Source: Roseitalea porphyridii
Lineage (GTDB): Bacteria > Pseudomonadota > Alphaproteobacteria > Rhizobiales > Rhizobiaceae
DNA: 64,000 nt
Reading direction: 5' to 3'
Assembly: GCF_004331955.1 (NCBI RefSeq)
Contig: NZ_CP036532.1
Location: 2,542,001 to 2,606,000, forward strand
A program made the translations under genes and the position numbers. The notes beneath the pieces were generated by a model. The model was not told where the DNA came from. It made no database searches and worked only from the letters and a program-made list of their open reading frames with translations. Below are positions 1 through 64,000 of the stretch, one piece after another. The stretch's first letter is position 1; each line of letters starts with the position of its first letter.

Positions 1-622
1 CCAGGCGGATGCCGGCCAGCCCGAAGAACTTTCCGAACGAGCGCAAGACGATCAGGCCATCGGCCCCGCATTGCGGCACGTAGGACGCTTCGGGCGCCAC
101 GTCGGCGAACGCCTCGTCGACGATCACCGTGCCATTGTGCGCAAGCAGCGCGTCGACGGCCTTGCGGTCGGCCTCGCCATCGTGCCGGGCGCCATCGGGA
201 TTGTTGGGATTGCCGAAGACGACGCCGTCATAGCCATCTTCGTAGGAGGGAATCGCGCGCACGGTGCCAACCACCCGGTCGGGCGTCGAAAGGCACCAGT
301 CATATTCGCCGTAGGTCGGCGTGACGATGCCGATGCGGCGGTTCGTGCCGACCAGATCGCCCAGCCGCTGGATGATCGCCTGCGTGCCCGGCGCGGCGAC
401 GATGGCCGCGCCCTCCGGCACGCCATAATAGGCGCGGGCCGCGTCGAGGCAGTACTCCTCGAGGCTCGGCTCGGGCAACCGTTCCCAGGCCTCGGCCGGG
501 ATCGGCGGCACCGGCCACGGCACCGGGTTGATACCGGTCGACAGGTCGAGCCAGTCCGCGTGCGCGCCGCCATGTTCGGCGACGGCCCGGTCGAGCGATC
601 CGCCATGGCGCGGTGGTGACAC
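1..622 (-). CDS. cobC: L-threonine-O-3-phosphate decarboxylase CobC (partial, C-terminus outside window)
   Basis: PLP-dependent fold-type I aminotransferase-like enzyme that makes (R)-1-amino-2-propanol phosphate for the nucleotide loop of cobalamin. The N-terminal part reads HGG..DRAVAEHGG, then LDLSTGINPVPWP, the usual opening of this family. GTQAIIQRL, NPNNPDG and SFGKFFGLAG follow; the lysine in the last motif is the expected PLP lysine. About 207 codons are visible of a family of roughly 330, so the C-terminus lies off the left edge. The start chosen is a GTG two bases after the cobB stop, since no ATG in this frame precedes the conserved block. It is the last visible gene of the leftward cobA-cobB-cobC operon. 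Confidence 0.88.
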   Translation of the reverse strand, partial: MSPPRHGGSLDRAVAEHGGAHADWLDLSTGINPVPWPVPPIPAEAWERLPEPSLEEYCLDAARAYYGVPEGAAIVAAPGTQAIIQRLGDLVGTNRRIGIVTPTYGEYDWCLSTPDRVVGTVRAIPSYEDGYDGVVFGNPNNPDGARHDGEADRKAVDALLAHNGTVIVDEAFADVAPEASYVPQCGADGLIVLRSFGKFFGLAGIRL

Positions 623-624
623 GA

Positions 625-2088
625 TCAATCCGCCCTGTCGATCACATGGCACCATGATCCCGACACGGTGCCGACTCGCCGCCCATAATGCCCCAGATCG
701 GCGCCGCGCGCATCGCGCGCCGCAAAAAGCGCGTCCCCCAGCCCCTCGCGCAACACCGTCGCATAGTGGAACTCGTGCGCGGTCAGCGGCATCGGCCATG
801 GCGCGCCGGCGAGCGGGTCGAGCCGGCGATAGCCCAGATGGCGCGTGCGCGTCGCAAAGCTCGTCTCCACCGGCAGGAAACCCAGCATCGCATGGCGCGC
901 GCCATCGGCGTCGACCAGCCCCTCGCCCAGCGCCATGTAGCCGCCGCACTCGCCATAGATCGCAGCGCCCCGGTCGCGCGCCGCCGCCATGCCGGCGCGA
1001 AACCCGTCGGCCGCCGCGAGCGCGCCCGCATGCAATTCCGGATAGCCGCCGGGCAGGAACACCGCATCGGCGGACGCATCGGGCGCTTCGTCGCCCAGCG
1101 GCGAGAAGAACGCCAGTTCGGCGCCTTGCGCCCGCCAGCCATCGAGCAGATGCGGATAGGCGAACGCGAAGGCGATGTCGCGCGCCACTGCGATGCGCTG
1201 GCCGAGCGGCGGGATGGGCGAGACGGGATGGTCTTCCTCGGCGTCCCGCCGATATCCCTCGTCCTTCGAGGCTCGCCCCACATCACCCTCATCCTGAGGA
1301 GCGAGCATAGCGAGCCTCGAAGGGTCAGGGTGATGTTGGCCTCGCGCCTCAGGATGAGGGATATCTACCGCCCCACCGTCCTCGACCAGAGCCACCCCGC
1401 TGCCCTCACCCTGAGCCTGTCGAAGGGCGAGGCCGGCGAGCGCCGGCAGGTCGCAGCACCGGGCCATCACCGCGCCGGCATGGGCGATGAACGCCTCGAG
1501 TTCTTCATGCTCGCCCGCCTGCACCAGCCCCAGATGGCGTGACGGAAGGGCCAAGGCAGCATCGTGCGGTACCACGCCGAGCACGGGAACGCCCAAGGGC
1601 GCGAGCGCGTCGCGCAGCATCGTCTCGTGCCGCGCGCTGCCGACCCGGTTGAGAATGATGCCGGCAAAGGCGACATCGGCGCGATGGAAGCGATAGCCCG
1701 AAACGAGCGCGGCGACCGATTGCGCCATGCGCGAGGCGTCGACGACGAAGACCACCGGCAGGCCGAGCAATGCGGCCAGATCGGCCGCCGAGCCGGTGCT
1801 GTCGGCGGCGCCGTCGAAAAGCCCCATCATCGCCTCGGTGACGAGCAGCCGCCCGGCCCCGTGCCCGGTGGCCAGTGCGCCCAGCAGCGCCGGCCGCATC
1901 GCCCAGGGATCGAGATTGACGCAGGACTGACCGCTTGCGGCGCGGTGAAAGGCCGGATCGATATAGTCGGGGCCTGCCTTGGCCGGCGCGATCGCATGGC
2001 CGGCATCGCGCAGCGCCCGCAGCAGGCCGAGCGTGACCACCGTCTTGCCGCTGCCCGAATGGGGCGCGGCGACGAGGAAACCGGTCAT
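625..2088 (-). CDS. cobB: (Hydrogeno)cobyrinic acid a,c-diamide synthase CobB
   Basis: Glutamine- and ATP-dependent amidation of the a and c side chains of the corrin ring. An N-terminal P-loop (APHSGSGKT, residues 8-16) begins the synthetase domain. The C-terminal half is a class I glutamine amidotransferase with YGECGGYMALG (nucleophile Cys) and the EFHY motif near the end. At 487 residues it is longer than the usual 430 or so. The excess is a block at about residues 217-279 whose DNA is dispersed-repeat sequence read in frame (RLAMLAPQDEG, RASKDEG), placed between the two domains. The start codon overlaps the cobA stop by 4 bp. The insert sits in a linker, so the enzyme may still work. Confidence 0.93.
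   Translation of the reverse strand: MTGFLVAAPHSGSGKTVVTLGLLRALRDAGHAIAPAKAGPDYIDPAFHRAASGQSCVNLDPWAMRPALLGALATGHGAGRLLVTEAMMGLFDGAADSTGSAADLAALLGLPVVFVVDASRMAQSVAALVSGYRFHRADVAFAGIILNRVGSARHETMLRDALAPLGVPVLGVVPHDAALALPSRHLGLVQAGEHEELEAFIAHAGAVMARCCDLPALAGLALRQAQGEGSGVALVEDGGAVDIPHPEARGQHHPDPSRLAMLAPQDEGDVGRASKDEGYRRDAEEDHPVSPIPPLGQRIAVARDIAFAFAYPHLLDGWRAQGAELAFFSPLGDEAPDASADAVFLPGGYPELHAGALAAADGFRAGMAAARDRGAAIYGECGGYMALGEGLVDADGARHAMLGFLPVETSFATRTRHLGYRRLDPLAGAPWPMPLTAHEFHYATVLREGLGDALFAARDARGADLGHYGRRVGTVSGSWCHVIDRAD
1251..1440. repeat. Composite palindromic repeat inserted in frame in cobB
   Basis: Two dispersed-repeat types lie together. The first is an inverted pair: GATATCCCTCGTCC at the left end answers GGATGAGGGATATC near 1352-1365, with an internal CTCATCCTGAGGAGCGAGC unit. 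The second is CCCTCACCCTGAGCCTGTCG. The same units recur in cobN, upstream of the ArsR gene and around the GIY-YIG gene. Length and phase keep the cobB frame open. Confidence 0.85.
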
Positions 2089-2960
2089 CCCGTCTCGTCC
2101 TGCCGGCGCAGTCCGAGCGGATCGGGATCGAGCGCGCGGCCCGCCGTCAGCGCTCCGAGCCAGTCGAGCCCGGCGCGCAGGCGGACGACCTCGCCGACCA
2201 CGACGATCGCCGGTGGCTCGAGCGAAGAGGCGGCGACATCGGCTTCAGCGCGCGCGAGCGTGGTTTCGAGCACCTGCTGGCGGCCGGTCGCCGCGTTGCA
2301 GACGAAGGCGAGCGGCTCGTCCGGTCCCCGCCCCGCCTCGATCAGCCGGGCCGTGATCGCGCCGATATGCTTCATCGCCATGTACATGACGAGCACCGGC
2401 GAGCCTTTGGCCACATGGTGCCAGTCGATCGCATCGGGCACGACGCCGCTCGAATCGTGGCCGGTCAGAAACGTCACGGCGTGGTTGGTGTCGCGGTGCG
2501 TTGCCGGAATGCCCGCATAGGCAAGCCCGCCGATCCCCGCCGTCACGCCTGGCACGATGCGGAACGGGACGGTGTGGGCGACGAGCGTCAGCGCCTCCTC
2601 GCCGCCGCGCCCGAAGACGAACGGGTCGCCGCCCTTCAGCCGCAGCACCCGCTTGCCAGCGCGGGCGAGTTCGACCAGCCGCAACGAGATGTCGCGCTGT
2701 TTGGGCGAGGGCTTGCCGCCGCGTTTGCCCGCATATTCGAGCGTCGCGCCCGGCCGCGCCAGCGCCAGACAGGCCGGATCGACCAGCGCGTCGTGGACGA
2801 TGACATCGGCATGGGCGAGCGCATGCGCCGCGTGCAGCGTCAGAAGGCCGGGATCGCCCGGCCCCGCACCGACGAGCCAGACATGGCCTGGCTCGAACGC
2901 CGGCAGGGCCGGCATGCGCGCGTTGGGGTCGGCGGAGAATTTGTCTGTTTCGTCGGCCAT
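2085..2960 (-). CDS. cobA: Uroporphyrinogen-III C-methyltransferase CobA
   Basis: SAM-dependent methylation of uroporphyrinogen III at C2 and C7 to give precorrin-2, the entry step to cobalamin and siroheme. Class III tetrapyrrole methylase motifs are clear: VWLVGAGPGDPGLLTLHA near the start, VIVHDALVDP, RLKGGDPFVFGRGGEE, and VPGVTAG. No CysG-type dehydrogenase/chelatase domain is present, so it is the stand-alone SUMT form. The start chosen (MADETDK...) gives 291 residues. A start 13 codons upstream is open but would run into the divergent cbiD gene. It is the first gene of the cobABC operon. Confidence 0.92.
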   Translation of the reverse strand: MADETDKFSADPNARMPALPAFEPGHVWLVGAGPGDPGLLTLHAAHALAHADVIVHDALVDPACLALARPGATLEYAGKRGGKPSPKQRDISLRLVELARAGKRVLRLKGGDPFVFGRGGEEALTLVAHTVPFRIVPGVTAGIGGLAYAGIPATHRDTNHAVTFLTGHDSSGVVPDAIDWHHVAKGSPVLVMYMAMKHIGAITARLIEAGRGPDEPLAFVCNAATGRQQVLETTLARAEADVAASSLEPPAIVVVGEVVRLRAGLDWLGALTAGRALDPDPLGLRRQDETG

Positions 2961-2983
2961 CACCGCTCCCCTATAAGACAGCG

Positions 2984-4108
2984 ATGACCGCCGCGCCACA
3001 TCAGGACGAACCCGATGCCGGCAGCCGCAAGCCGGGCGGCCCGCTCCGGCGCGGCTGGACCACGGGCGCCTGCGCGACGGCCGCCACCAGGGCCGCCCTC
3101 ACTGCGCTTCTGGATGGTGATTTCCCCGATCCGGTGACGATCACCCTGCCGAAGGGCGAAACGCCCGCCTTCGCGCTCGCGCACGAAAAGCGCGGCGACG
3201 GCTTTGCGGAGGCCGGCATCGTCAAGGATGCCGGCGATGATCCGGACGTGACCCATGGCGCCATGGTGATCGCGCGCGTGGCGCGCGGCAAGCCGGAAAG
3301 CGGCACTGTCTTTCGCGCCGGCGACGGGGTCGGCACGGTGACGCGACCGGGCCTGCCGCTGGAGCCCGGCGAGGCGGCGATCAACCCCGTCCCACGCCGG
3401 ATGATGACCGACGTGGTGAAGCAACTCTGTGCCGATAATCGCCTGCCACCGGACATCACGGTGACGATTTCGGTGCCCGGCGGCGCGGCGATCGCCGAAA
3501 AGACCTGGAACCCGCGTCTGGGGATCGTCGGCGGCATCTCGATCCTCGGCACCACGGGCATCGTCCACCCCTTCTCCTGCGCGGCGTGGATCCACTCCAT
3601 CCATCGCGGCATCGATGTCGCCCGCGCCGCCGGCCTCGACCATGTGCTTGGCTCGACCGGCTCGACCTCGGAGACCGCTGTTCAGGCGCTCTACGGCCTG
3701 CCCGACATCGCCCTTCTCGACATGGGCGATTTCGCCGGCGGCCTGATGAAATATCTGCGCGCGCACCCGGTGCCGAGGCTGACCATCGCCGGCGGGTTCG
3801 CCAAGATCACCAAGCTCGCCCAGGGCGCCCTCGACCTTCATTCGGCACGCAGCCAGGTCGATATGGGTTTCCTTGCGGACCTGACCGGAGACCAGGTGAA
3901 TCAGTTTCTCAGGGACCGGATTCTCAATGCCAACACCGCCGCGCAAGTGCTTGAATTATCTCGCGACGCCGGCCTCGACCTGCCGCTTCACGTGGCTCTC
4001 AGGGCGCGCGCCACCGCGCTGGAGACGCTGCGCGGCGCGCCCGTTTCGACCGAAGTGATCATCGTCGACCGGCAGGGCGCGATCCTTGCGCGCACGGGCT
4101 TTGCATGA
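2984..4108 (+). CDS. cbiD: Cobalt-precorrin-5B (C1)-methyltransferase CbiD
   Basis: C1 methylation of the corrin ring. The protein has the CbiD opening RRGWTTGACATAATRAAL, a KDAGDDPDVT block (residues about 83-92), GLPLEPGEAAINPVPR, and the GTTGIVHPFSCAAW segment. At 374 residues it is full length. CbiD belongs to the cobalt-early (anaerobic) route; the aerobic enzyme for the same carbon is CobF, and no CobF is seen in the window. It is divergent from cobA with only 23 bp between start codons, so their promoters must overlap or lie inside the genes. cobK follows with a 4-bp stop/start overlap. Confidence 0.92.
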   Translation: MTAAPHQDEPDAGSRKPGGPLRRGWTTGACATAATRAALTALLDGDFPDPVTITLPKGETPAFALAHEKRGDGFAEAGIVKDAGDDPDVTHGAMVIARVARGKPESGTVFRAGDGVGTVTRPGLPLEPGEAAINPVPRRMMTDVVKQLCADNRLPPDITVTISVPGGAAIAEKTWNPRLGIVGGISILGTTGIVHPFSCAAWIHSIHRGIDVARAAGLDHVLGSTGSTSETAVQALYGLPDIALLDMGDFAGGLMKYLRAHPVPRLTIAGGFAKITKLAQGALDLHSARSQVDMGFLADLTGDQVNQFLRDRILNANTAAQVLELSRDAGLDLPLHVALRARATALETLRGAPVSTEVIIVDRQGAILARTGFA

Positions 4109-4776
4109 CCCGGACCGTCCTCATTCTGGGCGGCACGCGCGAGGCGGCGATGCTCGCCGCCGAAATCGTGGCGGCCCATCCGGACTGGCGCGTGATCACC
4201 TCCCTGGCCGGCCGCACGCAGGCGGCCGAACCGGTCGCGGGCGAAACGCGGACCGGCGGGTTCGGCGGCCCCGAGGGGCTTGCCGCCTATCTGCGCGCCG
4301 AAGGCGTCACCGATCTGATCGACACCACCCACCCCTATGCGCGCAGGATTTCGGCGAACGCCGAGAGGGCGGCCGCCATCGCCGGCGTGCCTCTGGAGGT
4401 GCGGACGAGACGGCCATGGGAACGCCAACCGGGCGATGACTGGATCGAGGTGTCGTCCGAGGCCGAGGCGGCCAGCGCCCTGCCGGCCGGCGCGCGTGCC
4501 TTGCTGGCGCTCGGCCGGCAGCATCTGAAGCCGTTCGCCGGCCGCGACGATGTCTTCTTCCTGGTGCGCATGGTCGACCAACCGGCCGCGCCGCTCCCGC
4601 TCAAACACCACGCGATCATCACGGGCAAGCCGGGACAGGCGGACGAAGAGGCCGCGCTCCTGCGCACCCATGCGATCGACCACATCGTCTGCCGCAACTC
4701 CGGCGGCGACCGGTCCCATGGCAAGATCGCCGCCGCCCGTACGCTCCGCATTCCGGTGATCATGATCGGGCGGTGA
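4105..4776 (+). CDS. cobK: Precorrin-6A reductase CobK/CbiJ
   Basis: NAD(P)H-dependent reduction of the macrocycle at the precorrin-6A stage. Family features are VLILGGTREAAMLA at the N-terminus, the DTTHPYARRISANA motif (residues about 73-86), LALGRQHLKPF in the middle, and NSGGDRSHGKIAAAR toward the C-terminus. Length 223 residues is slightly short of the usual 250. ATGA overlap with cbiD indicates translational coupling. It ends this rightward operon; a dispersed repeat follows. Confidence 0.9.
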   Translation: MTRTVLILGGTREAAMLAAEIVAAHPDWRVITSLAGRTQAAEPVAGETRTGGFGGPEGLAAYLRAEGVTDLIDTTHPYARRISANAERAAAIAGVPLEVRTRRPWERQPGDDWIEVSSEAEAASALPAGARALLALGRQHLKPFAGRDDVFFLVRMVDQPAAPLPLKHHAIITGKPGQADEEAALLRTHAIDHIVCRNSGGDRSHGKIAAARTLRIPVIMIGR

Positions 4777-4831
4777 GCCTGCCGCCCGTCCTCTGCAAGC
4801 CACACCATTGCCCCGCACTCGATAGCCTTCG

Positions 4832-4882
4832 CCTCTCCCTCATCCTGAGGTGTGAGCGCAGCGAGCCTCGAAGGATCGGGAG
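4832..4882. repeat. Dispersed palindromic repeat (CTCATCCTGAGG type)
   Basis: Single copy of the CTCATCCTGAGGTGTGAGCG / AGCGAGCCTCGAAGGATC unit in the cobK-ArsR intergenic stretch. Its arms can fold into an imperfect hairpin, and it may serve as a transcript end for cobK. Confidence 0.8.
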
Positions 4883-4918
4883 GAAATTCGGACGACGGAG
4901 ACGCGGCCATTGCACTTG

Positions 4919-4952
4919 TTTAGCATTCGTGTTAATTAACTCATATGCTAAA
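4919..4952. promoter_or_regulatory. Symmetric operator candidate overlapping the ArsR start codon
   Basis: An inner palindrome GTTAATTAAC (4931-4940) and an outer inverted pair TTAGCAT (4920-4926) / ATGCTAA (4945-4951) share the same centre. The right arm covers the ArsR ATG. AT-rich in a GC-rich background. ArsR-family repressors commonly bind such dyads in their own promoter, so autorepression is the natural reading; this is inferred. Confidence 0.55.
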
Positions 4953-5331
4953 TACATCTGACCCGCACATTCTCGACGCCACCTTCGCCGCCCTCGCCGA
5001 TCCGACCCGACGTGCCGTTCTGGCGCAGCTTGCCGACAGGGGCGAGGCGACGGTCACCGAACTGGCCGAACCGTTCGACATGTCGCTGCCCGGCTTCTCG
5101 CGCCATCTGAAGGTGCTCGAGAAGGCCGGGCTGATCGAGCGTTCCCGCCAGGCCCAGTTCCGGCCCTGCAAAATCAATCCCGAGCCGCTGAAGGAAGCCT
5201 CGGACTGGCTCGCCGAATATCGCAGGCTCTGGGAGGCGCGGTTCGACCGGCTCGATGCGCTGCTCGCCGAACTGCAATCGGCACCCGAGGGGGTTCCGGG
5301 AAAGGACGAGGACGATGACCCATCGCACTGA
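4945..5331 (+). CDS. ArsR-family winged-helix transcriptional regulator
   Basis: Small (128 residues) repressor-type DNA-binding protein. FAALADPTRRAVLAQL and the recognition helix region FDMSLPGFSRHLKVLEKAGLI are typical of the ArsR subfamily often paired with AHSA1/SRPBCC proteins. No cysteine metal-binding motif is visible, so a metal sensor is unlikely. The 3' end overlaps the next gene by 17 bp. The dyad over the start codon suggests autoregulation of the cluster. Confident as to family; the effector is unknown. Confidence 0.88.
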   Translation: MLNTSDPHILDATFAALADPTRRAVLAQLADRGEATVTELAEPFDMSLPGFSRHLKVLEKAGLIERSRQAQFRPCKINPEPLKEASDWLAEYRRLWEARFDRLDALLAELQSAPEGVPGKDEDDDPSH

Positions 5332-6256
5332 ACTGAGCCTGCCGGCGAACGAGCCGGTCATCCTCGTCAGACGCCGGTTCGACGCCCCGCCGGCGCTCGT
5401 CTTCCGCGCGTGGACGGACGCCGAACTGCTGCGCCAGTGGTGGCTCGGCCCACCCGGCATGGTGATGACGAGATGCACGATCGAGCCGCGCGAGGGCGGT
5501 GCATGGCGCATGGAGCAGATGGATCCGGGCGGCACCCGATACGCCTTCTTCGGCGAGTATCTGCGGTTCGACCCGCCACGCCTGCTCGAGCAGACCTTCC
5601 GCATGGACATGGAGGGCCTGCGCGACGAGCCCCCGATCGTCGAGACGATCACCTTCGAGGCGGCCGGGGACGGCACCCAGGTCACCGCCCGTTCGCAATG
5701 CCCGACCATCGAAACGCGCGATGCGATGGCGGCCTCGGGCATGGAGGAAGGCATGAACGCCAGCTTTGCCCGGCTGGTCGACCTGCTCGGCGAGGAACAA
5801 TCGGCCACGAGCTTCACCATCGACCGCGTGTTCGACGCGCCAGTCGATCTCGTCTGGCGTTGCTTCACGCAGAAACGGCATGTCGATGTCTGGATGCTGC
5901 CCGAGCGCTTCACGCTGATCGAACAGGACGCGGACGTTTCGGTAGGCGGGCAATGGTGGTCGAAGATGCGCGATCAGGCCGACGGCGCCGAATGGCACGT
6001 CGGCGGCACCTATCGCGAGGTCGTCGAGAACGAACGGCTCGTCTTCACCCATCGCTGGACCCATTCGCCCTTCGGCACGAGCAGCGAGCATCTGATCACG
6101 GTGACCTTCGAAGACCGCCACGGCAAGACGCACATGCGCTTTGCGATGTCCGGCCTGCCCGACGCGCAAAGCCGCGACGGCCACCGCGAGGGATGGCAGC
6201 AGACGCTTGGTCACCTCGAACAGCATGTGGCAAGCCTCAGGGAGACCGCGTCATGA
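5315..6256 (+). CDS. Tandem SRPBCC (AHSA1/START-fold) domain protein
   Basis: Two AHSA1-like ligand-binding domains in one chain: residues about 15-155 (RRRFDAPPALVFRAWTD... LLRQWW) and about 163-305 (IDRVFDAPVDLVWRCFTQ). The start is the ATG preceded by AAAGGACGAG, inside the ArsR gene; this avoids an unsupported 20-residue extension. The ligand cannot be read from sequence. Its stop overlaps the next start (ATGA). Such proteins next to ArsR regulators are usually co-regulated with them. Confidence 0.82.
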   Translation: MTHRTELSLPANEPVILVRRRFDAPPALVFRAWTDAELLRQWWLGPPGMVMTRCTIEPREGGAWRMEQMDPGGTRYAFFGEYLRFDPPRLLEQTFRMDMEGLRDEPPIVETITFEAAGDGTQVTARSQCPTIETRDAMAASGMEEGMNASFARLVDLLGEEQSATSFTIDRVFDAPVDLVWRCFTQKRHVDVWMLPERFTLIEQDADVSVGGQWWSKMRDQADGAEWHVGGTYREVVENERLVFTHRWTHSPFGTSSEHLITVTFEDRHGKTHMRFAMSGLPDAQSRDGHREGWQQTLGHLEQHVASLRETAS

Positions 6257-6717
6257 CCGTCGCTCACGAGAAGATCGAGATCGAACGCAAATTCGACGCA
6301 CCGGTTTCCCTGGTCTGGCGCGCCTGGACCGAGCCGGCGCTGCGCCAGCGCTGGCAGAACCCCTCCTCCACCTGGACCATGGTGTTCGACAATTACGACC
6401 TGCGTCCCGGCGGCACCGAGGTCTGCCATTGCGGACCGGGCGAGGAGATGACGGTCCACTTCACCGCGCACTATCCCGAAGTCGTGCCCGAACGGCGCAT
6501 CGTCTTCACAACGATCACGGCCGATAACGAGAATGTCGCCTCGGTCGCCGCCACCAGCGTCGAGTTCGAGCCGGATGACGGCCGCACGACGATGCGGTTT
6601 GTCGAATCGATCGCCTTCATCGACGGGCGCGAGACGGTCGCCGACCGGACCATGGGCACCAAGACCTCGATCGACAAGCTCGCGGACGTCGTCGCCGCCG
6701 AAGCCGCGAAAAGATAG
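6253..6717 (+). CDS. SRPBCC (AHSA1) domain protein
   Basis: Single-domain protein of 154 residues with the family signature IERKFDAPVSLVWRAWTEPALRQRW at the N-terminus and a C-terminal amphipathic helix (FIDGRETVADRTMGTKTSIDKLADV). It contains DLRPGGTEVCHCGPGEE, where the paralogues have the pocket strand. It is the third SRPBCC domain in this operon and is coupled to the previous gene by a 4-bp overlap. Ligand unknown. Confidence 0.82.
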   Translation: MTVAHEKIEIERKFDAPVSLVWRAWTEPALRQRWQNPSSTWTMVFDNYDLRPGGTEVCHCGPGEEMTVHFTAHYPEVVPERRIVFTTITADNENVASVAATSVEFEPDDGRTTMRFVESIAFIDGRETVADRTMGTKTSIDKLADVVAAEAAKR

Positions 6718-6720
6718 GCG

Positions 6721-7272
6721 ATGACCGCCGGGACGTCCCCCACGACCGTCGAAACCCCCGATGCCGATTTCGTCATGATCCGCGAATTCGACGCGCCGCC
6801 GGAGCTGATCTGGCGCGCCTGGACCGATCCGGACCTGCTCGCCCGCTGGTGGGGCCCCGAAGGCTTCACCAATCATGGCTGCGTGGTCGACGCGCGCCCC
6901 GGCGGCCGCTGGCGCGTGATCATGCGCGGGCCGGCCGGCACGGACTTCGACCAGGACTATCCGGTCGATTCGACGATCGTCTCCATCGAGCCGCCGCGCC
7001 GGCTCGTCATGACCAGCGGCGGCGAGAACTATCCGGACGACTGGCTGGAGCAGTAAAACAGGTTCGTTTCCGAAGAGAGCGCGGACACGCAGGTCGAAAC
7101 GGTGATGGAGATGACGCTCGAACCGCTGCCGGGCGATCGGACGCGACAGACCGTCCGGCAGACCTTCAAGTCCGCCGAGGCGCGAGACGCGATCCTGAAG
7201 ATGGGCGCCGAGCAGGGCTGGACCGGCAGCTTCGCCAAGCTGGACGGGCTCGTTGCGGAGCTCGCGCGCTGA
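6721..7272 (+). pseudogene. SRPBCC (AHSA1) domain gene interrupted by an in-frame stop
   Basis: The N-terminal 111 codons match the family (VMIREFDAPPELIWRAWTDP, LARWWGPEGFTNHG). They end at TAA (7054-7056) after DDWLEQ. The same frame reopens at once and runs to a natural stop, encoding the missing C-terminal part (VETVMEMTLEPLPGD..., then MGAEQGWTGSFAKLDGLV, the usual family ending). A single nonsense change therefore splits an otherwise complete domain of about 183 codons. Either a real loss of function or a base error; nothing suggests programmed readthrough. Confidence 0.8.
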
Positions 7273-7293
7273 GCCTGAAGGGACTGGCCGCGC

Positions 7294-8070
7294 CTATCCC
7301 GCCTTCGCCTTCTTGCCCCGGTTCCGCAGCACATGGGCGAAATCGGCGTTATAAAGGTCGCTGTCGCGGAACTCGGCCTTTCCGAACACCGGCCCGACGA
7401 GCACGAGCGCGGTGCGCGTGATCTTGGCGGCGCGCACCTCATCCTTCATCCCGGCGAGCGTGGTTCGGATATAAAGTTCGTCCGGCCAGGTGGCCCGGTA
7501 GGCGATCACCACCGGACAGTCGGCGCCATAATAGGGCTCCAGCGCCCGGCGGATGTAATCGAGATTGCGGATCGACAGGTGGATGGCGAGCGTCGCGCCC
7601 GACCGGCCGAGCACTTCGAGCTGCTCGCCCTCGGGCATCGCCGACGCCTTCATGCCGGTGCGCGTGGCGATCACGGTCTGGGCGATTTCCGGCAGGGTCA
7701 GTTCCGTCTTGAGCGCGGCGGCGGCAGCGGCGAACGCCGGCACGCCCGGCACCACCTCGTACGGGATTTCCAGCGCGTCGAGCCGGCGCATCTGCTCGGC
7801 GATCGCCCCGTAGATCGACGGATCGCCCGAATGCACCCGCGCCACATCGTGGCCGGCCGCATGCGCCGCCTCGATCTCTGCGATGATCTGGTCCAGATGC
7901 ATCGGCGCGGTGTCGAGCACGTGCGCGCCTTCCGGGGCCGCCGCGACGATTTCGGCGGGCACCAGCGAGCCGGCGTAAAGGCACACGGGGCATCGCTCTA
8001 TCAGGCGAAGACCGCGCACGGTGATCAGATCGGGCGCGCCCGGCCCGGCGCCGATGAAGTGAACGGTCAT
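7294..8070 (-). CDS. cobM: Precorrin-4 C11-methyltransferase CobM
   Basis: SAM-dependent methylation at C11. Class III methylase motifs are VHFIGAGPGAPDLITVRG at the N-terminus, VCLYAGSLVP, ARVHSGDPSIYGAIAEQ, VVPGVPAFAAAAA, and LTLPEIAQTVIATR. Length 258 residues is normal, with a short lysine-rich tail (GKKAKAG). It lies downstream of the TumE/TumA pair, which separates it from the cbiG-cobJ block by about 700 bp, so it may be transcribed separately or by read-through. Confidence 0.92.
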   Translation of the reverse strand: MTVHFIGAGPGAPDLITVRGLRLIERCPVCLYAGSLVPAEIVAAAPEGAHVLDTAPMHLDQIIAEIEAAHAAGHDVARVHSGDPSIYGAIAEQMRRLDALEIPYEVVPGVPAFAAAAAALKTELTLPEIAQTVIATRTGMKASAMPEGEQLEVLGRSGATLAIHLSIRNLDYIRRALEPYYGADCPVVIAYRATWPDELYIRTTLAGMKDEVRAAKITRTALVLVGPVFGKAEFRDSDLYNADFAHVLRNRGKKAKAG

Positions 8071-8074
8071 GGTC

Positions 8075-8479
8075 TCAGGCGGCCTCGCCGGTTTCGTTGG
8101 AGACGGCGCTGATCTCGGCGGTGATCTTGTCCCAGGGCACGAACACCCTCTTCGCCGCGTTGCGTGTCACCAGATCGTATTCCATCAGCTTGACGACATC
8201 GGCATGCACGCCGCGATAGTCGCGCTCGAGCAGCTTGGCCAGCGCCCGGATCGATATCGGCCCGGCCTTGTGCAGCGTCTGGATCAGCTTCCACCGGTTC
8301 GGCGTCAGAACACCCAAGAGCTGGTCCATGGTGGCGAAACCCAGATGCGAGGGTTCGTCGGGATCGATGCCGGCATCGATCTTCCGGGCCGCCTCGCGGA
8401 TCCTCTGCCATGCGATTTCAGGCTGTACCACCGCGATCTGAAGCTCGGATTCGGCTCTGCTCTTTCCTGACATCGGCAT
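8075..8479 (-). CDS. HTH antitoxin, TumA-like (type II toxin-antitoxin)
   Basis: 134-residue protein with a winged-helix/HTH-like C-terminal half (NRWKLIQTLHKAGPISIRALAKLL then DVVKLMEYDLV). This is the form seen in antitoxins that accompany DUF6516/TumE toxins. The start chosen follows GGAGG with a six-base spacer, inside the 3' end of the toxin gene (62-bp overlap); an upstream extension has no ribosome site. It ends 4 bp before the cobM start. Confidence 0.68.
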   Translation of the reverse strand: MPMSGKSRAESELQIAVVQPEIAWQRIREAARKIDAGIDPDEPSHLGFATMDQLLGVLTPNRWKLIQTLHKAGPISIRALAKLLERDYRGVHADVVKLMEYDLVTRNAAKRVFVPWDKITAEISAVSNETGEAA

Positions 8480-8750
8480 CGAAGTCCTCCAAAAGCCTGT
8501 CGAGCGACACGAAGAGAAATCGCTCTTCAATTGGGCCGTAGTGGCGGTGGTCGCCCTTGCCGCGCTCATTGTCGTAACCGACGATGCGTCTGCCCGGCCG
8601 ACCGAAGAACAGCGAGTACTTCAGACCATGCGGCCGCTCCGCCGTAGGGGCAGGCAGACGCCAGACCCGAACTTCGCGAATGGTGCCATCGGCGAACGTG
8701 CTCTTTTCATCGAGCAGCAGCGTCGCCCTGCCTGATGCTTTCCTTATCAT
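8418..8750 (-). CDS. TumE-family toxin (DUF6516-like)
   Basis: 110 residues rich in charged positions, with FADGTIREVRVWRLP, GLKYSLFFGRPGRRIVGYDNERGKGDHRH and a C-terminal amphipathic helix. The GYDN..GKGDHRH block is the recognisable centre of the DUF6516 (TumE-like) toxin family. The toxin gene comes first and overlaps the HTH antitoxin, the arrangement known for this pair. The pair sits between cbiG-cobJ and cobM and looks like an insertion into an ancestral cob operon. Mechanism not deducible here. Confidence 0.68.
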   Translation of the reverse strand: MIRKASGRATLLLDEKSTFADGTIREVRVWRLPAPTAERPHGLKYSLFFGRPGRRIVGYDNERGKGDHRHYGPIEERFLFVSLDRLLEDFDADVRKEQSRIRASDRGGTA

Positions 8751-8775
8751 ATGCGCATCATGGCATCAATTGCGA

Positions 8776-10587
8776 TCACCGTTGCTTGCCCGCATAGCCG
8801 CGCGGCGTGTAGATCCACTCTCGGCCGTCGCCGGTTCGCACGGTGCGCGTGTCAGACGAGCCGACGATCACCACCGTCAGCATGTCGACATCGTCCACTT
8901 CGAGATCAGCCAGCGGCACGGTGCGCACCATCTCCCCGTCCCGGCCAAGATTGGTCGCAAGGATCACCGGCGTATCGGCCGGACGGTGGTTGAGAAGTTC
9001 GTCGCGCGCCCAGGCAAGCTGCGTGCGGCGCTTCCTCGAGACCGGATTGTAGAACGCGATGACGAAATCGCCCTCGCCGGCCGCGCGCACGCGCCGCTGG
9101 ATGTCCTCCCATGGCGTCAGGAGGTCCGACAGCGAGATCGTGCAGAAATCGTGCCCGAGCGGCGCGCCGGCCCGCGCCGCCGCGCCCTGCAGAGCCGAAA
9201 TGCCCGGCGCGACGGCAATCGCGATGCGCTGAGCGGCATCGCTCAGGCCACCCCTGTCGAGCAGTTCGAACACAAGCGTCGCCATCGCGTAGATACCCGC
9301 ATCGCCCGAACAGACCAGCGCCACATCGCGGCCCTCGCCCGCCAGTTCCATGGCGTGCCGCACCCGGTCCTCCTCGCGACCGAGGTCGAAATCGTGTCGC
9401 GCCTTGCCGTCCGCGAGCGGCCCCAGCAGGTCCAGATAGAGCGAGTAACCGACCAGGTCGGTCGCGGCGCGCACCATGGCGGTGACCTCGGGCGACCGCC
9501 AGCCCTCACCGCCCGGCCCGATGCCGACCACCGACAGGCTGCCCCGCGCCCGGCCGGGCATGGTCCCGGCCGTGAACACGTCGGGCGCCCGCGCCACCCC
9601 GCAGGTCGCCCGGCCGCTCTTCTGCTTTTCGACGACGAGCGTCCCCGTTGCTCCCGTTGCCGCGAGCGCCGCCGCCTCACAGACGCCATGACAGCCCACT
9701 TCCCGGAAGACGACATCGGAAGGGTTGGGGAGGCGCGGCGTCTCGGCCTCGAGCGTCGTCGCATCGAAGAACCGGGCCGGCACGCCGAAATGCGCCGCCA
9801 CCGCGTGCACGGCGGGCTCGTCGGCCTTCACGTCGAGCGAGACGACGCAGCCGACCGCCCCTTCGGCGAGACCGGCCGCATCGAGCGTCTGTCGGGCGAG
9901 CGCCAGCGTCTCGACCGGATCGCAGCCGCGTTCGCAGCCGAGCCCGAGCGCCAGCCGGCGCGGATGGTAGACCAGCGTGTCCGCCCCGCCCGGATGGGCC
10001 TTTTCGGTGACGATGATGTGATGGTCGGCATTGGCGGCGACCAGAAGCCGGGAGCCGGCGAGCCAGTCCGCCTCACCGTCGATCGCCACCGGCGCGCCGG
10101 CGACGAGATCGGCCATGAAGCGCGCTGCATTGGCCGGATTGCCGAGCGCGTAGCCGTCCGGCGGCGCATCGAGCGCCACGCCGAACCTCAGATCGCCGGC
10201 CGTCGTGATCGCTGGGATGGCGCCGATCGCGCCGGCGATGGTCCGCGCCAGATCGTTGCCGCCGCGATGACCGCCAAGAACCGGGACCACCACGCTGCCG
10301 TCCTCGGCGAGGGCGACGACCGGCGGTTCGCCCGCCTTGTCGGCGAGCAGCGGCGCGAGCAGTCGCACCAGCGCTCCGGTCGCCATCACCGCGACGATCG
10401 GCCGGCCGGCCTCAAACAGGCCATGAAGATGAGAACGCAGATCGTCGAACGTCGCATCGGCCCGGTCGGCGGCCACCCGGCTTGCCGCCGCATGCACCGC
10501 GCCGCCGACGGCCTCCCGCACAGCGCGCGCCACATCGAGCCCGCCCTCCGAAAGGACGACGATCGCGGGATCAACGTTGGCGGTCAT
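8776..10587 (-). CDS. cobJ: CbiG-CobJ fusion: cobalt-precorrin-5A hydrolase and precorrin-3B C17-methyltransferase
   Basis: 603 residues. The N-terminal 345 or so form Cbi[53 protein letters not shown], and a C-terminal CbiG/CobE-like part with LGCERGCDPVETLALA. The remainder is CobJ, with SLSVVGIGPGGEGWRSPE, VALVCSGDAGIYAMA, VAPGISALQGAAARAGAPLG and FVIAFYNPVSRKR. CobJ contracts the ring by C17 methylation; CbiG opens the delta-lactone in the cobalt-early route. The ATG overlaps the cobI stop by 4 bp, which argues against a longer N-terminus. Confidence 0.92.
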   Translation of the reverse strand: MTANVDPAIVVLSEGGLDVARAVREAVGGAVHAAASRVAADRADATFDDLRSHLHGLFEAGRPIVAVMATGALVRLLAPLLADKAGEPPVVALAEDGSVVVPVLGGHRGGNDLARTIAGAIGAIPAITTAGDLRFGVALDAPPDGYALGNPANAARFMADLVAGAPVAIDGEADWLAGSRLLVAANADHHIIVTEKAHPGGADTLVYHPRRLALGLGCERGCDPVETLALARQTLDAAGLAEGAVGCVVSLDVKADEPAVHAVAAHFGVPARFFDATTLEAETPRLPNPSDVVFREVGCHGVCEAAALAATGATGTLVVEKQKSGRATCGVARAPDVFTAGTMPGRARGSLSVVGIGPGGEGWRSPEVTAMVRAATDLVGYSLYLDLLGPLADGKARHDFDLGREEDRVRHAMELAGEGRDVALVCSGDAGIYAMATLVFELLDRGGLSDAAQRIAIAVAPGISALQGAAARAGAPLGHDFCTISLSDLLTPWEDIQRRVRAAGEGDFVIAFYNPVSRKRRTQLAWARDELLNHRPADTPVILATNLGRDGEMVRTVPLADLEVDDVDMLTVVIVGSSDTRTVRTGDGREWIYTPRGYAGKQR

Positions 10588-11309
10588 CGCTTCGGCGCCG
10601 GCAGGGACCATCCCTCGCCGCCCCTGTAGACGAGGATCATCGAGAAGTAGGGCGCGGCATCGTCGTCGGTCATGGCGTCCAGCGGCACGAGCTTCTGCGT
10701 CTCCAGCGTAAGCCGCTCGGCATAGCAGCATTGCCCGGTCAGCCCAAGCTTACCGAGCAGCGCCCGGATGCGCCCGAAATGCCTGCCGACCTTGATGATC
10801 GCCGCACCCTCGCAGGCGTGAAGCTGGGCCTCGATGCGGTCATCGTCGAGCGGGGCGGGAATGACCGAGAAGACCTCGTTGCGGGCAGCCAGCGGCCGCG
10901 CGATCGCCGCCCCGCCCGCCATGACGGACGACACGCCCGGCACGATCTCGAACGGATAGCGGCCCGACAGGCGCTGAAACAGATACATGAACGAGCCGTA
11001 GAAGAACGGATCGCCCTCGCACAGGACGGCGACATCGCGCCCCGCGTCGAGATGTTCGGCGATTTCGCCCGCCGCCCGGTCATAGATTTCGGCTGCCGGA
11101 AAGCGCTCGGTGCGCATCGGCACGCGGATCGGGATCTCGACATGATCGGCGCGGATGCAGCCGGCGACGATCGAGCGGGCGAAGCTGTCGCCGCCCTCGG
11201 GCGCCGGCCAGGCGATCACAGGCGCCGCCGTCAGCAGCCGGTAGGCGCGCAGCGTGATCAGGTCAGGCGCGCCGGGGCCGACGCCGATGCCGTAGAGCGT
11301 CCCGCTCAT
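10584..11309 (-). CDS. cobI: Precorrin-2 C20-methyltransferase CobI
   Basis: SAM-dependent methylation at C20. Motifs: LYGIGVGPGAPDLITLRA at the N-terminus, VAVLCEGDPFFYGSFMYLF, VPGVSSVMAGGAAI, and IIKVGRHFGRIRALL. 241 residues, the normal size. The start is the ATG overlapping the cobL stop by 4 bp; the frame is open further upstream only as antisense-like sequence within cobL. Part of the tightly overlapped cbiX-cobH-cobL-cobI-cbiG/cobJ operon. Confidence 0.93.
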   Translation of the reverse strand: MSGTLYGIGVGPGAPDLITLRAYRLLTAAPVIAWPAPEGGDSFARSIVAGCIRADHVEIPIRVPMRTERFPAAEIYDRAAGEIAEHLDAGRDVAVLCEGDPFFYGSFMYLFQRLSGRYPFEIVPGVSSVMAGGAAIARPLAARNEVFSVIPAPLDDDRIEAQLHACEGAAIIKVGRHFGRIRALLGKLGLTGQCCYAERLTLETQKLVPLDAMTDDDAAPYFSMILVYRGGEGWSLPAPKR

Positions 11310-12523
11310 GGCTTCTTCACCCAGGACCATTGCGTGACTGGCATCGCCGGCCGCCAGCCCTTGTAGGGACCGACCGGGGAGGCGCTTTCGACCGAGATGC
11401 GCTGCAACTCGCCGCCGAACTCGCCATAGGCGGCCTGCAGCACCGATTCGCTTTCCAGCGTCACCGCATGGGCGACGAGCCGGCCCAGCGGCTTGAGCGC
11501 GACCATGCACGCACCGATCACCGCCCGGTTCACGCCGCCGCCGACGAACACCGCGTCCGGCGCATCGAGCCCTTCGAGCGCCGCCGGCGCCTCGGCGTCG
11601 ACGAGTTCGAGCTTCGGCGCACCAAGGACCAGCGCGTTCTGCGCGGCCATGGCGCGGCGTTCGGCGTTCGGCTCGATGCCGATCGCCCGCGCTTCGGGCG
11701 CCGCGCGCATCCATTCGATGCCGACCGAACCGCAGCCCGCGCCGACATCCCACAGCACCGCGCCGCGATGCGGCGCCAGCTTGGCGAGCGCCACCGCGCG
11801 CACGGTGCGCTTGGTCATCTTGCCGTCATGGGTGAACGCTTCGTCCGGCAGCCCTGTGCGCGGATGGATCACCGCCCCTGCCCCGCCGATGCACTCGATC
11901 GCGAGCGTGTGGAAATCGGGCACATTCTCGGGCGGCTGGTCGGCCGAGCCCGCAACGATCCTCTCGTCCGCCCCGCCCATCGCCGCAAGCGCCGTCATCG
12001 GCGAGGCGCCATAGCCCCGATCGCGCAGGAGCGCGGCGATCGTCGCCGGCGACGTGGCGTCCCTGGTGAGCACGAGCAGCCGCGCGCCCGGCGCAAAGAA
12101 CGGCACGATCTGTTCGGCCGCGCGGCCATGGACGGTGAGCGTCTCCACATCGGGGATAGACCAGCCGAGCCGGCAGGCGGCGAGCTGGAACGCGGAAAGC
12201 TGCGGGTGGAAGACGATCTCGTGCGGGTCGAACCCCTTCAGAAGCCGCGCGCCGACCGAATACCAGAGCGGATCGCCGGTCACGAGCACCACGACGCGCT
12301 TGCCCTTCTGCGCGCGGATCGTGTCGATCATCGCATCGAACGGCGAGGGCCACGCCATGCGTTCGGCCATGGTGTTGACAATCAGATCGTGATGCCGGTC
12401 GCCGCCGACGATCACCTGCGCATCCTCGACCAGCCGCCGCGCGGCCGGCGCCAGACCGGCCATGCCGTCCTCGCCGATGCCGATCACGTGGAGCCAGGCG
12501 AGCGCCCTGTCCGGAACACTCAT
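11306..12523 (-). CDS. cobL: Precorrin-6Y C5,15-methyltransferase (decarboxylating) CobL
   Basis: Bifunctional enzyme of 405 residues. The N-terminal CbiE-like methylase has LHVIGIGEDGMAGLAPAARRL, VLVTGDPLWYSVGARLL and FHPQLSAFQLAACRLGW. The C-terminal CbiT-like Rossmann methyltransferase and decarboxylase has LWDVGAGCGSVGIEWMRA and AIGIEPNAERR. It methylates C5 and C15 and decarboxylates the acetate side chain at C12. Stop and start overlap those of cobI and cobH by 4 bp. Confidence 0.94.
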   Translation of the reverse strand: MSVPDRALAWLHVIGIGEDGMAGLAPAARRLVEDAQVIVGGDRHHDLIVNTMAERMAWPSPFDAMIDTIRAQKGKRVVVLVTGDPLWYSVGARLLKGFDPHEIVFHPQLSAFQLAACRLGWSIPDVETLTVHGRAAEQIVPFFAPGARLLVLTRDATSPATIAALLRDRGYGASPMTALAAMGGADERIVAGSADQPPENVPDFHTLAIECIGGAGAVIHPRTGLPDEAFTHDGKMTKRTVRAVALAKLAPHRGAVLWDVGAGCGSVGIEWMRAAPEARAIGIEPNAERRAMAAQNALVLGAPKLELVDAEAPAALEGLDAPDAVFVGGGVNRAVIGACMVALKPLGRLVAHAVTLESESVLQAAYGEFGGELQRISVESASPVGPYKGWRPAMPVTQWSWVKKP

Positions 12524-13152
12524 GTCGCAAGCCCTCCGGCGAGCGCGTTGACGGCCCCCTGCGCCATCGCCGTGCCGCCGCGCCGGCCAAGAACGGTGAC
12601 ATAGGCCATGCCGCGCGGATCGCGCACCAGTTCGGCCTTGCTTTCGGCCGCGCCGACGAAGCCCACGGGCAAGGCGATCACCGCGGCCGGCCGGCCGACG
12701 CGCCCCTCGTCGAGCAGTTCCAGGAGCCGGAACAGCGTCGTCGGCGCATTGCCGATCGCGAGGATCTGCCCGTCGAGCCGGTCGCCCCAGAGATCGACCT
12801 GGGCGGCCGCCCGCGTCATCCGGTGGGCCTTCGCATGGGCCGCTACGTCCGCATCGCCGATCGCGCAATGCAGCACGCATCCCTTCGGCAGCAGGTGCCG
12901 CATCACGCCGTGCCGCAGCGTCTCGACATCGCAGAAGATGTCCGCCCCGGCATCGAGCGCCGCCCGCGTCCGGCCCGCGATATCGGCACTGAACCGCAGA
13001 TCGCCGACCACGTCGGGCATGCCGCAGGCATGGACGATCCGCGTCGCCAGCGGCCGGACCGGTTCCGGCAGCGCCTTGAGCGTATCGATCCGCGCGATCT
13101 CGGCGAACGATTGCGCATAGATCGCCTCGGGATCGCGGACATAATCGATCAT
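12520..13152 (-). CDS. cobH: Precorrin-8X methylmutase CobH
   Basis: Moves the C11 methyl to C12 to give (hydrogeno)cobyrinic acid. The N-terminus MIDYVRDPEAIYAQSFAEI and the block ARIVHACGMPDV carry the family signature; the His of the latter is the expected catalytic residue. IGNAPTTLFRLLEL and LPVGFVGAAESKAEL are also typical. The start chosen gives 210 residues and aligns with the usual family N-terminus. A GTG seven codons upstream is possible. Confidence 0.92.
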   Translation of the reverse strand: MIDYVRDPEAIYAQSFAEIARIDTLKALPEPVRPLATRIVHACGMPDVVGDLRFSADIAGRTRAALDAGADIFCDVETLRHGVMRHLLPKGCVLHCAIGDADVAAHAKAHRMTRAAAQVDLWGDRLDGQILAIGNAPTTLFRLLELLDEGRVGRPAAVIALPVGFVGAAESKAELVRDPRGMAYVTVLGRRGGTAMAQGAVNALAGGLAT

Positions 13153-13185
13153 CGCACCCATCACCCCCGGCACGGCGCGAACCGG

Positions 13186-14346
13186 TCAGGAACCGGTCTT
13201 GGCCATGCTCCTTGGTCCGAGCGGGTGGTCGGCCTGCGGATAGGGATGGTGATGATGCCCATGGCCGTGGCCGTGATCGTGACCGTGATGATGGCCATGC
13301 CCGTGATCGTGCGCATGATCGTGATGATGGTCGCCGTGGGCGTGGCTGTGCACCGGGGTCCATTCGAGCCCGTGTTCGCGGCAGAACGCCTCGTCACGGC
13401 AGCGCGCGTCGCAATCGCCGTTGCACGGGCAGTTCTCCGGCGCGCCGCCGACGCCCTCGACATGATGGTGATGGCTTTCCTGCGCCAGTCCCACCTCGGC
13501 CTCGAAGCCGAGCACCTGCTCGCGATATTTGCACATCTGGCAGTTCATGTTGTTGGTGCCCTCGACGATCTCGCGCACCCGTTCGGTGAGCGTATCGATG
13601 ACCAGATCATGATCGTTCAGATAGCCCGCCTTGACGAAGTCGATCTCCGGATGGGCCTCGGCCACCTCGTCGGTGTGGGCATAGATGCGCTTGACCAGAA
13701 CGCCGGTGAACAGGAAGTAGGGAAACACCACGATCCGCCGGTAGCCGAGCTTGGCTGCGTGTTCGAGCGCCGGCTTGACCAGCGGGAAGGTGACGCCCGA
13801 ATAGGCCGTCTCGCCCCAGCCGAAGCCCATGCCCTCCCACAGCATGCGCATCACCTTGGCGACGTTGGAATTGGCATCGGGGTCCGAGGCACCGCGCCCG
13901 ACGACGACGAGCATCGTGTCGTGCAGCGGGTCGCCCTTCTTCCAGCCCTGCGCGGCAAGCGCCTCCTCGATGCGCGCGCCGGCGGCCCGGATCATCCGCA
14001 GGTCGATGCCCAGTTCGCGGCCATAGTCGACCGTGATGTCGCGGTTCTGCGCCTGATAGGCGTTGAGCACCGAGGGGATGTCGTTCTTGGCGTGGCCGGC
14101 GGCGAACAGCATGCCCGGCACGGCGAGGATGTGATTGACCCCGCGCGCCTTGAGCGCATCGAGCCCCTTGTGAATCACCGGATTGGCGAATTCCAGATAG
14201 CCGTAATCGACCGGCACGTCCGGAAAGCGCTCGCGCATGCGCTCGGCGAGCCGCGCGAACTGGTCGACGGCGTTCCTGTTGCGGCTGCCATGGCCGCAGA
14301 TCATTACGCCATAGCGGGTGCCGTTCGGGGCGTTGTCGAACATCAC
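13186..14346 (-). CDS. cbiX: CbiX-type sirohydrochlorin cobaltochelatase, long form with His-rich tail
   Basis: Inserts cobalt into sirohydrochlorin in the cobalt-early route. Two CbiX/SirB repeats are visible: residues about 12-130 (VMICGHGSRNRNAVDQFARL, ANPVIHKGLDAL, ILAVPGMLFAAGHAKNDIPS) and about 140-265 (LVVVGRGASDPDANSNVAKV). These are followed by CQMCKYREQVLGFE, a cysteine pair seen in long CbiX proteins. A cysteine-containing linker precedes a C-terminal His/Asp/Gly tract of about 45 residues (HDHAHDHGHGHHHGHDHG and on), a likely metal store. 386 residues. It overlaps the small gene upstream by 4 bp. Confidence 0.88.
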   Translation of the reverse strand: MMFDNAPNGTRYGVMICGHGSRNRNAVDQFARLAERMRERFPDVPVDYGYLEFANPVIHKGLDALKARGVNHILAVPGMLFAAGHAKNDIPSVLNAYQAQNRDITVDYGRELGIDLRMIRAAGARIEEALAAQGWKKGDPLHDTMLVVVGRGASDPDANSNVAKVMRMLWEGMGFGWGETAYSGVTFPLVKPALEHAAKLGYRRIVVFPYFLFTGVLVKRIYAHTDEVAEAHPEIDFVKAGYLNDHDLVIDTLTERVREIVEGTNNMNCQMCKYREQVLGFEAEVGLAQESHHHHVEGVGGAPENCPCNGDCDARCRDEAFCREHGLEWTPVHSHAHGDHHHDHAHDHGHGHHHGHDHGHGHGHHHHPYPQADHPLGPRSMAKTGS

Positions 14347-14537
14347 CGGTTACGCCGGCTTGCCGCGCGCCAGGCGAAAAGGCCCGCACCGGCGGCGATC
14401 AGCAGCGCGGCGCCGCCGGCGCCCCAGCTCAGCCAGTGCGTGTGGCCGGCCACTTCGTCGACATGGCCGGGATGGGCGATGGCGGCGGTGGTCAGAACGG
14501 AAAGGGCGGCGGCGAGAGGGAGGCGAAGAAAGTGCAT
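14343..14537 (-). CDS. Small exported membrane protein, DUF6732-like
   Basis: 64 residues: a signal-peptide-like N-terminus (LRLPLAAALSVLTTAAIAHPGH), a short His-containing exposed stretch (HPGHVDEVAGHTHW) and one transmembrane helix (AALLIAAGAGLFAW) ending in RRNR. First gene of the cbiX operon, with a 4-bp overlap, which suggests a role in cobalt handling. I believe it matches the small DUF6732 family of alphaproteobacteria, but this was not checked; function unknown. Confidence 0.6.
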   Translation of the reverse strand: MHFLRLPLAAALSVLTTAAIAHPGHVDEVAGHTHWLSWGAGGAALLIAAGAGLFAWRAASRRNR

Positions 14538-14700
14538 CGGAGTGTCCTGCTGGTTCGAACGCGTGCGTCACCAACAGGTCCCGTCCGGCCGCAAGCGGCG
14601 GACGATCCACACGGCAGTTCCGGCCTTGCGCCCCCGGATTGGGTCGGCGTGGACGGACACCGCTTCGGCCATCCACGATGGCACTGCCGGCAACGGCGCG

Positions 14701-14729
14701 ACGTTATGGGTTTGCGCGGTGCCGGTCAA
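14701..14729 (-). promoter_or_regulatory. Promoter candidate for the cbiX-cob operon
   Basis: On the minus strand TTGACC and TAACGT are spaced by 17 bp, about 160 bp upstream of the DUF6732-like start. The leader between contains a hairpin (GTCCG C CGC TTG CG...) near 14580-14600 but not the conserved cobalamin-riboswitch boxes. The -10 match is weak. Confidence 0.35.
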
Positions 14730-14764
14730 TCGCGGGCACGGCACCGTGCGCAACAAACGCGACA

Positions 14765-15190
14765 TCAGCCGCCGCGCGTTTCGCGCAGGTCAAAGCCCAG
14801 CATGTCGGCGGTCCGTTCGATCAGCCGCAGTTCCTTGTCGTCGACCGCGTGATCGGATTCGGCGATCGCGATCATGTGGTCGAGCAGCGCCTTGCGCCGT
14901 TCGAGCGGCATTTCCAGGAAGACCGCCGAGGACTGGGCGTCGGTCGTCTCGTAGGCATAGTCCTGAAGATACTGGTAGACCCCGTCCATCGCCTCCGGAT
15001 CGAGTCCGAAGGCCTCGGCGCAGATGCGCTTGAACATGGCCAGTTCCTCGCCGCGCACGTCGCCGTCGGCGAGAATGACCCGGAACAGCAGCAGCAGTTC
15101 GGCCGTCAGCGCCGGGTCGCTCGCCACCAGCCGCACATTGCGCTCCCGGTCCAGCATGGACCGGATCGTGTCGATGATGCCGCCGGCCAT
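14765..15190 (-). CDS. TerB-family protein
   Basis: 141-residue all-helical protein. LTAELLLLFRVILADGDVRGEELAMFKRI and DHMIAIAESDHAVDDKELRLIERTADMLG are the paired acidic D..D..E helices of the TerB/tellurite-resistance fold. The start chosen (MAGGIIDTIRSML) drops a 15-residue upstream extension with no supporting motif. No other ter genes are nearby, so a tellurite role is not implied. It lies upstream of, and in the same direction as, the cbiX operon. Confidence 0.7.
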   Translation of the reverse strand: MAGGIIDTIRSMLDRERNVRLVASDPALTAELLLLFRVILADGDVRGEELAMFKRICAEAFGLDPEAMDGVYQYLQDYAYETTDAQSSAVFLEMPLERRKALLDHMIAIAESDHAVDDKELRLIERTADMLGFDLRETRGG

Positions 15191-15279
15191 CCGCGCGCCC
15201 TCTTCCAGCCCCGTCCTGTCATTGGCGCTACACAAAAGAATGGAAAGGGACCGTCAGTCAATCTTGGGAGACCAGACCG

Positions 15280-15450
15280 ATGAACCTTTCCGCTCCGACC
15301 CGGCTCGTGTTCATCCTCGCGGCGGTGATCGCGCTGGTCGCGCTGCTGATGGCGATGAACGTGATCGCCTTCGTTCCAGTCGCCTCGGTCTGGGTGGCGC
15401 TGCTTGCCTTCGTGGTCCTCGCCGCGGGCAACCTCCTCAAGGGCATCTGA
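15280..15450 (+). CDS. Small two-helix membrane protein
   Basis: 56 codons starting MNLSAPTRLVFIL, preceded by a GGGAG ribosome site eight bases upstream. Two hydrophobic helices (VFILAAVIALVALLMAM and VWVALLAFVVLAAGNLL) separated by NVIAFVP, ending LKGI. Not recognised. Codon use and the ribosome site support it as real. It is divergent from the TerB-like gene and convergent with the downstream oxidoreductase. Confidence 0.6.
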   Translation: MNLSAPTRLVFILAAVIALVALLMAMNVIAFVPVASVWVALLAFVVLAAGNLLKGI

Positions 15451-15455
15451 CCCGG

Positions 15456-16715
15456 TCACCCGGCGGCGAACCGCGCCGCGCGGAACGGCGCCGGATCGAA
15501 CCGGCCGCCCTGCCCCAGCATCATCCTGGCGAGATGGTCGCCGGCGACCGGGCCAAGGGTGAAGCCCTGATGGCCATGGCCGAAATTCAGCCAGAGCCCT
15601 GCAAGGCCCGGCGCTTCGTCCATCACCGGGCGCATGTCGGGAAAGACCGGCCGCGCGCCCAGCCATGGCGTCTCTTCGACCGCCTCGCCCAGGGCGAACA
15701 GTTCGCGGGCACGCGGCATCGCGCGTTCGAGTTGCACCGGCGTCGGCGGCGCGTCGTGCCGGGCGAATTCGGCGCCCGAGGTCAATCGTATGCCCCGGCG
15801 CATCGGCGCCATCACATAGCCGTTGGCGTCGTCGATCACCGCGCGGGTGAGGAACGCGTTGCCGACCGGGGCGTGATGGCGATGATAGCCGCGCTTGATG
15901 CCCATCGGCAGGCGCAGCCCGAGCCCCTCCAGCAATGCCTTGGACCACGGCCCGGCGGCGAGCACGGCGCGGTCGGCAATGAGATCGGGCGCGTCGCGCA
16001 ACGCGGCGCGCCAGCCGCCCGCCGCGCCCGAAAGGCCTACCACCTCGGCCTGGACGATCCGCCCGCCGAGCGATTCGAGCAGCGCCGCATAGGCCGAAAC
16101 CAGCGCGCCCGGATCCTGGCAGGTCCACGGCTCCTCGTAGTGGACCGCTCCGGCCAGCGCGTCGGTGTTCAGATGCGGCTCCAGTTCCGAAAGAGCTTTG
16201 GCATCGGGTGTCGAGACCGCCATGCCGAGCCCGCGCAGATCGGCCAGTTCGCCTTCCAGCGCCCGCAGCGCGGCTTCGCTTCGAAGGACGCGCAGCAGTC
16301 CCTTCTTCGTCAGCAGGTGCGCGGCGTCGGCCTCCTCGGCCAGTGCCCCGTGCGCCTCCACGCAGCCGTCGAACAGCGTGATGTTCGCCTCGTAGGTGCG
16401 CCGCGCCCGGTCTGGCCGTGAGGACCGGAAATAGCGCCAAAGGAACGGGGCGACGTGGGCCAGCGAGGAAGGCTGGTAGTGCGCCTCCACCCGGCGATTG
16501 AGCGCATAGCCGATCAGCCTCGTCACGCTGCGCGGAAACATGTAGGGATGAACGCCCTCGGGCTGGATCACGCCGGCATTGCCGAAGCTCGTCTCGCGTC
16601 CCGGCGCGCGCCGGTCGACGAGCACCACGTCGGCGCCGGCCCGCACAAGCGCGATCGCCGTGCACACGCCGACCATCCCGCCGCCGACCACGGCAACATC
16701 ATATCTGTGATCCAA
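15456..16715 (-). CDS. FAD-dependent D-amino-acid dehydrogenase-like oxidoreductase (DadA family)
   Basis: 419 residues. N-terminal FAD-binding VAVVGGGMVGVCTAIALVRAGA and VVLVDRRAPGRETSFGNAG match the DadA family, where GRETSxGNAG contacts the flavin. The middle has DPGALVSAYAALLESLGG; the C-terminus has GLWLNFGHGHQGFTLGPVAG, the second FAD contact. DadA oxidises D-amino acids to keto acids and ammonia, passing electrons to the membrane chain. The substrate here is not determinable. Stand-alone gene. Confidence 0.85.
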   Translation of the reverse strand: MDHRYDVAVVGGGMVGVCTAIALVRAGADVVLVDRRAPGRETSFGNAGVIQPEGVHPYMFPRSVTRLIGYALNRRVEAHYQPSSLAHVAPFLWRYFRSSRPDRARRTYEANITLFDGCVEAHGALAEEADAAHLLTKKGLLRVLRSEAALRALEGELADLRGLGMAVSTPDAKALSELEPHLNTDALAGAVHYEEPWTCQDPGALVSAYAALLESLGGRIVQAEVVGLSGAAGGWRAALRDAPDLIADRAVLAAGPWSKALLEGLGLRLPMGIKRGYHRHHAPVGNAFLTRAVIDDANGYVMAPMRRGIRLTSGAEFARHDAPPTPVQLERAMPRARELFALGEAVEETPWLGARPVFPDMRPVMDEAPGLAGLWLNFGHGHQGFTLGPVAGDHLARMMLGQGGRFDPAPFRAARFAAG

Positions 16716-16786
16716 GCCGACCCCCTATGCGCCGCATCCGGGGTTGGCCTTATCAGGCCCGTCTTCGGATCGTCCAGATGGTCGCT

Positions 16787-18367
16787 CTATGCGGCGCTTC
16801 GGATCGTACGGCGGCGCAGCCTTGCAAGGATGCCGCGCAGCAGGCCGGCCTGCCGGTCCGGATCGGCGAGCAGGTCGAAGGCGACCGGCTCGGCGTCGGG
16901 CACCACGGTCGCCGGCGGCTCGGCGATATCCGGAAGCTCGAAGGCGACCGGCTCGGCCTCGGGCAGGGTCGCGGCCGCGGCGTTCGGGGCGGAATCGCTT
17001 GCCGACGCGTCGGGTGCCGCCGGTCGGTCGTTGCCCGCATCGTCATCGGCCGGCACGGTCCGCTCGACACCGGTCCGCACGAAACGGGGCGGTTCGGCCG
17101 CCGGTGTCGACGTCGGCTGGCTCCGCTCGCGCGGCGACGGCATCGTCCCGCCATTGGCGATCCGACGCAATTCGGAAAGCGCGAGTGCCTGGCGTCGCGC
17201 CGGCGCGGTCTGAAGGTCCTCGGGTTCGGCTGCCCTGAAGGGCACCGGCGTTGCCGGCGCGCGCGCGACGACAGGCAACGGGTCGGGCGCAGCGGTTGGC
17301 GCGGCAGCCCCGGTGTCCGGCACGGGCGGCGTCCCGGCGGCCTTGTCCTGCGTCCCGTCGCGTCCGGAACGCTCGGCCAGCAGCGTCAGGATCGCCTGGT
17401 CGATCTCGTCGTCCGGGTCGAGTTCGGCGGCCGGGCGGCCCGCCAGCGCCTGGCCCGCCGGACCGGATCGCATCTCCGCCACCGCCTCACCGATGCCGTG
17501 GCGTTCCGACCGGACCGCGACGAGCCTGATCTGCCCGGCCGGCGCCTCGTCGGTCGGGGGCAGATGGTCGACGCGCACGAGTTCGGCATCCGCCGCGCCG
17601 ACCGTCTCGCCGTCGGGCACGATCCCCCCGCGCTGATGGCAGGCAAAGACGAAGTCGACGGCCCGGTCCGCCATCCAGCCATAGGGCACGTCCTCGGGCG
17701 CGACCGAGACCGGAACGCCGACCAGATGCTCGGCGCCGGCCACCGCTATGCCCCTTGCGGCGTTCTTGTCGTCCTCCGCGTTGCGCAGAAGATGCGGCCG
17801 CACGAACAGGCCGTAGGGGGCCTGCGGCGCCTCGCCCTGGGCCGCCTCGCGCAGCACCGATTGCGACACCAGATGATCGCTTGGCCGCCAGTGCACGGCG
17901 CTCGCCCGGTTCTTGCCGGCGACATAGTCGGCAACCAGCAGGCACACCATCATCGCGCTGCGCGCCTGGCGCCAGTCCTCGAACGCCGGGGGCTCCGTCG
18001 CATCGCCCTGCGCGGCCTCGGTCTCCGCCGTATCCAGCCGTTCGGCGGAGATCAGCGTGCTCGCCACGTGCCGGCCGGCGATCGCCCTGGCCTCGGGCAT
18101 CATCAGATGGGTGACCGGATAGTCGAGCGCGGCCGCCAGCGATTTCGGCGAAACCGGCTGGGCGGCCTGGCGCACCGTCACGCGCACCGCGCCGAAGCGT
18201 ACGTCGAGGTCCTTTTCGGTGGATTCGGGGCCGGTGACGGCCCGCGCCGACAGACCGGCCCGGGCGGCCGCCAGACCGATGAAATCAAGAAGCTGCAGCC
18301 CGTCGACCGGGTCGTATCGGTCGTGCAGCAGCACACAGGTGACGGCTTGGATGGGTCTGATCTGCAT
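16787..18367 (-). CDS. Hypothetical protein with a low-complexity C-terminal half
   Basis: 526 residues, not recognised. The N-terminal 265 or so look globular (ITAV-like start MQIRPIQAVTCVLLHDR, LDYPVTHLMMPEARAIAG, ARSAMMVCLLVADYVAGKNRA, VPYGWMADRAVDFVFACHQ). Residues about 320-500 are rich in Ala, Pro, Asp and Glu and probably disordered, with a duplicated EAEPVAFELPDIAEPPATVV / DAEPVAFDLLADPD unit near the end. The extreme C-terminus is basic (ILARLRRRTIRSAA). No signal peptide or membrane helix. It lies between dadA-like and cobO, all leftward, but 83 bp separate it from cobO. Confidence 0.7.
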   Translation of the reverse strand: MQIRPIQAVTCVLLHDRYDPVDGLQLLDFIGLAAARAGLSARAVTGPESTEKDLDVRFGAVRVTVRQAAQPVSPKSLAAALDYPVTHLMMPEARAIAGRHVASTLISAERLDTAETEAAQGDATEPPAFEDWRQARSAMMVCLLVADYVAGKNRASAVHWRPSDHLVSQSVLREAAQGEAPQAPYGLFVRPHLLRNAEDDKNAARGIAVAGAEHLVGVPVSVAPEDVPYGWMADRAVDFVFACHQRGGIVPDGETVGAADAELVRVDHLPPTDEAPAGQIRLVAVRSERHGIGEAVAEMRSGPAGQALAGRPAAELDPDDEIDQAILTLLAERSGRDGTQDKAAGTPPVPDTGAAAPTAAPDPLPVVARAPATPVPFRAAEPEDLQTAPARRQALALSELRRIANGGTMPSPRERSQPTSTPAAEPPRFVRTGVERTVPADDDAGNDRPAAPDASASDSAPNAAAATLPEAEPVAFELPDIAEPPATVVPDAEPVAFDLLADPDRQAGLLRGILARLRRRTIRSAA

Positions 18368-18450
18368 CCGGCGACCTCGTCATCGTCGATCGCGCGGATT
18401 ATGGAGAAGCAGGGTTAACGAACCTGAAAACGCGCCGGCGAGCCGCCAGG

Positions 18451-19065
18451 CTACCACTCGACCCCGATCTGCGCCTTGATGCCCGCCCGGAACGGGTGCT
18501 TGACCAGTTCCATCTCGGTGACCAGGTCGGCGAGATCGACGAGTTCGTCCTTGGCGTTTCGGCCGGTGACAACGACGTGCGTCATCGGTGGCTTCGCGTC
18601 GCGCAGGAAGGCGACCACCTCGCCGACGTCGACATAATCGTAGCGCAAGGCGATGTTGATCTCGTCGAGCAGCACCATCGTGTTGGACGGATCGGCGATC
18701 AGTTCCTTCGCCTTGGCCCAGGCGGCCTGCGCCATCTCCATGTCGCGCCTCTTGTCCTGGGTCTCCCAGGTGAAGCCCTCGCCCATCGTGTGAAACTCGC
18801 ACAGATCGGCGAAATGGCGCTCGATCAGGTCGCGTTCGCCGGTCTGCATGCCGCCCTTGATGAACTGCACCACGGCGCATTTGCGGCCATGGGCGATGTG
18901 CCGGAAGATCATGCCGAAGGCGGCGGTCGACTTGCCCTTGCCCTTGCCGGTGTGGACGATAATCAGGCCCTTCTCGTCGGTCTTGGTGGCCATGATCTTG
19001 TCGCGCGCGGCCTTCTTCTTGGCCATCTTCTCGGCGTGGCGGTCATTGTCGTCAGGTTCGGCCAT
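18451..19065 (-). CDS. cobO: Cob(I)yrinic acid a,c-diamide adenosyltransferase CobO
   Basis: Transfers the 5'-deoxyadenosyl group to reduced corrinoid. P-loop HTGKGKGKSTAAFG (residues about 40-53), then VVQFIKGGMQTGE, WETQDKRRD, MVLLDEINIALRYDYV, VVVTGRNAKDELVDLADLVTEM, and the C-terminal GIKAQIGVEW, all diagnostic of CobA/CobO type ATR. 204 residues from MAEPDDNDRHAEKM; the start lies inside the GNAT gene (14-bp overlap). Last gene of the riboswitch-led cobU-cobW-cobN operon. Confidence 0.95.
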   Translation of the reverse strand: MAEPDDNDRHAEKMAKKKAARDKIMATKTDEKGLIIVHTGKGKGKSTAAFGMIFRHIAHGRKCAVVQFIKGGMQTGERDLIERHFADLCEFHTMGEGFTWETQDKRRDMEMAQAAWAKAKELIADPSNTMVLLDEINIALRYDYVDVGEVVAFLRDAKPPMTHVVVTGRNAKDELVDLADLVTEMELVKHPFRAGIKAQIGVEW

Positions 19066-19513
19066 CGCCGTTCTCCCCGTCGTTTCCGGCGGCATCGAGC
19101 CGCTTGCAGTACCAGATGCGCTGCGGAGCATCGCCCACGGCCGGCAGCCGGCCGATCTCCGCATAGCCCATCCTGTCGTAGAAGCCGGGTGCCTGAAAGT
19201 CGAACGTGTCCAGATAGACCCCGGCAAGGCCGCGCTCGCGCGCGACCGTCTCGATCCGCGCCATCAGCGCGGCGCCGATGCCGCCCCCACGCGCGTCCGC
19301 GCTGACGCCGATATAGGCCACATAGACCCAGCCCTGCATGATCCGGCAGAACGCGCCGCCAAGGAACCGGCCGTCATTGCCGACCGCGCGCAGATGGAAC
19401 GGCTCGATCTCGAAAGGCCGGCCGGCCGCCTCTGCCGCTTCGGACATCGGCGCCAGCGTTTCCTCGACCAGCGCGGGTTCTTCGCCGGCAACGAACACGA
19501 TCTCACCGAGCAT
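19052..19513 (-). CDS. GNAT-family acetyltransferase
   Basis: 153 residues with the GNAT core: VAYIGVSADARGGGIGAALMARIETVARERG is motif A (acetyl-CoA binding), followed by GVYLDTFDFQAPGFYDRMGYAEIGRLP. The start is inside cobN, preceded by CCGGAG; it overlaps cobN by 11 bp and cobO by 14 bp, so it is translated within the cob operon. The substrate is unknown, and GNAT proteins are not a standard cobalamin step. The tight overlaps make its co-expression notable. Confidence 0.82.
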   Translation of the reverse strand: MLGEIVFVAGEEPALVEETLAPMSEAAEAAGRPFEIEPFHLRAVGNDGRFLGGAFCRIMQGWVYVAYIGVSADARGGGIGAALMARIETVARERGLAGVYLDTFDFQAPGFYDRMGYAEIGRLPAVGDAPQRIWYCKRLDAAGNDGENGDGRT

Positions 19514-22500
19514 CGGCTTCTCCGGCAAGTTCACCCAGGCGCATCCGCGCAGAGTTCGATTTCGGCGTCCACAGGCCGCGTTCGATCGCTTCGCCGAGGC
19601 GTTCGGCGATTTCGGCCAGCGCGTCGGGGTTCTTGTCGGCGATGAACGCGCGCACGGTCTCGTCGACCAGATAGGCCTGATAGACTGCCTCGAAATGATG
19701 ATCGCGCACCGCGCCCGTCGTCGCCGCGAAGGCGAACATGTAGTCGACCGTGGCGGCCATCTCGAAGGCGCCCTTGTAGCCGTGCCGCATGACGCCCTCG
19801 ATCCATTTGGGATTGACGACGCGCGCCCGCACCACGCGCCCGATCTCGTCCTCGAGCGTGCGGATGACCGGGCGCTCGGGCCGCGAATGATCATTGTGAT
19901 AGACCGCAGGGCGCGCGCCCCTGATCGTTTCGACCGCCGCGGTCATGCCCCCCTCGAACTGATAATAGTCGTCGGAGTCCAGAAGATCGTGCTCGCGATT
20001 GTCCTGGTTCTGGACGACCGCCTCGACGCTGGCGAGCCTGGTCTCGAACGCGGCGCGTTCGGCCCGGCCTTCGACGTTCGCCCCATAAGCGTATGAGCCC
20101 CAGACCATGTAGGCCTCGGCCAGGTCGGCGGCGCTGTCCCAGCCCTTCTCGTCGATCAGCGCCTGCAGTCCCGCGCCATAGGCGCCCGGCCTGGACCCGA
20201 AGACGCGAAAACCGGCCCGGCGCGCGGCCTCGTCCTCGGCCACGCCTGTAGATTCCAGCCGCGCCCGCTCGGCATTCATGCGCGCGGCGATCGGGTTGTC
20301 CGCCGCGTCCTCGTCGAGCGCGCCGATTGCCCGCACCGCCCTGTCGAACAGGGCGATCTGGTCGGGAAACGCATCGCGGAAGAAGCCGGAGATGCGCAGC
20401 GTGACGTCGACGCGCGGCCGGCCGAGCGCGGCCAGCGGGATGATCTCGTAGCCGGTCACCCGCCGCGAGGCGCCGTCCCAGACCGGCTTGGCCCCGATCA
20501 GCGCCATGGCCTGGGCGATATCGTCGCCGCCGGTGCGCATGTTGGAGGTGCCCCAGGCGGTCAGGCCGAGCGATGTGGGCCATTCGCCATGGTCCTGCAC
20601 ATGCCGCGTCACCAGAAGGTCGGCCGATTTGCGGCCCAGATCCCACGCCGTCTCGGTCGGCACCGCGCGGCTGTCGACGGAAAAGAAATTGCGCCCTGTC
20701 GGCAGCACGTCCGGCCGCCCGCGCGTCGGCGCGCCCGACGGCCCCGGCGCGACGAACCGCCCGTCGAGCGCGGTCAGCACGCCGTCGATCTCGGCGGGTC
20801 CGCAGGCGGCGACCGAAGGTTTCAGTTCGCCCTCGATCCGATCGAGCACGGCGCGCGTGCGGGTCCAGTCATCCGGGCACGCCATCTCGCCGCCGACCAG
20901 CCGCGCCGCCAGCAATTCGATCCGCTCGACCGTATCGCCATTTGTGCGCCAGGGATCGTCCGAGAGTTCTTGAAGGATGTCAGGCCTCGGCCCGCGCCAA
21001 GGCTCGGCCATGGCGCAGTCGAGGGGGTCGAAAGGTGAAACACCCCCCTCTGTCGGCTTCGCCGACATCTCCCCCGCAAGGGGGGAGAGTGGCCGGATGC
21101 CGTCAGCCCTAGCTCCCATTCTCCCCCCTTGCGGGGGAGATGTCCCGTCAGGGACAGAGGGGGGTACCCGATGCACGCGCGCATCATGCCCGCCAGGCAA
21201 ACCCTCACCCCGAGCTTGTCGAAGGGGCGCGCTTTCCCCTCGTCCTTCCACGGGCTCAGGATGAGGGGAAAGCAAATCCGCCGAAATCGCCCGATGCAGG
21301 CTGTCCTGATTTGCCGAAGGAACCCGCGCCAGCGCCACGGTGAGATCGGTCAGCAGCCGGCCTTCCGGCGCTTTTCCGAACACGTGCAGCCCGTCGCGGA
21401 TCTGCATTTCCTTCAGATCACACAGATAGGCGTCGAGCTTTTCGAGCGCCGTGTCATCGCCTTCGCCCTCACCGATGCCCGCGTCATGATCGAGCCCGAT
21501 GTCGCGGACCAGATCGAGAATGCGCGTCTTCAGAAGCTTCAGCCGGCGCGGATCGTTGCCGGCCGCCTCGAAATATTCGTCGACCAGCGCTTCGAGATCC
21601 TTCAGCGGGCCATAGCTCTCCGCGCGCGTCAGCGGCGGCGTCAGATGATCGACGATCACCGCCGCGGCCCGGCGCTTGGCCTGCGTGCCCTCGCCCGGAT
21701 CGTTGACGATGAACGGATAGACATGCGGCAGCGGGCCGAGCGCGGCTTCCGGCCAGCAGGTTTCGGCCAGCGCCAGCGCCTTGCCCGGCAACCATTCCAG
21801 ATTGCCGTGCTTGCCCATATGGACGATCGCGTGCACGCCGACCTGCCCGCGCAGGAACGCGTAGAAGGCGAGATAACCATGCGGCGGAACAAGGTCCGGC
21901 GAGTGGTAACTCTCCTTGGGGTCGATGTTGTATCCGCGCGCCGGCTGGATGCCGACGAACACGTTGCCGAACCGCGTCAGCGGCAGCGCGAACCGGCTAT
22001 CATCGAAGAACGGATCGGCCTCCGGCTCGCCCCAGCGTTCACGAACCTCGATCTGATTCTCAACCGGAAGCGATGCGAAGAACGCCTTGTATTGATTCAG
22101 CGAAATCGTCTCGCGCACTTCGCGCCCGTCGGTCGCCGCATTGGTCGGCCCGGCCTTGAGATGGTTGATGAGCGCATCGCCATCGGCGGGAAATTCGCCG
22201 ACATCGTAGCCGGCCGCCTTCATCGCGCGCAGCACTTCGACGCTGCCCGCAGGCGTATCGAGCCCGACCCCGTTTGCGAGCCGCCCGTCGCGGTTGGGGT
22301 AGTTGGCGAGCACGAGCGCGATGCGCCGTTCGGCCGCCGCAGTCCGCCGCAGCCGCGCCCAGTTGGCGGCCAGATCGGCGACGAAGGCGATCCGGTCGGC
22401 GACCGGCCTGTGGGTGACGATGTTCGCCTCGGTCGCCGCGTCCCATGTCTCAGCCGCCTTGAAGGAGACGGCGCGCGACAGCACACGCCCGTCCACCTCG

Positions 22501-23480
22501 GGCAGCGCGACGTTCATCGCCAGATCGCGCGCGGTCAGCCCCTGCGTCGAAGCTTCCCACACCTCGTGCGGCGAACCGGCGAGCACCGCCTGCAGCACCG
22601 GCGCGCCGGTGGCTTCGAGCACGGTCGGCACGCGCGCCCCGCCCGGCGCGGAGACGGCAAAGCCTGTCATGTTGACGACCACGTCCGGCGGGGCCTTGTC
22701 GAACAGCCTTGCCACGGTCGCAGCCGACACATCGTCCTTCAGGCTCGACACATAGACCGGCGTCACCGCCATGCCGCGCGCGGCGAGCGCGTCTGCCAGC
22801 GCCTCGACCGGCGCGGTCTGGCCCGACTGCACCAGCGCCCGGTAGAACACGATGGCCGCCAAGCCCTCATCCTGAGGCGTGAGCACACACCCCTCTCCCT
22901 TCGAGGCTCGCTTCGCTCGCACCTCAGGATGAGGGCGTGCGTCGGCCCACACCCCCGCTTTCAGCAACGGGGAAGCCGTGCCCTCGATGGGCCGGCCCGC
23001 GATCAGATCATCGCAGGCGTCAAGGAACCCGCGCGCATTGTCCGCCCCGCCCTCGCGCAGGAACGCCCACAGCGCATCGCAGTCGCCCGGCGCGACCGTG
23101 CAGAACGGCGAAAGGCCGGGGTCCGGCCTGTCGTCGCCCGGAACCAGCGCCAGCGCGAAGCCGTGCGCATCGGCGGCCGACCTGAGCGCCTCGGTGACAT
23201 AGCGCCAGTAGGACTGCCCGCCGAGCAGCCGCGCGACGACGAGCCTGGCATGCCGGCCCGTGCGCGCGATCCAGCTGTCGACGCTCATTTCGTGGCGAAG
23301 CTGCATCAGGTTGACGAGCCGCAGCGCGGTTTCGCCATCGCGCGCCCGGTGCGCGGCGGCGAGCGCGGCCAGTTCGGTGTCGGCCGCCGACAGCACGCAC
23401 ACATCGCCCGGCGTCTGGCCGAGATCGACCGCCTCGCCCTCGTCGCCGATGGAGCCCTTCTGTGCGAGCAGCAGGTGCAT
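19503..23480 (-). CDS. cobN: Cobaltochelatase large subunit CobN, with repeat-derived insertions
   Basis: Large subunit of the aerobic ATP-dependent CobNST chelatase that inserts cobalt into hydrogenobyrinic acid diamide. Family landmarks: VLANYPNRDGRLANGVGLDTPAS-like, HSPDLVPPHGYLAFYAFL, AIVHMGKHGNLEWLPGKALAL, PFIVNDPGEGTQAKRRAAAV and, near the C-terminus, DSDDYYQFEGGMTAAVE and HGYKGAFEMAATVDY. 1325 residues against a usual 1220-1280. The excess lies at about residues 182-207 and 736-814, both encoded by dispersed repeats. CobS and CobT are not in the window. Confidence 0.94.
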   Translation of the reverse strand: MHLLLAQKGSIGDEGEAVDLGQTPGDVCVLSAADTELAALAAAHRARDGETALRLVNLMQLRHEMSVDSWIARTGRHARLVVARLLGGQSYWRYVTEALRSAADAHGFALALVPGDDRPDPGLSPFCTVAPGDCDALWAFLREGGADNARGFLDACDDLIAGRPIEGTASPLLKAGVWADARPHPEVRAKRASKGEGCVLTPQDEGLAAIVFYRALVQSGQTAPVEALADALAARGMAVTPVYVSSLKDDVSAATVARLFDKAPPDVVVNMTGFAVSAPGGARVPTVLEATGAPVLQAVLAGSPHEVWEASTQGLTARDLAMNVALPEVDGRVLSRAVSFKAAETWDAATEANIVTHRPVADRIAFVADLAANWARLRRTAAAERRIALVLANYPNRDGRLANGVGLDTPAGSVEVLRAMKAAGYDVGEFPADGDALINHLKAGPTNAATDGREVRETISLNQYKAFFASLPVENQIEVRERWGEPEADPFFDDSRFALPLTRFGNVFVGIQPARGYNIDPKESYHSPDLVPPHGYLAFYAFLRGQVGVHAIVHMGKHGNLEWLPGKALALAETCWPEAALGPLPHVYPFIVNDPGEGTQAKRRAAAVIVDHLTPPLTRAESYGPLKDLEALVDEYFEAAGNDPRRLKLLKTRILDLVRDIGLDHDAGIGEGEGDDTALEKLDAYLCDLKEMQIRDGLHVFGKAPEGRLLTDLTVALARVPSANQDSLHRAISADLLSPHPEPVEGRGESAPLRQARGEGLPGGHDARVHRVPPSVPDGTSPPQGGRMGARADGIRPLSPLAGEMSAKPTEGGVSPFDPLDCAMAEPWRGPRPDILQELSDDPWRTNGDTVERIELLAARLVGGEMACPDDWTRTRAVLDRIEGELKPSVAACGPAEIDGVLTALDGRFVAPGPSGAPTRGRPDVLPTGRNFFSVDSRAVPTETAWDLGRKSADLLVTRHVQDHGEWPTSLGLTAWGTSNMRTGGDDIAQAMALIGAKPVWDGASRRVTGYEIIPLAALGRPRVDVTLRISGFFRDAFPDQIALFDRAVRAIGALDEDAADNPIAARMNAERARLESTGVAEDEAARRAGFRVFGSRPGAYGAGLQALIDEKGWDSAADLAEAYMVWGSYAYGANVEGRAERAAFETRLASVEAVVQNQDNREHDLLDSDDYYQFEGGMTAAVETIRGARPAVYHNDHSRPERPVIRTLEDEIGRVVRARVVNPKWIEGVMRHGYKGAFEMAATVDYMFAFAATTGAVRDHHFEAVYQAYLVDETVRAFIADKNPDALAEIAERLGEAIERGLWTPKSNSARMRLGELAGEADAR
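21038..21275. repeat. Composite repeat insertion inside cobN (residues about 736-814)
   Basis: An inverted repeat of about 130 bp (CCCCCCTCTGTCGGCTTCGC at the left, answered by CAGAGGGGGGT at 21156-21166) contains two GGGGGAGAT-type arms. It is followed by a CCCTCACCCCGAGCTTGTCG unit and a CCCTCGTCC / GGATGAGGGG unit. Translation gives PSVPDGTSPPQGG and SPLAGEMSAKPTEGG, peptides unlike CobN. The frame is kept open through the whole insert. Confidence 0.82.
22864..22937. repeat. Palindromic repeat insertion inside cobN (residues about 182-207)
   Basis: CCCTCATCCTGAGGCGTGAG at the left is answered by CGCACCTCAGGATGAGGGCG at the right, around CTTCGAGGCTCGCTTCGCTC. It encodes HPEVRAKRASKGEG in the cobN frame. 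Confidence 0.85.
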
Positions 23481-23526
23481 CAGCGCCCGCCGGCCCGGAT
23501 GGTTCGCCGCGTTCCACGGAGCATCC

Positions 23527-23680
23527 GCCCCTCACCCTCACCCTTACCCTCTCCCCGCAGGCGGGGAGAGGGAGGCGCAGGCCACTCAACTGCCGATGCA
23601 ACCATCCCGCCGGCCCGGTCGGGCATCGAAGTGGAAGTCCCCCTCTCCCCGCGTGCGGGGAGAGGGTAAGGGTGAGGGGC
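23527..23680. repeat. Large inverted-repeat element between cobN and cobW
   Basis: Terminal arms GCCCCTCACCCTCACCCTTA (left) and TAAGGGTGAGGGGC (right) are inverted. Each continues into a small CTCTCCCCGC.GCGGGGAGAG palindrome. About 154 bp in all. It occupies most of the only sizeable gap in the hupE-cobO operon and could influence read-through from cobW into cobN. Confidence 0.8.
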
Positions 23681-23691
23681 TACCATCGCGC

Positions 23692-24765
23692 TCACTCCGC
23701 CGCGATCACGGCCTCGGCGGTCGCCGCACGGACCGCCGCCTCGATCGCCGCCCGGTCCATGCCGTGCAGGCCGATGACGACGAGCCGCGTCGAGGGTTGC
23801 TCGCCCGCGCCCCAGGGCCGGTCGAAATAGGTGTCGATCCGCTGGCCGACCGCTTGGACGACCAGCCGCATCGGCTTGCCCGGCACGGCGCAAAAGCCCT
23901 TCAGGCGCAGCACGTCATGGTCGGCGATAATCCGTTTCAGTGCGGCGACGAACCCGTCCGGATCAGCCACCGCGCCGGCCGCGACGACGAAGCTGTCGAA
24001 ATCGTCATGGTCGTGCTCGTGCCCGTCCTCATGGTGCAGCTCGTGATGCGACTTGCGCGCGCCGATCTGCTCCTCGGTCGCGGCACCGAGCCCCAGCAGC
24101 ACCTCGATCGGCAGTTCGCCATGGCTGGCATGGATGACCTTGAGCGGCCGGTCGACCTGCCCGGCGACGTTGGCGCGCACCGCCTCAAGGCGCGCCTCGT
24201 CGAGGAGATCGGCCTTGTTCAGCACCACCATGTCGGCGGCCCGGATCTGGTCCTCGAAAAGCTCCTCCAGCGGGCTTTCATGGTCGAGACTGTCATCGGC
24301 CGCCCGCTGCGCGTCGAGCGCGTCATGGTCGGACGCGAACCGGCCGTCGGCCACCGCTGCCGCGTCGATCACCGTCACCACCCCGTCGACGGTCACCTGC
24401 GTCCTGATATCGGGCCAGTTGAAGGCGGCGACCAGCGGCTGCGGCAGCGCCAGCCCGGACGTCTCGATGACGATGTGATCGGGCCGGTTCTCGCGTTCGA
24501 GCAGCGCCGTCATGGTCGGCACGAAATCGTCGGCGACCGTGCAGCAGATGCAGCCATTGGTCAGTTCGACAATGTCGTCCTCGCTGCAGTTCTCGACGCC
24601 GCAGCCCTTGAGCACCTCGCCGTCGACGCCCAGATCGCCGAACTCGTTGATGATCAGCGCGATCCGGCGGCCGCCGGCATTGGCAAGCATGTTGCGGATC
24701 ATCGTCGTCTTGCCCGCGCCGAGAAATCCGGTGATCACGGTGGCGGGGATCTTCGCGTTGAGCAT
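23692..24765 (-). CDS. cobW: CobW GTPase (COG0523 metal chaperone)
   Basis: Walker A GFLGAGKTTMIRNML (residues about 13-27), the metal-binding GCICCT, the switch region IVIETSGLALPQPL, NKADLL for guanine recognition, and a C-terminal CobW domain (VLRLKGFCAVPGKP, RLVVIGLHGMD). A His/Asp/Glu-rich loop (HHELHHEDGHEHDHDD) lies before the C-terminal domain. Thought to deliver cobalt for CobNST. 357 residues. It follows cobU by 3 bp in the riboswitch-controlled operon. Confidence 0.94.
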   Translation of the reverse strand: MLNAKIPATVITGFLGAGKTTMIRNMLANAGGRRIALIINEFGDLGVDGEVLKGCGVENCSEDDIVELTNGCICCTVADDFVPTMTALLERENRPDHIVIETSGLALPQPLVAAFNWPDIRTQVTVDGVVTVIDAAAVADGRFASDHDALDAQRAADDSLDHESPLEELFEDQIRAADMVVLNKADLLDEARLEAVRANVAGQVDRPLKVIHASHGELPIEVLLGLGAATEEQIGARKSHHELHHEDGHEHDHDDFDSFVVAAGAVADPDGFVAALKRIIADHDVLRLKGFCAVPGKPMRLVVQAVGQRIDTYFDRPWGAGEQPSTRLVVIGLHGMDRAAIEAAVRAATAEAVIAAE

Positions 24766-24768
24766 GTC

Positions 24769-25290
24769 TCAGCCTTTCAGTTTCATCGGCAGGCCGGCGG
24801 CCATGAACACGACATGGTCGGCGTGCGCGGCCACTTCCTGGTTGAGACGGCCCGCATGATCGCGGAAATCGCGGGCCATCCTGTTGTCCGGCACGATGCC
24901 GAGCCCCACCTCGTTGGAGACCAGCACGACCGGGCTTTCGAGCGCGGCCAACGCATCGAGCAGAGCAAAGCTGCGAGCCTCGATGTCGGCTTCGGCCAGC
25001 ATCAGGTTGGTCACCCACAGCGTCAGGCAGTCGACCAGCACCGCCCTGCCCCGGGACGCCTGACGCGCCAGCACGCCTTCGAGATCGTCGTGCTCCTCGA
25101 CCAGCAGCCAGTCCGGCCCGCGCCGCGCCCGGTGGTGGGCGATGCGATCGCGCATCTCCTCGTCGAAGATCTGCGCGGTCGCCACATAGACCGGCGTCAG
25201 GCCCGATTCGGCGACCAGCTTTTCGGCAAAGGCCGACTTGCCGGACCGGGCCCCGCCAAGGACGAGGGTCACGCCTTCAAGCGGCGCCAT
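24769..25290 (-). CDS. cobU: Adenosylcobinamide kinase / guanylyltransferase CobU (CobP)
   Basis: Phosphorylates adenosylcobinamide and converts the product to GDP-cobinamide for lower-ligand attachment. P-loop [15 protein letters not shown] (residues about 9-23), [26 protein letters not shown] with the guanylylated His, [13 protein letters not shown], and [15 protein letters not shown]. 173 residues, full length. Second gene after hupE in the riboswitch-led unit. Confidence 0.95.
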
Positions 25291-25308
25291 CGCCTCTTGC
25301 CCGGCGTA

Positions 25309-25941
25309 TCAGCCGAACATCGCCGCGATGGCCTGCTCGCCGACGATCAGGCAGCCGGCGCCGGCGACCATCGCGCCGCTCAGCCGCGCGGGCATGTTCT
25401 GGGCGCCCTTCAGGCCCTTGCCGATCATCTCGACGACGACATAGCCGGCGGCGATCGCGATCAGGTACTGGGTGACCGCGAAGCCGGCCAGGTAGGCCAG
25501 AACCGGTGTCGTCTCGGCGCCGAACACCGCTTCGCCATAGGCAAAGCCGTGGAACAGGCCGGCGACGGCGAACAGGGCGCCGAGCACGACCGGACCGACA
25601 TCGCGGCCCGAAAGGATCACGAAGCCGATCGCGGCGACCGACAGCGCGATGACCGCTTCGGGAAACGGCAGGCTGACCGCGGCAAGATGGATCAGCGTGC
25701 CGGCGACCGTGGCGACGATGAAGGCCAGCGGCAGCACGAACCGCTGCGGCGTCAGCGCGGCGGCGATCCCGACAGCGACGATGAAGGCCAGATGGTCGAG
25801 CCCGATGATCGGGTGACCGACACCGGACAGAAGACCGTCCATGAAGGTGCCCGGCGTTTCGCCGCCCATCGGGTGGTGGGCGAGCGCCGGCGTGGCGATG
25901 ACAAGGGCGGAAAGCCCGGTGAAGAGGCGAAGAAGGTTCAT
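25309..25941 (-). CDS. hupE: HupE/UreJ-family metal permease, probable cobalt importer
   Basis: 210 residues. Signal peptide ending ALAHHPMGG, six or so hydrophobic helices, and the family motif GVGHPIIGLDHLAFIVAVG with the metal-ligand His and Asp. A second FHGFAYGE motif follows. HupE proteins carry nickel or cobalt. Its place as first gene behind a cobalamin riboswitch, with cobU, cobW and cobN downstream, argues for cobalt. The start follows GGGAG. Confidence 0.88.
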   Translation of the reverse strand: MNLLRLFTGLSALVIATPALAHHPMGGETPGTFMDGLLSGVGHPIIGLDHLAFIVAVGIAAALTPQRFVLPLAFIVATVAGTLIHLAAVSLPFPEAVIALSVAAIGFVILSGRDVGPVVLGALFAVAGLFHGFAYGEAVFGAETTPVLAYLAGFAVTQYLIAIAAGYVVVEMIGKGLKGAQNMPARLSGAMVAGAGCLIVGEQAIAAMFG

Positions 25942-26079
25942 GTCGACAACTCCCGTGCGCGACGTTTCAATGAACGGGCATCGTCGATCGAACAGCCAGG
26001 ACTTCCCCCCATATCCCGCCACGCGGACGCGCGGCTCGAAGTCCTTGACCGTTCGGGAACGCCCGTCCCGCAGGTTCAA

Positions 26080-26304
26080 CACCGATCGGCAGGTCTCCTG
26101 GCTCGATGGCGTCGCGGGCCCTTCGGTCCGCATCGGATCATCCGCCTTCCCGGCTTGCGCCAGTGGCCGCCACCTTGGTGGCAATGGATGTCCGCGCCAT
26201 TCTACAGTCGCGGGGTCGGCTGCGATTTGGACGCCCGGTTTGGGTCCGTCCGTCGCATTCCCTTTTCATCCGCCAGGGCTTGGCCGAGGCGGAACCAATC
26301 GGTG
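26080..26304 (-). promoter_or_regulatory. Cobalamin (AdoCbl-type) riboswitch
   Basis: On the minus strand the conserved elements come in order: P1 5' arm CACCGATTGG, GGCGGATGAAAAGGGAAT, CCGACCCCGCGACTGTAGA, GGCCACTGGCGCAAGCCGGG, GAAGGCGGATGATCCGATG, and the B12 box GAGCCAGGAGACCTGCC, closing with CCGATCGGTG. Located 139 bp upstream of hupE, so vitamin B12 should switch off hupE-cobU-cobW-cobN-GNAT-cobO. Confidence 0.97.
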
Positions 26305-26310
26305 GCGGGC

Positions 26311-26339
26311 AGTTAGAAGCCGCCGACGACGCGTGTCAA
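26311..26339 (-). promoter_or_regulatory. Promoter of the riboswitch-led cob operon
   Basis: TTGACA (26334-26339) and CTAACT (26311-26316) on the minus strand, 17-bp spacer. This places the transcription start near 26304, exactly at the riboswitch 5' arm. Confidence 0.8.
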
Positions 26340-26350
26340 CGCAAATTAAC

Positions 26351-26386
26351 GGCGCGTGCCTGTCATGTTAGCGGCACGTGCCTGTC
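26351..26386. repeat. Two 15-bp direct repeats upstream of the promoter
   Basis: GGCGCGTGCCTGTCA and GGCACGTGCCTGTCA, 21 bp apart (two helical turns), directly upstream of the -35 element. The second overlaps the cobQ stop. Spacing suggests a regulator site; no regulator is assigned. Confidence 0.5.
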
Positions 26387-27851
26387 ACGCCTTGAACGCG
26401 CGCCCGGCCGCGAGCAGTCCGTCGATGTCCACAACGGCTTCCAGACCGTCGGCGAGTTCATCGAGCGCATCGACGATCCGGCTGCGATGATCGGCGGCAT
26501 CGGCCGCGACACCGAACCGGGACAGAAAGGCCTGACGGAACGGTCCGCTGTCGAACAGACCGTGCAGATATGTGCCGAAGACGCGCCCGTCGGCCGAACT
26601 GGCCCCGTCGGGCCGGCCGTCGATCATCGCCACGGGTCGGGCGCAGTCGGGTCCGGTTGTCTCGCCCAGATGAATCTCGTAGCCGGTCAGCGGCACATCG
26701 AACGCCACCGACCGGGCCCGGCTGTTGCGCACCGTCTTTTCGGGCGCCATCACGGTCTCGATGTCGAGAAGCCCCAGCCCCTCCGCCTCGCCCGGCGCGC
26801 CCTCGATGCCGAGCGGGTCGCGCACGATCCGTCCCAGCATCTGGTAGCCGCCGCACAGCCCGACCACGGGACCGCCGCGCGCCGCATGGGCGACAATCGC
26901 CGTGCGCCAGCCATTGGCGTCGAGCGCGCGCAGGTCCGAGACCGTCGATTTCGAGCCCGGCAGCACGATCAGGTCGGCATCGGCGGGAATCGGCTCGCCC
27001 GGCGGGACCATCGCCACCGACACGTCCGGCTCGGCCGCCAGCGGATCGAGATCGTCGAAATTGGCGATCCGGCCGAGCAGCGGCACGGCGACCTTGAAAT
27101 GCCCGGTGCCCGCGCTCCCGAAATTCTCGACCGCCACCGAATCCTCGGCCGGCAGCCGCCGCGCCGCTGCCAGCCACGGAACGACGCCGAAGGACGGCCA
27201 GCCGGTGAAGCCGGTGACCGCCGCAAGCCCGTCGTCGAACAGCGAAACGTCGCCGCGAAACTTGTTGATCAGATAGCCGACGATCATCGCCTGGTCTTCT
27301 GGCGGCAGGATCGCGTGCGTGCCGACCAGCGCCGCGATCACCCCGCCCCGGTCGATGTCGCCGACCAGCACGACAGGTACGCCCGCGCGCGTGGCAAAGC
27401 CCATGTTCGCGATATCGCCCTGCCGCAGATTGATCTCGGCGGGCGAACCGGCGCCCTCGACCAGCACCAGGTCCGCCTCGGCCCGCATCCGTTCGAAACT
27501 GTCCAGAACCGCCGTCATCAGGCGCGGCTTGTGTCGTTTGTAGTCGGCGCCGCGCGCGACGCCCGCCACCTTGCCGTGCACGACGATCTGGCTGCCGGTG
27601 TCGGTCTGCGGCTTGAGCAGGACGGGGTTCATGTGCACGGACGGCGCGACGCCGCAGGCCAGCGCCTGCAGCCACTGCGCCCGGCCGATCTCGCCGCCAT
27701 CGTCGGCGACAACGGCATTGTTGGACATGTTCTGCGGCTTGAACGGCCGCACGGCGAGCCCGCGCCGCGCCATGAGCCGGCACAGGCCGGCGACCAGCAC
27801 CGACTTGCCGACATCCGAACCCGTTCCCTGGAACATGATCGCCTGCGTCAT
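26385..27851 (-). CDS. cobQ: Cobyric acid synthase CobQ
   Basis: Amidates side chains b, d, e and g of adenosylcobyrinic acid diamide. 488 residues. N-terminal [21 protein letters not shown]-loop, [42 protein letters not shown]. The C-terminal class I amidotransferase has [12 protein letters not shown] (nucleophile Cys) and [11 protein letters not shown], with GTYLHGLFD carrying the catalytic His. The start is placed at MTQAIMFQ, downstream of a strong terminator hairpin; longer open frame upstream is non-coding RNA sequence. Confidence 0.95.
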
Positions 27852-27875
27852 GCGCCAACGGCTAGTGCGTGCGGA

Positions 27876-27909
27876 GAAAAAAGAAAAGCGCGGCGATCGA
27901 TCGCCGCGC
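27876..27909 (-). terminator. Intrinsic terminator of the RNA upstream of cobQ
   Basis: On the minus strand the perfect palindrome GCGCGGCGATCGATCGCCGC plus GC is followed by TTTTCTTTTTT, 25 bp before the cobQ start. Very strong form. Confidence 0.9.
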
Positions 27910-28040
27910 CTTGTGCGCAGAAGGCCGAGACCCGCCTGCGGTGTCCCTGCCCTCCGAACACGAGGGCTAGCGGGACAGGAACTCCGGTACGCAGTACCTG
28001 ATCCGGAGGCCGCGAGGCATTCGGTCGCCTCGGGGACCAT
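27876..28040 (-). ncRNA. Structured RNA of uncertain class ending in a strong terminator (6S-like?)
   Basis: About 160 nt with no coding sense. The closing stem pairs CCGA..GACC and GCCTcGCGG of the 5' side with CCGCAGGC and GGTC..TCGG of the 3' side. Inside are one arm CTCCGG..GGTAC-TGC-GTACC..GGAG and a second arm TGTCCC..GCCCTC-GTGTTC-GGAGGGC..GGGACA, then a GCCTT..AAGGC hairpin and the terminator. The 5' GGTCCCCGAGGCGA and 3' GGCGGGTCTCGG resemble ends of 6S RNA, but the 5'-side arm is unusual for 6S. It could instead be a cobQ leader attenuator. Confidence 0.55.
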
Positions 28041-28272
28041 GATTAGCCCGACATCGTTACCGCGAGGTTGACGAGAGCTTAAGCAAGTCTGAATCGGAGC
28101 ATTTTGTGGAGATAACAAGCGGTTGCGGCCGGTTGCGGAGTTGCGGCCGGCACCGGCGCAACAATGACGCCCCGTCTTGTTCGAGGCGCCGGGCCCGGCC
28201 GGCCAGAACCGCCGTGCATCGAGGCGCCAAACCGCTATAATGGTGGAACGGCACGAGCAAGGAACCCCGCCG

Positions 28273-28848
28273 ATGCAACCTCGACGCACCCTGACGGCCC
28301 TGATGCTGGCGGTCGTGCTTGCCGCATGCACCAGCACGGCCTCGACGGTGACGACCGAATATTATCTGGTGTCCGGCGAGACCAGCGAGGCGCTCGACGC
28401 GGACCTGCGCCGCAAGGGCCCGATGCGCGGCCATGCGCTCGCGGTCGCCGCGATCCGCTTCGAGCCGGTGTCGGTGCAGCAGGAGGTGACCGAGGCCGGG
28501 TGCAGGTTCACGGAGGCGAAGTTCCGCGTGAAGGCCAACATCACCCTGCCGCGCTGGAAGGAACGCGCCACCAGCCGCGACCGGGAACTGCGCAACGCCT
28601 GGGACGCGCTGTCCTCCTATGCGAGGGCGCACGAGGACCAGCATGTGCGCATCGCCGAACGCTATGCCGGCGCGCTCGGCGAGGCGATCGAGGCGCTGCC
28701 GCCACGGCCGACCTGCGAGGCGCTCGATGCGTCCGCCAAGCGCGTGGTCGACCGGATCGGCCGCGAGCACGACGAGGCCCAACTGGCCTTCGACCGCGCC
28801 GAGCAGCGCCGGCTCGAACGCCTGCTGCGGCAGGCCGAAACGAGCTGA
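28273..28848 (+). CDS. Lipoprotein with HExxH motif, DUF922-like
   Basis: 191 residues. Lipoprotein signal [12 protein letters not shown] (lipidated Cys19). A compact domain follows with [23 protein letters not shown] and, at about residues 118-130, [16 protein letters not shown], which carries HExxH as in zinc peptidases. CRF and PTC give a likely disulphide. The arrangement (beta domain, W..Y..HExxH helix, C-terminal coiled helix) matches the DUF922 predicted secreted Zn-protease family. Periplasmic lipoprotein; substrate unknown. Confidence 0.7.
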
Positions 28849-28872
28849 CGCCGCCCTCGGGCCCGAACGAAC

Positions 28873-30246
28873 TCAGCGCAACTCCCGCGCCGCCGCATCG
28901 AGCGCGCTCCTGATCCGGTCCACCGCCTCATCGATCGTCTGCCGCGTCCAGATCAGCGGCGGCGACAGGATCATCGTGTCCATCACCGCGCGCATCATGA
29001 TGCCGTTGTCGATCGCGTGATCGCGGATCACCGTCGCCGCGTGGCCCCCCGGCTCGAACCGTTCGCGCGTCTCGCGGTCCCAGACGATCTCGATCGCCGC
29101 GACGAGGCCGAACGAACGCACCTCGCCGACCAGCGCATGATCGCCGATGCCGGCCGAAAGCGCTTCGCCCAGATAGGGGCCGGTGTCGTCGCGCACCCGC
29201 TCGATCAGCCCCTCGCGCTCGATGATCTCCAGATTGGCGAGCGCGACGGCACACGCCACCGGATGGCCCGAATAGGTGTAGCCGTGGAAGAACTCGCCGC
29301 CCTTGTCGACGAGCGTCTTCGCGATCCGGTCGCCGACCAGCAGCGCCGACAGCGGCTGATAGCCCGAGGTCAGCCCCTTGGCGGTGGTGATCGTGTCGGG
29401 GCTTATGTCCATCGACTGGGCGGCGAACCAGGCGCCGGTGCGGCCATAGCCGGTGATCACCTCGTCGAGCATCAGCAGCACGTCGTATTTCTCGCAGATG
29501 CGCTGGATCTCCGGCCAGTAGCTCGCCGGCGGGATCTTCACCCCGCCCGCGCCCTGGATCGGCTCGCCGATGAACGCAGCAACGTTTTCGGGTCCCGCTT
29601 CCAGGATCGCGTCCTCGACGGCCTTCGCCGCGCGCAGGCCGAAATCATGATCGCTCTCGCCCGGTTCGGCCAGTTCGAACGCATAGGGGCACATCACATG
29701 GCGGATGTTCGGCACGGCCCCGTAGAGTTGGCCGTGCATCGCCGCCATGCCGCCCAACGAGGTCGCCGCGATGGTCGAGCCGTGATAGGCCCAGTCGCGC
29801 GAGATCACGATGTTCTTTTCCGGCTTGCCCTCGAGCGCCCAGTAATGGCGCACCAGCCGCAGCGCGGTGTCGTTGGCCTCCGAGCCGGACGAGCCGTAGA
29901 ACACCTGGTTGATGTGCTCGGGCGCGATCCGCGCCAGCCGGTCGGCGAGCAGCACCGGTGTCGGCGTCGTGCAGCGGAAGAAGGAATTGTAGTAGGGCAG
30001 TTCCTCCATCTGCGCGCGCGCGGCCTCGACCAGTTCGGTGCGGCCATAGCCGGCATTGACGCACCAGAGCCCGGCCATCGCATCGAGGATTTCGTTGCCG
30101 AGCGCGTCGTAGACGTAAGCCCCGTCGGCGCGCGTGATGATCCGGCTGCCGGCGGCGCGCAGATCGGCATGGTCGGTGAACGGGTGCAGATGGTGCGCGG
30201 CGTCCATCGCCTGCATCTGCGCGTTGGAAAAGTTCTGATAGCTCAT
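28873..30246 (-). CDS. Class III omega-aminotransferase
   Basis: 457 residues. PLP-dependent class III fold: HPFTDHADLRAAGSRIITRADG, DAMAGLWCVNAGYGR, FYGSSGSEANDTALRL, WAYHGSTIAATSLGG, IGEPIQGAGGV, LLMLDEVITGYGRTG, and ITTAKGLTSGYQPLSA with the PLP lysine. This is the aspartate-aminotransferase-like omega group that uses amines or beta-alanine with pyruvate. It stands alone with no clear pathway neighbour. The start chosen is MSYQNFSNAQMQAMD, the usual family opening. Confidence 0.88.
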   Translation of the reverse strand: MSYQNFSNAQMQAMDAAHHLHPFTDHADLRAAGSRIITRADGAYVYDALGNEILDAMAGLWCVNAGYGRTELVEAARAQMEELPYYNSFFRCTTPTPVLLADRLARIAPEHINQVFYGSSGSEANDTALRLVRHYWALEGKPEKNIVISRDWAYHGSTIAATSLGGMAAMHGQLYGAVPNIRHVMCPYAFELAEPGESDHDFGLRAAKAVEDAILEAGPENVAAFIGEPIQGAGGVKIPPASYWPEIQRICEKYDVLLMLDEVITGYGRTGAWFAAQSMDISPDTITTAKGLTSGYQPLSALLVGDRIAKTLVDKGGEFFHGYTYSGHPVACAVALANLEIIEREGLIERVRDDTGPYLGEALSAGIGDHALVGEVRSFGLVAAIEIVWDRETRERFEPGGHAATVIRDHAIDNGIMMRAVMDTMILSPPLIWTRQTIDEAVDRIRSALDAAARELR

Positions 30247-31042
30247 CGTGTCGCTCCTGCCTGGGGCGCCCGAAGGCCGCCCGCTCGATCGTGCCCGCAA
30301 GCGGGCGGTGGGGATCAGGCGAGGGAACGCGGCGGCGAATAGCCGATGCGCGCGCACAGCATCAGAAGGTCGAAATGGCGTGTGTGCGAGGTTTCAAGAA
30401 CGCGCATGCGCCGAAGATAGCGGCGCGGCGCGAAGGGCGCAATGCGGGCGCGCGTGATCGTCGCCGCGCCCGAAACCGGGCCGGGGCATGCAAGGCCGGA
30501 ACGACGGGCGGTCACCGGATCGCGCATCGCAGAGTGTAGGTGCGGTCCGATGACCGCCCGTCCGGCGGGCTTGCGGTGATCGCCGTGCGCGGCGCCGGCC
30601 AGCGATGGCCGCTCACCCGGACGCGTTGGGACACCTTCATCTGCCGCGCGGCATGGCCGCCGCGCCGAATCTCGGCCGCATCCGGTCGGACGCCCCCGTC
30701 ACGGCACCGGCTGGCCATCGCCGGCGCCGCAAGGGCGGCACGCCCCGCACCTTCATTCCGCCCTGCCGTGGGGATTCAGCATCCAGCGCCGCACTTCTGC
30801 GACACCCGGCAGGCCACCGTCCCCTTCCCCGGATGATCGGCAAACGACCCGAGGTCCCGCGAAAGGGATGGGAAGGAGGATAAAGGAGGATTGGGGCTGG
30901 GGGATAAGTTGTGGGCGCTTTCGGCCCATACCGGCGGTTCGTTTTGTTGGATAAGCCAGTCTACAGAGACGCCCTCGAGATTGAGGCCGACTGGACCGGG
31001 ATGATCGCTTATGCGAGACGTGGGGAAAAAAGGGGTTCGGGA
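30247..31042. other. Gene-poor stretch at the left border of the low-GC island
   Basis: No convincing gene. Only short GC-driven open frames with no family match are present; one minus-strand frame ends RHFDLLMLCARIGYSPPRSL but lacks a ribosome site. Base composition drops from about position 30860 onward, which I take as the left edge of the acquired segment. Confidence 0.5.
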
Positions 31043-32179
31043 ATGCCGACTGAACAGGAATTGGCGGATATCGGTCTGGACGTCGGCAAGACGACCAAAG
31101 TCCCTGTGCACTGGCTGGCCTTCGATCCAGAGAACCCGCGCTTCGTGCCCGGCAAAGAGCCCCAAGGCGTAAACCCAGTAGATGTGATTAGGAACCTTGT
31201 CCAGCAGGCGGAACTCGGCGAGTTACTTCAGTCGATCGCTCAGAACGGATACATCGGTATCGAGCCGATGATAGTCATGCATAAGGACGGCGCTCTTGTC
31301 GTTCTTGAGGGCAACCGGCGCCTCGCCGCAGTCCTCGCTCTCCGCGATCCGTCGATCGCTGCCGACGCCCGCATCGCCCTTCCCGATTTCATTGCGGACC
31401 GGGAGTCTCTTGAAATGATTAGCGTTCATCGCGTCACCGAGCGCGAGGACGCACAGGACATCATCGGGTTCAAGCACATCAATGGCCCTCGGCCTTGGGA
31501 CGCCTATGCGAAGGCGAGGTTCGCTGCCGCTTGGCTCAATCGCGAAAAGAAAAAAGGCAAGCACGGCATGACACTGCGTGAGATTGCGCAGCGTATGGGC
31601 GACAGGCACAACACGCTTCGTCGCATGGTTCTCGCTGTCGAAGTGCTCGAGCAGGCCCGAAGGCATAGCCTTTGGGAGATCGACGACAGGACGTCAAAGA
31701 AGTTCGCGTTCTCTCATCTCTACACCGGCCTCAGCTACCAGCAATTCGTCGACTTCCTTGAGTTGGTAACGGAGGACGAACGGGGCGATCCTCCGAAGGA
31801 CCCAGTTCCGCTCGACCGTCATGACAAGCTTGCTCGACTTCTGGGATGGTTGTTCGGCGACCGTAGGGAGGACGTAGAGCCAATCATCCAGACGCAGGCA
31901 AAGGACCTAAAACGGGTCCGCGATGTTTTGGGTAGCCCAAAGGCCACAATCGCACTCGAGACCGATCGAAATCTAGACGCGGCGTACGCGATCGCCGAAG
32001 TCAAGGGAGAGGCCCTCCGTAGAGGCGTGTATGCGGCGCGAGTGGGATTGCGCGAGGCTCTTGCCGATACGGGTTCTTATGACGCAGAAACCCACAAGGA
32101 TGTGCTCGACACGGCCTTGGAGGTTCGCTCGTCCGCACGCGCTCTAGTGGCGGCCATTGAGACGCCCGAGCGCGACTGA
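31043..32179 (+). CDS. ParB/sulfiredoxin-fold protein of a putative defence module
   Basis: 378 residues from the ATG preceded by AAGGGG. The N-terminal ParB-N/Srx domain is clear: VHWLAFDPENPRFVPG (residues about 22-37), an alpha segment VIRNLVQQAELGELLQSIAQNGY, then VLEGNRRLAAVLAL (about 87-100), the EGNRR box II. The middle has MTLREIAQRMGDRHNTLRRMVLAVEVL, an HTH as in ParB-family proteins. The C-terminal 150 residues are not recognised. Base composition is lower in GC than neighbours. It is coupled to the next gene (TGATG). Not a chromosome-segregation ParB: no ParA, and the architecture differs. Confidence 0.75.
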   Translation: MPTEQELADIGLDVGKTTKVPVHWLAFDPENPRFVPGKEPQGVNPVDVIRNLVQQAELGELLQSIAQNGYIGIEPMIVMHKDGALVVLEGNRRLAAVLALRDPSIAADARIALPDFIADRESLEMISVHRVTEREDAQDIIGFKHINGPRPWDAYAKARFAAAWLNREKKKGKHGMTLREIAQRMGDRHNTLRRMVLAVEVLEQARRHSLWEIDDRTSKKFAFSHLYTGLSYQQFVDFLELVTEDERGDPPKDPVPLDRHDKLARLLGWLFGDRREDVEPIIQTQAKDLKRVRDVLGSPKATIALETDRNLDAAYAIAEVKGEALRRGVYAARVGLREALADTGSYDAETHKDVLDTALEVRSSARALVAAIETPERD

Positions 32180-33153
32180 TGCGCTATGACGGCCCTGGGC
32201 CAAAGGCGCCTGCCACCGCCCAAGTGGATTATCTGGAGATGGAATCGTTCCTCGACCAATACGGCCGGGCCTCCGTCCTCGGCGTTATCGACGACGAAAA
32301 GCTCCAAACTGAAGAACCGGACGAAGACATTGTTGATGATGCAGTCCAAGAGAATGCTCGCGCCGTTGAGATAGAGAACGAAGTAAATGCCCGAAAGCAC
32401 GCCCTTGGCGCACACTATCCATTCGATCTCGATGCGACGGGAGATAATCTCGAGTATCAAACTGCAACCACTCCAGCGCAGAACACCTATGTGGCCTGCT
32501 TAATCTGCGCGTTCCTTCGAGTACACGGAACCCGGGGATGGGACAAAGACCTTCGCCATTTGGAACTAAGATTTACCAAGAGGGTATTCCAAACCGTGGG
32601 AACCCTTGTACTTGCCGCACAGGCCGGAAGAGGTGCAATCAGCCTTGGATGGCCTCGCCTCGTGAACGAACCGATTATTGCTGCTCTAAAGCGAGGTTGG
32701 CAGCGTGGAAGCACCATCGAACCCCATGAGACCCCGACTTGGCTCGCGCCGCCCGCCGATAAGGACGGCGGGATCGACGTGATCGGCTGGTCGGACTGGC
32801 CCTACGGGAGCCAGATCGCTGAAAGCATCATCCTCGGACAACTCGCGAGCGGCATGAATTGGGAGGGGAAGTCTGTCCGCGACTTCATCGACACATTCCG
32901 TCAAAGCTATGTTCGAACCTGGCCCGAGAACCGTACGATGGCGACAGTCATCCCGTTTCGCAGGACCAACGGCCCGAAAGCGGCCTCGCTTGACATCCGC
33001 CATGGTGCGGTCTTCGACAGGCTCAGCCTACCCACAAAAGTCGCGGAGGCCGAAGCTCTTGCGGCACAAGGCCGGGTGTTCGACGAGATCGAAAACGTCG
33101 ATTCAATCCGGCAATGGGTTGATGATTACCGAACGGCTGTACTCGCGCTTTAG
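32179..33153 (+). CDS. Unknown protein with PD-(D/E)XK nuclease-like features
   Basis: 324 residues, not matched to a named family. After an acidic N-terminus comes EIENEVNARKHALGAHYPFDL (E67/E69 in a helix, then YPF). Near the C-terminus is KDGGIDVIGW (D200) followed by ILGQLASGMNWEGKSV (Q221, K231). The order acidic helix, GGxDVIGW strand, Q...K strand is how many PD-(D/E)XK restriction-type nucleases read, though the Q-to-K spacing is not the plain QxK. The start overlaps the ParB-like stop by one base. The end overlaps the convergent methylase by 4 bp. The nuclease role is an inference. Confidence 0.6.
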   Translation: MRYDGPGPKAPATAQVDYLEMESFLDQYGRASVLGVIDDEKLQTEEPDEDIVDDAVQENARAVEIENEVNARKHALGAHYPFDLDATGDNLEYQTATTPAQNTYVACLICAFLRVHGTRGWDKDLRHLELRFTKRVFQTVGTLVLAAQAGRGAISLGWPRLVNEPIIAALKRGWQRGSTIEPHETPTWLAPPADKDGGIDVIGWSDWPYGSQIAESIILGQLASGMNWEGKSVRDFIDTFRQSYVRTWPENRTMATVIPFRRTNGPKAASLDIRHGAVFDRLSLPTKVAEAEALAAQGRVFDEIENVDSIRQWVDDYRTAVLAL

Positions 33154-34025
33154 GCAGCGCGGATTATCAGTTCGCGCGCTTTGCGGGTGCGTCGCAGGCT
33201 ATAGTTCACCTCCAGCTGTCGCATGTCGCAACCTTCGTAAAGCGTACGTACGAATGGATCGTCGTCGTAGGTCAAGACCCAATGAGGCAGGGCGCCCGAC
33301 CGCAGGAACTGCGCAAGCGCGCGATGCTGCGGCATGTCCATGGCATTGAGGTAAAGCTTTGAACCAGCCTCGATGTAGGGTGGATCAACGAAATAGAAAG
33401 AGACATCCGCCTTTCCCTGTGAGACCTCTCGACGAAGAAAGGCATCTGCTGGTTCACAGCTTGTCTCAATCTGCTCGCGGTGAGCCCCAATCCACGCAAT
33501 TCGACGGATCATGCTGTCAGCATAGTACCGAACATCGATCTTCCATTTGCCAGACTGGTCGAACCCGCCGATGGGGCCGGAGCCAAGGACAATACCTGCC
33601 GTACTTGTCCGGTTGAGAAAGTAGACTGCGAAACCTAGGTCAAAGTCGTACTCGTGCCCCGCTTCTTCGACCAGTTGCCGCATGCGACGCCAAGTTGCGA
33701 TCGTTGGATGAGTTTCCCGGATACTGGCGATGAAACGATCCGTTTCACGAACGATCGCGGTCCATGCCGAGTAGATGCGTATGTCGAAGTCGTTCAACGC
33801 GATACGCGCAACTGTTCCGTCTTTGAGCAAGTTGAGCGCTGCGCCGGCTCCGCCGCAGAACGGCTCGGCGTAGCGCCTTTCATCCCCCGTCAGCCTGGCT
33901 ACAGTCTCATTAGCCAGCAAACCCGTCAGGAACCCCTTTCCGCCCGGATACCGGAACGGTGAGGCAGATGCCTGCATATGCCGCCGGGGATAATCAGCTA
34001 AGCCTATGACGCTGTCGTCGCTCAT
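33150..34025 (-). CDS. D12-class N6-adenine DNA methyltransferase (Dam-like)
   Basis: 291 residues. SPFRYPGGKGFL (residues 22-33) and YAEPFCGGAGAALNLL (52-67) form the SAM site. FLNRTSTAGIVLG follows, and VDPPYIEAG (213-221) is catalytic motif IV DPPY. This order is the alpha-class (Dam/DpnM) arrangement. The start chosen follows GGGA; an internal ATG 16 codons later is also possible. Transcribed toward the ParB-nuclease pair and of the same lower GC. In this setting it is the likely modification partner; target sequence unknown. Confidence 0.88.
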   Translation of the reverse strand: MSDDSVIGLADYPRRHMQASASPFRYPGGKGFLTGLLANETVARLTGDERRYAEPFCGGAGAALNLLKDGTVARIALNDFDIRIYSAWTAIVRETDRFIASIRETHPTIATWRRMRQLVEEAGHEYDFDLGFAVYFLNRTSTAGIVLGSGPIGGFDQSGKWKIDVRYYADSMIRRIAWIGAHREQIETSCEPADAFLRREVSQGKADVSFYFVDPPYIEAGSKLYLNAMDMPQHRALAQFLRSGALPHWVLTYDDDPFVRTLYEGCDMRQLEVNYSLRRTRKARELIIRAA

Positions 34026-34388
34026 TAATCCCAGAATCGTTTTTTTTTGCGCGAGACGCAACCGGGTCGATGCTCGTTTCTGGCAGGTCTTGTGACTTGT
34101 CGCGCCACCGCGTAAGTCGGCTTCCCGCCCAAACCGGGCTTTCTACCTGCCCTTTGGTATAGTCTCAGCCGCTCGACTGAATCTGCACGCCATCACGGCG
34201 ACTTACATGCGCGCTGGCCGGATCAGCTGGAATGGATCCCTGTGACGAGCACAGGGATGACGGCGCCGGGGAGGTCGCCGTGGCCGGGAGGCGCTTTCCC
34301 CCCCTCACCCCATCTTCCACACCTCGTCGTGGATGATCCGTCCCATCTTTCGCCGTGCGCCTGTCTCCCTGGCTGAGCCGGGTTCGTT
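34026..34388. other. Intergenic stretch at the right border of the island
   Basis: No gene seen. It contains the Dam promoter region (poly-T run TTTTTTTT on the plus strand near 34040), a weak GCCC..GGGC hairpin at 34127-34139, and a dispersed repeat further right. GC rises again after about 34150. Confidence 0.5.
34172..34262. repeat. Dispersed repeat with ATCCCTGTG / CACAGGGAT hairpin
   Basis: GCACGCCATCACGGCGACTT and TGGCCGGATCAGCTGGAATG precede a hairpin ATCCCTGTG-ACGAG-CACAGGGAT (34236-34258). I recognise this as a common intergenic repeat of Rhizobiales genomes (it reads as IPVLVTGIHSS-like peptides). Limits approximate. Confidence 0.6.
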
Positions 34389-35984
34389 TCAGCCGAAGGC
34401 GTCGGGCATCGAATCCTTCCTGCGCAGCATGAAAACCTGCAGCGCCTCGTCGATGGCCGGGTCCAGCGCCGGCGCCTCGTAGGCGCCAAGCCAGTCGCGG
34501 CACAGCCGGTTGGCCCGCTCCTCGACGCGTTTGCCGCCCTCGGCCAGCCACTGCTCGAACGAATTGTTGTCGGCAACCGTCGACCGGTAGAAGGCGGTCT
34601 GGAAGTTCTTCTGGGTGTGCGTGCAGCCCAGATAATGGCTGCCCGGGCCGACCTCGGCGATCGCGTCCATCGCCTGGCCGTTTTCGGAAAGGTCGATCCC
34701 CTGGCTCATCGCCTGCATCATGGCGAGCTGGTCGCAGTCGATCATGAACTTGTCGAACGAGGCGACGAGCCCGCCCTCCAGCCAGCCGGCCGAATGCAGC
34801 GCGAAATTGGTGCCCGCCAGCAGCGTCATGTTCAGCGTGTTGGCGCTCTCGTGGGCGGCCTGCGCGTCGGGCATCTTCGACCCGCACAGCGACCCGCCGG
34901 TGCGGAACGGAAGGCCGAGGCGCCGTGCGAGCTGCGCGGCGCCATAGGAGACGAGCGACGGCTCGGGCGTTCCGAAGGTGGGCGCGCCCGACTGCATCGA
35001 GATCGAGGCGGCGAAGGTGCCGAACAGCACCGGCGCGCCGGGCCGGCAGAGCTGGGTGAACGCGGCACCGGCCATCACCTCGGCGAGGATCTGCGCCAGC
35101 GTGCCGGCGACGGTGACCGGGCTCATCGCGCCGGACAGGATGAACGGCGAGATGATGCAGGCCTGGTTGGCCCGCGCATAGACCTTGGCCGCGCCGAGCA
35201 TGGTGCCGTCGAACACCATCGGCGAGTTGGCGTTGATCAGGTTGATCAGCACGCAGTTCTCGTCGACGAACTGATCGCCGAAGACGAGCCTGGCCATGGC
35301 GACCGAATCCTCGGCCCGCTCGGGCGCGGTGACCGAGCCCATGAACGGCTTGTCGGAATAGCGGATGTGCGAATAGACCATGTCCAGATGGCGCTTGTTG
35401 ACCGGCACGTCGACCGGCTCGCAGATCGTGCCGCCCGAATGGTGCATGGCCGGCGCCATGTAGGCGAGTTTGACGAGGTTGCGGAAATCCTCGATCGTCG
35501 CATAGCGGCGCTCGCCGTCGAGCCCGCGCACGAAGGGCGGCCCGTAGACCGGCGCGAACACGGTCGCGTCGCCCCCGATCTGCACCGATCTGGCCGGGTT
35601 GCGCGCATGCTGGGTGAAGACCGACGGCGCGGTCTCGAGCAATTGCCGGCACAGGCCCTTGGGAAAGCGCACGCGCTCGCCCTTGACGTCCGCGCCCGCC
35701 TTTTCCCACAGGTCGAGCGCCTCCTCGTCCTCGCGGAACTCGATGCCGATCTCCTGCAGGATGTGCTCGGCATTGGCCTCGATCAGCGCCAGGCCCTCCT
35801 CGCCGAGCACCTCGTAGAGCGGGATCTTGCGGGTGATGTAGGTCAGCTGCGGGCCGGCCGCGGTGCCCGAGCGCGCCGCCCGGCGGGCCGCGGCCCCTCC
35901 GCTGGCGCGCCGGCCGCGCCGTCCGCCCGTCTCCTCGCCCGCATCGTCCGCCCTTTGTCCGGCGGCCGAAAGATCCTGTTCCAT
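34389..35984 (-). CDS. MttB-family (non-pyrrolysine) methylamine:corrinoid methyltransferase
   Basis: 531 residues. Conserved blocks: YEVLGEEGLALIEANAEHIL, FTQHARNPARSVQIGG, FAPVYGPPFVRGLDG, HHSGGTICEPVD, MGSVTAPERAEDS, LINLINANSPMVFD, SGAPTFGTPEPSLV and GSHYLGCTHTQKNF. The frame is read through without UAG, so it is the MtgB-like type; relatives demethylate glycine betaine, proline betaine or carnitine onto a corrinoid protein. The start chosen is MEQDLSAAGQ; the first 45 residues are Arg/Gly/Ala-rich, as in alphaproteobacterial relatives. Divergent from the corrinoid protein gene. Substrate is inferred, not shown. Confidence 0.85.
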   Translation of the reverse strand: MEQDLSAAGQRADDAGEETGGRRGRRASGGAAARRAARSGTAAGPQLTYITRKIPLYEVLGEEGLALIEANAEHILQEIGIEFREDEEALDLWEKAGADVKGERVRFPKGLCRQLLETAPSVFTQHARNPARSVQIGGDATVFAPVYGPPFVRGLDGERRYATIEDFRNLVKLAYMAPAMHHSGGTICEPVDVPVNKRHLDMVYSHIRYSDKPFMGSVTAPERAEDSVAMARLVFGDQFVDENCVLINLINANSPMVFDGTMLGAAKVYARANQACIISPFILSGAMSPVTVAGTLAQILAEVMAGAAFTQLCRPGAPVLFGTFAASISMQSGAPTFGTPEPSLVSYGAAQLARRLGLPFRTGGSLCGSKMPDAQAAHESANTLNMTLLAGTNFALHSAGWLEGGLVASFDKFMIDCDQLAMMQAMSQGIDLSENGQAMDAIAEVGPGSHYLGCTHTQKNFQTAFYRSTVADNNSFEQWLAEGGKRVEERANRLCRDWLGAYEAPALDPAIDEALQVFMLRRKDSMPDAFG

Positions 35985-36137
35985 GGTCGTCTCCGCATGC
36001 GCGAAAGGCGCGGGGGACTCCGCGCTGTCGGGGCGAGTGTCGCGCGGCGCCGGCCGGCCCACATTGCCGACAACGCCCTTGGCTTGCGCCGGTGCGACAC
36101 GCAAGCGCGACGCGGGTCTTGCCATGCGGCGGGATAA

Positions 36138-36160
36138 GGATATAAGGATGTCGTTATGTG
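36138..36160. promoter_or_regulatory. Near-palindromic operator candidate between mttB-like and corrinoid genes
   Basis: GATATAAGGATGTCGTTATG, an imperfect dyad centred on GATGTC, in the 322-bp divergent gap. The reverse complement shares ATAA.GACATCC..ATATCC with a site before the methyltetrahydrofolate methyltransferase gene. The rest of the gap shows no other feature. Binding protein unknown; methionine/SAH-type regulators are a possibility. Confidence 0.45.
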
Positions 36161-36306
36161 ATCAATGGCGTGATCTGCGGATCGCCGGGCGGGCCGCGGC
36201 CGGATTTTGTCGTATTCAATTCAGCGCAGGTCGCACCCATCTTACTTGGCGCACATTGTTCGCGCATAGAATTGGCCTTTGAATCAAGCCGGTTGGGAGA
36301 CCGCAC

Positions 36307-37008
36307 ATGGCGGACGAAGAAGACATCATCCTGTCGGAGCTGGCGGACGACGAACTCGTCCAGCAGATGCATGACGACCTTTACGACGGCCTCAAGGAGG
36401 AGATCGTCGAGGCCACGCAGATCCTGCTCGATCGCGGCTGGGCGCCCTACGACGTTCTGACCAAGGCGCTGGTCGAGGGCATGCGCATCGTCGGCGAGGA
36501 TTTCCGCGACGGCATCCTGTTCGTGCCCGAGGTGCTCCTGTCGGCCAACGCGATGAAGGCGGGCATGAACATCCTGCGCCCGCTGCTCGCCGAGACCGGC
36601 GCGCCGAAGCTGGGCAAGATGGTGATCGGCACCGTCAAGGGCGACATCCACGACATCGGCAAGAACCTCGTCGGCATGATGATGGAGGGCGCCGGCTTCG
36701 ACGTGGTCGATCTGGGCATCAACAACCCGGTCGAGAACTATCTGGAGGCGCTCGAGAAGGAGCAGCCCGACATTCTGGGCATGAGCGCGCTTCTGACCAC
36801 CACCATGCCCTACATGAAGGTCGTCATCGACACGATGAAGGAAAAGGGCATCCGCGACGACTTCGTCGTCCTGGTCGGCGGCGCCCCGCTCAACGAGGAG
36901 TTCGGCCAGGCGATCGGCGCGGACGCCTATTGCCGCGACGCGGCCGTGGCCGTCGAGACCGCAAAGCTGTTCATGAAGCGCCGCCACAACCAGGTCGAGC
37001 ACGCCTGA
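36307..37008 (+). CDS. Corrinoid methyl-carrier protein (MtgC/MtbC type)
   Basis: 233 residues. N-terminal four-helix cap (LYDGLKEEIVEATQILLDRGW, VGEDFRDGILFVPEVLLSANAMKAGM). The Rossmann B12-binding domain carries GTVKGDIHDIGKNLV; His115 of DxHxxG is the lower axial ligand of the cobamide. Also DLGINNPVENYLEALE and SALLTTTMPYMKVVI, as in the MtbC/MtgC family. Accepts methyl from the divergent MttB-like enzyme and hands it to tetrahydrofolate through the methyltransferase 5 kb downstream. It could also serve as the B12 module of a split methionine synthase. Confidence 0.93.
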   Translation: MADEEDIILSELADDELVQQMHDDLYDGLKEEIVEATQILLDRGWAPYDVLTKALVEGMRIVGEDFRDGILFVPEVLLSANAMKAGMNILRPLLAETGAPKLGKMVIGTVKGDIHDIGKNLVGMMMEGAGFDVVDLGINNPVENYLEALEKEQPDILGMSALLTTTMPYMKVVIDTMKEKGIRDDFVVLVGGAPLNEEFGQAIGADAYCRDAAVAVETAKLFMKRRHNQVEHA

Positions 37009-37027
37009 GGCGCACGGAGCCGAACCG

Positions 37028-37489
37028 ATGATCGCGCGCCTGCGGGCCGTCCTGTCACGGGACTTCATGGCGGACACCACCGCGCTGGTGGTGTTCTTCA
37101 CCATCGCGGGCATCGTCAACGAGCGCTTCATCGCCGGCATGAGCTGGGAGGAAGTCGCGCGGGCGCGGATCATCGGCGCGCCGCTGATGGTCCTGACGGC
37201 GCGACCCTACGGCATCTGGCGCGACTGGGTCATGACGCGCGCCGACCCCGGCCGGAGCACCAGCGCGCTGCTGCACGACATGTTCGCGCTGCTTGCTTTC
37301 CAGGTGCCGATCTACACCGCGATCATCTATGCGGGCGGGGCGACCGGCGACCAGCTCTGGCGCGGCGCGCTGGGCGCGGCGATCTACATGCTGGTGCTCG
37401 GCCGGCCCTACGGCCTGTGGCTCGATCTGGTGCGCCGCTGGTTCGGCATCAGCGGCCCGGGCCAGAAGCCGATGTCGCTGGGCGGCTGA
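37028..37489 (+). CDS. alaE: AlaE-family inner membrane exporter
   Basis: 153 residues, about four membrane helices. DTTALVVFFTIAGIVNERFIAGMSWEEVARARIIGAP, ARPYGIWRDWVM, FQVPIYTAIIYAGGA and GRPYGLWLDLVRRWFGIS match the AlaE L-alanine exporter pattern, including the two PYG.(W/Y).D motifs. It follows the corrinoid gene by 19 bp in the same direction. A link between amino-acid export and methyl transfer is not obvious. Confidence 0.78.
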   Translation: MIARLRAVLSRDFMADTTALVVFFTIAGIVNERFIAGMSWEEVARARIIGAPLMVLTARPYGIWRDWVMTRADPGRSTSALLHDMFALLAFQVPIYTAIIYAGGATGDQLWRGALGAAIYMLVLGRPYGLWLDLVRRWFGISGPGQKPMSLGG

Positions 37490-37491
37490 TC

Positions 37492-38652
37492 TCAGCCGTC
37501 GCGCCAGGTGACCAGCTTGGTCACCGCATAGTTGAACAGCGCGCTCATCACCGCGCCGGCAAGGCCCGCGATCCAGACCGGCGTGCCAAGCTCGAAGATG
37601 CGCTCGGCGACGGCCAGATTGCCCAGCGCGCCGATCGAGCAGATCGCGTAGAAGGTGACCAGCCCGCGCCAGAAGCGCAGGCCGACCAGCTTGCGGTGGG
37701 CGAAGGTGACCTGGTTGTTGAACGCGAAGTTGGTGGTCATCGCGATGTAGGTGGCGATCGTCTGCGACAGGGTGAAGTTCAGCCCGGCCGCCGACAGCCC
37801 GTAGAGCGAGGCCATGTGGACGACCAGACCCGACGTGCCGACCAGTGCGAACAGAAGGAACTGCGTCGGCAGCAGGCCGCCCGTGTAGCGCGACACAAGG
37901 AGCCCGAGAAATTGCACCGTCACCAGGAAACCGAGCTTGCTCTCGCCGGCGACCCGCTCGCGGAACTCGAACGGCACCTCGCGTATGTCGAGCTGCGCGC
38001 CGTAGCGGCTGACGATGTCGAACAGGATCTTGAAGCCTTCGCGCGACACCGCGCCGGCGACCTTGTCGGCAACATCGCGCCGCAACATGAAAAAGCCGCT
38101 CATCGGATCGGTCGTGTAGCGGCCGGTAATCCGGTTGGCGAGCCAGGTCGCCAGCTCGCTGCCCTTGGCGCGGGTCTTCTTGTGAAAGCCGCCACCGGCC
38201 CTGACGCCCTCGACGTAGCGCGATGCGATCACCAGATCCGCCCCCGCCTCGATCTCGGCCAGCATCACCGGCAGCCGCGTCTCGTCGTGCTGCATGTCGG
38301 CGTCCATGATCACCACGACCGGCGCGTTCGCCGCCATCATGCCCTCGACGCACGCGCCCGAGAGGCCGCGCCGGCCGACCCGGCGGATGCAGCGCACGTG
38401 CGGATGCTTGCGCGCGACCGCGCGCGTCACGCCGGCGGTTCCGTCCGGGCTGTCGTCGTCGACCACGATGATCTCGTGCGGCCGGCCGCCCATTGCCTCG
38501 CCGATCTTGCCGACGATGACCGGAATGTTCTCGGCCTCGTTGTAGGCCGGCAGCACGATCGACAGCGCCGGCGCCGCAAGCGCGGCGGCCGTAACCGGTT
38601 CGGCCCGGGCAGCTATGGTCTGGTGTTTCAAGGCACCCTTCCCGCTTGGCAC
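37492..38652 (-). CDS. GT2 polyprenyl-phosphate glycosyltransferase fused to a GtrA domain
   Basis: 386 residues. The N-terminal GT-A domain is of the dolichol-phosphate-mannose synthase type: LSIVLPAYNEAENIPVIVGKI, IIVVDDDSPDGTAGV, VVIMDADMQHDE (DXD), YTTDPMSGFFMLRR, and FEFRERVAGESKLG. From about residue 260 come four membrane helices of a GtrA domain (FLLFALVGTSGLVVHMASLY, TTNFAFNNQVTFAHRK, FNYAVTKLVTWRDG). Likely loads a sugar on undecaprenyl phosphate and flips it for envelope glycosylation. Convergent with alaE (2-bp gap). Confidence 0.9.
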   Translation of the reverse strand: MPSGKGALKHQTIAARAEPVTAAALAAPALSIVLPAYNEAENIPVIVGKIGEAMGGRPHEIIVVDDDSPDGTAGVTRAVARKHPHVRCIRRVGRRGLSGACVEGMMAANAPVVVIMDADMQHDETRLPVMLAEIEAGADLVIASRYVEGVRAGGGFHKKTRAKGSELATWLANRITGRYTTDPMSGFFMLRRDVADKVAGAVSREGFKILFDIVSRYGAQLDIREVPFEFRERVAGESKLGFLVTVQFLGLLVSRYTGGLLPTQFLLFALVGTSGLVVHMASLYGLSAAGLNFTLSQTIATYIAMTTNFAFNNQVTFAHRKLVGLRFWRGLVTFYAICSIGALGNLAVAERIFELGTPVWIAGLAGAVMSALFNYAVTKLVTWRDG

Positions 38653-38735
38653 GTCGAGGCGGCTCCCTATACCGCCCGGCGGCGCGAGGCAAACCGCCGC
38701 GACCGATCCCGAACGATGTTCTAGACTGGCCGATC

Positions 38736-39374
38736 ATGACGAAAAGTAAACGCCAATCAGGTCCCGCCCCCGTCCGCGTCATCGGATGCGGCATGATCGC
38801 CCGGGAAATCCTCGACGTTTGCCGCGCAAACGGGCTCGATCACGTTTCGCTGACCTGCCTGCCGGCCGACTATCATCACCATCCCGAACGAATCGCGCCC
38901 GCCGTCGACAAGGCCATCGAACGCGCCCGCGCCGACGGGTTCGAGCATATCCTGGTCGGCTATGCCGACTGCGGCACGGGCGGCATGCTGGACCGCGTCT
39001 GCGAGCGCCATGGCGTCGAGCGCATCGCCGGACCGCACTGCTTTTCCTTCTATATCGGCAACGAGGCGTTCGCCGCCGCCGGCGACGACGAGTACCTGAC
39101 CACCTTCTTCATGACCGACTTCCTCGCCCGGCACTTCGAGACGTTCCTGATCCGTCCGCTCGGGCTCGACCGGCATCCCGAGCTGCGCGATGCCTATTTC
39201 GGCCACTATACGCGGCTTCTGTACATCGCCCAGACCGACGATCCCGTGCTCACCGCGAACGCACGCGCCGCCGCCGGCCGCCTCGGCCTCGCCTTCGAGC
39301 GGCGGCTGACCGGCCATGGCGACCTCGCCGCGGCGCTGCGTTCGGCCGCCGCCGGCACGGACAAAACTCTGTAA
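38736..39374 (+). CDS. DUF1638 domain protein
   Basis: 212 residues. VRVIGCGMIAREILDVCRANG, LTCLPADYHHHPERIAPAVDKAIERA, VGYADCGTGGMLDRVCERHGVERIAGPHCFSFY and TDFLARHFETFLIRPLGLDRHPEL match DUF1638. Two cysteines (GCG and DCG) and a His-rich stretch suggest metal or cofactor binding. Proteins of this family are often near corrinoid methyl-transfer genes, which fits here; the activity is unknown. The start avoids an unsupported N-terminal extension within the divergent promoter. Confidence 0.82.
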   Translation: MTKSKRQSGPAPVRVIGCGMIAREILDVCRANGLDHVSLTCLPADYHHHPERIAPAVDKAIERARADGFEHILVGYADCGTGGMLDRVCERHGVERIAGPHCFSFYIGNEAFAAAGDDEYLTTFFMTDFLARHFETFLIRPLGLDRHPELRDAYFGHYTRLLYIAQTDDPVLTANARAAAGRLGLAFERRLTGHGDLAAALRSAAAGTDKTL

Positions 39375-39439
39375 ACAAATCCGTGTCATAACGGCGCACG
39401 ACAAACCGTGACGGAAAGGCTCGTCACCACCAGGGAACG

Positions 39440-40108
39440 ATGAACCGCCCGATGTTCGACCAGCGCCACACTGAGGCCGACGCGCTGCCGGTCGACGATC
39501 CACGGCCCGCCCCGCCCCGCTCGCTGTCGCAGGTGATGCGCGAACTGGCCGCGCGCGAGAAGGGCGATGTCACGGTGCGCTGCATCCGCAATGCGCTGGC
39601 CGACCGGTCGTTCGCGACCTTCCTGGTCTTCACCTGCGTGATCAACATGCTGCCGTTCCCGCCCGGCTCGACGGTCGTGCTGGGCGTGCCGATCGTGCTG
39701 GTCGCGCTGCAGATGGTGGCCGGCCGCGACACGGTCTGGCTGCCCGAATTCTTCCTGCGCCGGTCGATGAGCCAGAAGGGCTTTGCCAGGATGACGCGCC
39801 GCGTCATCCCGCTGCTCGAGAAGCTGGAGACGCTGATCCGGCCGCGATACTGGCCGTTCGCCAACCACCGGACCGCCGAACGCGCGATCGGGCTCTACGC
39901 GCTCGTGCTCGGCGTCGCCGTGATCCTGCCGGTGCCATTCGGCAACTGGCTGCCGGCGTTTGCCTGCGCCATCTGCGGGCTCGCCCTGTCCGAACGCGAC
40001 GGGGTCTGGCTGTGGATCGGCGTGGTCACCGGCCTGCTTTCGATCCTGATCATCTTCGGCGTGGTCCTCACGGCGGGCGCGTTCGCCCTGCACTGGATGG
40101 GCCATTGA
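39440..40108 (+). CDS. exoD: ExoD-family membrane protein
   Basis: 222 residues with four or so membrane helices. SLSQVMRELAAREKGDVTVRCIRNALADRSFATFLVFTCVINMLPFPPGSTVVLGVPIVLVALQM is the ExoD core, with ALVLGVAVILPVPFGNWLPAFACAICGLALSERDG later. ExoD proteins are linked to exopolysaccharide production in rhizobia, biochemical role unclear. Its stop overlaps the next gene's start by one base. Confidence 0.85.
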   Translation: MNRPMFDQRHTEADALPVDDPRPAPPRSLSQVMRELAAREKGDVTVRCIRNALADRSFATFLVFTCVINMLPFPPGSTVVLGVPIVLVALQMVAGRDTVWLPEFFLRRSMSQKGFARMTRRVIPLLEKLETLIRPRYWPFANHRTAERAIGLYALVLGVAVILPVPFGNWLPAFACAICGLALSERDGVWLWIGVVTGLLSILIIFGVVLTAGAFALHWMGH

Positions 40109-40872
40109 TGGCGCCGCGTCTGGCCGTGCTCACCGCGGGGGGATCGGCGCCGGCGATCATCGTCAACGCGCTGGCCGAGGCCTGGCCGGGCCTGACCGTC
40201 ATCGCCGAGCCGCCCGAGGGAAAGGGCGAATTTCTCAGGCGCCGCGCCCGCCGTCTGGGCTGGCTTCAGGTCGCAGGTCAGTTGCCGGTCATGTTCGGCT
40301 CGCGCCTGTCAAAGCGCTTCCTCGACCGCCGCTTCGCCGAGATCGAGAAGACCCATGGCGTCTCGATGACATGGCCCCGGGACGTGACGGTCATCGACGT
40401 CCCCTCGGCCAACCACCCCGCCTTCATCGAGGCGCTGAAGCGGATCGAGCCGGACCTTCTGTTCGTCGTCGGCGCGCGCATGCTCTCGGCGGCGACACTC
40501 GAGGCGCTGCCCTGCCCGGCGATCAACTTCCACGCCGGCATCACCCCCTACTACCGCGGCGTCAACGGCGGCTACTGGGCGATGGCGCGCGGCGAACCCG
40601 ACCTTTACGGCGGCACCGTCCATTTCGTCGACACCGGCGTCGACACCGGCAATGTGATCGCCCAGAAGGTCTGTATAAGCGATCCGCGCGACACCATATT
40701 CACCCATCATCATGCGATCACCGCGCAGTGCGCCGGACTGTGCGCGGCCGCCGTGCCCGAGGCGCTGGCCGGCAGGCTGATGGACCCGCAGCCGCAAGGG
40801 GCCTCGCAACAATATTTCCATCCGACCCTTTGGGGCTGGATCGCCACCGGGCTGCGCACCGGCGTGTGGTGA
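40108..40872 (+). CDS. Formyltransferase-family protein (PurN/Fmt-like)
   Basis: 254 residues. The hydrolase/formyltransferase core is readable: FVVGARMLSAATLEALPCPAINFHAGITPYYRGVNGGYWA (N..H of the catalytic triad in NFHAG) and YGGTVHFVDTGVDTGNVIAQ (catalytic Asp). The N-terminus APRLAVLTAGGSAP is Rossmann-like. No C-terminal Fmt tRNA-binding domain, so not methionyl-tRNA formyltransferase. Relatives formylate amino sugars or other amines with 10-formyl-tetrahydrofolate. Coupled to exoD (TGATG). Confidence 0.75.
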   Translation: MAPRLAVLTAGGSAPAIIVNALAEAWPGLTVIAEPPEGKGEFLRRRARRLGWLQVAGQLPVMFGSRLSKRFLDRRFAEIEKTHGVSMTWPRDVTVIDVPSANHPAFIEALKRIEPDLLFVVGARMLSAATLEALPCPAINFHAGITPYYRGVNGGYWAMARGEPDLYGGTVHFVDTGVDTGNVIAQKVCISDPRDTIFTHHHAITAQCAGLCAAAVPEALAGRLMDPQPQGASQQYFHPTLWGWIATGLRTGVW

Positions 40873-40967
40873 CTGCGACATGCTGTCGCTTTTGGATTTG
40901 CGCGCGTCGCCCCGGAAGAAGCCGAGACGGCGCAACTCAAACATTGTCGAAAACGAAAGGAACAAAC

Positions 40968-41278
40968 GTGGCTGACCGGATCATCGTCTACTGGCGCGAC
41001 ATTCCAGCCCAGGTGATCGTCAAGAAGCGGCGTCAGGCGGCCAAGCGCGAGCTGCCGCTGCGCTTCACCGAGGCGATCGACATGTGCGCGATGCGCGTGG
41101 GGCGAGAGACACCGACGCCTATCTCGCCGAATGGCGCAAGGGCGATCCGGAACCGGTCGGCGACGATCTGGAAGCAGAGGCGGACAAGGCGGCCGAACGC
41201 CTCGATGCCGAATACACTCAGGAGCGCCTGAAGGCCCTGATCCGGTCCGAAGGCTTCGACAAGGACGACGCCGCATAG
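40968..41278 (+). pseudogene. Small 'virulence factor' family gene (PF13769-like) with a one-base frameshift
   Basis: GTG start after GAAAGGAACAAAC. The first frame encodes MADRIIVYWRDIPAQVIVKKRRQAAKRELP then FTEAIDMCAMRVG. Around 41098-41105 (GTGGGGCGAGAGAC) the sense continues only in another frame as ARDTDAYLAEWRKGDPEPVG ... IRSEGFDKDDAA to the stop. One missing base after GTGGG accounts for it. Together the halves give a typical protein of about 103 residues of this family, often found directly before metF in alphaproteobacteria. Real mutation, base error or slippage at GGGG cannot be told apart here. Confidence 0.78.
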
Positions 41279-41312
41279 CGATTGCGCGGGGCGGCACAAC
41301 GGGACCTACGCC

Positions 41313-42194
41313 ATGAACGACACACGCATCCCCGCCTCGATCGAGATCGCGCCCAAGCAGGCGCTGGAATCGGCCGATCTTCCCGGCCTGTTTCCGGCCG
41401 GCACCCGCGTCTACATCACCGATGTCGGCTCCGATTCTTCGCCGGTTCTGGTCCGCGCCGCCGCGCGCGTGCATGATCTCGGCTACCGCCCCGTGCCCCA
41501 TTTCGCTTCGCGCCGGCTGACGACGCGCGCCGCGCTCGAGGATCGCATCAGGGCGATGACCGACGAAGCCGGCGTCACCGACGTGCTCGTCATCGGCGGC
41601 GGGCTGGAACGGCCGGCCGGCGAGTTCACCTCGACCATGGAAGTGCTCGAGACCGGCTTCTTCGACAAGTATGGCGTCACCGACATCGGGATCGCCGGCC
41701 ATCCGGAGGGCTCGCCCGACTTCTCCGGGCAGGTCGCGCTCGAAGCGCTGCGCCTGAAGAAGAATTTCGGCGAGCGCACCGGCGCGCGCATGCGCATCGT
41801 CACCCAGTTCGGCTTCGACGGCGACAAGTTCGCCACATGGGCGCAGGGGCTGCGCGCGGCGGGCATCGACATGCCGGTCCATCTGGGTGTCGCCGGTCCG
41901 GCCAAGGTGACCACGCTGATCAAGTTCGCCGCCATGTGCGGCGTCGGCAACTCGCTGAGCTTCTTCAAGCGCAACACCCGCTCGATCGCAACGCTTGCCA
42001 CCTCCCATTCGCCCGAGGGCGTCGTCGGCCCGATCGAGGCCGCCTGGCGCGCCAACCCGACCGGCAACGTCCGCCAGATCCATGTCTTCCCGTTCGGCGG
42101 CATCAAAAAGGCGGCCGAATGGCTTGCCCAACGCGGTTCATGGGATATAAAGACATCCACATATCCGCATGCCGAACAGGGCGCGCAGCAATAA
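41313..42194 (+). CDS. metF: Methylenetetrahydrofolate reductase MetF
   Basis: 293-residue TIM-barrel flavoprotein. SIEIAPKQALESADLPGLFPAGTRVYITDVG (N-terminal), VLVIGGGLERPAGEFTSTMEVLETG, IGIAGHPEGSPDFSG, RIVTQFGFDGDKFATWAQGLRAAGIDMPVHLGVAGPA are typical of the divergent alphaproteobacterial MetF group. It interconverts methyl- and methylene-tetrahydrofolate. Beside a corrinoid methyl-transfer system it probably oxidises methyl-THF made from demethylation, or supplies methyl-THF for methionine synthesis. Confidence 0.88.
   Translation: MNDTRIPASIEIAPKQALESADLPGLFPAGTRVYITDVGSDSSPVLVRAAARVHDLGYRPVPHFASRRLTTRAALEDRIRAMTDEAGVTDVLVIGGGLERPAGEFTSTMEVLETGFFDKYGVTDIGIAGHPEGSPDFSGQVALEALRLKKNFGERTGARMRIVTQFGFDGDKFATWAQGLRAAGIDMPVHLGVAGPAKVTTLIKFAAMCGVGNSLSFFKRNTRSIATLATSHSPEGVVGPIEAAWRANPTGNVRQIHVFPFGGIKKAAEWLAQRGSWDIKTSTYPHAEQGAQQ
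42143..42166. promoter_or_regulatory. Second copy of the near-palindromic operator candidate
   Basis: ATATAAAGACATCCACATAT (42145-42164) with flanking GGG/CC, inside the last codons of metF and about 60 bp before the methyltransferase start. Shares its core with the site between mttB-like and corrinoid genes. Confidence 0.4.
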
Positions 42195-42222
42195 AGCCGC
42201 GCGCGAACCGGGATTTTGAGAC

Positions 42223-43182
42223 ATGGCACGTACCGTCGTCGCTTCGGCGACCAAGGAAATCATTATCGGATTCGATCAGCCCTTCTGCGTGATCGGCGAA
42301 CGCATCAACCCGACGGGCCGCAAGAAGCTGGCCGCCGAGATGGTCGAGGGCAATTTCGAGACCGTCAAGAAGGACGCGCTCGAACAGGTCGCCGCCGGCG
42401 CAACCATGCTCGACGTCAATGCGGGCGTGACCGCGGTCAATCCCAACGAGACCGAGCCGCCGCTTCTGGTCAAGACGCTGGAGATGGTCCAGGACCTGGT
42501 CGACGTGCCGCTGTCGATCGACTCCTCGGTGACACCGGCGATCGAGGCCGGGTTGAAGGTCGCCAAGGGCCGCCCGCTGGTCAATTCGGTGACCGGCGAG
42601 GAGGAGAAGCTCGAAGCGATCCTGCCGCTGATCAAGAAGTATGACGTGCCGGTCGTCGCCATCTCCAACGACGAGACCGGCATTTCCGAGGACCCGGACG
42701 TGCGCTTCGCGGTGGCCAAGAAGATCGTCGAGCGCGCCGCCGATTACGGCATTCCCGCGCACGACATCGTGGTCGATCCGCTGGTCATGCCGATCGGCGC
42801 GATGGGCACCGCCGGCCAGCAGGTGTTCCGCCTCCTGCGCCGCCTGCGCGAGGAACTGGGCGTCAACACGACCTGCGGTCTGTCCAATGTCTCCTTCGGC
42901 CTGCCGCACCGGCACGGCATCAACGCCGCCTTCATCCCGATGGTCATCGCCTCGGGCATGACGAGCGCGATCATGAACCCCTGCCGGCCGCAGGAAATGG
43001 AGATGGTGCGCGCCGCCAACGTGCTGGCCGGGAACGATGCCGACTGCACCAACTGGATCATGACCTATCGCGATCACGCACCCGCCGCCGCCAACGCCAA
43101 TGCCGGCGCGGCCCCGGCGCCCCCCGCCGCATCCTCGGGCGGCCGCCGCAGAGGCGGCCGCGCCGCGCGGGCACGGGGATAG
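42223..43182 (+). CDS. Methyltetrahydrofolate:corrinoid methyltransferase (pterin-binding)
   Basis: 319 residues. Pterin-binding TIM barrel: FCVIGERINPTGRKKLAAEM, ATMLDVNAGVTAVNPNET, PLSIDSSVTPAIEAGLKV, LVNSVTGEEEKLEAI, VAISNDETGISED, VDPLVMPIGAMGT, TTCGLSNVSFGLPHRHGINAAF, as in AcsE/MtgA and the folate domain of MetH. The C-terminal 40 residues are Ala/Pro/Arg-rich. Moves methyl between the corrinoid protein and tetrahydrofolate. It follows metF by 28 bp. Confidence 0.93.
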   Translation: MARTVVASATKEIIIGFDQPFCVIGERINPTGRKKLAAEMVEGNFETVKKDALEQVAAGATMLDVNAGVTAVNPNETEPPLLVKTLEMVQDLVDVPLSIDSSVTPAIEAGLKVAKGRPLVNSVTGEEEKLEAILPLIKKYDVPVVAISNDETGISEDPDVRFAVAKKIVERAADYGIPAHDIVVDPLVMPIGAMGTAGQQVFRLLRRLREELGVNTTCGLSNVSFGLPHRHGINAAFIPMVIASGMTSAIMNPCRPQEMEMVRAANVLAGNDADCTNWIMTYRDHAPAAANANAGAAPAPPAASSGGRRRGGRAARARG

Positions 43183-43192
43183 CGCCCCGGAT

Positions 43193-43250
43193 TTCCCTCG
43201 TCCTTCGAGGCTCGTGGCTAACGCCACTCGCACCTCAGGATGAGGGAAAC
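43193..43250. repeat. Palindromic repeat (inverted copy) after the methyltransferase gene
   Basis: TTTCCCTCGTCCTTCGAGGC on the left pairs with CCTCAGGATGAGGGAAA on the right around a GTGGCTAACGCCAC hairpin. May end the metF-methyltransferase transcript. Confidence 0.8.
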
Positions 43251-43319
43251 GAGATCGCTGTTTCACCGGCACGCCATCTTGAGGAACAAAGATCGACGTA
43301 GCAACACCATGCCTCGCGG

Positions 43320-43395
43320 GCGAGGGAAGTGAATCGGCGGCTGGCCCGCACCCTCATCCTGAGGTGCGAGCGTAGCGAGCCTCGAAGGACGAGGG
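43320..43395. repeat. 76-bp direct repeat, left copy, flanking the GIY-YIG gene
   Basis: GCGAGGGAAGTGAATCGGCG, then GCTGGCCCGC and the CTCATCCTGAGGTGCGAGCG / CCTCGAAGGACGAGGG palindromic unit. Differs from the right copy at only about half a dozen positions. Confidence 0.85.
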
Positions 43396-43406
43396 GGCGG
43401 CGGCAG

Positions 43407-43706
43407 TCAGTCCGAGGTCAGATGCCCGCGCCGCGACAATTGGGGAAGGTCTTCGTAATGCAAACCGATCAGCGCCTCCTTCTTGCGCCGCGACCAGCCC
43501 TTGATCTGCTTTTCCCGCGCGATCCCATCCAGCAGACGGTCGTAGGTTTCGGTGAAGACGAGCGTGACGGGTCTTCGCTTGGCCGTATAGCTTCCAACAT
43601 CTGGAAGGTTGTTATGTTCCCATACACGAGCCTCAATTGGCTGCCTGGTGAGGCCGGTGTAGTAGGAACCGTCCGAGCAGCGGACGATGTAGACCGTCGC
43701 TTGCAT
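43407..43706 (-). CDS. GIY-YIG nuclease family protein
   Basis: 99 residues: ATVYIVRCSDGSYYTGLTRQPIEARVWEHNN is the GIY-YIG core (YIV...YTG, with Arg and His of the active site), then FTETYDRLLDGIAREKQIKGWSRRKKEALI. Small stand-alone UvrC/YhbQ-type nuclease domain. Palindromic repeats stand on both sides and a 76-bp direct repeat brackets the gene, so the cassette looks mobile. It interrupts the methyl-transfer gene cluster on the opposite strand. Confidence 0.88.
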   Translation of the reverse strand: MQATVYIVRCSDGSYYTGLTRQPIEARVWEHNNLPDVGSYTAKRRPVTLVFTETYDRLLDGIAREKQIKGWSRRKKEALIGLHYEDLPQLSRRGHLTSD

Positions 43707-43712
43707 GCTCGT

Positions 43713-43768
43713 CTTTCCCCTCGCCCTTCGAGGCTCGCTGCGCTCGCACCTCAGGATGAGGGGAAAGA
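43713..43768. repeat. Palindromic repeat (inverted copy) upstream of the GIY-YIG gene
   Basis: CTTTCCCCTCGCCCTTCGAG pairs with CTCAGGATGAGGGGAAAG around GCTCGCTGCGCTCGC; it overlaps the ribosome-binding region of the GIY-YIG gene. Confidence 0.8.
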
Positions 43769-43840
43769 CCGACAGCGGTCAATCCCGCCTCGTTTGCGGT
43801 CGGAATCTGCCATGTCGCACGGAGCGGCGGGTGCGCGCGC

Positions 43841-43920
43841 GCACCCTCATCCTGAGGTGCGAGCGCAGCGAGCCTGGACCCACCCCCATCCTCAGGTGCG
43901 GGCGGACCGTGCCTTGAGGA
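43841..43920. repeat. Palindromic repeat plus a truncated copy
   Basis: CACCCTCATCCTGAGGTGCG followed by AGCGCAGCGAGCCTGGACC, then a partial CCCATCCTCAGGTGCGGG unit and CTTGAGGA. Degenerate neighbour of the right direct repeat. Confidence 0.7.
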
Positions 43921-43996
43921 GCGAGGGAGATGAATCGGTGGCTGGCCCGCACCCTCATCCTGAGGTGCGAGCGCAGCGAGCTTCGAAGGGCGAGGG
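43921..43996. repeat. 76-bp direct repeat, right copy, flanking the GIY-YIG gene
   Basis: GCGAGGGAGATGAATCGGTG, GCTGGCCCGC and the full CTCATCCTGAGGTGCGAGCG / CTTCGAAGGGCGAGGG unit. It ends about 20 bp before the RACo-type gene and probably carries part of that gene's leader. Confidence 0.85.
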
Positions 43997-44017
43997 TGCG
44001 GCAAGGGAACCAGACGA

Positions 44018-46060
44018 ATGAGCCAAAACCCCCTCGTCCTGTTCATGCCTTCGGGCCGGCGCGGACGGTTTCCGGTCGGAACGCCGGTGCTCGACGCCGC
44101 GCGCGAACTGGGCGTCTATGTCGAAAGCGTGTGCGGCGGGCGCGGCATTTGCGGGCGCTGCCAGGTGGAAGTGGCCGAAGGCCAATTCGCCAAGCACGGC
44201 ATCACCTCGTCGAACGACCACATCTCCGCGTTCGGCCCAAAGGAACAGCGCTACGCCGAAAAGCGCGATCTGAAGCCCGGCCGGCGCCTGTCCTGCTCGG
44301 CGACGGTCCAGGGCGATCTGGTCATCGACGTGCCCGCCGACGCGCAGGTCAACACCCAGATCGTCCGCAAGGCCGCCGACACCAAGGTCTTCCCGCGCAA
44401 TCCGGCGCTGAACATGTGCTATGTCGAGCTCGAAGAGCCCGACATGCACAAGCCGCTCGGCGATCTCGACCGGCTGTTCGCCGCGCTGCGCGCCGAATGG
44501 GGCTTTGGCGAACTGTCGGCCGATCCGCACCTTCTGCCGCAGGTGCAGGCGATCCTGCGCCAGGGCCAGTGGGCGGTCACGGCCGCGGTGCATCAGCCCG
44601 ACACGGAAGGCCCCGCAACGCTCGTCGCGCTCTATCCGGGCCTGAAGAACGAGGCCTACGGCATCGCCTGCGACATCGGCTCGACGACCATCGCGCTGCA
44701 TCTGGTCTCGCTCCTGTCCGGGCTGACGATCGCCTCGGCCGGCGCGTCCAACCCGCAGATCCGCTTCGGCGAGGATCTGATGAGCCGGGTCTCCTACGTG
44801 ATGATGAACCCGGACGGTCGCGAAGGCATGACCGAAGCCGTGCGCGAGGCGATCAACTCGCTGATCGGCGAGGTCGCCGAAACCGCCGGCATCGACCGGC
44901 GCGACATTCTCGATGCCGTCTTCGTCGGCAATCCGATCATGCACCATCTGTTCCTCGGCATCGATCCGACCGAACTGGGCGGCGCGCCGTTCGCGCTCGC
45001 CGTCTCGGGCGCCGTCGCGATGCCGGCCCGGGCGAACGGGCTCGATCTGAACGAGGGCGCCCGGCTCTACATGCTGCCCTGCATCGCCGGCCATGTCGGC
45101 GCGGACGCGGCCGCCGCGACGCTTGCCGAAGGCCCGCACCGGTCGGACGACATCATGCTCCTGGTCGATGTCGGCACCAATGCCGAGATCGTGCTGGGCA
45201 ACAAGGACCATGTCGTCGCCGCCTCCTCGCCCACAGGCCCCGCCTTCGAGGGTGCGGAAATCTCGTCCGGGCAGCGCGCAGCCAACGGCGCGATCGAGCG
45301 CGTGCGAATCGACCCGGTCACGCTCGAGCCGCGCTTCAAGGTGATCGGCATCGATGTGTGGTCAGACGAGCCGGGCTTCGCCGAAAAGGCCGAGACGGTC
45401 GGCGTCACCGGCATTTGCGGCTCGGGCATCATCGAGGTCGTCGCCGAGATGTTCCTCGCCCGCATCGCGTCCGAGGACGGCGTGATCGACGGCGCGCTGG
45501 CGGCGAAATCGCCGCGCATCATCGAAGATGGCCGCACCTTCTCCTACGTGCTGCACGAGGGCAAACAGACGATCACCGTCACCCAGAACGACATCCGCGC
45601 CATCCAGCTCGCCAAGGCCGCGCTCTATGCCGGCATCAAGCTCCTGATGGACAGGATGGGGCTGACGACCGTCGACCGGATCGGCTTTGCCGGCGCGTTC
45701 GGCAGCTTCATCGATCCCAAATACGCCATGGTGCTCGGTCTCATCCCCGACTGCGACCTCGAAAACGTCAAGGCGGTCGGCAACGCGGCCGGCACCGGCG
45801 CGCGCATGGCGCTGATCAACCGCGACTATCGCCGCGAGATCGAACGGACTGTGCGCCGGATCGAGAAGGTCGAAACGGCGCTCGAGGCGAAGTTCCAGGA
45901 CCATTTCGTCGCCGCCATGGCCATGCCCAACAAGGAAGACGAATTTCCAAGGCTGGCAAAGGCCGTCAGCCTGCCGCCGCGCAAGCCGCGCCCGGCCAAC
46001 GATGCCGGCGACGGAACCGCGCCCAGACGCCGCCGCGGGGGCCGGCGCGGCCGGGGGTGA
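44018..46060 (+). CDS. RACo-type corrinoid reactivator (ferredoxin domain plus ASKHA ATPase, DUF4445)
   Basis: 680 residues. N-terminal 2Fe-2S ferredoxin domain with VCGGRGICGRCQVEV (Cys39, Cys45, Cys48) and Cys90 in RRLSCSATV. A linker follows, then an ASKHA ATPase: GIACDIGSTTIALHLVSL, ASAGASNPQIRFGEDLMSRV, VFVGNPIMHHLFLGIDP, LMLLVDVGTNAEIVLGN-like and GICGSGIIEVVAEMFL. RACo/RamA proteins reduce Co(II) corrinoid back to Co(I) with ATP. The C-terminal 40 residues are basic. Repairs the corrinoid protein encoded at the other end of the cluster. Start after GGGAACC. Confidence 0.93.
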   Translation: MSQNPLVLFMPSGRRGRFPVGTPVLDAARELGVYVESVCGGRGICGRCQVEVAEGQFAKHGITSSNDHISAFGPKEQRYAEKRDLKPGRRLSCSATVQGDLVIDVPADAQVNTQIVRKAADTKVFPRNPALNMCYVELEEPDMHKPLGDLDRLFAALRAEWGFGELSADPHLLPQVQAILRQGQWAVTAAVHQPDTEGPATLVALYPGLKNEAYGIACDIGSTTIALHLVSLLSGLTIASAGASNPQIRFGEDLMSRVSYVMMNPDGREGMTEAVREAINSLIGEVAETAGIDRRDILDAVFVGNPIMHHLFLGIDPTELGGAPFALAVSGAVAMPARANGLDLNEGARLYMLPCIAGHVGADAAAATLAEGPHRSDDIMLLVDVGTNAEIVLGNKDHVVAASSPTGPAFEGAEISSGQRAANGAIERVRIDPVTLEPRFKVIGIDVWSDEPGFAEKAETVGVTGICGSGIIEVVAEMFLARIASEDGVIDGALAAKSPRIIEDGRTFSYVLHEGKQTITVTQNDIRAIQLAKAALYAGIKLLMDRMGLTTVDRIGFAGAFGSFIDPKYAMVLGLIPDCDLENVKAVGNAAGTGARMALINRDYRREIERTVRRIEKVETALEAKFQDHFVAAMAMPNKEDEFPRLAKAVSLPPRKPRPANDAGDGTAPRRRRGGRRGRG

Positions 46061-46107
46061 AGGCGCATCTTTGCAGCGCGGTGCTTGCCGGCTAGGCTTT
46101 CACCTGC

Positions 46108-46389
46108 ATGGCAAGGAAGCTGATCCGTTGGAGCCCGGAGAAAGACCGGAACTTGCGCAGTGATCCCGGCAGGCTCGGCATTGGTCTAAGAGATTGTGCC
46201 CGCGTCATCATTGCCGGGCAGATTCTGGCCGATATTCCGAATCCGAACTACCCCAACCAGCGCATGTTCGTCATCGCTATTCGTGACTATGCATTTGCGG
46301 TACCCTATATCGAGGAGAATGGGTCAATATTTCTGAAGACGGCCTTTCCGAGCCGAAAGCTGACGGCGATTTACCTTCGGAGGCAATGA
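46108..46389 (+). CDS. BrnT-like toxin
   Basis: 93 residues: LIRWSPEKDRNLRSDPGRLGIGLRDCARVI, then NQRMFVIAIRDYAFAVPYIEENGSIFLKTAFPSRKLTAIYLRR. The W-S/D-xEK opening and the ..FLKTxxPSRK..YL.. end are those of the BrnT RNase-toxin group, here in a slightly divergent form. A 4-bp overlap with the downstream small gene gives the usual toxin-antitoxin order for this family. Confidence 0.72.
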   Translation: MARKLIRWSPEKDRNLRSDPGRLGIGLRDCARVIIAGQILADIPNPNYPNQRMFVIAIRDYAFAVPYIEENGSIFLKTAFPSRKLTAIYLRRQ

Positions 46390-46670
46390 TGGGTAACAAA
46401 CCCGAAGTGACCATTTTCGCGGACAAGGAAGAAGAAGAGCTCTATCGCCGGATCGAATCGGACGAGTTCGTACCTGGCCCGAGCCATCTGACCCCCGAAC
46501 GCAAGGCCGAGCTGATGCAGGCGGCCCAGGCGACGTTCGACGAAAGCACGCAGATCACCATCGACATCCGGTTCGGCGATCTGCTCGAGTTGCGCGCGCG
46601 CGCCGAACGCGAGGGCGTCTCCGAACAGGAACTGATCAACGCCATCCTGCACAAGGCGGTCAGCGAATAA
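46386..46670 (+). CDS. BrnA/CopG-like antitoxin
   Basis: 94 residues. The C-terminal half, ITIDIRFGDLLELRARAEREGVSEQELINAILHKAV, is a ribbon-helix-helix DNA-binding domain; the acidic N-terminal part would bind the toxin. Directly overlaps the BrnT-like gene. Autorepressor of the pair by family analogy. Confidence 0.72.
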   Translation: MMGNKPEVTIFADKEEEELYRRIESDEFVPGPSHLTPERKAELMQAAQATFDESTQITIDIRFGDLLELRARAEREGVSEQELINAILHKAVSE

Positions 46671-46706
46671 CTCCGCGCGATCGGGCCGGACCGGTACCGG
46701 CCACCC

Positions 46707-47831
46707 TCACAGATCGGCGTGGAACTCCTCGATCAGGTGGCCGACGACGGCGCGGTTGATCGCGTCGGCATCGTCCGAACCGACCGCCTCGCGCACCGCG
46801 CGCTGGCGCGTCGCGCTGGTGCCACCGGCCACGATCTCGCGCAGCACGTCCAGTTCGCGCATCGAGCCGAGCACCGCCGCATCGGGCGTGACCAGTTCGA
46901 GCAGTTCGTCGAGCAGCGTGCCGAACGGCACCACCTCGCCGCGGCCATAATCGATCAGCCCTTCGGTGATGCCGTAGCGCTGGGCGCGCCATCGGTTCTC
47001 GGAGATCAGGAACCGGTCATAGATGCGCCAGCGCATATTCTGCGACCGCAGCCGCCACAGCATGCGCGTGATCGCCTGCACGAGCGCGGCGATCGCGATG
47101 GCATGACCAAGCCTCGGCGACATGTCGCAGATGCGCGTCTCGAGCGTCGGAAAGCGGGCCGATGGGCGCAGATCCCACCACACCTTTGTGGTGTCCTCGA
47201 TGATCCCGGCATCGATCAGAACGCCGGTCGTGCGTTCATACTCGGCGAAACTGTCGAAATGCGGCGGCAGGCCGGTGCGCGGCAGATTGTCGAACACGCC
47301 CAGCCGATAGGAGGCCAGGCCCGTGTCGTTGCCCTGCCAGAAGGGCGATGACGTCGACAGCGCCAGAAGATGCGGCAGGAAATAGCATTGCTGCGCCATC
47401 AGATCGACGCGCAGCGCGTCGTCGTCGATGCCCACATGCACATGCATGCCGCAGATCAGAAGGCGCCGCGCCGCCGCCGCCATCTCCACGCGCAGATCGT
47501 TGTAGCGATCCTTGTTGGTGTGGTGCTGCTTGTTCCACTCCGCCGACGGATGGCAGGAGACCGCGATCGGCGCGAGGTTGAACTCGGCCGCCCGCTTCGC
47601 CACCGCGCTGCGCAGCCGCCTTAGGTCGTCGCGCGCCTCGGCAATGTCGCGGCAAACGCCCGTGCCCACCTCGATCTGGCATTGCAGATATTCGGGGCTG
47701 ACCTGCGATTGCAGATCGTCCTGCAGCTTCTCCAGAAGCCCGTCCGGCGCTTCCTTGACGGTCAGCGCGTCGGCGTCGACCAGCAGATATTCTTCCTCGA
47801 TCCCGAGCGTGAAGCCTGGCGTTGCCTGCAC
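46707..47831 (-). CDS. Carboxylate-amine ligase, YbdK-type glutamate-cysteine ligase family
   Basis: 374 residues. [21 protein letters not shown] at the N-terminus, then [92 protein letters not shown] define the GCS2 family. Weak gamma-glutamyl-cysteine synthesis is known for some members; physiological role uncertain. Single gene, divergent from the MFS transporter. Confidence 0.9.
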
Positions 47832-47974
47832 GGACGGCCCTCCCCTTCAGCGGCACGACAATAGCCGCGCTTTGCGCGTTCGCGAAAGCCCGTGCGGACC
47901 GCATCGCAATATTGAAGCCAACGTTCAGCGAAATTGCATTCCCGCCGCCGCGCCATTTGGCTAAACCGTGCCCG

Positions 47975-49162
47975 ATGACCCGCCCGCCCGTGCCGCCCCT
48001 CGCTCTCGTCTTCGTCCTCTGGCTCGCCGGGCTGGGCGCGGCGGCGCAGTTCGCCAAGATGGCGGTCGTCCTGCCCGAACTGCAGGCCTTCTACGGCGAA
48101 ACCGGCGCCGCCTCGGGCTTTCTGGTCTCGCTGATCTCGCTGATCGGCATCGTGTTCGGCATGATCGCCGGGCTGTTGGCCAACCGCATCGGCCTGCGCC
48201 GCCTCCTGCTGATCGGGCTCGGCCTCGGTGCGTTGGTCTCCTTCGTTCAGGCGTTGATGCCCGCCTTCCCGATGATGCTGACCGTGCGGTTTCTCGAAGG
48301 GCTGTCGCATCTGGCGATCGTCGTCGCCACGCCGACCCTGATCGCGCAGATCGCGCCGCCGCGGCACCAGGGCGCGGCGCTGACCCTTTGGGGCACGTTC
48401 TTCGGCGTCGCGTTCGGCGCGGTCGCTCTGATCGCGCCGGCCCTGCTCGGAGCGGCCGGCCTTTCGGCCCTGTTCGCCGCGCACGGGCTCTACATGCTCG
48501 TCTTCGCCCTGATCGTCGCGGCGCTGGTTCCGACACCGGCTCCGGCCAGACCCGAACAATCGCTGACCGGCTTTGCCGCGATCATCGAGCGGCACAGGGC
48601 GGCCTACTCGAACCCGGCGATCGCCGCCGCCCCGCTCGCCTGGGTCTGCTACACGCTGACCTTCGTGGCGCTGCTGGCCGTCCTGCCGCCGCTGCTCGAC
48701 CCGCGCGAGCGGCTGATCGCGGCGACCTGGATGCCGCTGACCAGCATCATCGCCTCGATGACGCTCGGCGTCGCGCTGCTGCGGCACATCTCGGCGATCG
48801 CGGTCGTGGTCACCGGTTTCGGCTCGGCGCTTGCCGTGTCGGCCCTGTTCTTCCTCACCGGACCCAACCTGTGGGTCGGCATCGCGCTGTTTGCCTGTCT
48901 GGGCCTCGTTCAGGGCGCCAGCTTCGCCGCCGTCCCGCAGCTCAACCCGTCCGACGCCGACCGCGCGCTCGCCAATGGCGGGCTCGCCCAGATGGGCAAT
49001 CTGGGCAACACGGTCGGCACGCCGCTGATGGTGGCGATCTTCGCGGCGACCGGCTTTGTTGGCCTGCCGGTGCTCTTGATGTGCTGCTACGTCGCCGCGA
49101 TCGCGATCCACTTCGCCTTCGCCCGCATGCGCGCCGCATCGGTCTCCGCGCCAGCCGGTTAA
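47975..49162 (+). CDS. MFS transporter
   Basis: 395 residues, twelve predicted helices. The loop LLANRIGLRRLLLIGL between helices 2 and 3 is the MFS A-motif variant. FLEGLSHLAIVVATPTLIAQIAPPRHQGAAL and GGLAQMGNLGNTVGTPLM are further MFS-like parts. The start follows the short gap from the YbdK-like gene and omits 51 unsupported residues. Substrate not predictable. Confidence 0.85.
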   Translation: MTRPPVPPLALVFVLWLAGLGAAAQFAKMAVVLPELQAFYGETGAASGFLVSLISLIGIVFGMIAGLLANRIGLRRLLLIGLGLGALVSFVQALMPAFPMMLTVRFLEGLSHLAIVVATPTLIAQIAPPRHQGAALTLWGTFFGVAFGAVALIAPALLGAAGLSALFAAHGLYMLVFALIVAALVPTPAPARPEQSLTGFAAIIERHRAAYSNPAIAAAPLAWVCYTLTFVALLAVLPPLLDPRERLIAATWMPLTSIIASMTLGVALLRHISAIAVVVTGFGSALAVSALFFLTGPNLWVGIALFACLGLVQGASFAAVPQLNPSDADRALANGGLAQMGNLGNTVGTPLMVAIFAATGFVGLPVLLMCCYVAAIAIHFAFARMRAASVSAPAG

Positions 49163-49438
49163 CCGTGCCTTAACCGTTCCCGCACGCCGCCGCGACCATG
49201 GCGCAAATTTCATAGCGCGAGGCGCTTTTATCATCGCATTTCGGCCACCAAGCACCCATATGCGGGATCATGAGCCGCCCTAACGGGGATCGGCGAATCG
49301 GATGATCCCAAGCGTCCGATAGCCGTCCTGATAATAGCCGGCGGGTTCCCGCCAAACGACGGGTCCAAACCGTCGTCGGAACCGACCGGTCGCGCAAAGG
49401 CTGCTCCGTGTGAAATGGCAAGCGCATGGAGTGATGAT

Positions 49439-49600
49439 ATGACCATTTTCGCTAAGTTCTTCACGGTTGGCACCAAGGCCGCCTACGCACCGACCAGCGG
49501 CGCGAACCTGACGACCGCGTTCGCTCGCGATCGCCTGTCGCGCACCATGCCCGGCGAAACCGGCGCCCGCGCCGGCTCGCGCTACGGCCTTTTCGTCTGA
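49439..49600 (+). CDS. Possible small protein of unknown function
   Basis: 53 codons from MTIFAKFFTVGTKAAYAP to RYGLFV, preceded by GGAG at a good distance. No family recognised; no membrane helix. The 276-bp upstream stretch has two small hairpins (GCGGG..CCCGC and ACGACGG..CCGTCGT near 49340-49380) and an AT-richer patch compatible with a promoter. Confidence 0.4.
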   Translation: MTIFAKFFTVGTKAAYAPTSGANLTTAFARDRLSRTMPGETGARAGSRYGLFV

Positions 49601-49675
49601 GGTCGGCTCGTTGGCCCGAAATGACCGGCCGCGTCCGGCTTGACGCGGCCGGCTTCGGCGTGCCCGCATGCGCCG

Positions 49676-50392
49676 ATGGTCAAGGCGGCTCTCTTCGACG
49701 TGTACGGCACCTGCGTTGACTGGCACGGCGGCATGCGCCGCGCCGCCTCCGCGATGCTCGCCGAAAAACGGCTCGATCCGTCGCTCGGGACCGACATCGC
49801 CGAGGGCTGGCGGCATCGCTACCAGCCGGCCATGGAGCGCGTGCGCTCGGGCGCCGAACCCTATCGCCCGCTCGATTCGCTGCAACTCGAAACGCTCGCC
49901 GACGTGCTCGACGCGCTGGACCTTTCGCACCATTTTGGCGCGGCCGACCGCGCACGGCTGAACGCGGCGTGGGACGCCCTGCCCGCCTGGCCCGACACGA
50001 CCGCAACCCTTCAATCGCTCAAAGCCGCCATGCCGGTCGCCGCCTGCTCGAACGGCTCGGTCGCGATGATGGAACGGCTTGCCGCCCACGCCGGCCTGCC
50101 CTGGACGATGCTCTGCGGCGCGGAACTGGCGCGCAATTTCAAGCCGGAGCCCGAGGTCTACCTCAAATCCTGCGCCGCGCTCGGCCAAATTCCGGCCGAA
50201 GTGATCATGATCGCCTGCCATCCCGACGATCTCGATGCGGCCGCCGCCTGCGGGCTCCGGACCGGCTACGTGCCCCGCCCGGACGAATGGGGCACGGCCT
50301 CGGTCGCGCCCGATCCCGATCCGCAGCGGTTCGACCTTCACGCCGCCACGCTCGGCGAACTGGTTGGGCAAATCGTTTCCCGCGCGCACTGA
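49676..50392 (+). CDS. Haloacid-dehalogenase type II-like HAD hydrolase
   Basis: 238 residues. Motif I LFDVYGTCVDW (nucleophile Asp), motif II ACSNGS, Lys in NFKPEPEVYL, and HPDDLDAAAACGLRTGYV (motif IV region) give the order of L-2-haloacid dehalogenases. PYRPLDSLQLETLADVL is the cap helix. Hydrolytic dehalogenation of 2-haloacids is the family activity, but many members act on other substrates. Start at MVKAALFDVYG. Confidence 0.82.
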   Translation: MVKAALFDVYGTCVDWHGGMRRAASAMLAEKRLDPSLGTDIAEGWRHRYQPAMERVRSGAEPYRPLDSLQLETLADVLDALDLSHHFGAADRARLNAAWDALPAWPDTTATLQSLKAAMPVAACSNGSVAMMERLAAHAGLPWTMLCGAELARNFKPEPEVYLKSCAALGQIPAEVIMIACHPDDLDAAAACGLRTGYVPRPDEWGTASVAPDPDPQRFDLHAATLGELVGQIVSRAH

Positions 50393-50487
50393 AATGCCTT
50401 GCGCCTCCGTCCGCGCGCTGATTGGGTGACAGCCCTGTGACATAGTCCAGGCGCGCTGCGGCGCGCGGCCTTGATGGGAGTTGGGGT

Positions 50488-51498
50488 ATGGACGCAAAGA
50501 CGGCCAGGGCGAAGGCGCCGATCCGGACCATCGTGTTCCTGATGGTGCCGGAGTTCACCATGATCGCCTTCACCTCGGCGATCGAGGCGCTGCGCTCGGC
50601 CAATCGGATGCTCGGTTTCGACGCCTACCGCTGGCGCCTGTGCAGCGAGACCGGCGCGCCCGTCACCGCGTCGAACGGCGTCGAGGTCACGGTCAGCACG
50701 ACCATCGCCGACGAACGCCGGATGATCGGCACGCCCGACCGCGCCTCGCTGTTCCTGGTCTGCGGCGGCACCAATGTCGAGGATTTCACCACCAGGGCCG
50801 CGACCGGCATCGTGCGCGAACTGCACGCGCGCGGCATCGGCGTCGGGGGCCTTTGCACCGGCGCTCATGTCATCGCCACGGCCGGGCTCTTGAGCGGCCG
50901 GCGCTGCGCCATCCACTGGGAGAACCTGCCCGGCTTTTCCGAAAAGTTCCCCAAGGCCGACGTGTTCGCCGACCTGTTCGAGGTCGACGGCAACATCTAC
51001 ACCTGCGCCGGCGGCACCGCCGCGCTCGACATGATGCTGTCGCTGATCGCCGAGGATTTCGACGACGATCTGGTCAACCGCGTCTGCGAGCAGATGCTGA
51101 CCGACCGGGTGCGCGCGGCGACCGACCGCCAGCGCCTGCCGCTCAGGGCGCGGCTCGGCGTGCAGAACGCACGCGTCCTGTCGATCATCGAACTGATGGA
51201 GGCGAACCTTTCCGAGCCCCTGTCGCTGCTGGAGATCGCCGATCATGTCGGCCTGTCGCGTCGCCAGATCGAGCGCCTCTTCAGGCAGGAGATGGGCCGG
51301 TCGCCGGCGCGCTACTATCTCGAGATCCGGCTCGACCGCGCCCGCCATCTGCTGATCCAGTCGACGATGCCGGTGGTCGAGGTGGCGATCGCGTGCGGCT
51401 TCGTGTCGGCGTCGCATTTCTCCAAGTGCTACCGCGAGCTTTATGCCAAGTCTCCCCAACAGGAGCGCGCCGAGCGCAAGCAGCTCATGGTCGCCTGA
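50488..51498 (+). CDS. GlxA-family AraC regulator (GbdR-like)
   Basis: 336 residues. The N-terminal DJ-1/PfpI domain (FLMVPEFTMIAFTSAIEALRSANRM, VCGGTNVEDF, GGLCTGAHVIATAGLLSGRRCAIHWENLPGF, CAGGTAALDMML) is followed by an AraC double HTH from about residue 235 (LLEIADHVGLSRRQIERLFRQEMGRSPARYYLEIRLDRARHLL, IACGFVSASHFSKCYRE). The HWENLPGF and CAGGTAA motifs are those of GbdR/CdhR-type activators of betaine and carnitine catabolism. The demethylation genes on either side fit this. Confidence 0.85.
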   Translation: MDAKTARAKAPIRTIVFLMVPEFTMIAFTSAIEALRSANRMLGFDAYRWRLCSETGAPVTASNGVEVTVSTTIADERRMIGTPDRASLFLVCGGTNVEDFTTRAATGIVRELHARGIGVGGLCTGAHVIATAGLLSGRRCAIHWENLPGFSEKFPKADVFADLFEVDGNIYTCAGGTAALDMMLSLIAEDFDDDLVNRVCEQMLTDRVRAATDRQRLPLRARLGVQNARVLSIIELMEANLSEPLSLLEIADHVGLSRRQIERLFRQEMGRSPARYYLEIRLDRARHLLIQSTMPVVEVAIACGFVSASHFSKCYRELYAKSPQQERAERKQLMVA

Positions 51499-51518
51499 TC
51501 GAACCGACGGAGGTCTTC

Positions 51519-52346
51519 ATGCCCGCATTCAGCCGCCTTCTGGGCGCGCTTTTCATCGCGCTGCTCGCCGCGCTGCCGGCAAACGCCGACGACAAGCGCT
51601 TTCTTCTGGCGACCACCACATCGACCGAGAATTCCGGCCTGCTCGACGCGATCATCCCGCAATTCACCGAAGCGACCGGGATCGCAATCGACGTGGTCGC
51701 GGTCGGCACCGGTCAGGCGCTGGAGATGGGCCGGCGCGGCGATGCGGCGGCGATCCTCGTGCACGACCGGATCGGCGAGGAACGGTTCGTCGAGGAAGGC
51801 TACGGCACCGACCGGCGGGACGTGATGTACAATGACTTCGTCATCATCGGCCCCGAGGCCGACCCGGCCGGGCTTGGCGACGCCGCCGACACCGCCGAGG
51901 CGTTTACGCTGATCGCCGGAACGCAAAGCGTCTTCGTCTCGCGCGGCGACGACAGCGGCACGCACCGCAAGGAACTGCGGCTCTGGGACGAGGCCGGGCT
52001 CGACGCGGCCGGGTTCGGCGGCTGGTACCGCGAGGCCGGCGCCGGCATGGGCCAGACGATCATCACCACCACCCAGATGGACGGCTACACCATGACCGAC
52101 CGCGCGACCTGGGTGAAGTTCAACCGCAAGGAGGGGCACCGGATCATCTTCGAGGAGGACCCGCCGCTGTTCAATCCCTATTCGTCGATCGTGGTCACCA
52201 ATACCGTCATCCCGGCCGAGGAGAGCGACTGGGCGACCGCCTGGCACGAATGGCTGACCAGCGAGGAGGGTCGCGAGGCGATCCGCAGCTACCGGGTCGA
52301 CGGCCAGCAGCTCTTCTTCATCGCCGGCGACGGCAAGCAGGGCTGA
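51519..52346 (+). CDS. tupA: Tungstate ABC transporter substrate-binding protein TupA
   Basis: 275 residues with a signal peptide ending AALPANADD. FLLATTTSTENSGLLDAIIPQF carries the TTTS oxyanion-binding motif. VGTGQALEMGRRGDAAAILVHD, MYNDFVIIGPEADPAGL, FVSRGDDSGTH and ITTTQMDGYTMTDRATW are TupA/WtpA-type features. Periplasmic tungstate (or molybdate) capture. Convergent with the permease gene, 3 bp apart. Confidence 0.92.
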   Translation: MPAFSRLLGALFIALLAALPANADDKRFLLATTTSTENSGLLDAIIPQFTEATGIAIDVVAVGTGQALEMGRRGDAAAILVHDRIGEERFVEEGYGTDRRDVMYNDFVIIGPEADPAGLGDAADTAEAFTLIAGTQSVFVSRGDDSGTHRKELRLWDEAGLDAAGFGGWYREAGAGMGQTIITTTQMDGYTMTDRATWVKFNRKEGHRIIFEEDPPLFNPYSSIVVTNTVIPAEESDWATAWHEWLTSEEGREAIRSYRVDGQQLFFIAGDGKQG

Positions 52347-52349
52347 CGG

Positions 52350-53024
52350 TCAGCCGGCACCCGCCGGGCGCGCGCGATCGCGCGTCACCCACCATGTCAG
52401 GACCGTCACGCCGAACGAGATCGCGACGAGGATGATGCCGAGCGCCACGGCGATGTTGAAGTTGCCCTGGCGCGTCTCCAGCGTGATCGCCGTGGTCATC
52501 ACGCGCGTCGAACCGCGAATGTTGCCGCCGACGATCATCACCGCGCCGACTTCCGAGATCGCCCGGCCGAACGCGACCAGGAACGCGGTGACGAGCCCGG
52601 CCTTGGCCATCTTCAGCAGTTCGGCGATCTGGCGCCAGCGCGCCCTGATGTCGAGCCGCACCTGCTCGCCATAGTCGGCCCACGGGCCCGCGCAGGCCCG
52701 GTAGGAGAAGACGGTGATGACCGGCAGGGTGATGATCACCTGCGCGATGACGATCGCGGTCGGCGTGAACAGGATGCCGAGCCAGCCGAGCGGCCCCGAC
52801 CGCGACAGCAGGATGTAGACGACAAGGCCCACCACGACCGTCGGCACGGCGAGCAGGGCCGAGAAGATCGCCAGCCAGACGCGCCGGGGCCGTTCGCGCA
52901 GCGTGCAGAACAGTCCCCCGAGCGGCGCGCCGATCGCCATGCCGATCAGCGACGCGGTCAGGCTCACCTGCACCGACAGCACAACGATGCCGAAAATCTC
53001 GCGACCGTCCACCATGGTCGGCAC
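52350..53024 (-). CDS. tupB: Tungstate ABC transporter permease TupB
   Basis: 224 residues, five to six membrane helices. VSLTASLIGMAIGAPLGGLFC, LLAVPTVVVGLVVYILLSRSGPLG, and the EAA-type loop AELLKMAKAGLVTAFLVAFGRAISEVGAVMIVGGNI identify a TupB/WtpB permease. It points toward tupA rather than following it. No ATP-binding subunit (TupC) is visible on either side. The start could be three codons later. Confidence 0.88.
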   Translation of the reverse strand: MPTMVDGREIFGIVVLSVQVSLTASLIGMAIGAPLGGLFCTLRERPRRVWLAIFSALLAVPTVVVGLVVYILLSRSGPLGWLGILFTPTAIVIAQVIITLPVITVFSYRACAGPWADYGEQVRLDIRARWRQIAELLKMAKAGLVTAFLVAFGRAISEVGAVMIVGGNIRGSTRVMTTAITLETRQGNFNIAVALGIILVAISFGVTVLTWWVTRDRARPAGAG

Positions 53025-53234
53025 GCTCAGAGCGTTCCGTCACGACACTGAACCAGTGTGCCGGTGCGGGTTGGGTTCAAGATCAAGGGCTTTGGCGAGG
53101 GGCGTGACGGGATACGGTCGACCCGAAGCTCGCCGGAATTGGGCCAGAACGGCCCGGCGGAATGGTTCAATATCATGACGGAACGCTCTAGCCGGAATCG
53201 GCGGCCACGCAAATCGGCTTCGGAAGGCCGCCGC

Positions 53235-54050
53235 TCAGCGCACGTCCATGATGCCGCGCAGCTTTTCGCCGATCGTGCAGTCGATCGGTTGTTCCTGCGC
53301 CAACCGCACCGGTGGAGGCACGGCGCGCGCCGGCCCTGCGGGCTGCCCGCCGGCCAGTTCGAGCACGATCTTGCGCCGGACCGCCTCGGGGAACCCGTCC
53401 CAGTCCTCGACCGGCAGCAGGAACGCGCCCGGCCCGCCGATCACGCAATCGCGGTAGTAGACGTCCAGCCCCGAAATGTTGAAGCCCAGCCCGCCCATCC
53501 ACGGTTCGGCCATGATCGGCAGCCCGTTGATGACGATGCCGCGATCGATCGCCTCGTCGCGCGCCACGTCCACGCGCCCGCCCTGGTTGTTGGGCCCGTC
53601 GCCGGAAATGTCGATCACCCGACGCAGTCCGTCGAACGCGTTCTCCTCGATCGAGGCGATGCCGTAGAGGATCGCGCCGCTGATCGAGGTGTTGCGCATG
53701 TTCGAGATCGGCGCCGATTCCAGCCGGCCGGCGAACGCCTCGGCGTCTTCGGCGCCGGCGATCAGGGTCCACGGCACGATCACCCGCTGCAGGTCGGCCC
53801 GCGCCCATTCGACATAGGTGACGGCCACTTCGCCGATCAGCCCGCCGGTGATCGCCTCGTGCACCGCGCGCGACCGGAACGCCTCGGCATAGCCGCGCCG
53901 CTGGATCTGCAATTCGTTGAAGCGCATCGAGCCGGACACGTCGACGGCGAGCACCAGTTCGACATCGACCTGCCGGGGCTGCGCCCAGGCCGGGGATGCG
54001 GCCAGCACGGCGATGGCGATCGCAAGAACAAGACGCAGCTTTGCTGTCAT
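53235..54050 (-). CDS. DUF1194 (von Willebrand A-like) secreted protein
   Basis: 271 residues with a signal peptide (LVLAIAIAVLAASPAWAQ). VDVELVLAVDVSGSMRFNELQIQRRGYAEAFRS is a VWA MIDAS (DxSxS), RRVIDISGDGPNNQGG supplies the Asp, and GLPIMAEPWMG is typical of DUF1194. Exported metal-dependent adhesion-type domain, role unknown. Divergent from the antitoxin gene. The 210-bp stretch between it and tupB holds nothing recognised. Confidence 0.82.
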   Translation of the reverse strand: MTAKLRLVLAIAIAVLAASPAWAQPRQVDVELVLAVDVSGSMRFNELQIQRRGYAEAFRSRAVHEAITGGLIGEVAVTYVEWARADLQRVIVPWTLIAGAEDAEAFAGRLESAPISNMRNTSISGAILYGIASIEENAFDGLRRVIDISGDGPNNQGGRVDVARDEAIDRGIVINGLPIMAEPWMGGLGFNISGLDVYYRDCVIGGPGAFLLPVEDWDGFPEAVRRKIVLELAGGQPAGPARAVPPPVRLAQEQPIDCTIGEKLRGIMDVR

Positions 54051-54250
54051 CGTGCAAGCATACGGCATCGGCGAGCGCTGAAAAGCGCAAGGCGGCGTAC
54101 ATATCGGCGCCCGGTTTCGCCCTTGTCACAAACCGGGCGGCCAGTGGTCGCAGATGCCGGCGCACCGCGAGATCGTTTCGGACGCGCGGCGCGACGACTA
54201 TCCAACGCGGTTCGCGACGACTACAATGGCGATGCACGAGGTGTACTGAC

Positions 54251-54475
54251 ATGAATTGGATCATTCTGCCCCCCGATCTCGAGCGCCGTGTGGACGAACT
54301 CGCCAGACGCAGCGGCAAGCCGACCGAAGAGCTGGTGCGGCTGGCATTGATGCAGGGGATCGAGGATATCGAGGACGCGATCGCCGCCGAGGTGGTCCTC
54401 GACAGGATCGGGAAGGGCGAAGAGAGGACCGAAACCCTGTCGGACGTCGAGGCGAGGCTTGGTCTGGCGGATTGA
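54251..54475 (+). CDS. Antitoxin of a RelE-type pair
   Basis: 74 residues: IILPPDLERRVDELARRSGKPTEELVRLALMQGIEDIEDA is a ribbon-helix-helix-like domain, followed by an acidic helix ending TETLSDVEARLGLAD. The ending in DVEARLGL is common in RelB/CopG-type antitoxins. It overlaps the toxin gene by 17 bp. Confidence 0.75.
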   Translation: MNWIILPPDLERRVDELARRSGKPTEELVRLALMQGIEDIEDAIAAEVVLDRIGKGEERTETLSDVEARLGLAD

Positions 54476-54731
54476 ACTGTCCGAGACGGCGGGCAGGCGA
54501 CTGTCGAAACTGCCCAAGGCCGATGCGAAGCGGATCACCGGTTTTCTGCGCGACCGGCTCGCAAGTCGCGACGATCCCCGATCGATCGGTACGCCGCTCA
54601 AGGGAAACCGCTACGCGGACCTCTGGCGCTACCGTGTCGGCGACTACAGGCTGATCGCGCAGGTTCGGGACGCGACCCTGACCATCCTCATCGTCGACCT
54701 CGGCCATCGGAGCCGGATCTACCGACGTTGA
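54459..54731 (+). CDS. RelE/ParE-family toxin
   Basis: 90 residues from a TTG start inside the antitoxin gene. VWRIELSETAGRRLSKLPKADAKRITGFLRDRL, IGTPLKGNRYADLWRYRVGDYRLIAQV and TILIVDLGHRSRIYRR give the RelE core with WRYR.GDYR and H..R.YR. Probable mRNA interferase; ribosome-dependent cleavage by family analogy. Confidence 0.88.
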   Translation: MVWRIELSETAGRRLSKLPKADAKRITGFLRDRLASRDDPRSIGTPLKGNRYADLWRYRVGDYRLIAQVRDATLTILIVDLGHRSRIYRR

Positions 54732-54862
54732 GCCGATCCCTCCCCCGCCGACATCGGCCCGTCGCAGGCAGGACAGGGCATTGACGCCACCTTCGCGATA
54801 AGGCTCCCATGCACCGGGCGCGCCACGCCCGAACTGGCCTCTGGACGAGCGGAGACGAACCC

Positions 54863-57421
54863 ATGGCAGCTCTTCCCGAACGCGCGAACGTCGTCATCAT
54901 CGGCGTCGGCGGCATCGTCGGCGCTTCCGTCGCCCACCACCTGATCGAACGCGGCTGGGACGACATCGTGGGCATCGACAAGTCCGCGGTGCCCACCGAC
55001 ATCGGCTCGACCTCGCATGCATCGGACTTCTGCTATGCGACCGCGCACGACCAGCTCTCCTGCTGGACGACGGCTTATTCGATCGACTTCTACGAAGGGC
55101 GCGGCCGCTACGCCCGGGTCGGCGGGCTGGAGGTGGCGCGCGTCGGCGACGACGAGCGCATGGCCGAGCTCAAACGCAAAGTCGCCTCCGGCAAGGCCTT
55201 CGGCACCCGCGCGACGATGATCTCGGCGGCCGAGGCCAAGCAGAAATTCCCGCTGCTCGAGCAAGAGCTGATCCAGGGCGCGCTTTGGGACCCCGATGCG
55301 GGACTGGTCACGCCGCGCAGCCAGGTGGTCACCGGCGAACTGGTCGAGGAGGCCGAAAAGACCGGCAAGCTTAAGGTGTTCGCCAACCTGCCCGCGACCG
55401 ACCTGATCGTTAAGGACGGCCGCATCGGCGGCGTCGTCACGGCGCGCGGCACCATCCGCGCCGACCACGTCATCGTCTGCGCGGGCCTGTGGGGCCGGCT
55501 GATCGCCGAGATGGTGGGCGAGGACCTGCCCGTCATGCCGATCGACCATCCGCTTTTGTGGTTCGGCCCGTACCGCGAGTTCGACGGCACCGGCAAGGAC
55601 ATCGGCTGGCCGCTGCTGCGCGACCAGGGCAACTCGGCCTACATGCGCGACACCGGCGACAGCGCCACGACCGAGGGCGGCATGATCGAGTGGGGCTACT
55701 ACGAGGAGACCGAGCCGCGCCTGGTCCATCCGCGCGACATTCTCGAGAAGAGCGAGGCGCGCCTGTCCCCGTCGCAACGCGATCTCGACATGGAGCAGGT
55801 CATCGAGCCGCTCGAACGCGCCATGGAACTGACCCCGATCCTCGCCGAGCTGGGCTATGAGGAGAAGCGCTCCTTCAACGGCCTGTTGCAGGTGACGACC
55901 GACGGCGGCCCCTCGCTCGGCGAATCCACGAACGTGCGCGGCCTCTGGTACGCCGTTGCCGTCTGGGTCAAGGACGGGCCCGGCATGGGCAAGCTGATCG
56001 CCGACTGGATGACCGACGGGCGGACGCCGATCGACATCCACGCCGCCGACTATGCGCGCTTTTATCCCTTCCAGACCGGGGCGCAGTATATCCACGACCG
56101 CTGCACCGAAACGGCGATGAAGGTCTACAATCCGGCCGTGCATCCGCGCGAGCCCTTCTCCAAGGGGCGCGGGATCCGCAAGTCGCCCTTCTACGAGCGC
56201 GAGGTGGAACTGGGTGGCCATTTCATGGAGCTCGGCGGCTGGGAGCGCGCGCACGGCTATGCCGCCAACGAACACCTGCTCGAAAAGTGGGGCGAGAAGG
56301 TTCCGGTGCGCGAAAACGAGTGGGACAACCGCCATTTCTGGCGCGTCTCCAACGCCGAGCATCTGGAGATGAGCGAAGATGTCGGCATGGTGAACCTGTC
56401 GCATTTCGCCATCTACGATGTCGAGGGGCCCGACCACGTCGCATTCATGGAATGGCTGTGCGTCGCAAGGATCGGCGGCGAGCGCAATATCGGCCGCGGC
56501 ATCTACACCCATTTCCTGGAAGACGATGGCGGCGTGCGCGCCGACCTGACCGTGCTGCGCATGGATGACCGCTGCCGCGTCGTCGACGGCGCCGATGCGG
56601 GCCCCCGCGACTTCACCTTCATGAAGCGCGTCGCCGCCGACAAGGGCCTCGACGTGACGATCACCGATGTGACCGAGGAATACACCACGATCGGCCTCTG
56701 GGGCCCGAACGCACGCGCCACGCTGTCAAGGCTCGTCGACCCCGAGACGCTCAGCCCCGAGAACTTCCCCTTCGCCACGCTCAAGCCGCTGACCATCGCC
56801 GGCAGGGACGTGACCGCCTTTCGCATCTCCTATGTCGGCGAACAGGGCTGGGAGTTGCACATGCGCTACGAGGACGGCCTTGCCGTCTGGGACGCGCTGC
56901 GCGATCTCGGCGTGATGGTCTTCGGGGTCGAGACTTACGCCAACTCGCGCCGCATGGAAAAGAGCCTGCGCCTGCAGAACGCGGACCTTCTGACCGACTA
57001 CAATCTGCTCGAGGCCGATCTCGCGCGGCCGAAGGTCAAGGAGCCGGACTTCCGCGGCAAGGCCGCCTATCTCGAACACCGCGCCCGCAACCAGCAGGTG
57101 GCGACGCTGTGCACGCTGGTGATGACCGACAATGTGGATTCGCAGGGCGTCGCCCGCTATCCGGTCGGCACCTGCCCGGTGCTAGACGAGAAGACGGGCG
57201 AGGTGCTGGTCGACGAACTCGGCCGGCGCTCGTTCACCACCTCGATCGCCTACGGCCCCTCGGTCGGCAAGAACATCGCGCTCGCCTATCTGCCGCACGA
57301 TCGCGCCAGAAAGGGCAACGGGCTGATGATCGAGTATTTCGGCGAACATTTCCCCGTCGAGGTCGCCGGCGTCGGCTACGAGCCGCTCTACGATCCCGAA
57401 AACCTCAGGCCGCGATCGTAA
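54863..57421 (+). CDS. Dimethylglycine/sarcosine dehydrogenase-like FAD protein with GcvT domain
   Basis: 852 residues. N-terminal DAO domain (VVIIGVGGIVGASVAHHLIERGW; STSHASDFCY, where the family carries the flavin-linked His), then an FAO_M middle domain (PFSKGRGIRKSPFYEREVELGG). The C-terminal GcvT folate domain runs from about residue 470 (ITDVTEEYTTIGLWGPNAR, FRISYVGEQGWELHMR). DMGDH/SARDH enzymes oxidise an N-methyl group and transfer it to tetrahydrofolate. The substrate may be dimethylglycine, left after corrinoid demethylation of betaine; this is inferred. Confidence 0.9.
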   Translation: MAALPERANVVIIGVGGIVGASVAHHLIERGWDDIVGIDKSAVPTDIGSTSHASDFCYATAHDQLSCWTTAYSIDFYEGRGRYARVGGLEVARVGDDERMAELKRKVASGKAFGTRATMISAAEAKQKFPLLEQELIQGALWDPDAGLVTPRSQVVTGELVEEAEKTGKLKVFANLPATDLIVKDGRIGGVVTARGTIRADHVIVCAGLWGRLIAEMVGEDLPVMPIDHPLLWFGPYREFDGTGKDIGWPLLRDQGNSAYMRDTGDSATTEGGMIEWGYYEETEPRLVHPRDILEKSEARLSPSQRDLDMEQVIEPLERAMELTPILAELGYEEKRSFNGLLQVTTDGGPSLGESTNVRGLWYAVAVWVKDGPGMGKLIADWMTDGRTPIDIHAADYARFYPFQTGAQYIHDRCTETAMKVYNPAVHPREPFSKGRGIRKSPFYEREVELGGHFMELGGWERAHGYAANEHLLEKWGEKVPVRENEWDNRHFWRVSNAEHLEMSEDVGMVNLSHFAIYDVEGPDHVAFMEWLCVARIGGERNIGRGIYTHFLEDDGGVRADLTVLRMDDRCRVVDGADAGPRDFTFMKRVAADKGLDVTITDVTEEYTTIGLWGPNARATLSRLVDPETLSPENFPFATLKPLTIAGRDVTAFRISYVGEQGWELHMRYEDGLAVWDALRDLGVMVFGVETYANSRRMEKSLRLQNADLLTDYNLLEADLARPKVKEPDFRGKAAYLEHRARNQQVATLCTLVMTDNVDSQGVARYPVGTCPVLDEKTGEVLVDELGRRSFTTSIAYGPSVGKNIALAYLPHDRARKGNGLMIEYFGEHFPVEVAGVGYEPLYDPENLRPRS

Positions 57422-57544
57422 CCGGGCAGGTCCGGGCGGCGCCGCCGCCCGTCAACCATAGGCACAGATTTACCATCGGGCTTAACCCGTCCGCGCGGCG
57501 CATCCGCTAGGGTGCGGCTGTTCTGCATGGCCGCGAGACCACCG

Positions 57545-59257
57545 ATGAGTGCGACAACGCTCGACCAGTCCGTTCCCCTGCCCCGCATGGGGCTGACCGC
57601 GCTCGTCTGGGCGGTGATCGGCGCGCTGACGGCGCTGATCGTCGCCGGACTGGCGCTGCCGCTGCACGCGCCGATCGGCGCGATGTACTGGGACAGTTTC
57701 CTTTATCTGGACGCGGCCAACCGGATCGGCCAGGGCCAGGTGCCCAATGTCGACTTCTTCACGCCCGTCGGCCCGCTCGAATACTATCTGAGCACCTGGA
57801 CGCTGAATCTCTTTCCGAACGCGCAGCCCATGTACGCGGCAAGCTGGTCGATCGCCTTCGTGACGATCCCGCTGATGGCGCTTGTGCTTTGGGACATCGC
57901 CCGGCGCGCGCCGCTGGTCGCGCTCGCGGTGGCCGTGCCGTTCGCGCTCTACACGCTGCTGCCGTTCAACACGACCGAATACTACAACTTCCCCGGCTCG
58001 GACGGTTTCGGCATCTACAACCGGCATGCCAGCCAGCTTGTCTACGTGCTCGCCGCCGCGCTCGTGTTCGTGCGGCGACAGTGGCTGCTGGCGGCGCTGA
58101 TCGCCGCGCTGATGCTGGCCCTGTTTCTGGTCAAGGTGACGGGTTTCGTCGTCGCCGGCCTGTTGTGCGTCGTCGCGCTCGCGGCCGGCCGCGTCCAAGT
58201 GCTGAGCGCGATCGCCAGCGCCGTCGTCTTCGCGGCGACGCTGGCCGGGCTGGAACTGGCCACCGGCATGATCTCGGCCTACCTCGCCGACATCGCGGCG
58301 CTTTTCCAGATCAACGACACGAGCATGGCGCACCGGCTCGTCCAGGGCGCCTCGCGCACCGGCGGCACCGTCATCTTCGCCGGTCTGACCTGTCTTCTTC
58401 TCCTTTTCGCGATGCCCGTGCGCGCCCTGCCCGATCAGCCGCGCTGGCGGGCCGCCTGCGACCATCCCGTCGTCTGGATCGGCGCGGCGGTCGCCGGCGG
58501 CATCTTCTTCGAGAGCCAAAACACCGGCAGCCAGGAGATGATCGCGCTGTGGCCCGTCATCGTCCACGCGCTGGCCCGCATGCTGTCGGAGCCCGGCGCC
58601 CATGCCGCCAAGGCGGGCGTGGCGCTGCTTGCCGGCTGCACCGTGTTGCCGCCGCTCGTCCAGACGATCCAGCACGCCGCGCGCGCGAACCTTGCCATGG
58701 TGCGCCAGATCGCGCCCGAGCATGCGAACTGGGGCCGGGCCGGCCGGATCACGGTGCGTCCGCGCATGCTCGAACGGTTCGAGCGGATGCGCGCCCACTA
58801 CATCGCCTGGCCCGAAGCAACCCGCGCGCTCGCCGAGCGCCGCGAACTTCCCGCCTACGTCCTTTATTCCGAGCACGACTTCCAGGTCGGCCTGATGCAC
58901 GACGCCGACGAGGTCGCCGGCGAACTCGCCCGGCTCGAGGCCGAGGGCCTCAGCTACCGGACGATCATGACGCTCGACTTCGCCAATCCCTTCGCCTTCA
59001 TGCTGGACAAGAGCGCCCCGCGCCACATCGCCATCGGCGCCGACCCCTATCGCGCCGTGCCGGAACCCGATGCGGCCGTTTTCGAGGCGGTTGCCGACAC
59101 CGACATCGTGCTCGAACCGCTATGTCCCTACCGGGACAATTCAAGGGAACTGCGCGCCATCTACGCGCCCGCGCTGACCGGCCACGTCAGGGTGACGCTG
59201 ACGGACTGCTATGCGGCCTATGTGCGCCCGGCGATCGCAGCTCAGCTGACCCGCTGA
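57545..59257 (+). CDS. GT-C-like multi-span membrane protein
   Basis: 570 residues with eight to ten helices in the first 400. MYWDSFLYLDAANRIGQGQ followed by VPNVDFFTPVGPLEYYL is the first-loop signature of GT-C lipid-linked glycosyltransferase-like proteins. The C-terminal 150 residues are periplasmic-like. Donor and acceptor unknown. It converges with and overlaps the leftward operon at its right by 16 bp. Confidence 0.65.
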   Translation: MSATTLDQSVPLPRMGLTALVWAVIGALTALIVAGLALPLHAPIGAMYWDSFLYLDAANRIGQGQVPNVDFFTPVGPLEYYLSTWTLNLFPNAQPMYAASWSIAFVTIPLMALVLWDIARRAPLVALAVAVPFALYTLLPFNTTEYYNFPGSDGFGIYNRHASQLVYVLAAALVFVRRQWLLAALIAALMLALFLVKVTGFVVAGLLCVVALAAGRVQVLSAIASAVVFAATLAGLELATGMISAYLADIAALFQINDTSMAHRLVQGASRTGGTVIFAGLTCLLLLFAMPVRALPDQPRWRAACDHPVVWIGAAVAGGIFFESQNTGSQEMIALWPVIVHALARMLSEPGAHAAKAGVALLAGCTVLPPLVQTIQHAARANLAMVRQIAPEHANWGRAGRITVRPRMLERFERMRAHYIAWPEATRALAERRELPAYVLYSEHDFQVGLMHDADEVAGELARLEAEGLSYRTIMTLDFANPFAFMLDKSAPRHIAIGADPYRAVPEPDAAVFEAVADTDIVLEPLCPYRDNSRELRAIYAPALTGHVRVTLTDCYAAYVRPAIAAQLTR

Positions 59258-60426
59258 CCGGACCGCGCCTCCGGCAGGAAGCGCAGATCACGCAAGGCGC
59301 AGATCAGCACCAGCCCGAACACGATGACATAGGCCAGATGGAACCGCGTCTCGTGCAGCGGGAAGATCACCATCTTGGCGGCCATGGCGAGCAGCGTCGT
59401 GACCAGGACCGTGGTCTCGCGGCGCGCGAGCGCGATGCCGCGCAGGCGCATCTGCCACCAGGCGAAGCAGCCGACGATCACGATCGCCAGCCAGGTCTCC
59501 TCGACCAGCGCGCGCACGATCACCCGGATGATCGCGTAAAGATAGACGCTGATCGAGAAGTCGGGGTCGAACCCTTCAAGCGTCGGCACGAACTCGACAT
59601 GGGTGAACCAGAAATGCGTCCACCAGCCGGGATGACCGGCCGCCTGCGTGATCGGCACGTAGGCGATCAGCGCGGCGAAGAAGGCGACGAACGCGCCCCA
59701 TGAAAAGGTGCGGGTGAACAGCGAGACGAACCACAGCACGCCGATGAAGGCGGCGTGGTCGGGACGCACGAGAAAGGCGCCGAACAACAGCGCCGCGACG
59801 AGCGCCTCGCGCCGCGCGACGAAGGCCAGCATGCCGGCGACGAAGAACATCGCCGACAGCATGTCGGGCGTGCCCTCGCGCGCGCTCTCCCCGAACGCGG
59901 CGACCAGCAGCAGCGCGATGGCGAGCGGCGCCAGATGCAGCGCGCGCTCGCGCGCCATCCACAACGTGACCAGCACGCCGGTCAGCGCCGCCGGCACCAC
60001 CGACAGCAGCCGCAACGCCGTGTAGGGATCGGCGAGGGTCGACAGCCAGCCTATCGCTTCGACGTACAGGAGCTTGACCCGGTAGAAGCCGAGCATGGTG
60101 AAGAAGGCTTCGGGATCGTTGTACTGGCGCACGCGGTAGTCGCGGTCCTGGGTCAGGACGATGAAATCGCCGGCCGGCGCGTTCTGGCGCACGGCATCAT
60201 AGGCATGCCGGTGCAGCGCCTCGACCGAAACGCCCGGCGCTTCGTGCGCGGCGGCCAGATAGGCGAACATGTCCCAGTTGAAGACCGGGAACGCCCATGC
60301 GGCGGCCGCGACCGTCGCCGTGAAAGCAATCAGCAGGACCAGGCCGACCGGACCGGCGAGCCGGCGCGTGCGCCGCGCCAGCCATTCGCCGACGGCGATA
60401 ATCCTGATGTTGATGGCCTCGATCAC
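59242..60426 (-). CDS. GT-C-like multi-span membrane protein
   Basis: 394 residues, about ten helices. FPVFNWDMFAYLAAAHEAPG has the aspartate in the first exofacial loop as in GT-C enzymes. EGTPDMLSAMFFVAGMLAF and VRPDHAAFIGVLWF also recall GT39-type proteins. Last gene of the leftward cluster from the DprE1-like gene. Possibly transfers the sugar made by its neighbours. Confidence 0.62.
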   Translation of the reverse strand: MIEAINIRIIAVGEWLARRTRRLAGPVGLVLLIAFTATVAAAAWAFPVFNWDMFAYLAAAHEAPGVSVEALHRHAYDAVRQNAPAGDFIVLTQDRDYRVRQYNDPEAFFTMLGFYRVKLLYVEAIGWLSTLADPYTALRLLSVVPAALTGVLVTLWMARERALHLAPLAIALLLVAAFGESAREGTPDMLSAMFFVAGMLAFVARREALVAALLFGAFLVRPDHAAFIGVLWFVSLFTRTFSWGAFVAFFAALIAYVPITQAAGHPGWWTHFWFTHVEFVPTLEGFDPDFSISVYLYAIIRVIVRALVEETWLAIVIVGCFAWWQMRLRGIALARRETTVLVTTLLAMAAKMVIFPLHETRFHLAYVIVFGLVLICALRDLRFLPEARSGQRVS

Positions 60427-60516
60427 CCGTGCCCTCCTGGCATCGGACGATCAAACACCAGACCCCTTGCGCCGGGCTGGCGACGCAAGGGGCCTTGAGG
60501 CGTTATCGCGGGCCGG

Positions 60517-62004
60517 TCAGCTCACCTGGCTCTTGACGAAGTCGCGCACGATCGCCGTGATGCCGCGGCCGAGCAGCGCGTCGAAGCCTTCGATGAACCG
60601 GTCGACATGGGCGCGCTCGCAGATCAGCGGCGGCTCCAGCCGGATGACGTTGCGGTTGTACTCGGTGAAGGCGACCAGGATATCGTGGTCGCGCAGCAGC
60701 AGCGCGCCGACAAAGCCCGACAGCGAGCCCTTGAGCTTGTCGTCGAGGACGGCGACCGCCGGGCGCAGCACCGCCGGCAGGGTCTGCGAGAAGTCGTGGA
60801 ATTCGAGCCCCACCATGAAGCCCTGGCCGCGCACGTCCTTGATGATCTTGGGGTACTTGGCCTGAAGGCGCTTCAGCTCGGCGATCAGATAGGCGCCGGT
60901 CTCGGCCGCGTTGTCGATCAGCCCCTCCTCGTAGAGGATGTTGATCGTCTCGAGCGCGGTGACCGAGGCTTCGCCGATGCCGCCGAAGGTCGCCTGGGCG
61001 TGGATCATCGCGGTCTTGGGTGTGCCGTAGGCCTTCATGTAGATATCGCGTTTGGCGATCATCGCGGCCATGGCGCACTTACCCCCGCCCAGCGACTTGG
61101 CGAGCGCGGTCACGTCCGGCACGACGCCATGATGCTCGAAGGCGTAGAAGCGGCCGGTGCGGCCCAGCCCGCACTGCACCTCGTCGGCGACCCAGATCAC
61201 GCCATATTCGTCGCAAAGGGCGCGAAGCTTCTGCCAGTATTCGGTCGGCGCCTCGATGATGCCGCCACCGCCCTGGATCGTCTCAAGGCAGATCACGCCG
61301 ATCGACGGATGCGCCCGGAACGCGGCCTCGACGGCCTCGATATCGCCGAACGGCACCCTGATATTGTCGCCCAGCAGCTTGAACTCGCCGCGATAGAGCG
61401 GCCCGTCGGTGACCGACAGCACGCCCTTGGTCTTGCCGTGGAACGAATTCTCCGCATAGACCACCATCGGCCGGTCGGGCCCGGCGGCGCGCTCGGCGAC
61501 CTTCAGCGCCGCTTCCATGGCTTCCGAGCCCGACGAGCCCAGGAACACCATGTCCAGATCGCCCGGCGAGCAGGCGGCGATGTTGTGCGCCAGCGCGGCC
61601 GCATATTGCGACATGAACGCCATGGCGATCTCGTGGCGCTTTTCGTCCTGAAACGCCTTGCGGGTCTCGAGGATGCGCGGATGGTTGTGGCCGAGCGCCA
61701 GCGAACCGAACCCGCCGAAGAAGTCGAGGATCCTGCGACCGTTCTGGTCGACATATTCCATGCCCTCGGCGCGCTCGATCTTGATCTTGTGAAAGCCCAG
61801 CAGCTTCATGAAGTGAAGCTGGCCCGGGTTCAGATGCGCCTTGAACAGTTCGGTCATGGTCGGCACGTCCATCGCCTTGGCATCGGCGACGGACATCAGG
61901 TCCGGCTTGTGAACCGGCGCCAGCGCGGGGCCCTCGGGCATCGGCGTGTCCATCGTCGGCGCGTCGACCACCGGTTTCTTCCTGGTCAGGAAATCGAGCA
62001 TCAT
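60517..62004 (-). CDS. Class III aminotransferase
   Basis: 495 residues. After a 60-residue N-terminal extension: MEYVDQNGRRILDFFGGFGSLALGHNHP, VFLGSSGSEAMEAALKVAERA, ENSFHGKTKGVLSVTDG, CLETIQGGGGIIEAP, GVIWVADEVQCGLGRTGRFY, and VTALAKSLGGGKCAMAA with the PLP lysine. It differs clearly from the omega-aminotransferase at 28.9 kb. In this cluster it may aminate a sugar or lipid head group, or an amino-acid-like substituent. The start at MMLDFLTRKK is probable. Confidence 0.88.
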   Translation of the reverse strand: MMLDFLTRKKPVVDAPTMDTPMPEGPALAPVHKPDLMSVADAKAMDVPTMTELFKAHLNPGQLHFMKLLGFHKIKIERAEGMEYVDQNGRRILDFFGGFGSLALGHNHPRILETRKAFQDEKRHEIAMAFMSQYAAALAHNIAACSPGDLDMVFLGSSGSEAMEAALKVAERAAGPDRPMVVYAENSFHGKTKGVLSVTDGPLYRGEFKLLGDNIRVPFGDIEAVEAAFRAHPSIGVICLETIQGGGGIIEAPTEYWQKLRALCDEYGVIWVADEVQCGLGRTGRFYAFEHHGVVPDVTALAKSLGGGKCAMAAMIAKRDIYMKAYGTPKTAMIHAQATFGGIGEASVTALETINILYEEGLIDNAAETGAYLIAELKRLQAKYPKIIKDVRGQGFMVGLEFHDFSQTLPAVLRPAVAVLDDKLKGSLSGFVGALLLRDHDILVAFTEYNRNVIRLEPPLICERAHVDRFIEGFDALLGRGITAIVRDFVKSQVS

Positions 62005-62011
62005 CTGTCCC

Positions 62012-63025
62012 CTATTCGGCCGGCACGGCGGCCATGGCGTTGGTGTCTGCCTTGTCGTCCCGGCCCCGGCGGTACTCGGCATAGGCGGCGACGAGCATGT
62101 CCTCGTCGCGATGTTTCGGCGTCCAGCCGAAGTCACGCTTGGCGGCGGTGGTGTCACGCACGCAATATTCGTCGGCGATCAGATATTGCTCGGGGTCCAT
62201 CAGCGGCATGTTGAGCCGGTCGAGACCCGCGAGCGTCCACTTGACCGCGAAAGCCGGCGTCGGCACCAGGATCGATTTCGAGCCGGCCGACCGGATCAGG
62301 TCGCCGAGCAGCTTCCTGACGGGCGGCGGGTTGTCCGAGCCCAGATTGTAGGCCTTGTTCGGCACGCCCTTCTCCCAGGCCAGCCGGGCCACCTCGGCGC
62401 AGTCATAGACCGAGATGAACTGGTAGGGATTGCGGCCCGAGCCGATCATCGGCACCGGCAGGTTCATGTCGATCAGCCGGAACAGCTTGCCCAGGATCCC
62501 AAGGCGCCCCGGCCCGATGATCAGGCGCGGGCGCACGATGGTGATCTTCATGCCGCGCATGCGCCAGTCGTCGGCGATCGTCTCGGTGTCGGCCTTCGAG
62601 CCGCCATAATGGCCCAGCGGCGCGATCGGATGATCCTCGTCCTGCGGGGTCCTGACGGTTTTGCCGTAGACCATGTCGGTCGTGTACTGGACCATCTTCG
62701 AGGCGCCCGAAGCGGCCGTGTGCGCCATGATGTTGGCCGCACCGAACGTGTTGACCGGATAGAAGAACGGGTAGCGGTCGATGCGCTTCTGGATCGGCGA
62801 GAGCATCATCGCGCTCATGTTGTAGACCATGTCGTCGGCGCCGATCGGCACGCCGGCGACCGAGGCCGAATTGGTCACGTCGCAATGGATGTGCCCGACA
62901 TCGCCATAGTGCGGCAGGTCCGACGTTGCGATGTCGGCGACCAGAACCTCCTCGCCGCGCTCGGCGAGATCCTTTGCCAGATAGCGGCCGACGAACCCGT
63001 CGCCGCCGAAGATGACATGTTTCAT
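62012..63025 (-). CDS. NAD-dependent epimerase/dehydratase (extended SDR)
   Basis: 337 residues. HVIFGGDGFVGRYLAKDLAERG (GGxGxxG NAD site), DVTNSASV, YNMSAMML, NTFGAANIMAHTAA, VQYTTDMVYGK and PLGHYGGSKADTE with the catalytic Tyr and Lys (YGGSK), IVRPRLIIGPGRLGI. Extended SDR acting on a nucleotide or lipid-linked sugar. It overlaps the SMR gene by 4 bp and is separated from the aminotransferase by 7 bp. Confidence 0.88.
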   Translation of the reverse strand: MKHVIFGGDGFVGRYLAKDLAERGEEVLVADIATSDLPHYGDVGHIHCDVTNSASVAGVPIGADDMVYNMSAMMLSPIQKRIDRYPFFYPVNTFGAANIMAHTAASGASKMVQYTTDMVYGKTVRTPQDEDHPIAPLGHYGGSKADTETIADDWRMRGMKITIVRPRLIIGPGRLGILGKLFRLIDMNLPVPMIGSGRNPYQFISVYDCAEVARLAWEKGVPNKAYNLGSDNPPPVRKLLGDLIRSAGSKSILVPTPAFAVKWTLAGLDRLNMPLMDPEQYLIADEYCVRDTTAAKRDFGWTPKHRDEDMLVAAYAEYRRGRDDKADTNAMAAVPAE

Positions 63026-63462
63026 GATTGCGCCTTGTCCGTCATGGCTGTGGCAGGGGTTGAATGGGTGGCGTGCGGCCGGTCCGAAAGCGGCGAGCCC
63101 GATTGGGCGATCAGCACCGTGCCCACACAGATGAAGACGATGCCGGCGATCTTGTAGGCGCCCAGATCCTCGCCGAAGAGCTGCCAGGCGAGCACCGCGA
63201 CCGCCACATAGGCGAGCGACAGGAACGGATAGGCAAAGCTCAGATCGACCTTGGACAGGACGAACATGTGCGAGGCCATCGAGATCACGAACGTCGCCAG
63301 ACCGAAGAACACCCAGGGCTGGAACACGATCAGGATCGCCTTGAGCGCCATGTTGGGCTGCGCCATCACCGCCGGCGACAGCGTCATCATGCCCTGCTTG
63401 AGCATGAGCTGCGCCGCCGCGTTGGTCAGAACGGTGAACAGGATGAACGGAATGTATTTCAT
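63022..63462 (-). CDS. SMR/EamA-type small transporter
   Basis: 146 residues, four helices: YIPFILFTVLTNAAAQLMLKQGM, PWVFFGLATFVISMASHMFVLSKVDLSFAYPFLSLAYVAVAVLAWQLFGEDLGAYKIAGIVFICVGTVLI. The FAYPFLSLAYV pattern is that of the EmrE/ArnF-like flippase subgroup. It probably moves a lipid-linked sugar or amino-sugar across the inner membrane, given the neighbours. A hydrophilic 25-residue tail follows the last helix. Confidence 0.78.
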   Translation of the reverse strand: MKYIPFILFTVLTNAAAQLMLKQGMMTLSPAVMAQPNMALKAILIVFQPWVFFGLATFVISMASHMFVLSKVDLSFAYPFLSLAYVAVAVLAWQLFGEDLGAYKIAGIVFICVGTVLIAQSGSPLSDRPHATHSTPATAMTDKAQS

Positions 63463-63492
63463 GGCGTGTGCCCCGGCCCTTTCAGTCTCGTC

Positions 63493-64000
63493 CTAGGACA
63501 GTTCCGTTGACTTTCGCTGAAGCGAACCGCCGGCATTTGAACCAACCGCCGCACCGGGCAGGCCGAGCGCCGTGCGCCGCCACAAATCCGAGCAGATGGC
63601 CGGATCGCGCAGCGCCTCCAGTTCGGCCCAGTGTGGGAACGAGGCCGCGAACGTCGCCGCGCTCATCCGCGCATCCTTGTAGGGATTGACCCGGCCGCCG
63701 GCCTCGACGGTGATCGCATCGAGCGTTTCCAGAAGCGCGCGCGTGGAACGGCCCCGGTTCGGAAAGTCGAGCGTCAGCGTGTAGCCGGGACGCGGAAAGC
63801 TCATCAGGCCCGGCGAAACGATCGTGCCGAACCGCTTCAGCACGGTCAGGAACGAGGCCTGCCCGGCCTTTTTCGACGCGGCGAGCATCGCCGGGATCGC
63901 CTCGCGCGCGGTCTCGAACGGGATCGCGCCCTGGTGCTGGAACAGGCCGGCCGGCCCGTAAAGGCGGTTCCAGTGACCGACCGCGTCGAGCGGGTAGAAG
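63493..64000 (-). CDS. DprE1-like FAD-dependent oxidoreductase (partial, N-terminus outside window)
   Basis: Only the C-terminal 168 or so residues are inside the window. FYPLDAVGHWNRLYGPAGLFQHQ is the hallmark of DprE1/alditol-oxidase-type enzymes, and VLKRFGTIVSPGLMSFPRPGYTLTLDFPNRG and VEAGGRVNPYKDARM follow. DprE1 oxidises a polyprenyl-phospho-ribose during arabinose donor synthesis. The gene is first of the visible leftward envelope cluster. The C-terminal end is complete. Confidence 0.8.
   Translation of the reverse strand, partial: FYPLDAVGHWNRLYGPAGLFQHQGAIPFETAREAIPAMLAASKKAGQASFLTVLKRFGTIVSPGLMSFPRPGYTLTLDFPNRGRSTRALLETLDAITVEAGGRVNPYKDARMSAATFAASFPHWAELEALRDPAICSDLWRRTALGLPGAAVGSNAGGSLQRKSTELS

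Follow-up and report, generated by a model that had tools for sequence, protein, structure and literature searches.

The 64,000-nucleotide stretch of Roseitalea porphyridii DNA analyzed here (henceforth the window) harbors a compact module of three genes at 31043–34025. Gene 1 (31043–32179, forward strand) codes for a 378-residue ParB/Noc/KorB-like protein; gene 2 (32179–33153, forward strand) for a 324-residue protein of an unnamed family, probably a nuclease of the PD-(D/E)XK type; and gene 3 (33150–34025 from its ATG, reverse strand, with an open frame extending to a TTG at 34061) for a predicted D12-class N6-adenine DNA methylase. The coordinates agree with the layout described in the first-pass annotation of this DNA: a TGATG couples the start of gene 2 to the end of gene 1 with a one-base overlap, and the convergent gene 3 overlaps gene 2 by 4 bp. 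The lower GC content that it had noted relative to the flanks is likewise borne out, at 0.579 (57.9%) for the module versus 0.678 (67.8%) for the window outside the insert; none of 1,098 equal-length segments (step 50, outside the insert) is as low, their minimum being 0.647.

The module lies within inserted cargo (30942–34113) lodged between an aminotransferase gene and an mttB gene. In blastn comparisons with three congeners (L193–L195), homology on the left stops at window positions 30909–30941 and resumes on the right at 34114–34301, with no match in these congeners at E<=1e-5 between the two ends. The module in the window occurs singly, at a chromosomal position flanked by metabolic genes where the congeners carry other cargo. 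No clearly boundary-marking repeats were seen at the ends of the insert and there is no tRNA within the window.

As regards the individual components, gene 3 was matched by the Pfam MethyltransfD12 model at 2e-10 and retains both the FRYPGGK and DPPY motifs, in keeping with its original reading as a D12 adenine methylase; it is the only PF02086 match of the genome at E<=0.001. Its sequence family thereby points to the DNA methylase expected of a restriction-modification system. Gene 1 is predicted to comprise a ParB N-domain with a GNRR motif (GxxR, Box II) at residues 90–93, an HTH at about 152–210 and a long helical C-terminus. While Pfam ParB_N scores it below threshold (12.8 bits versus a cut-off of 26.3), its structure model (pLDDT 93.5) retrieved ParB, Noc or KorB in all 17 PDB matches found by Foldseek at E<=0.001, across 229–298 alignment columns, and G90, N91, R92 and R93 are retained in 110 of 110 aligned gene 1 sequences. 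The proposed ParB N-domain and HTH are hence upheld by the predicted architecture, and gene 1 combines the two marks of the ParB-CTPase fold, namely a Box II GxxR and an HTH. It shares these with the CTP-dependent DNA clamps ParB, Noc and KorB, and differs from them in its long C-terminal helical part and in having a probable nuclease and a methylase as partners. As for which nucleotide might be used, neither sequence nor models are reported to allow, so far, a prediction of the nucleotide specificity of ParB-CTPase fold proteins (PMC12704722).

Across 116 members of the gene 2 family, every Pfam match has an E-value of 0.03 or worse. E20, R72, P81, Y104, D196, D200, K231 and R281 are present in 116/116 sequences and Q221 in 115/116; the positions of GGIDVIGW (from residue 197) and GQLASGMNWEGK (from residue 220) establish that D200, Q221 and K231, singled out at the outset, were correctly numbered. 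The "E67/E69 helix" proposed alongside them does not hold: the glutamates are E64, E66 and E68 and are not conserved (E66 in 21/116, E68 in 42/116), the constant glutamate being E20. The structure model (pLDDT 93.8) places strands and helices in PD-(D/E)XK order, with a helix at 166–175, a short strand at 181–182, strands at 201–204 and 216–222, a helix at 237–244 and a strand at 251–257, fitting an alpha-beta-beta-beta-alpha-beta succession, though the best Foldseek E-value is a weak 2e-3. That match is to MspJI, with AspBHI at rank 6 (E 0.26, also weak); no PDB match reaches E<=0.001, the TM-scores normalized to query length are about 0.2–0.3, and many of the lower-ranked matches are miscellaneous proteins. 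The conserved D, (D/E/Q) and K of the superfamily are all present, with the lysine 10 residues after the glutamine rather than two. MspJI and Mrr-like enzymes, with which gene 2 shares these residues, are among its best structural matches; they differ from it in the displaced lysine and the weak scores, and no sequence relationship to them was found. Taken together, the model and the conserved residues suggest that gene 2, although its family is unnamed, is probably a nuclease of the PD-(D/E)XK type.

That modification-dependent enzymes, MspJI and AspBHI, figure among these folds raises the alternative of a type IV-like restriction pair, in which the methylase is non-protective or serves some other role. 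A type IV domain, GmrSD_N (PF03235), also faintly matches one protein of the PD-lambda-5_A type discussed below (E 0.046, sub-threshold). Against this, the MspJI match of gene 2 is weak, and 139 of the 165 loci surveyed have a methylase, from one of three classes, next to genes 1 and 2, although a type IV system needs none; we hold this alternative to be improbable.

This count comes from a survey of gene 1 relatives, which number 538 stretches in 84,980 species genomes, possibly including PD-lambda-5_A-like proteins; the best 80 of these were examined along with the best 80 of 149 from viral contigs, a choice that tilts the survey toward close relatives. Single-sequence scans with gene 2 in genome contigs and gene 1 in viral contigs yielded no confirmed relatives, which an alignment query then recovered; similarly, tblastn with gene 2 as a single sequence found no match in phage records, as against 15 records with gene 1. 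The 165 loci are what remains of 169 after setting aside the window itself (L001), two copies of L034 (L008 and L009) and L005, in which no gene 1 was found and gene 2 lies in two frames. Counting gene 2 as present when on the same strand and <=1,500 bp from the end of gene 1, 157 of the 165 loci also hold it, 156 as a separate gene and one (L023) fused with gene 1 into a single 707-residue protein. This linkage exceeds chance. In 153 of the 156 the separate gene starts <=30 bp after gene 1, and 149 of the 156 copies are >=290 residues long, the others being shortened, some by a contig end. The 139 loci above are those with an adjacent methylase, defined as a frame of >=150 residues that begins <=150 bp downstream of gene 2 or ends <=150 bp from gene 1. 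As there are near-copies among the viral loci, we also applied an 85% gene 1 identity threshold with a length filter, which left 109 loci, 88 of them with an adjacent methylase. The trio is thus conserved in genomes of several phyla and in viral contigs, which bears out the first-pass interpretation on this point.

The abundance of copies in phages, prophages and viral contigs, and the resemblance of gene 1 to partition proteins, would be compatible with a housekeeping unit of prophages or plasmids, acting in partition, regulation or superinfection control, with gene 2 not being a nuclease. We regard this as improbable: five annotated loci show no parA-named neighbor of gene 1, the window copy sits by itself between metabolic genes in a slot where its congeners have other cargo, and the association with a methylase would be left unexplained.

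The methylases adjoining the gene 1–gene 2 pair are of the D12, m5C or N4/N6 class. For most loci the class was assigned with profiles that started from two seed proteins for each class, with a Pfam check on seven methylases (that of the window and six others). On a "quick" gene 1 tree without bootstrap the class switches at least seven times; a first, looser labeling had given 10 changes and the stricter one 7. Gene 2 diverges faster than gene 1, and the two do so in parallel (rank correlation 0.80–0.90), with the methylase following more loosely in two of the three classes. Linkage, the one fusion and this parallel divergence show that genes 1 and 2, the presumed restriction half, stay together; the methylase half is shown to be exchangeable. 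In two E. coli prophages the methylases are 98% identical, with only 33% identity in gene 1, 27% in gene 2 and 32% in the gene 1 HTH. The exchange of methylase class was overlooked by the first-pass annotation.

The HTH comparisons lend no support to gene 1 as the reader of the target site. Between methylase classes the HTH diverges no more than the rest of the protein, which speaks against an exchanged specificity domain, and the 32% identity between the prophages with near-identical methylases is at odds with a preserved reader of their common target.

Among known loci, the gp98/gp96/mth genes of phage Wphi and the trios of P2-like E. coli prophages include members of the families of genes 1 and 2 and share the three-gene order, the convergence and the 4-bp overlap between gene 2 and the methylase, differing in that the methylase is m5C (PF00145). 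Their annotations go no further than gp98/ParB-domain, gp96/hypothetical and methylase, and no function for them was found in the open-licence literature. Among 5,426 complete E. coli genomes, 103 carry trios close to that of Wphi at >=80% query coverage. The module of the two E. coli prophages lies between the portal protein and the replication endonuclease, a position described as the P2 defence hotspot (PMC9519451).

The nearest named system is PD-lambda-5, whose protection against phages was demonstrated by Vassallo et al. (2022, PMC9519451), who worked with an mrr-region deletion for this system. Both combine a ParB-like protein with a DNA methylase: gene 3 matches PADLOC PD-Lambda-5_B at 6.5e-81 over positions 1–269 of 291, and gene 1 aligns only with the N-terminal, ParB-like portion of PD-Lambda-5_A (5–163 of 440, 5.8e-20). 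In contrast, the C-terminal half of A is absent from gene 1, nothing in A corresponds to gene 2, which has no PADLOC match either, and relatives of the module with an m5C or N4/N6 methylase lack component B. Thus, of the features that define PD-lambda-5, component B is present, whereas a full-length A and the two-component make-up (A plus B, as against three genes) are not. We also considered and set aside gene 2 as a C-terminus split off from PD-lambda-5_A (hhalign gives a probability of 0.3%), and PADLOC PDC-M38A as a gene 1–gene 2 fusion, since for L023, the genuine fusion, the match to PDC-M38A is confined to 54–345. The first-pass annotation, which knew of no named system of such make-up, missed the kinship with PD-lambda-5. 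The open-licence literature yielded no description of the three-gene unit, which is not proof of its absence.

This kinship brings up a further alternative, modeled on what has been proposed for PD-lambda-5: loss of methylation or inhibition of the methylase would turn genes 1 and 2 on their own cell, such that the infected cell dies. Vassallo et al. indeed term PD-lambda-5 a compacted RM+Abi system (PMC9519451), and full-length PD-lambda-5_A proteins do occur beside related loci. A protein of this kind adjoins or lies near genes 1 and 2 in eight loci (L020, L031, L033, L049, L073, L082, L085 and L088), each with one D12 methylase and neither of the other two classes in the stretch examined; the five of these eight proteins that were scanned all match PADLOC PD-Lambda-5_A models (best E 4e-42 to 2e-171). 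Yet gene 2 bears no relation to the C-terminal part of PD-lambda-5_A, as seen above, and the eight loci (flanks of up to about 5 kb) compare with 157 of 165 that have genes 1 and 2. Hence, we regard such an abortive, toxin-like action as unlikely.

In conclusion, we propose that the module is a relative of PD-lambda-5 that comprises three genes, is widespread and has apparently gone unnamed, and that it probably effects restriction-modification with a ParB-type clamp. Part of the earlier interpretation is retained therein (the conserved trio, the key residues of gene 2, the ParB N-domain and HTH of gene 1 and the D12 methylase), with the exception of the glutamate helix. Briefly, we consider the following three-component mechanism of defence reasonably probable. 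Gene 3 would methylate adenine at its target and so mark the host DNA as self. Gene 1, with its nucleotide-binding motif and HTH, might bind DNA as a switch or sliding clamp and would license or deliver gene 2, which, centered on D200, Q221 and K231, would cut DNA devoid of the mark. Several observations favor this restriction-modification reading: the tight linkage and single fusion of genes 1 and 2, their parallel divergence and the repeatedly switched methylases of three classes; the ParB/Noc/KorB architecture of gene 1; the invariant acidic residues and lysine of gene 2, with restriction enzymes as its best structural matches; and the hotspot position in the two E. coli prophages together with the reported phage protection by PD-lambda-5. 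Weighing against it are the weak structural matches and displaced K231 of gene 2, the HTH of gene 1 that is neither exchanged nor preserved like a specificity part, and four loci with genes 1 and 2 open beside which no methylase was found (L029) or only remnants (L032, L055 and L074, the last with an intact D12 gene about 1.2 kb further).

A bolder version of this restriction-modification reading, which we advance only tentatively, is that a ParB-type nucleotide clamp runs restriction: gene 1 would load on DNA, close with CTP (or another NTP), slide and activate the separate gene 2 nuclease unless blocked by methylation. Genes 1 and 2 would then constitute a fast-changing cassette over a constant mark, with a methylase that can be replaced by one of another chemistry. 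If the proposed restriction-modification function is true, bacterial and prophage annotation would gain a common, apparently unnamed defence unit, and the ParB fold would be extended from chromosome partition to restriction. Further, the two E. coli prophages, with nearly identical methylases and restriction halves of only 27–33% identity, allow a direct test of two questions: do two highly dissimilar cutters both spare DNA with one and the same methyl mark, and is phage counter-defence behind the divergence of the restriction half?

The three genes form a compact module (31043-34025), in which the ParB-like gene 1 (31043-32179, 378 aa) and the probable nuclease gene 2 (32179-33153, 324 aa) run forward, coupled by the bases TGATG common to the end of the former and the start of the latter, and the methylase gene 3 (33150-34025, reverse strand, 291 aa from its ATG) is convergent, overlapping gene 2 by 4 bp. 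The low GC that the first-pass annotation had remarked on was borne out: 0.579 for the module, compared with 0.678 for the rest of the window beyond the insert (30942-34113), where 0 of 1,098 equal-length windows were as low. The module is an insertion: its aminotransferase and mttB flanks, identified by Pfam, are close neighbors within a single contig in three congeners and are split between two contigs in a fourth; congener homology stops on the left at 30909-30941 and restarts on the right at 34114-34301, and in the three nothing between these ends matches the module. Their cargo in the slot (L193-L195) differs, comprising a 722-aa protein with a weak, sub-threshold match to an Mrr-type nuclease (Mrr_cat), a 417-aa protein for which no family was found, and an MmyB-like regulator. 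The aminotransferase–mttB slot is a small cargo hotspot. In the closest congener (L196, left flank 93% identical), a 434-aa and then a 375-aa protein follow the left flank near the contig end (4289-6717), the former carrying a HEIAH motif, which we take to be typical of ImmA-like zinc proteases. Beside the insertion lie ordinary metabolism genes (34389-37008), namely one for an MttB family (PF06253) methyltransferase and, running divergently, one whose product has B12-binding domains.

Using the gene 1 alignment as the query, we kept the best 80 of 538 genome relatives and the best 80 of 149 viral-contig relatives; adding plasmid and phage loci, and leaving out the window itself, two duplicate loci and one locus in which gene 1 was not found, gave 165 loci (80 from genomes, 83 viral and 2 plasmid). 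Gene 2 accompanies gene 1 in 157 of them, as a separate gene in 156 (within 30 bp in 153) and fused in one, a Brevundimonas genome locus (L023, 4971-7094) where a single 707-aa frame faces a convergent D12 methylase. Of the remaining eight, four are cut off by a contig edge, and gene 2 is missing from L072, L078, L081 and L089. A methylase adjoins the pair of genes 1 and 2 in 139/165 loci: D12 in 56 (40 convergent, 12 codirectional downstream, 4 upstream), m5C in 47 (45 convergent, 2 codirectional) and N4/N6-type in 36 (35 codirectional downstream, 1 upstream). The conserved co-occurrence of the three genes in other genomes, which the first-pass annotation had named as a check, is present. Among loci without an adjacent methylase call, 7 run into a contig edge and 11 lack one under the adjacency rule. 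Of these 11, L083 has an adjacent D12 frame after all; in L031, L033 and L049 an inserted PD-lambda-5_A-like gene precedes the D12 gene; in L167 and L169 an m5C methylase comes later; L045 has a shortened gene 2 and no methylase was seen there; L032, L055 and L074 hold methylase remnants (L074 also a whole D12 about 1.2 kb on); and in L029 no methylase was found. In L169, a viral contig (6080-9216), other frames split gene 2 into two parts, with the m5C methylase beyond. A Microvirga plasmid locus (L005, 5950-6925) is a decaying copy: gene 1 was not found, and gene 2 is spread over two overlapping frames next to an open D12 methylase frame.

Gene 3 is, by its sequence, a D12 adenine methylase: it matches PF02086 (2e-10) and, among the PADLOC models, PD-Lambda-5_B best (6.5e-81) and a type II methylase model next (1.9e-52), and a sequence search of solved structures yielded one, an adenine-specific methyltransferase (7m6b, 1.4e-13). 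Gene 1 scores under the cut-off for Pfam ParB_N; its residues 17-170 are matched by the PADLOC PD-Lambda-5_A models (5.8e-20). Its AlphaFold2 model (alignment of 110 sequences, mean pLDDT 93.5) has 17 PDB matches at E<=0.001, all of them ParB, Noc or KorB, several with bound nucleotide or DNA, at modest TM-scores (0.18-0.53). The GxxR phosphate motif (GNRR, 90-93) is invariant in 110/110 sequences, as are H145, W152 and K157. According to PMC12704722, the binders studied there lost nucleotide binding when the GxxR arginine was substituted, and the identity of the nucleotide bound cannot reliably be predicted. From its fold, we infer that gene 1 could act as a nucleotide-gated clamp.

Across 116 sequences of gene 2, no Pfam match was better than E 0.03, the weak matches being scattered and without a common theme; the window protein has no NCBIfam or PADLOC match, and it matches PHROG 14650, of unknown function (5.6e-19). 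E20, R72, P81, Y104, D196, D200, K231 and R281 are invariant in 116/116, and D17 and Q221 are kept in 115. The first-pass annotation had numbered D200, Q221 and K231 rightly; its E67/E69 helix was misnumbered and the glutamates are not conserved. The gene 2 model is confident (mean pLDDT 93.8, pTM 0.92). Past residue 160 its secondary-structure elements come in the order of the PD-(D/E)XK fold; D200 directly precedes one strand and Q221 lies within the next. MspJI ranks first in the PDB (E 2e-3); neither there nor among viral models was there a match at E<=0.001. AspBHI ranks sixth, and unrelated proteins (E 0.2 or higher) come between the two and after AspBHI; among viral models a phage 'restriction endonuclease' heads the list (E 8e-3), with an Mrr-type protein in third place. 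Gene 2 is probably a PD-(D/E)XK nuclease with a displaced lysine.

PD-lambda-5, a named anti-phage system (PMC9519451), has in PADLOC two parts, A and B. Gene 1 resembles A over about 218 common columns (hhalign 99.8%) and gene 3 has B as its best PADLOC match, whereas no relation of A to gene 2 was seen. Eight loci (L020, L031, L033, L049, L073, L082, L085, L088) hold genes 1 and 2 together with an A-like protein, and a single D12 within the fetched stretch; the five A-like proteins scanned with PADLOC are all clear PD-Lambda-5_A. The D12 methylase gene of L073 overlaps the A gene at one flank and converges on gene 2 at the opposite one. These loci look as if two effector arms had one mark in common. 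Hence, the trio and PD-lambda-5 are kin and may use one methylase in common, with the trio not being a PD-lambda-5 by composition. The window's own genome has one gene 2 match and one PF02086 methylase match in total; a PD-lambda-5_A query, run without a positive control, found no match.

On the gene 1 tree, the three methylase classes need at least 7 changes (shuffled labels average 41.9), 5 being forced by well-supported branches with D12 and N4/N6 taken singly. Gene 2 divergence tracks that of gene 1 (rank correlation 0.80 in D12, 0.88 in m5C and 0.90 in N4/N6 loci), whereas methylase and gene 1 divergence are closely correlated in N4/N6 (0.84) and loosely in D12 and m5C (0.34, 0.46). Mean identity over 26 m5C loci is 64% for the methylase as against 36% for gene 1 and 28% for gene 2; among D12 loci, conservation of the methylase does not exceed that of gene 1 (37% vs 40%). 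DNA like the trio of phage Wphi occurs in 139/5,426 complete E. coli genomes, with at least 80% of the query covered in 103 and at least 99% identity in 103; 36 genomes match at 90-95%, and in all three of these 36 that were listed the match covers the methylase alone. In the one genome of each sort that we inspected (at least 99%, and 90-95%), the full trio lies between portal protein and replication endonuclease genes, a site described as a P2 defense hotspot in PMC9519451. Between these two trios, identity is 98% for the methylase (312 residues), 33% for gene 1 and 27% for gene 2.

Restriction-modification fits the trio best, given the probable nuclease and the linked methylase, whatever its class: the methylase would mark self DNA, and genes 1 and 2 would form the restriction half. 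The gene 1 HTH changes no more than the rest of the protein across a change of methylase class, and between the trios with 98% identical methylases it reaches just 32% identity, which argues against a simple form in which this HTH reads the methylase site; the site may instead be read by gene 2 or by the methylase. The four loci with genes 1 and 2 open and no whole methylase beside them (L029, L032, L055, L074), being few, speak mildly against strict methylation dependence. In conclusion, this widespread three-gene system is a relative of PD-lambda-5 that apparently has no name, and it probably restricts unmethylated DNA.
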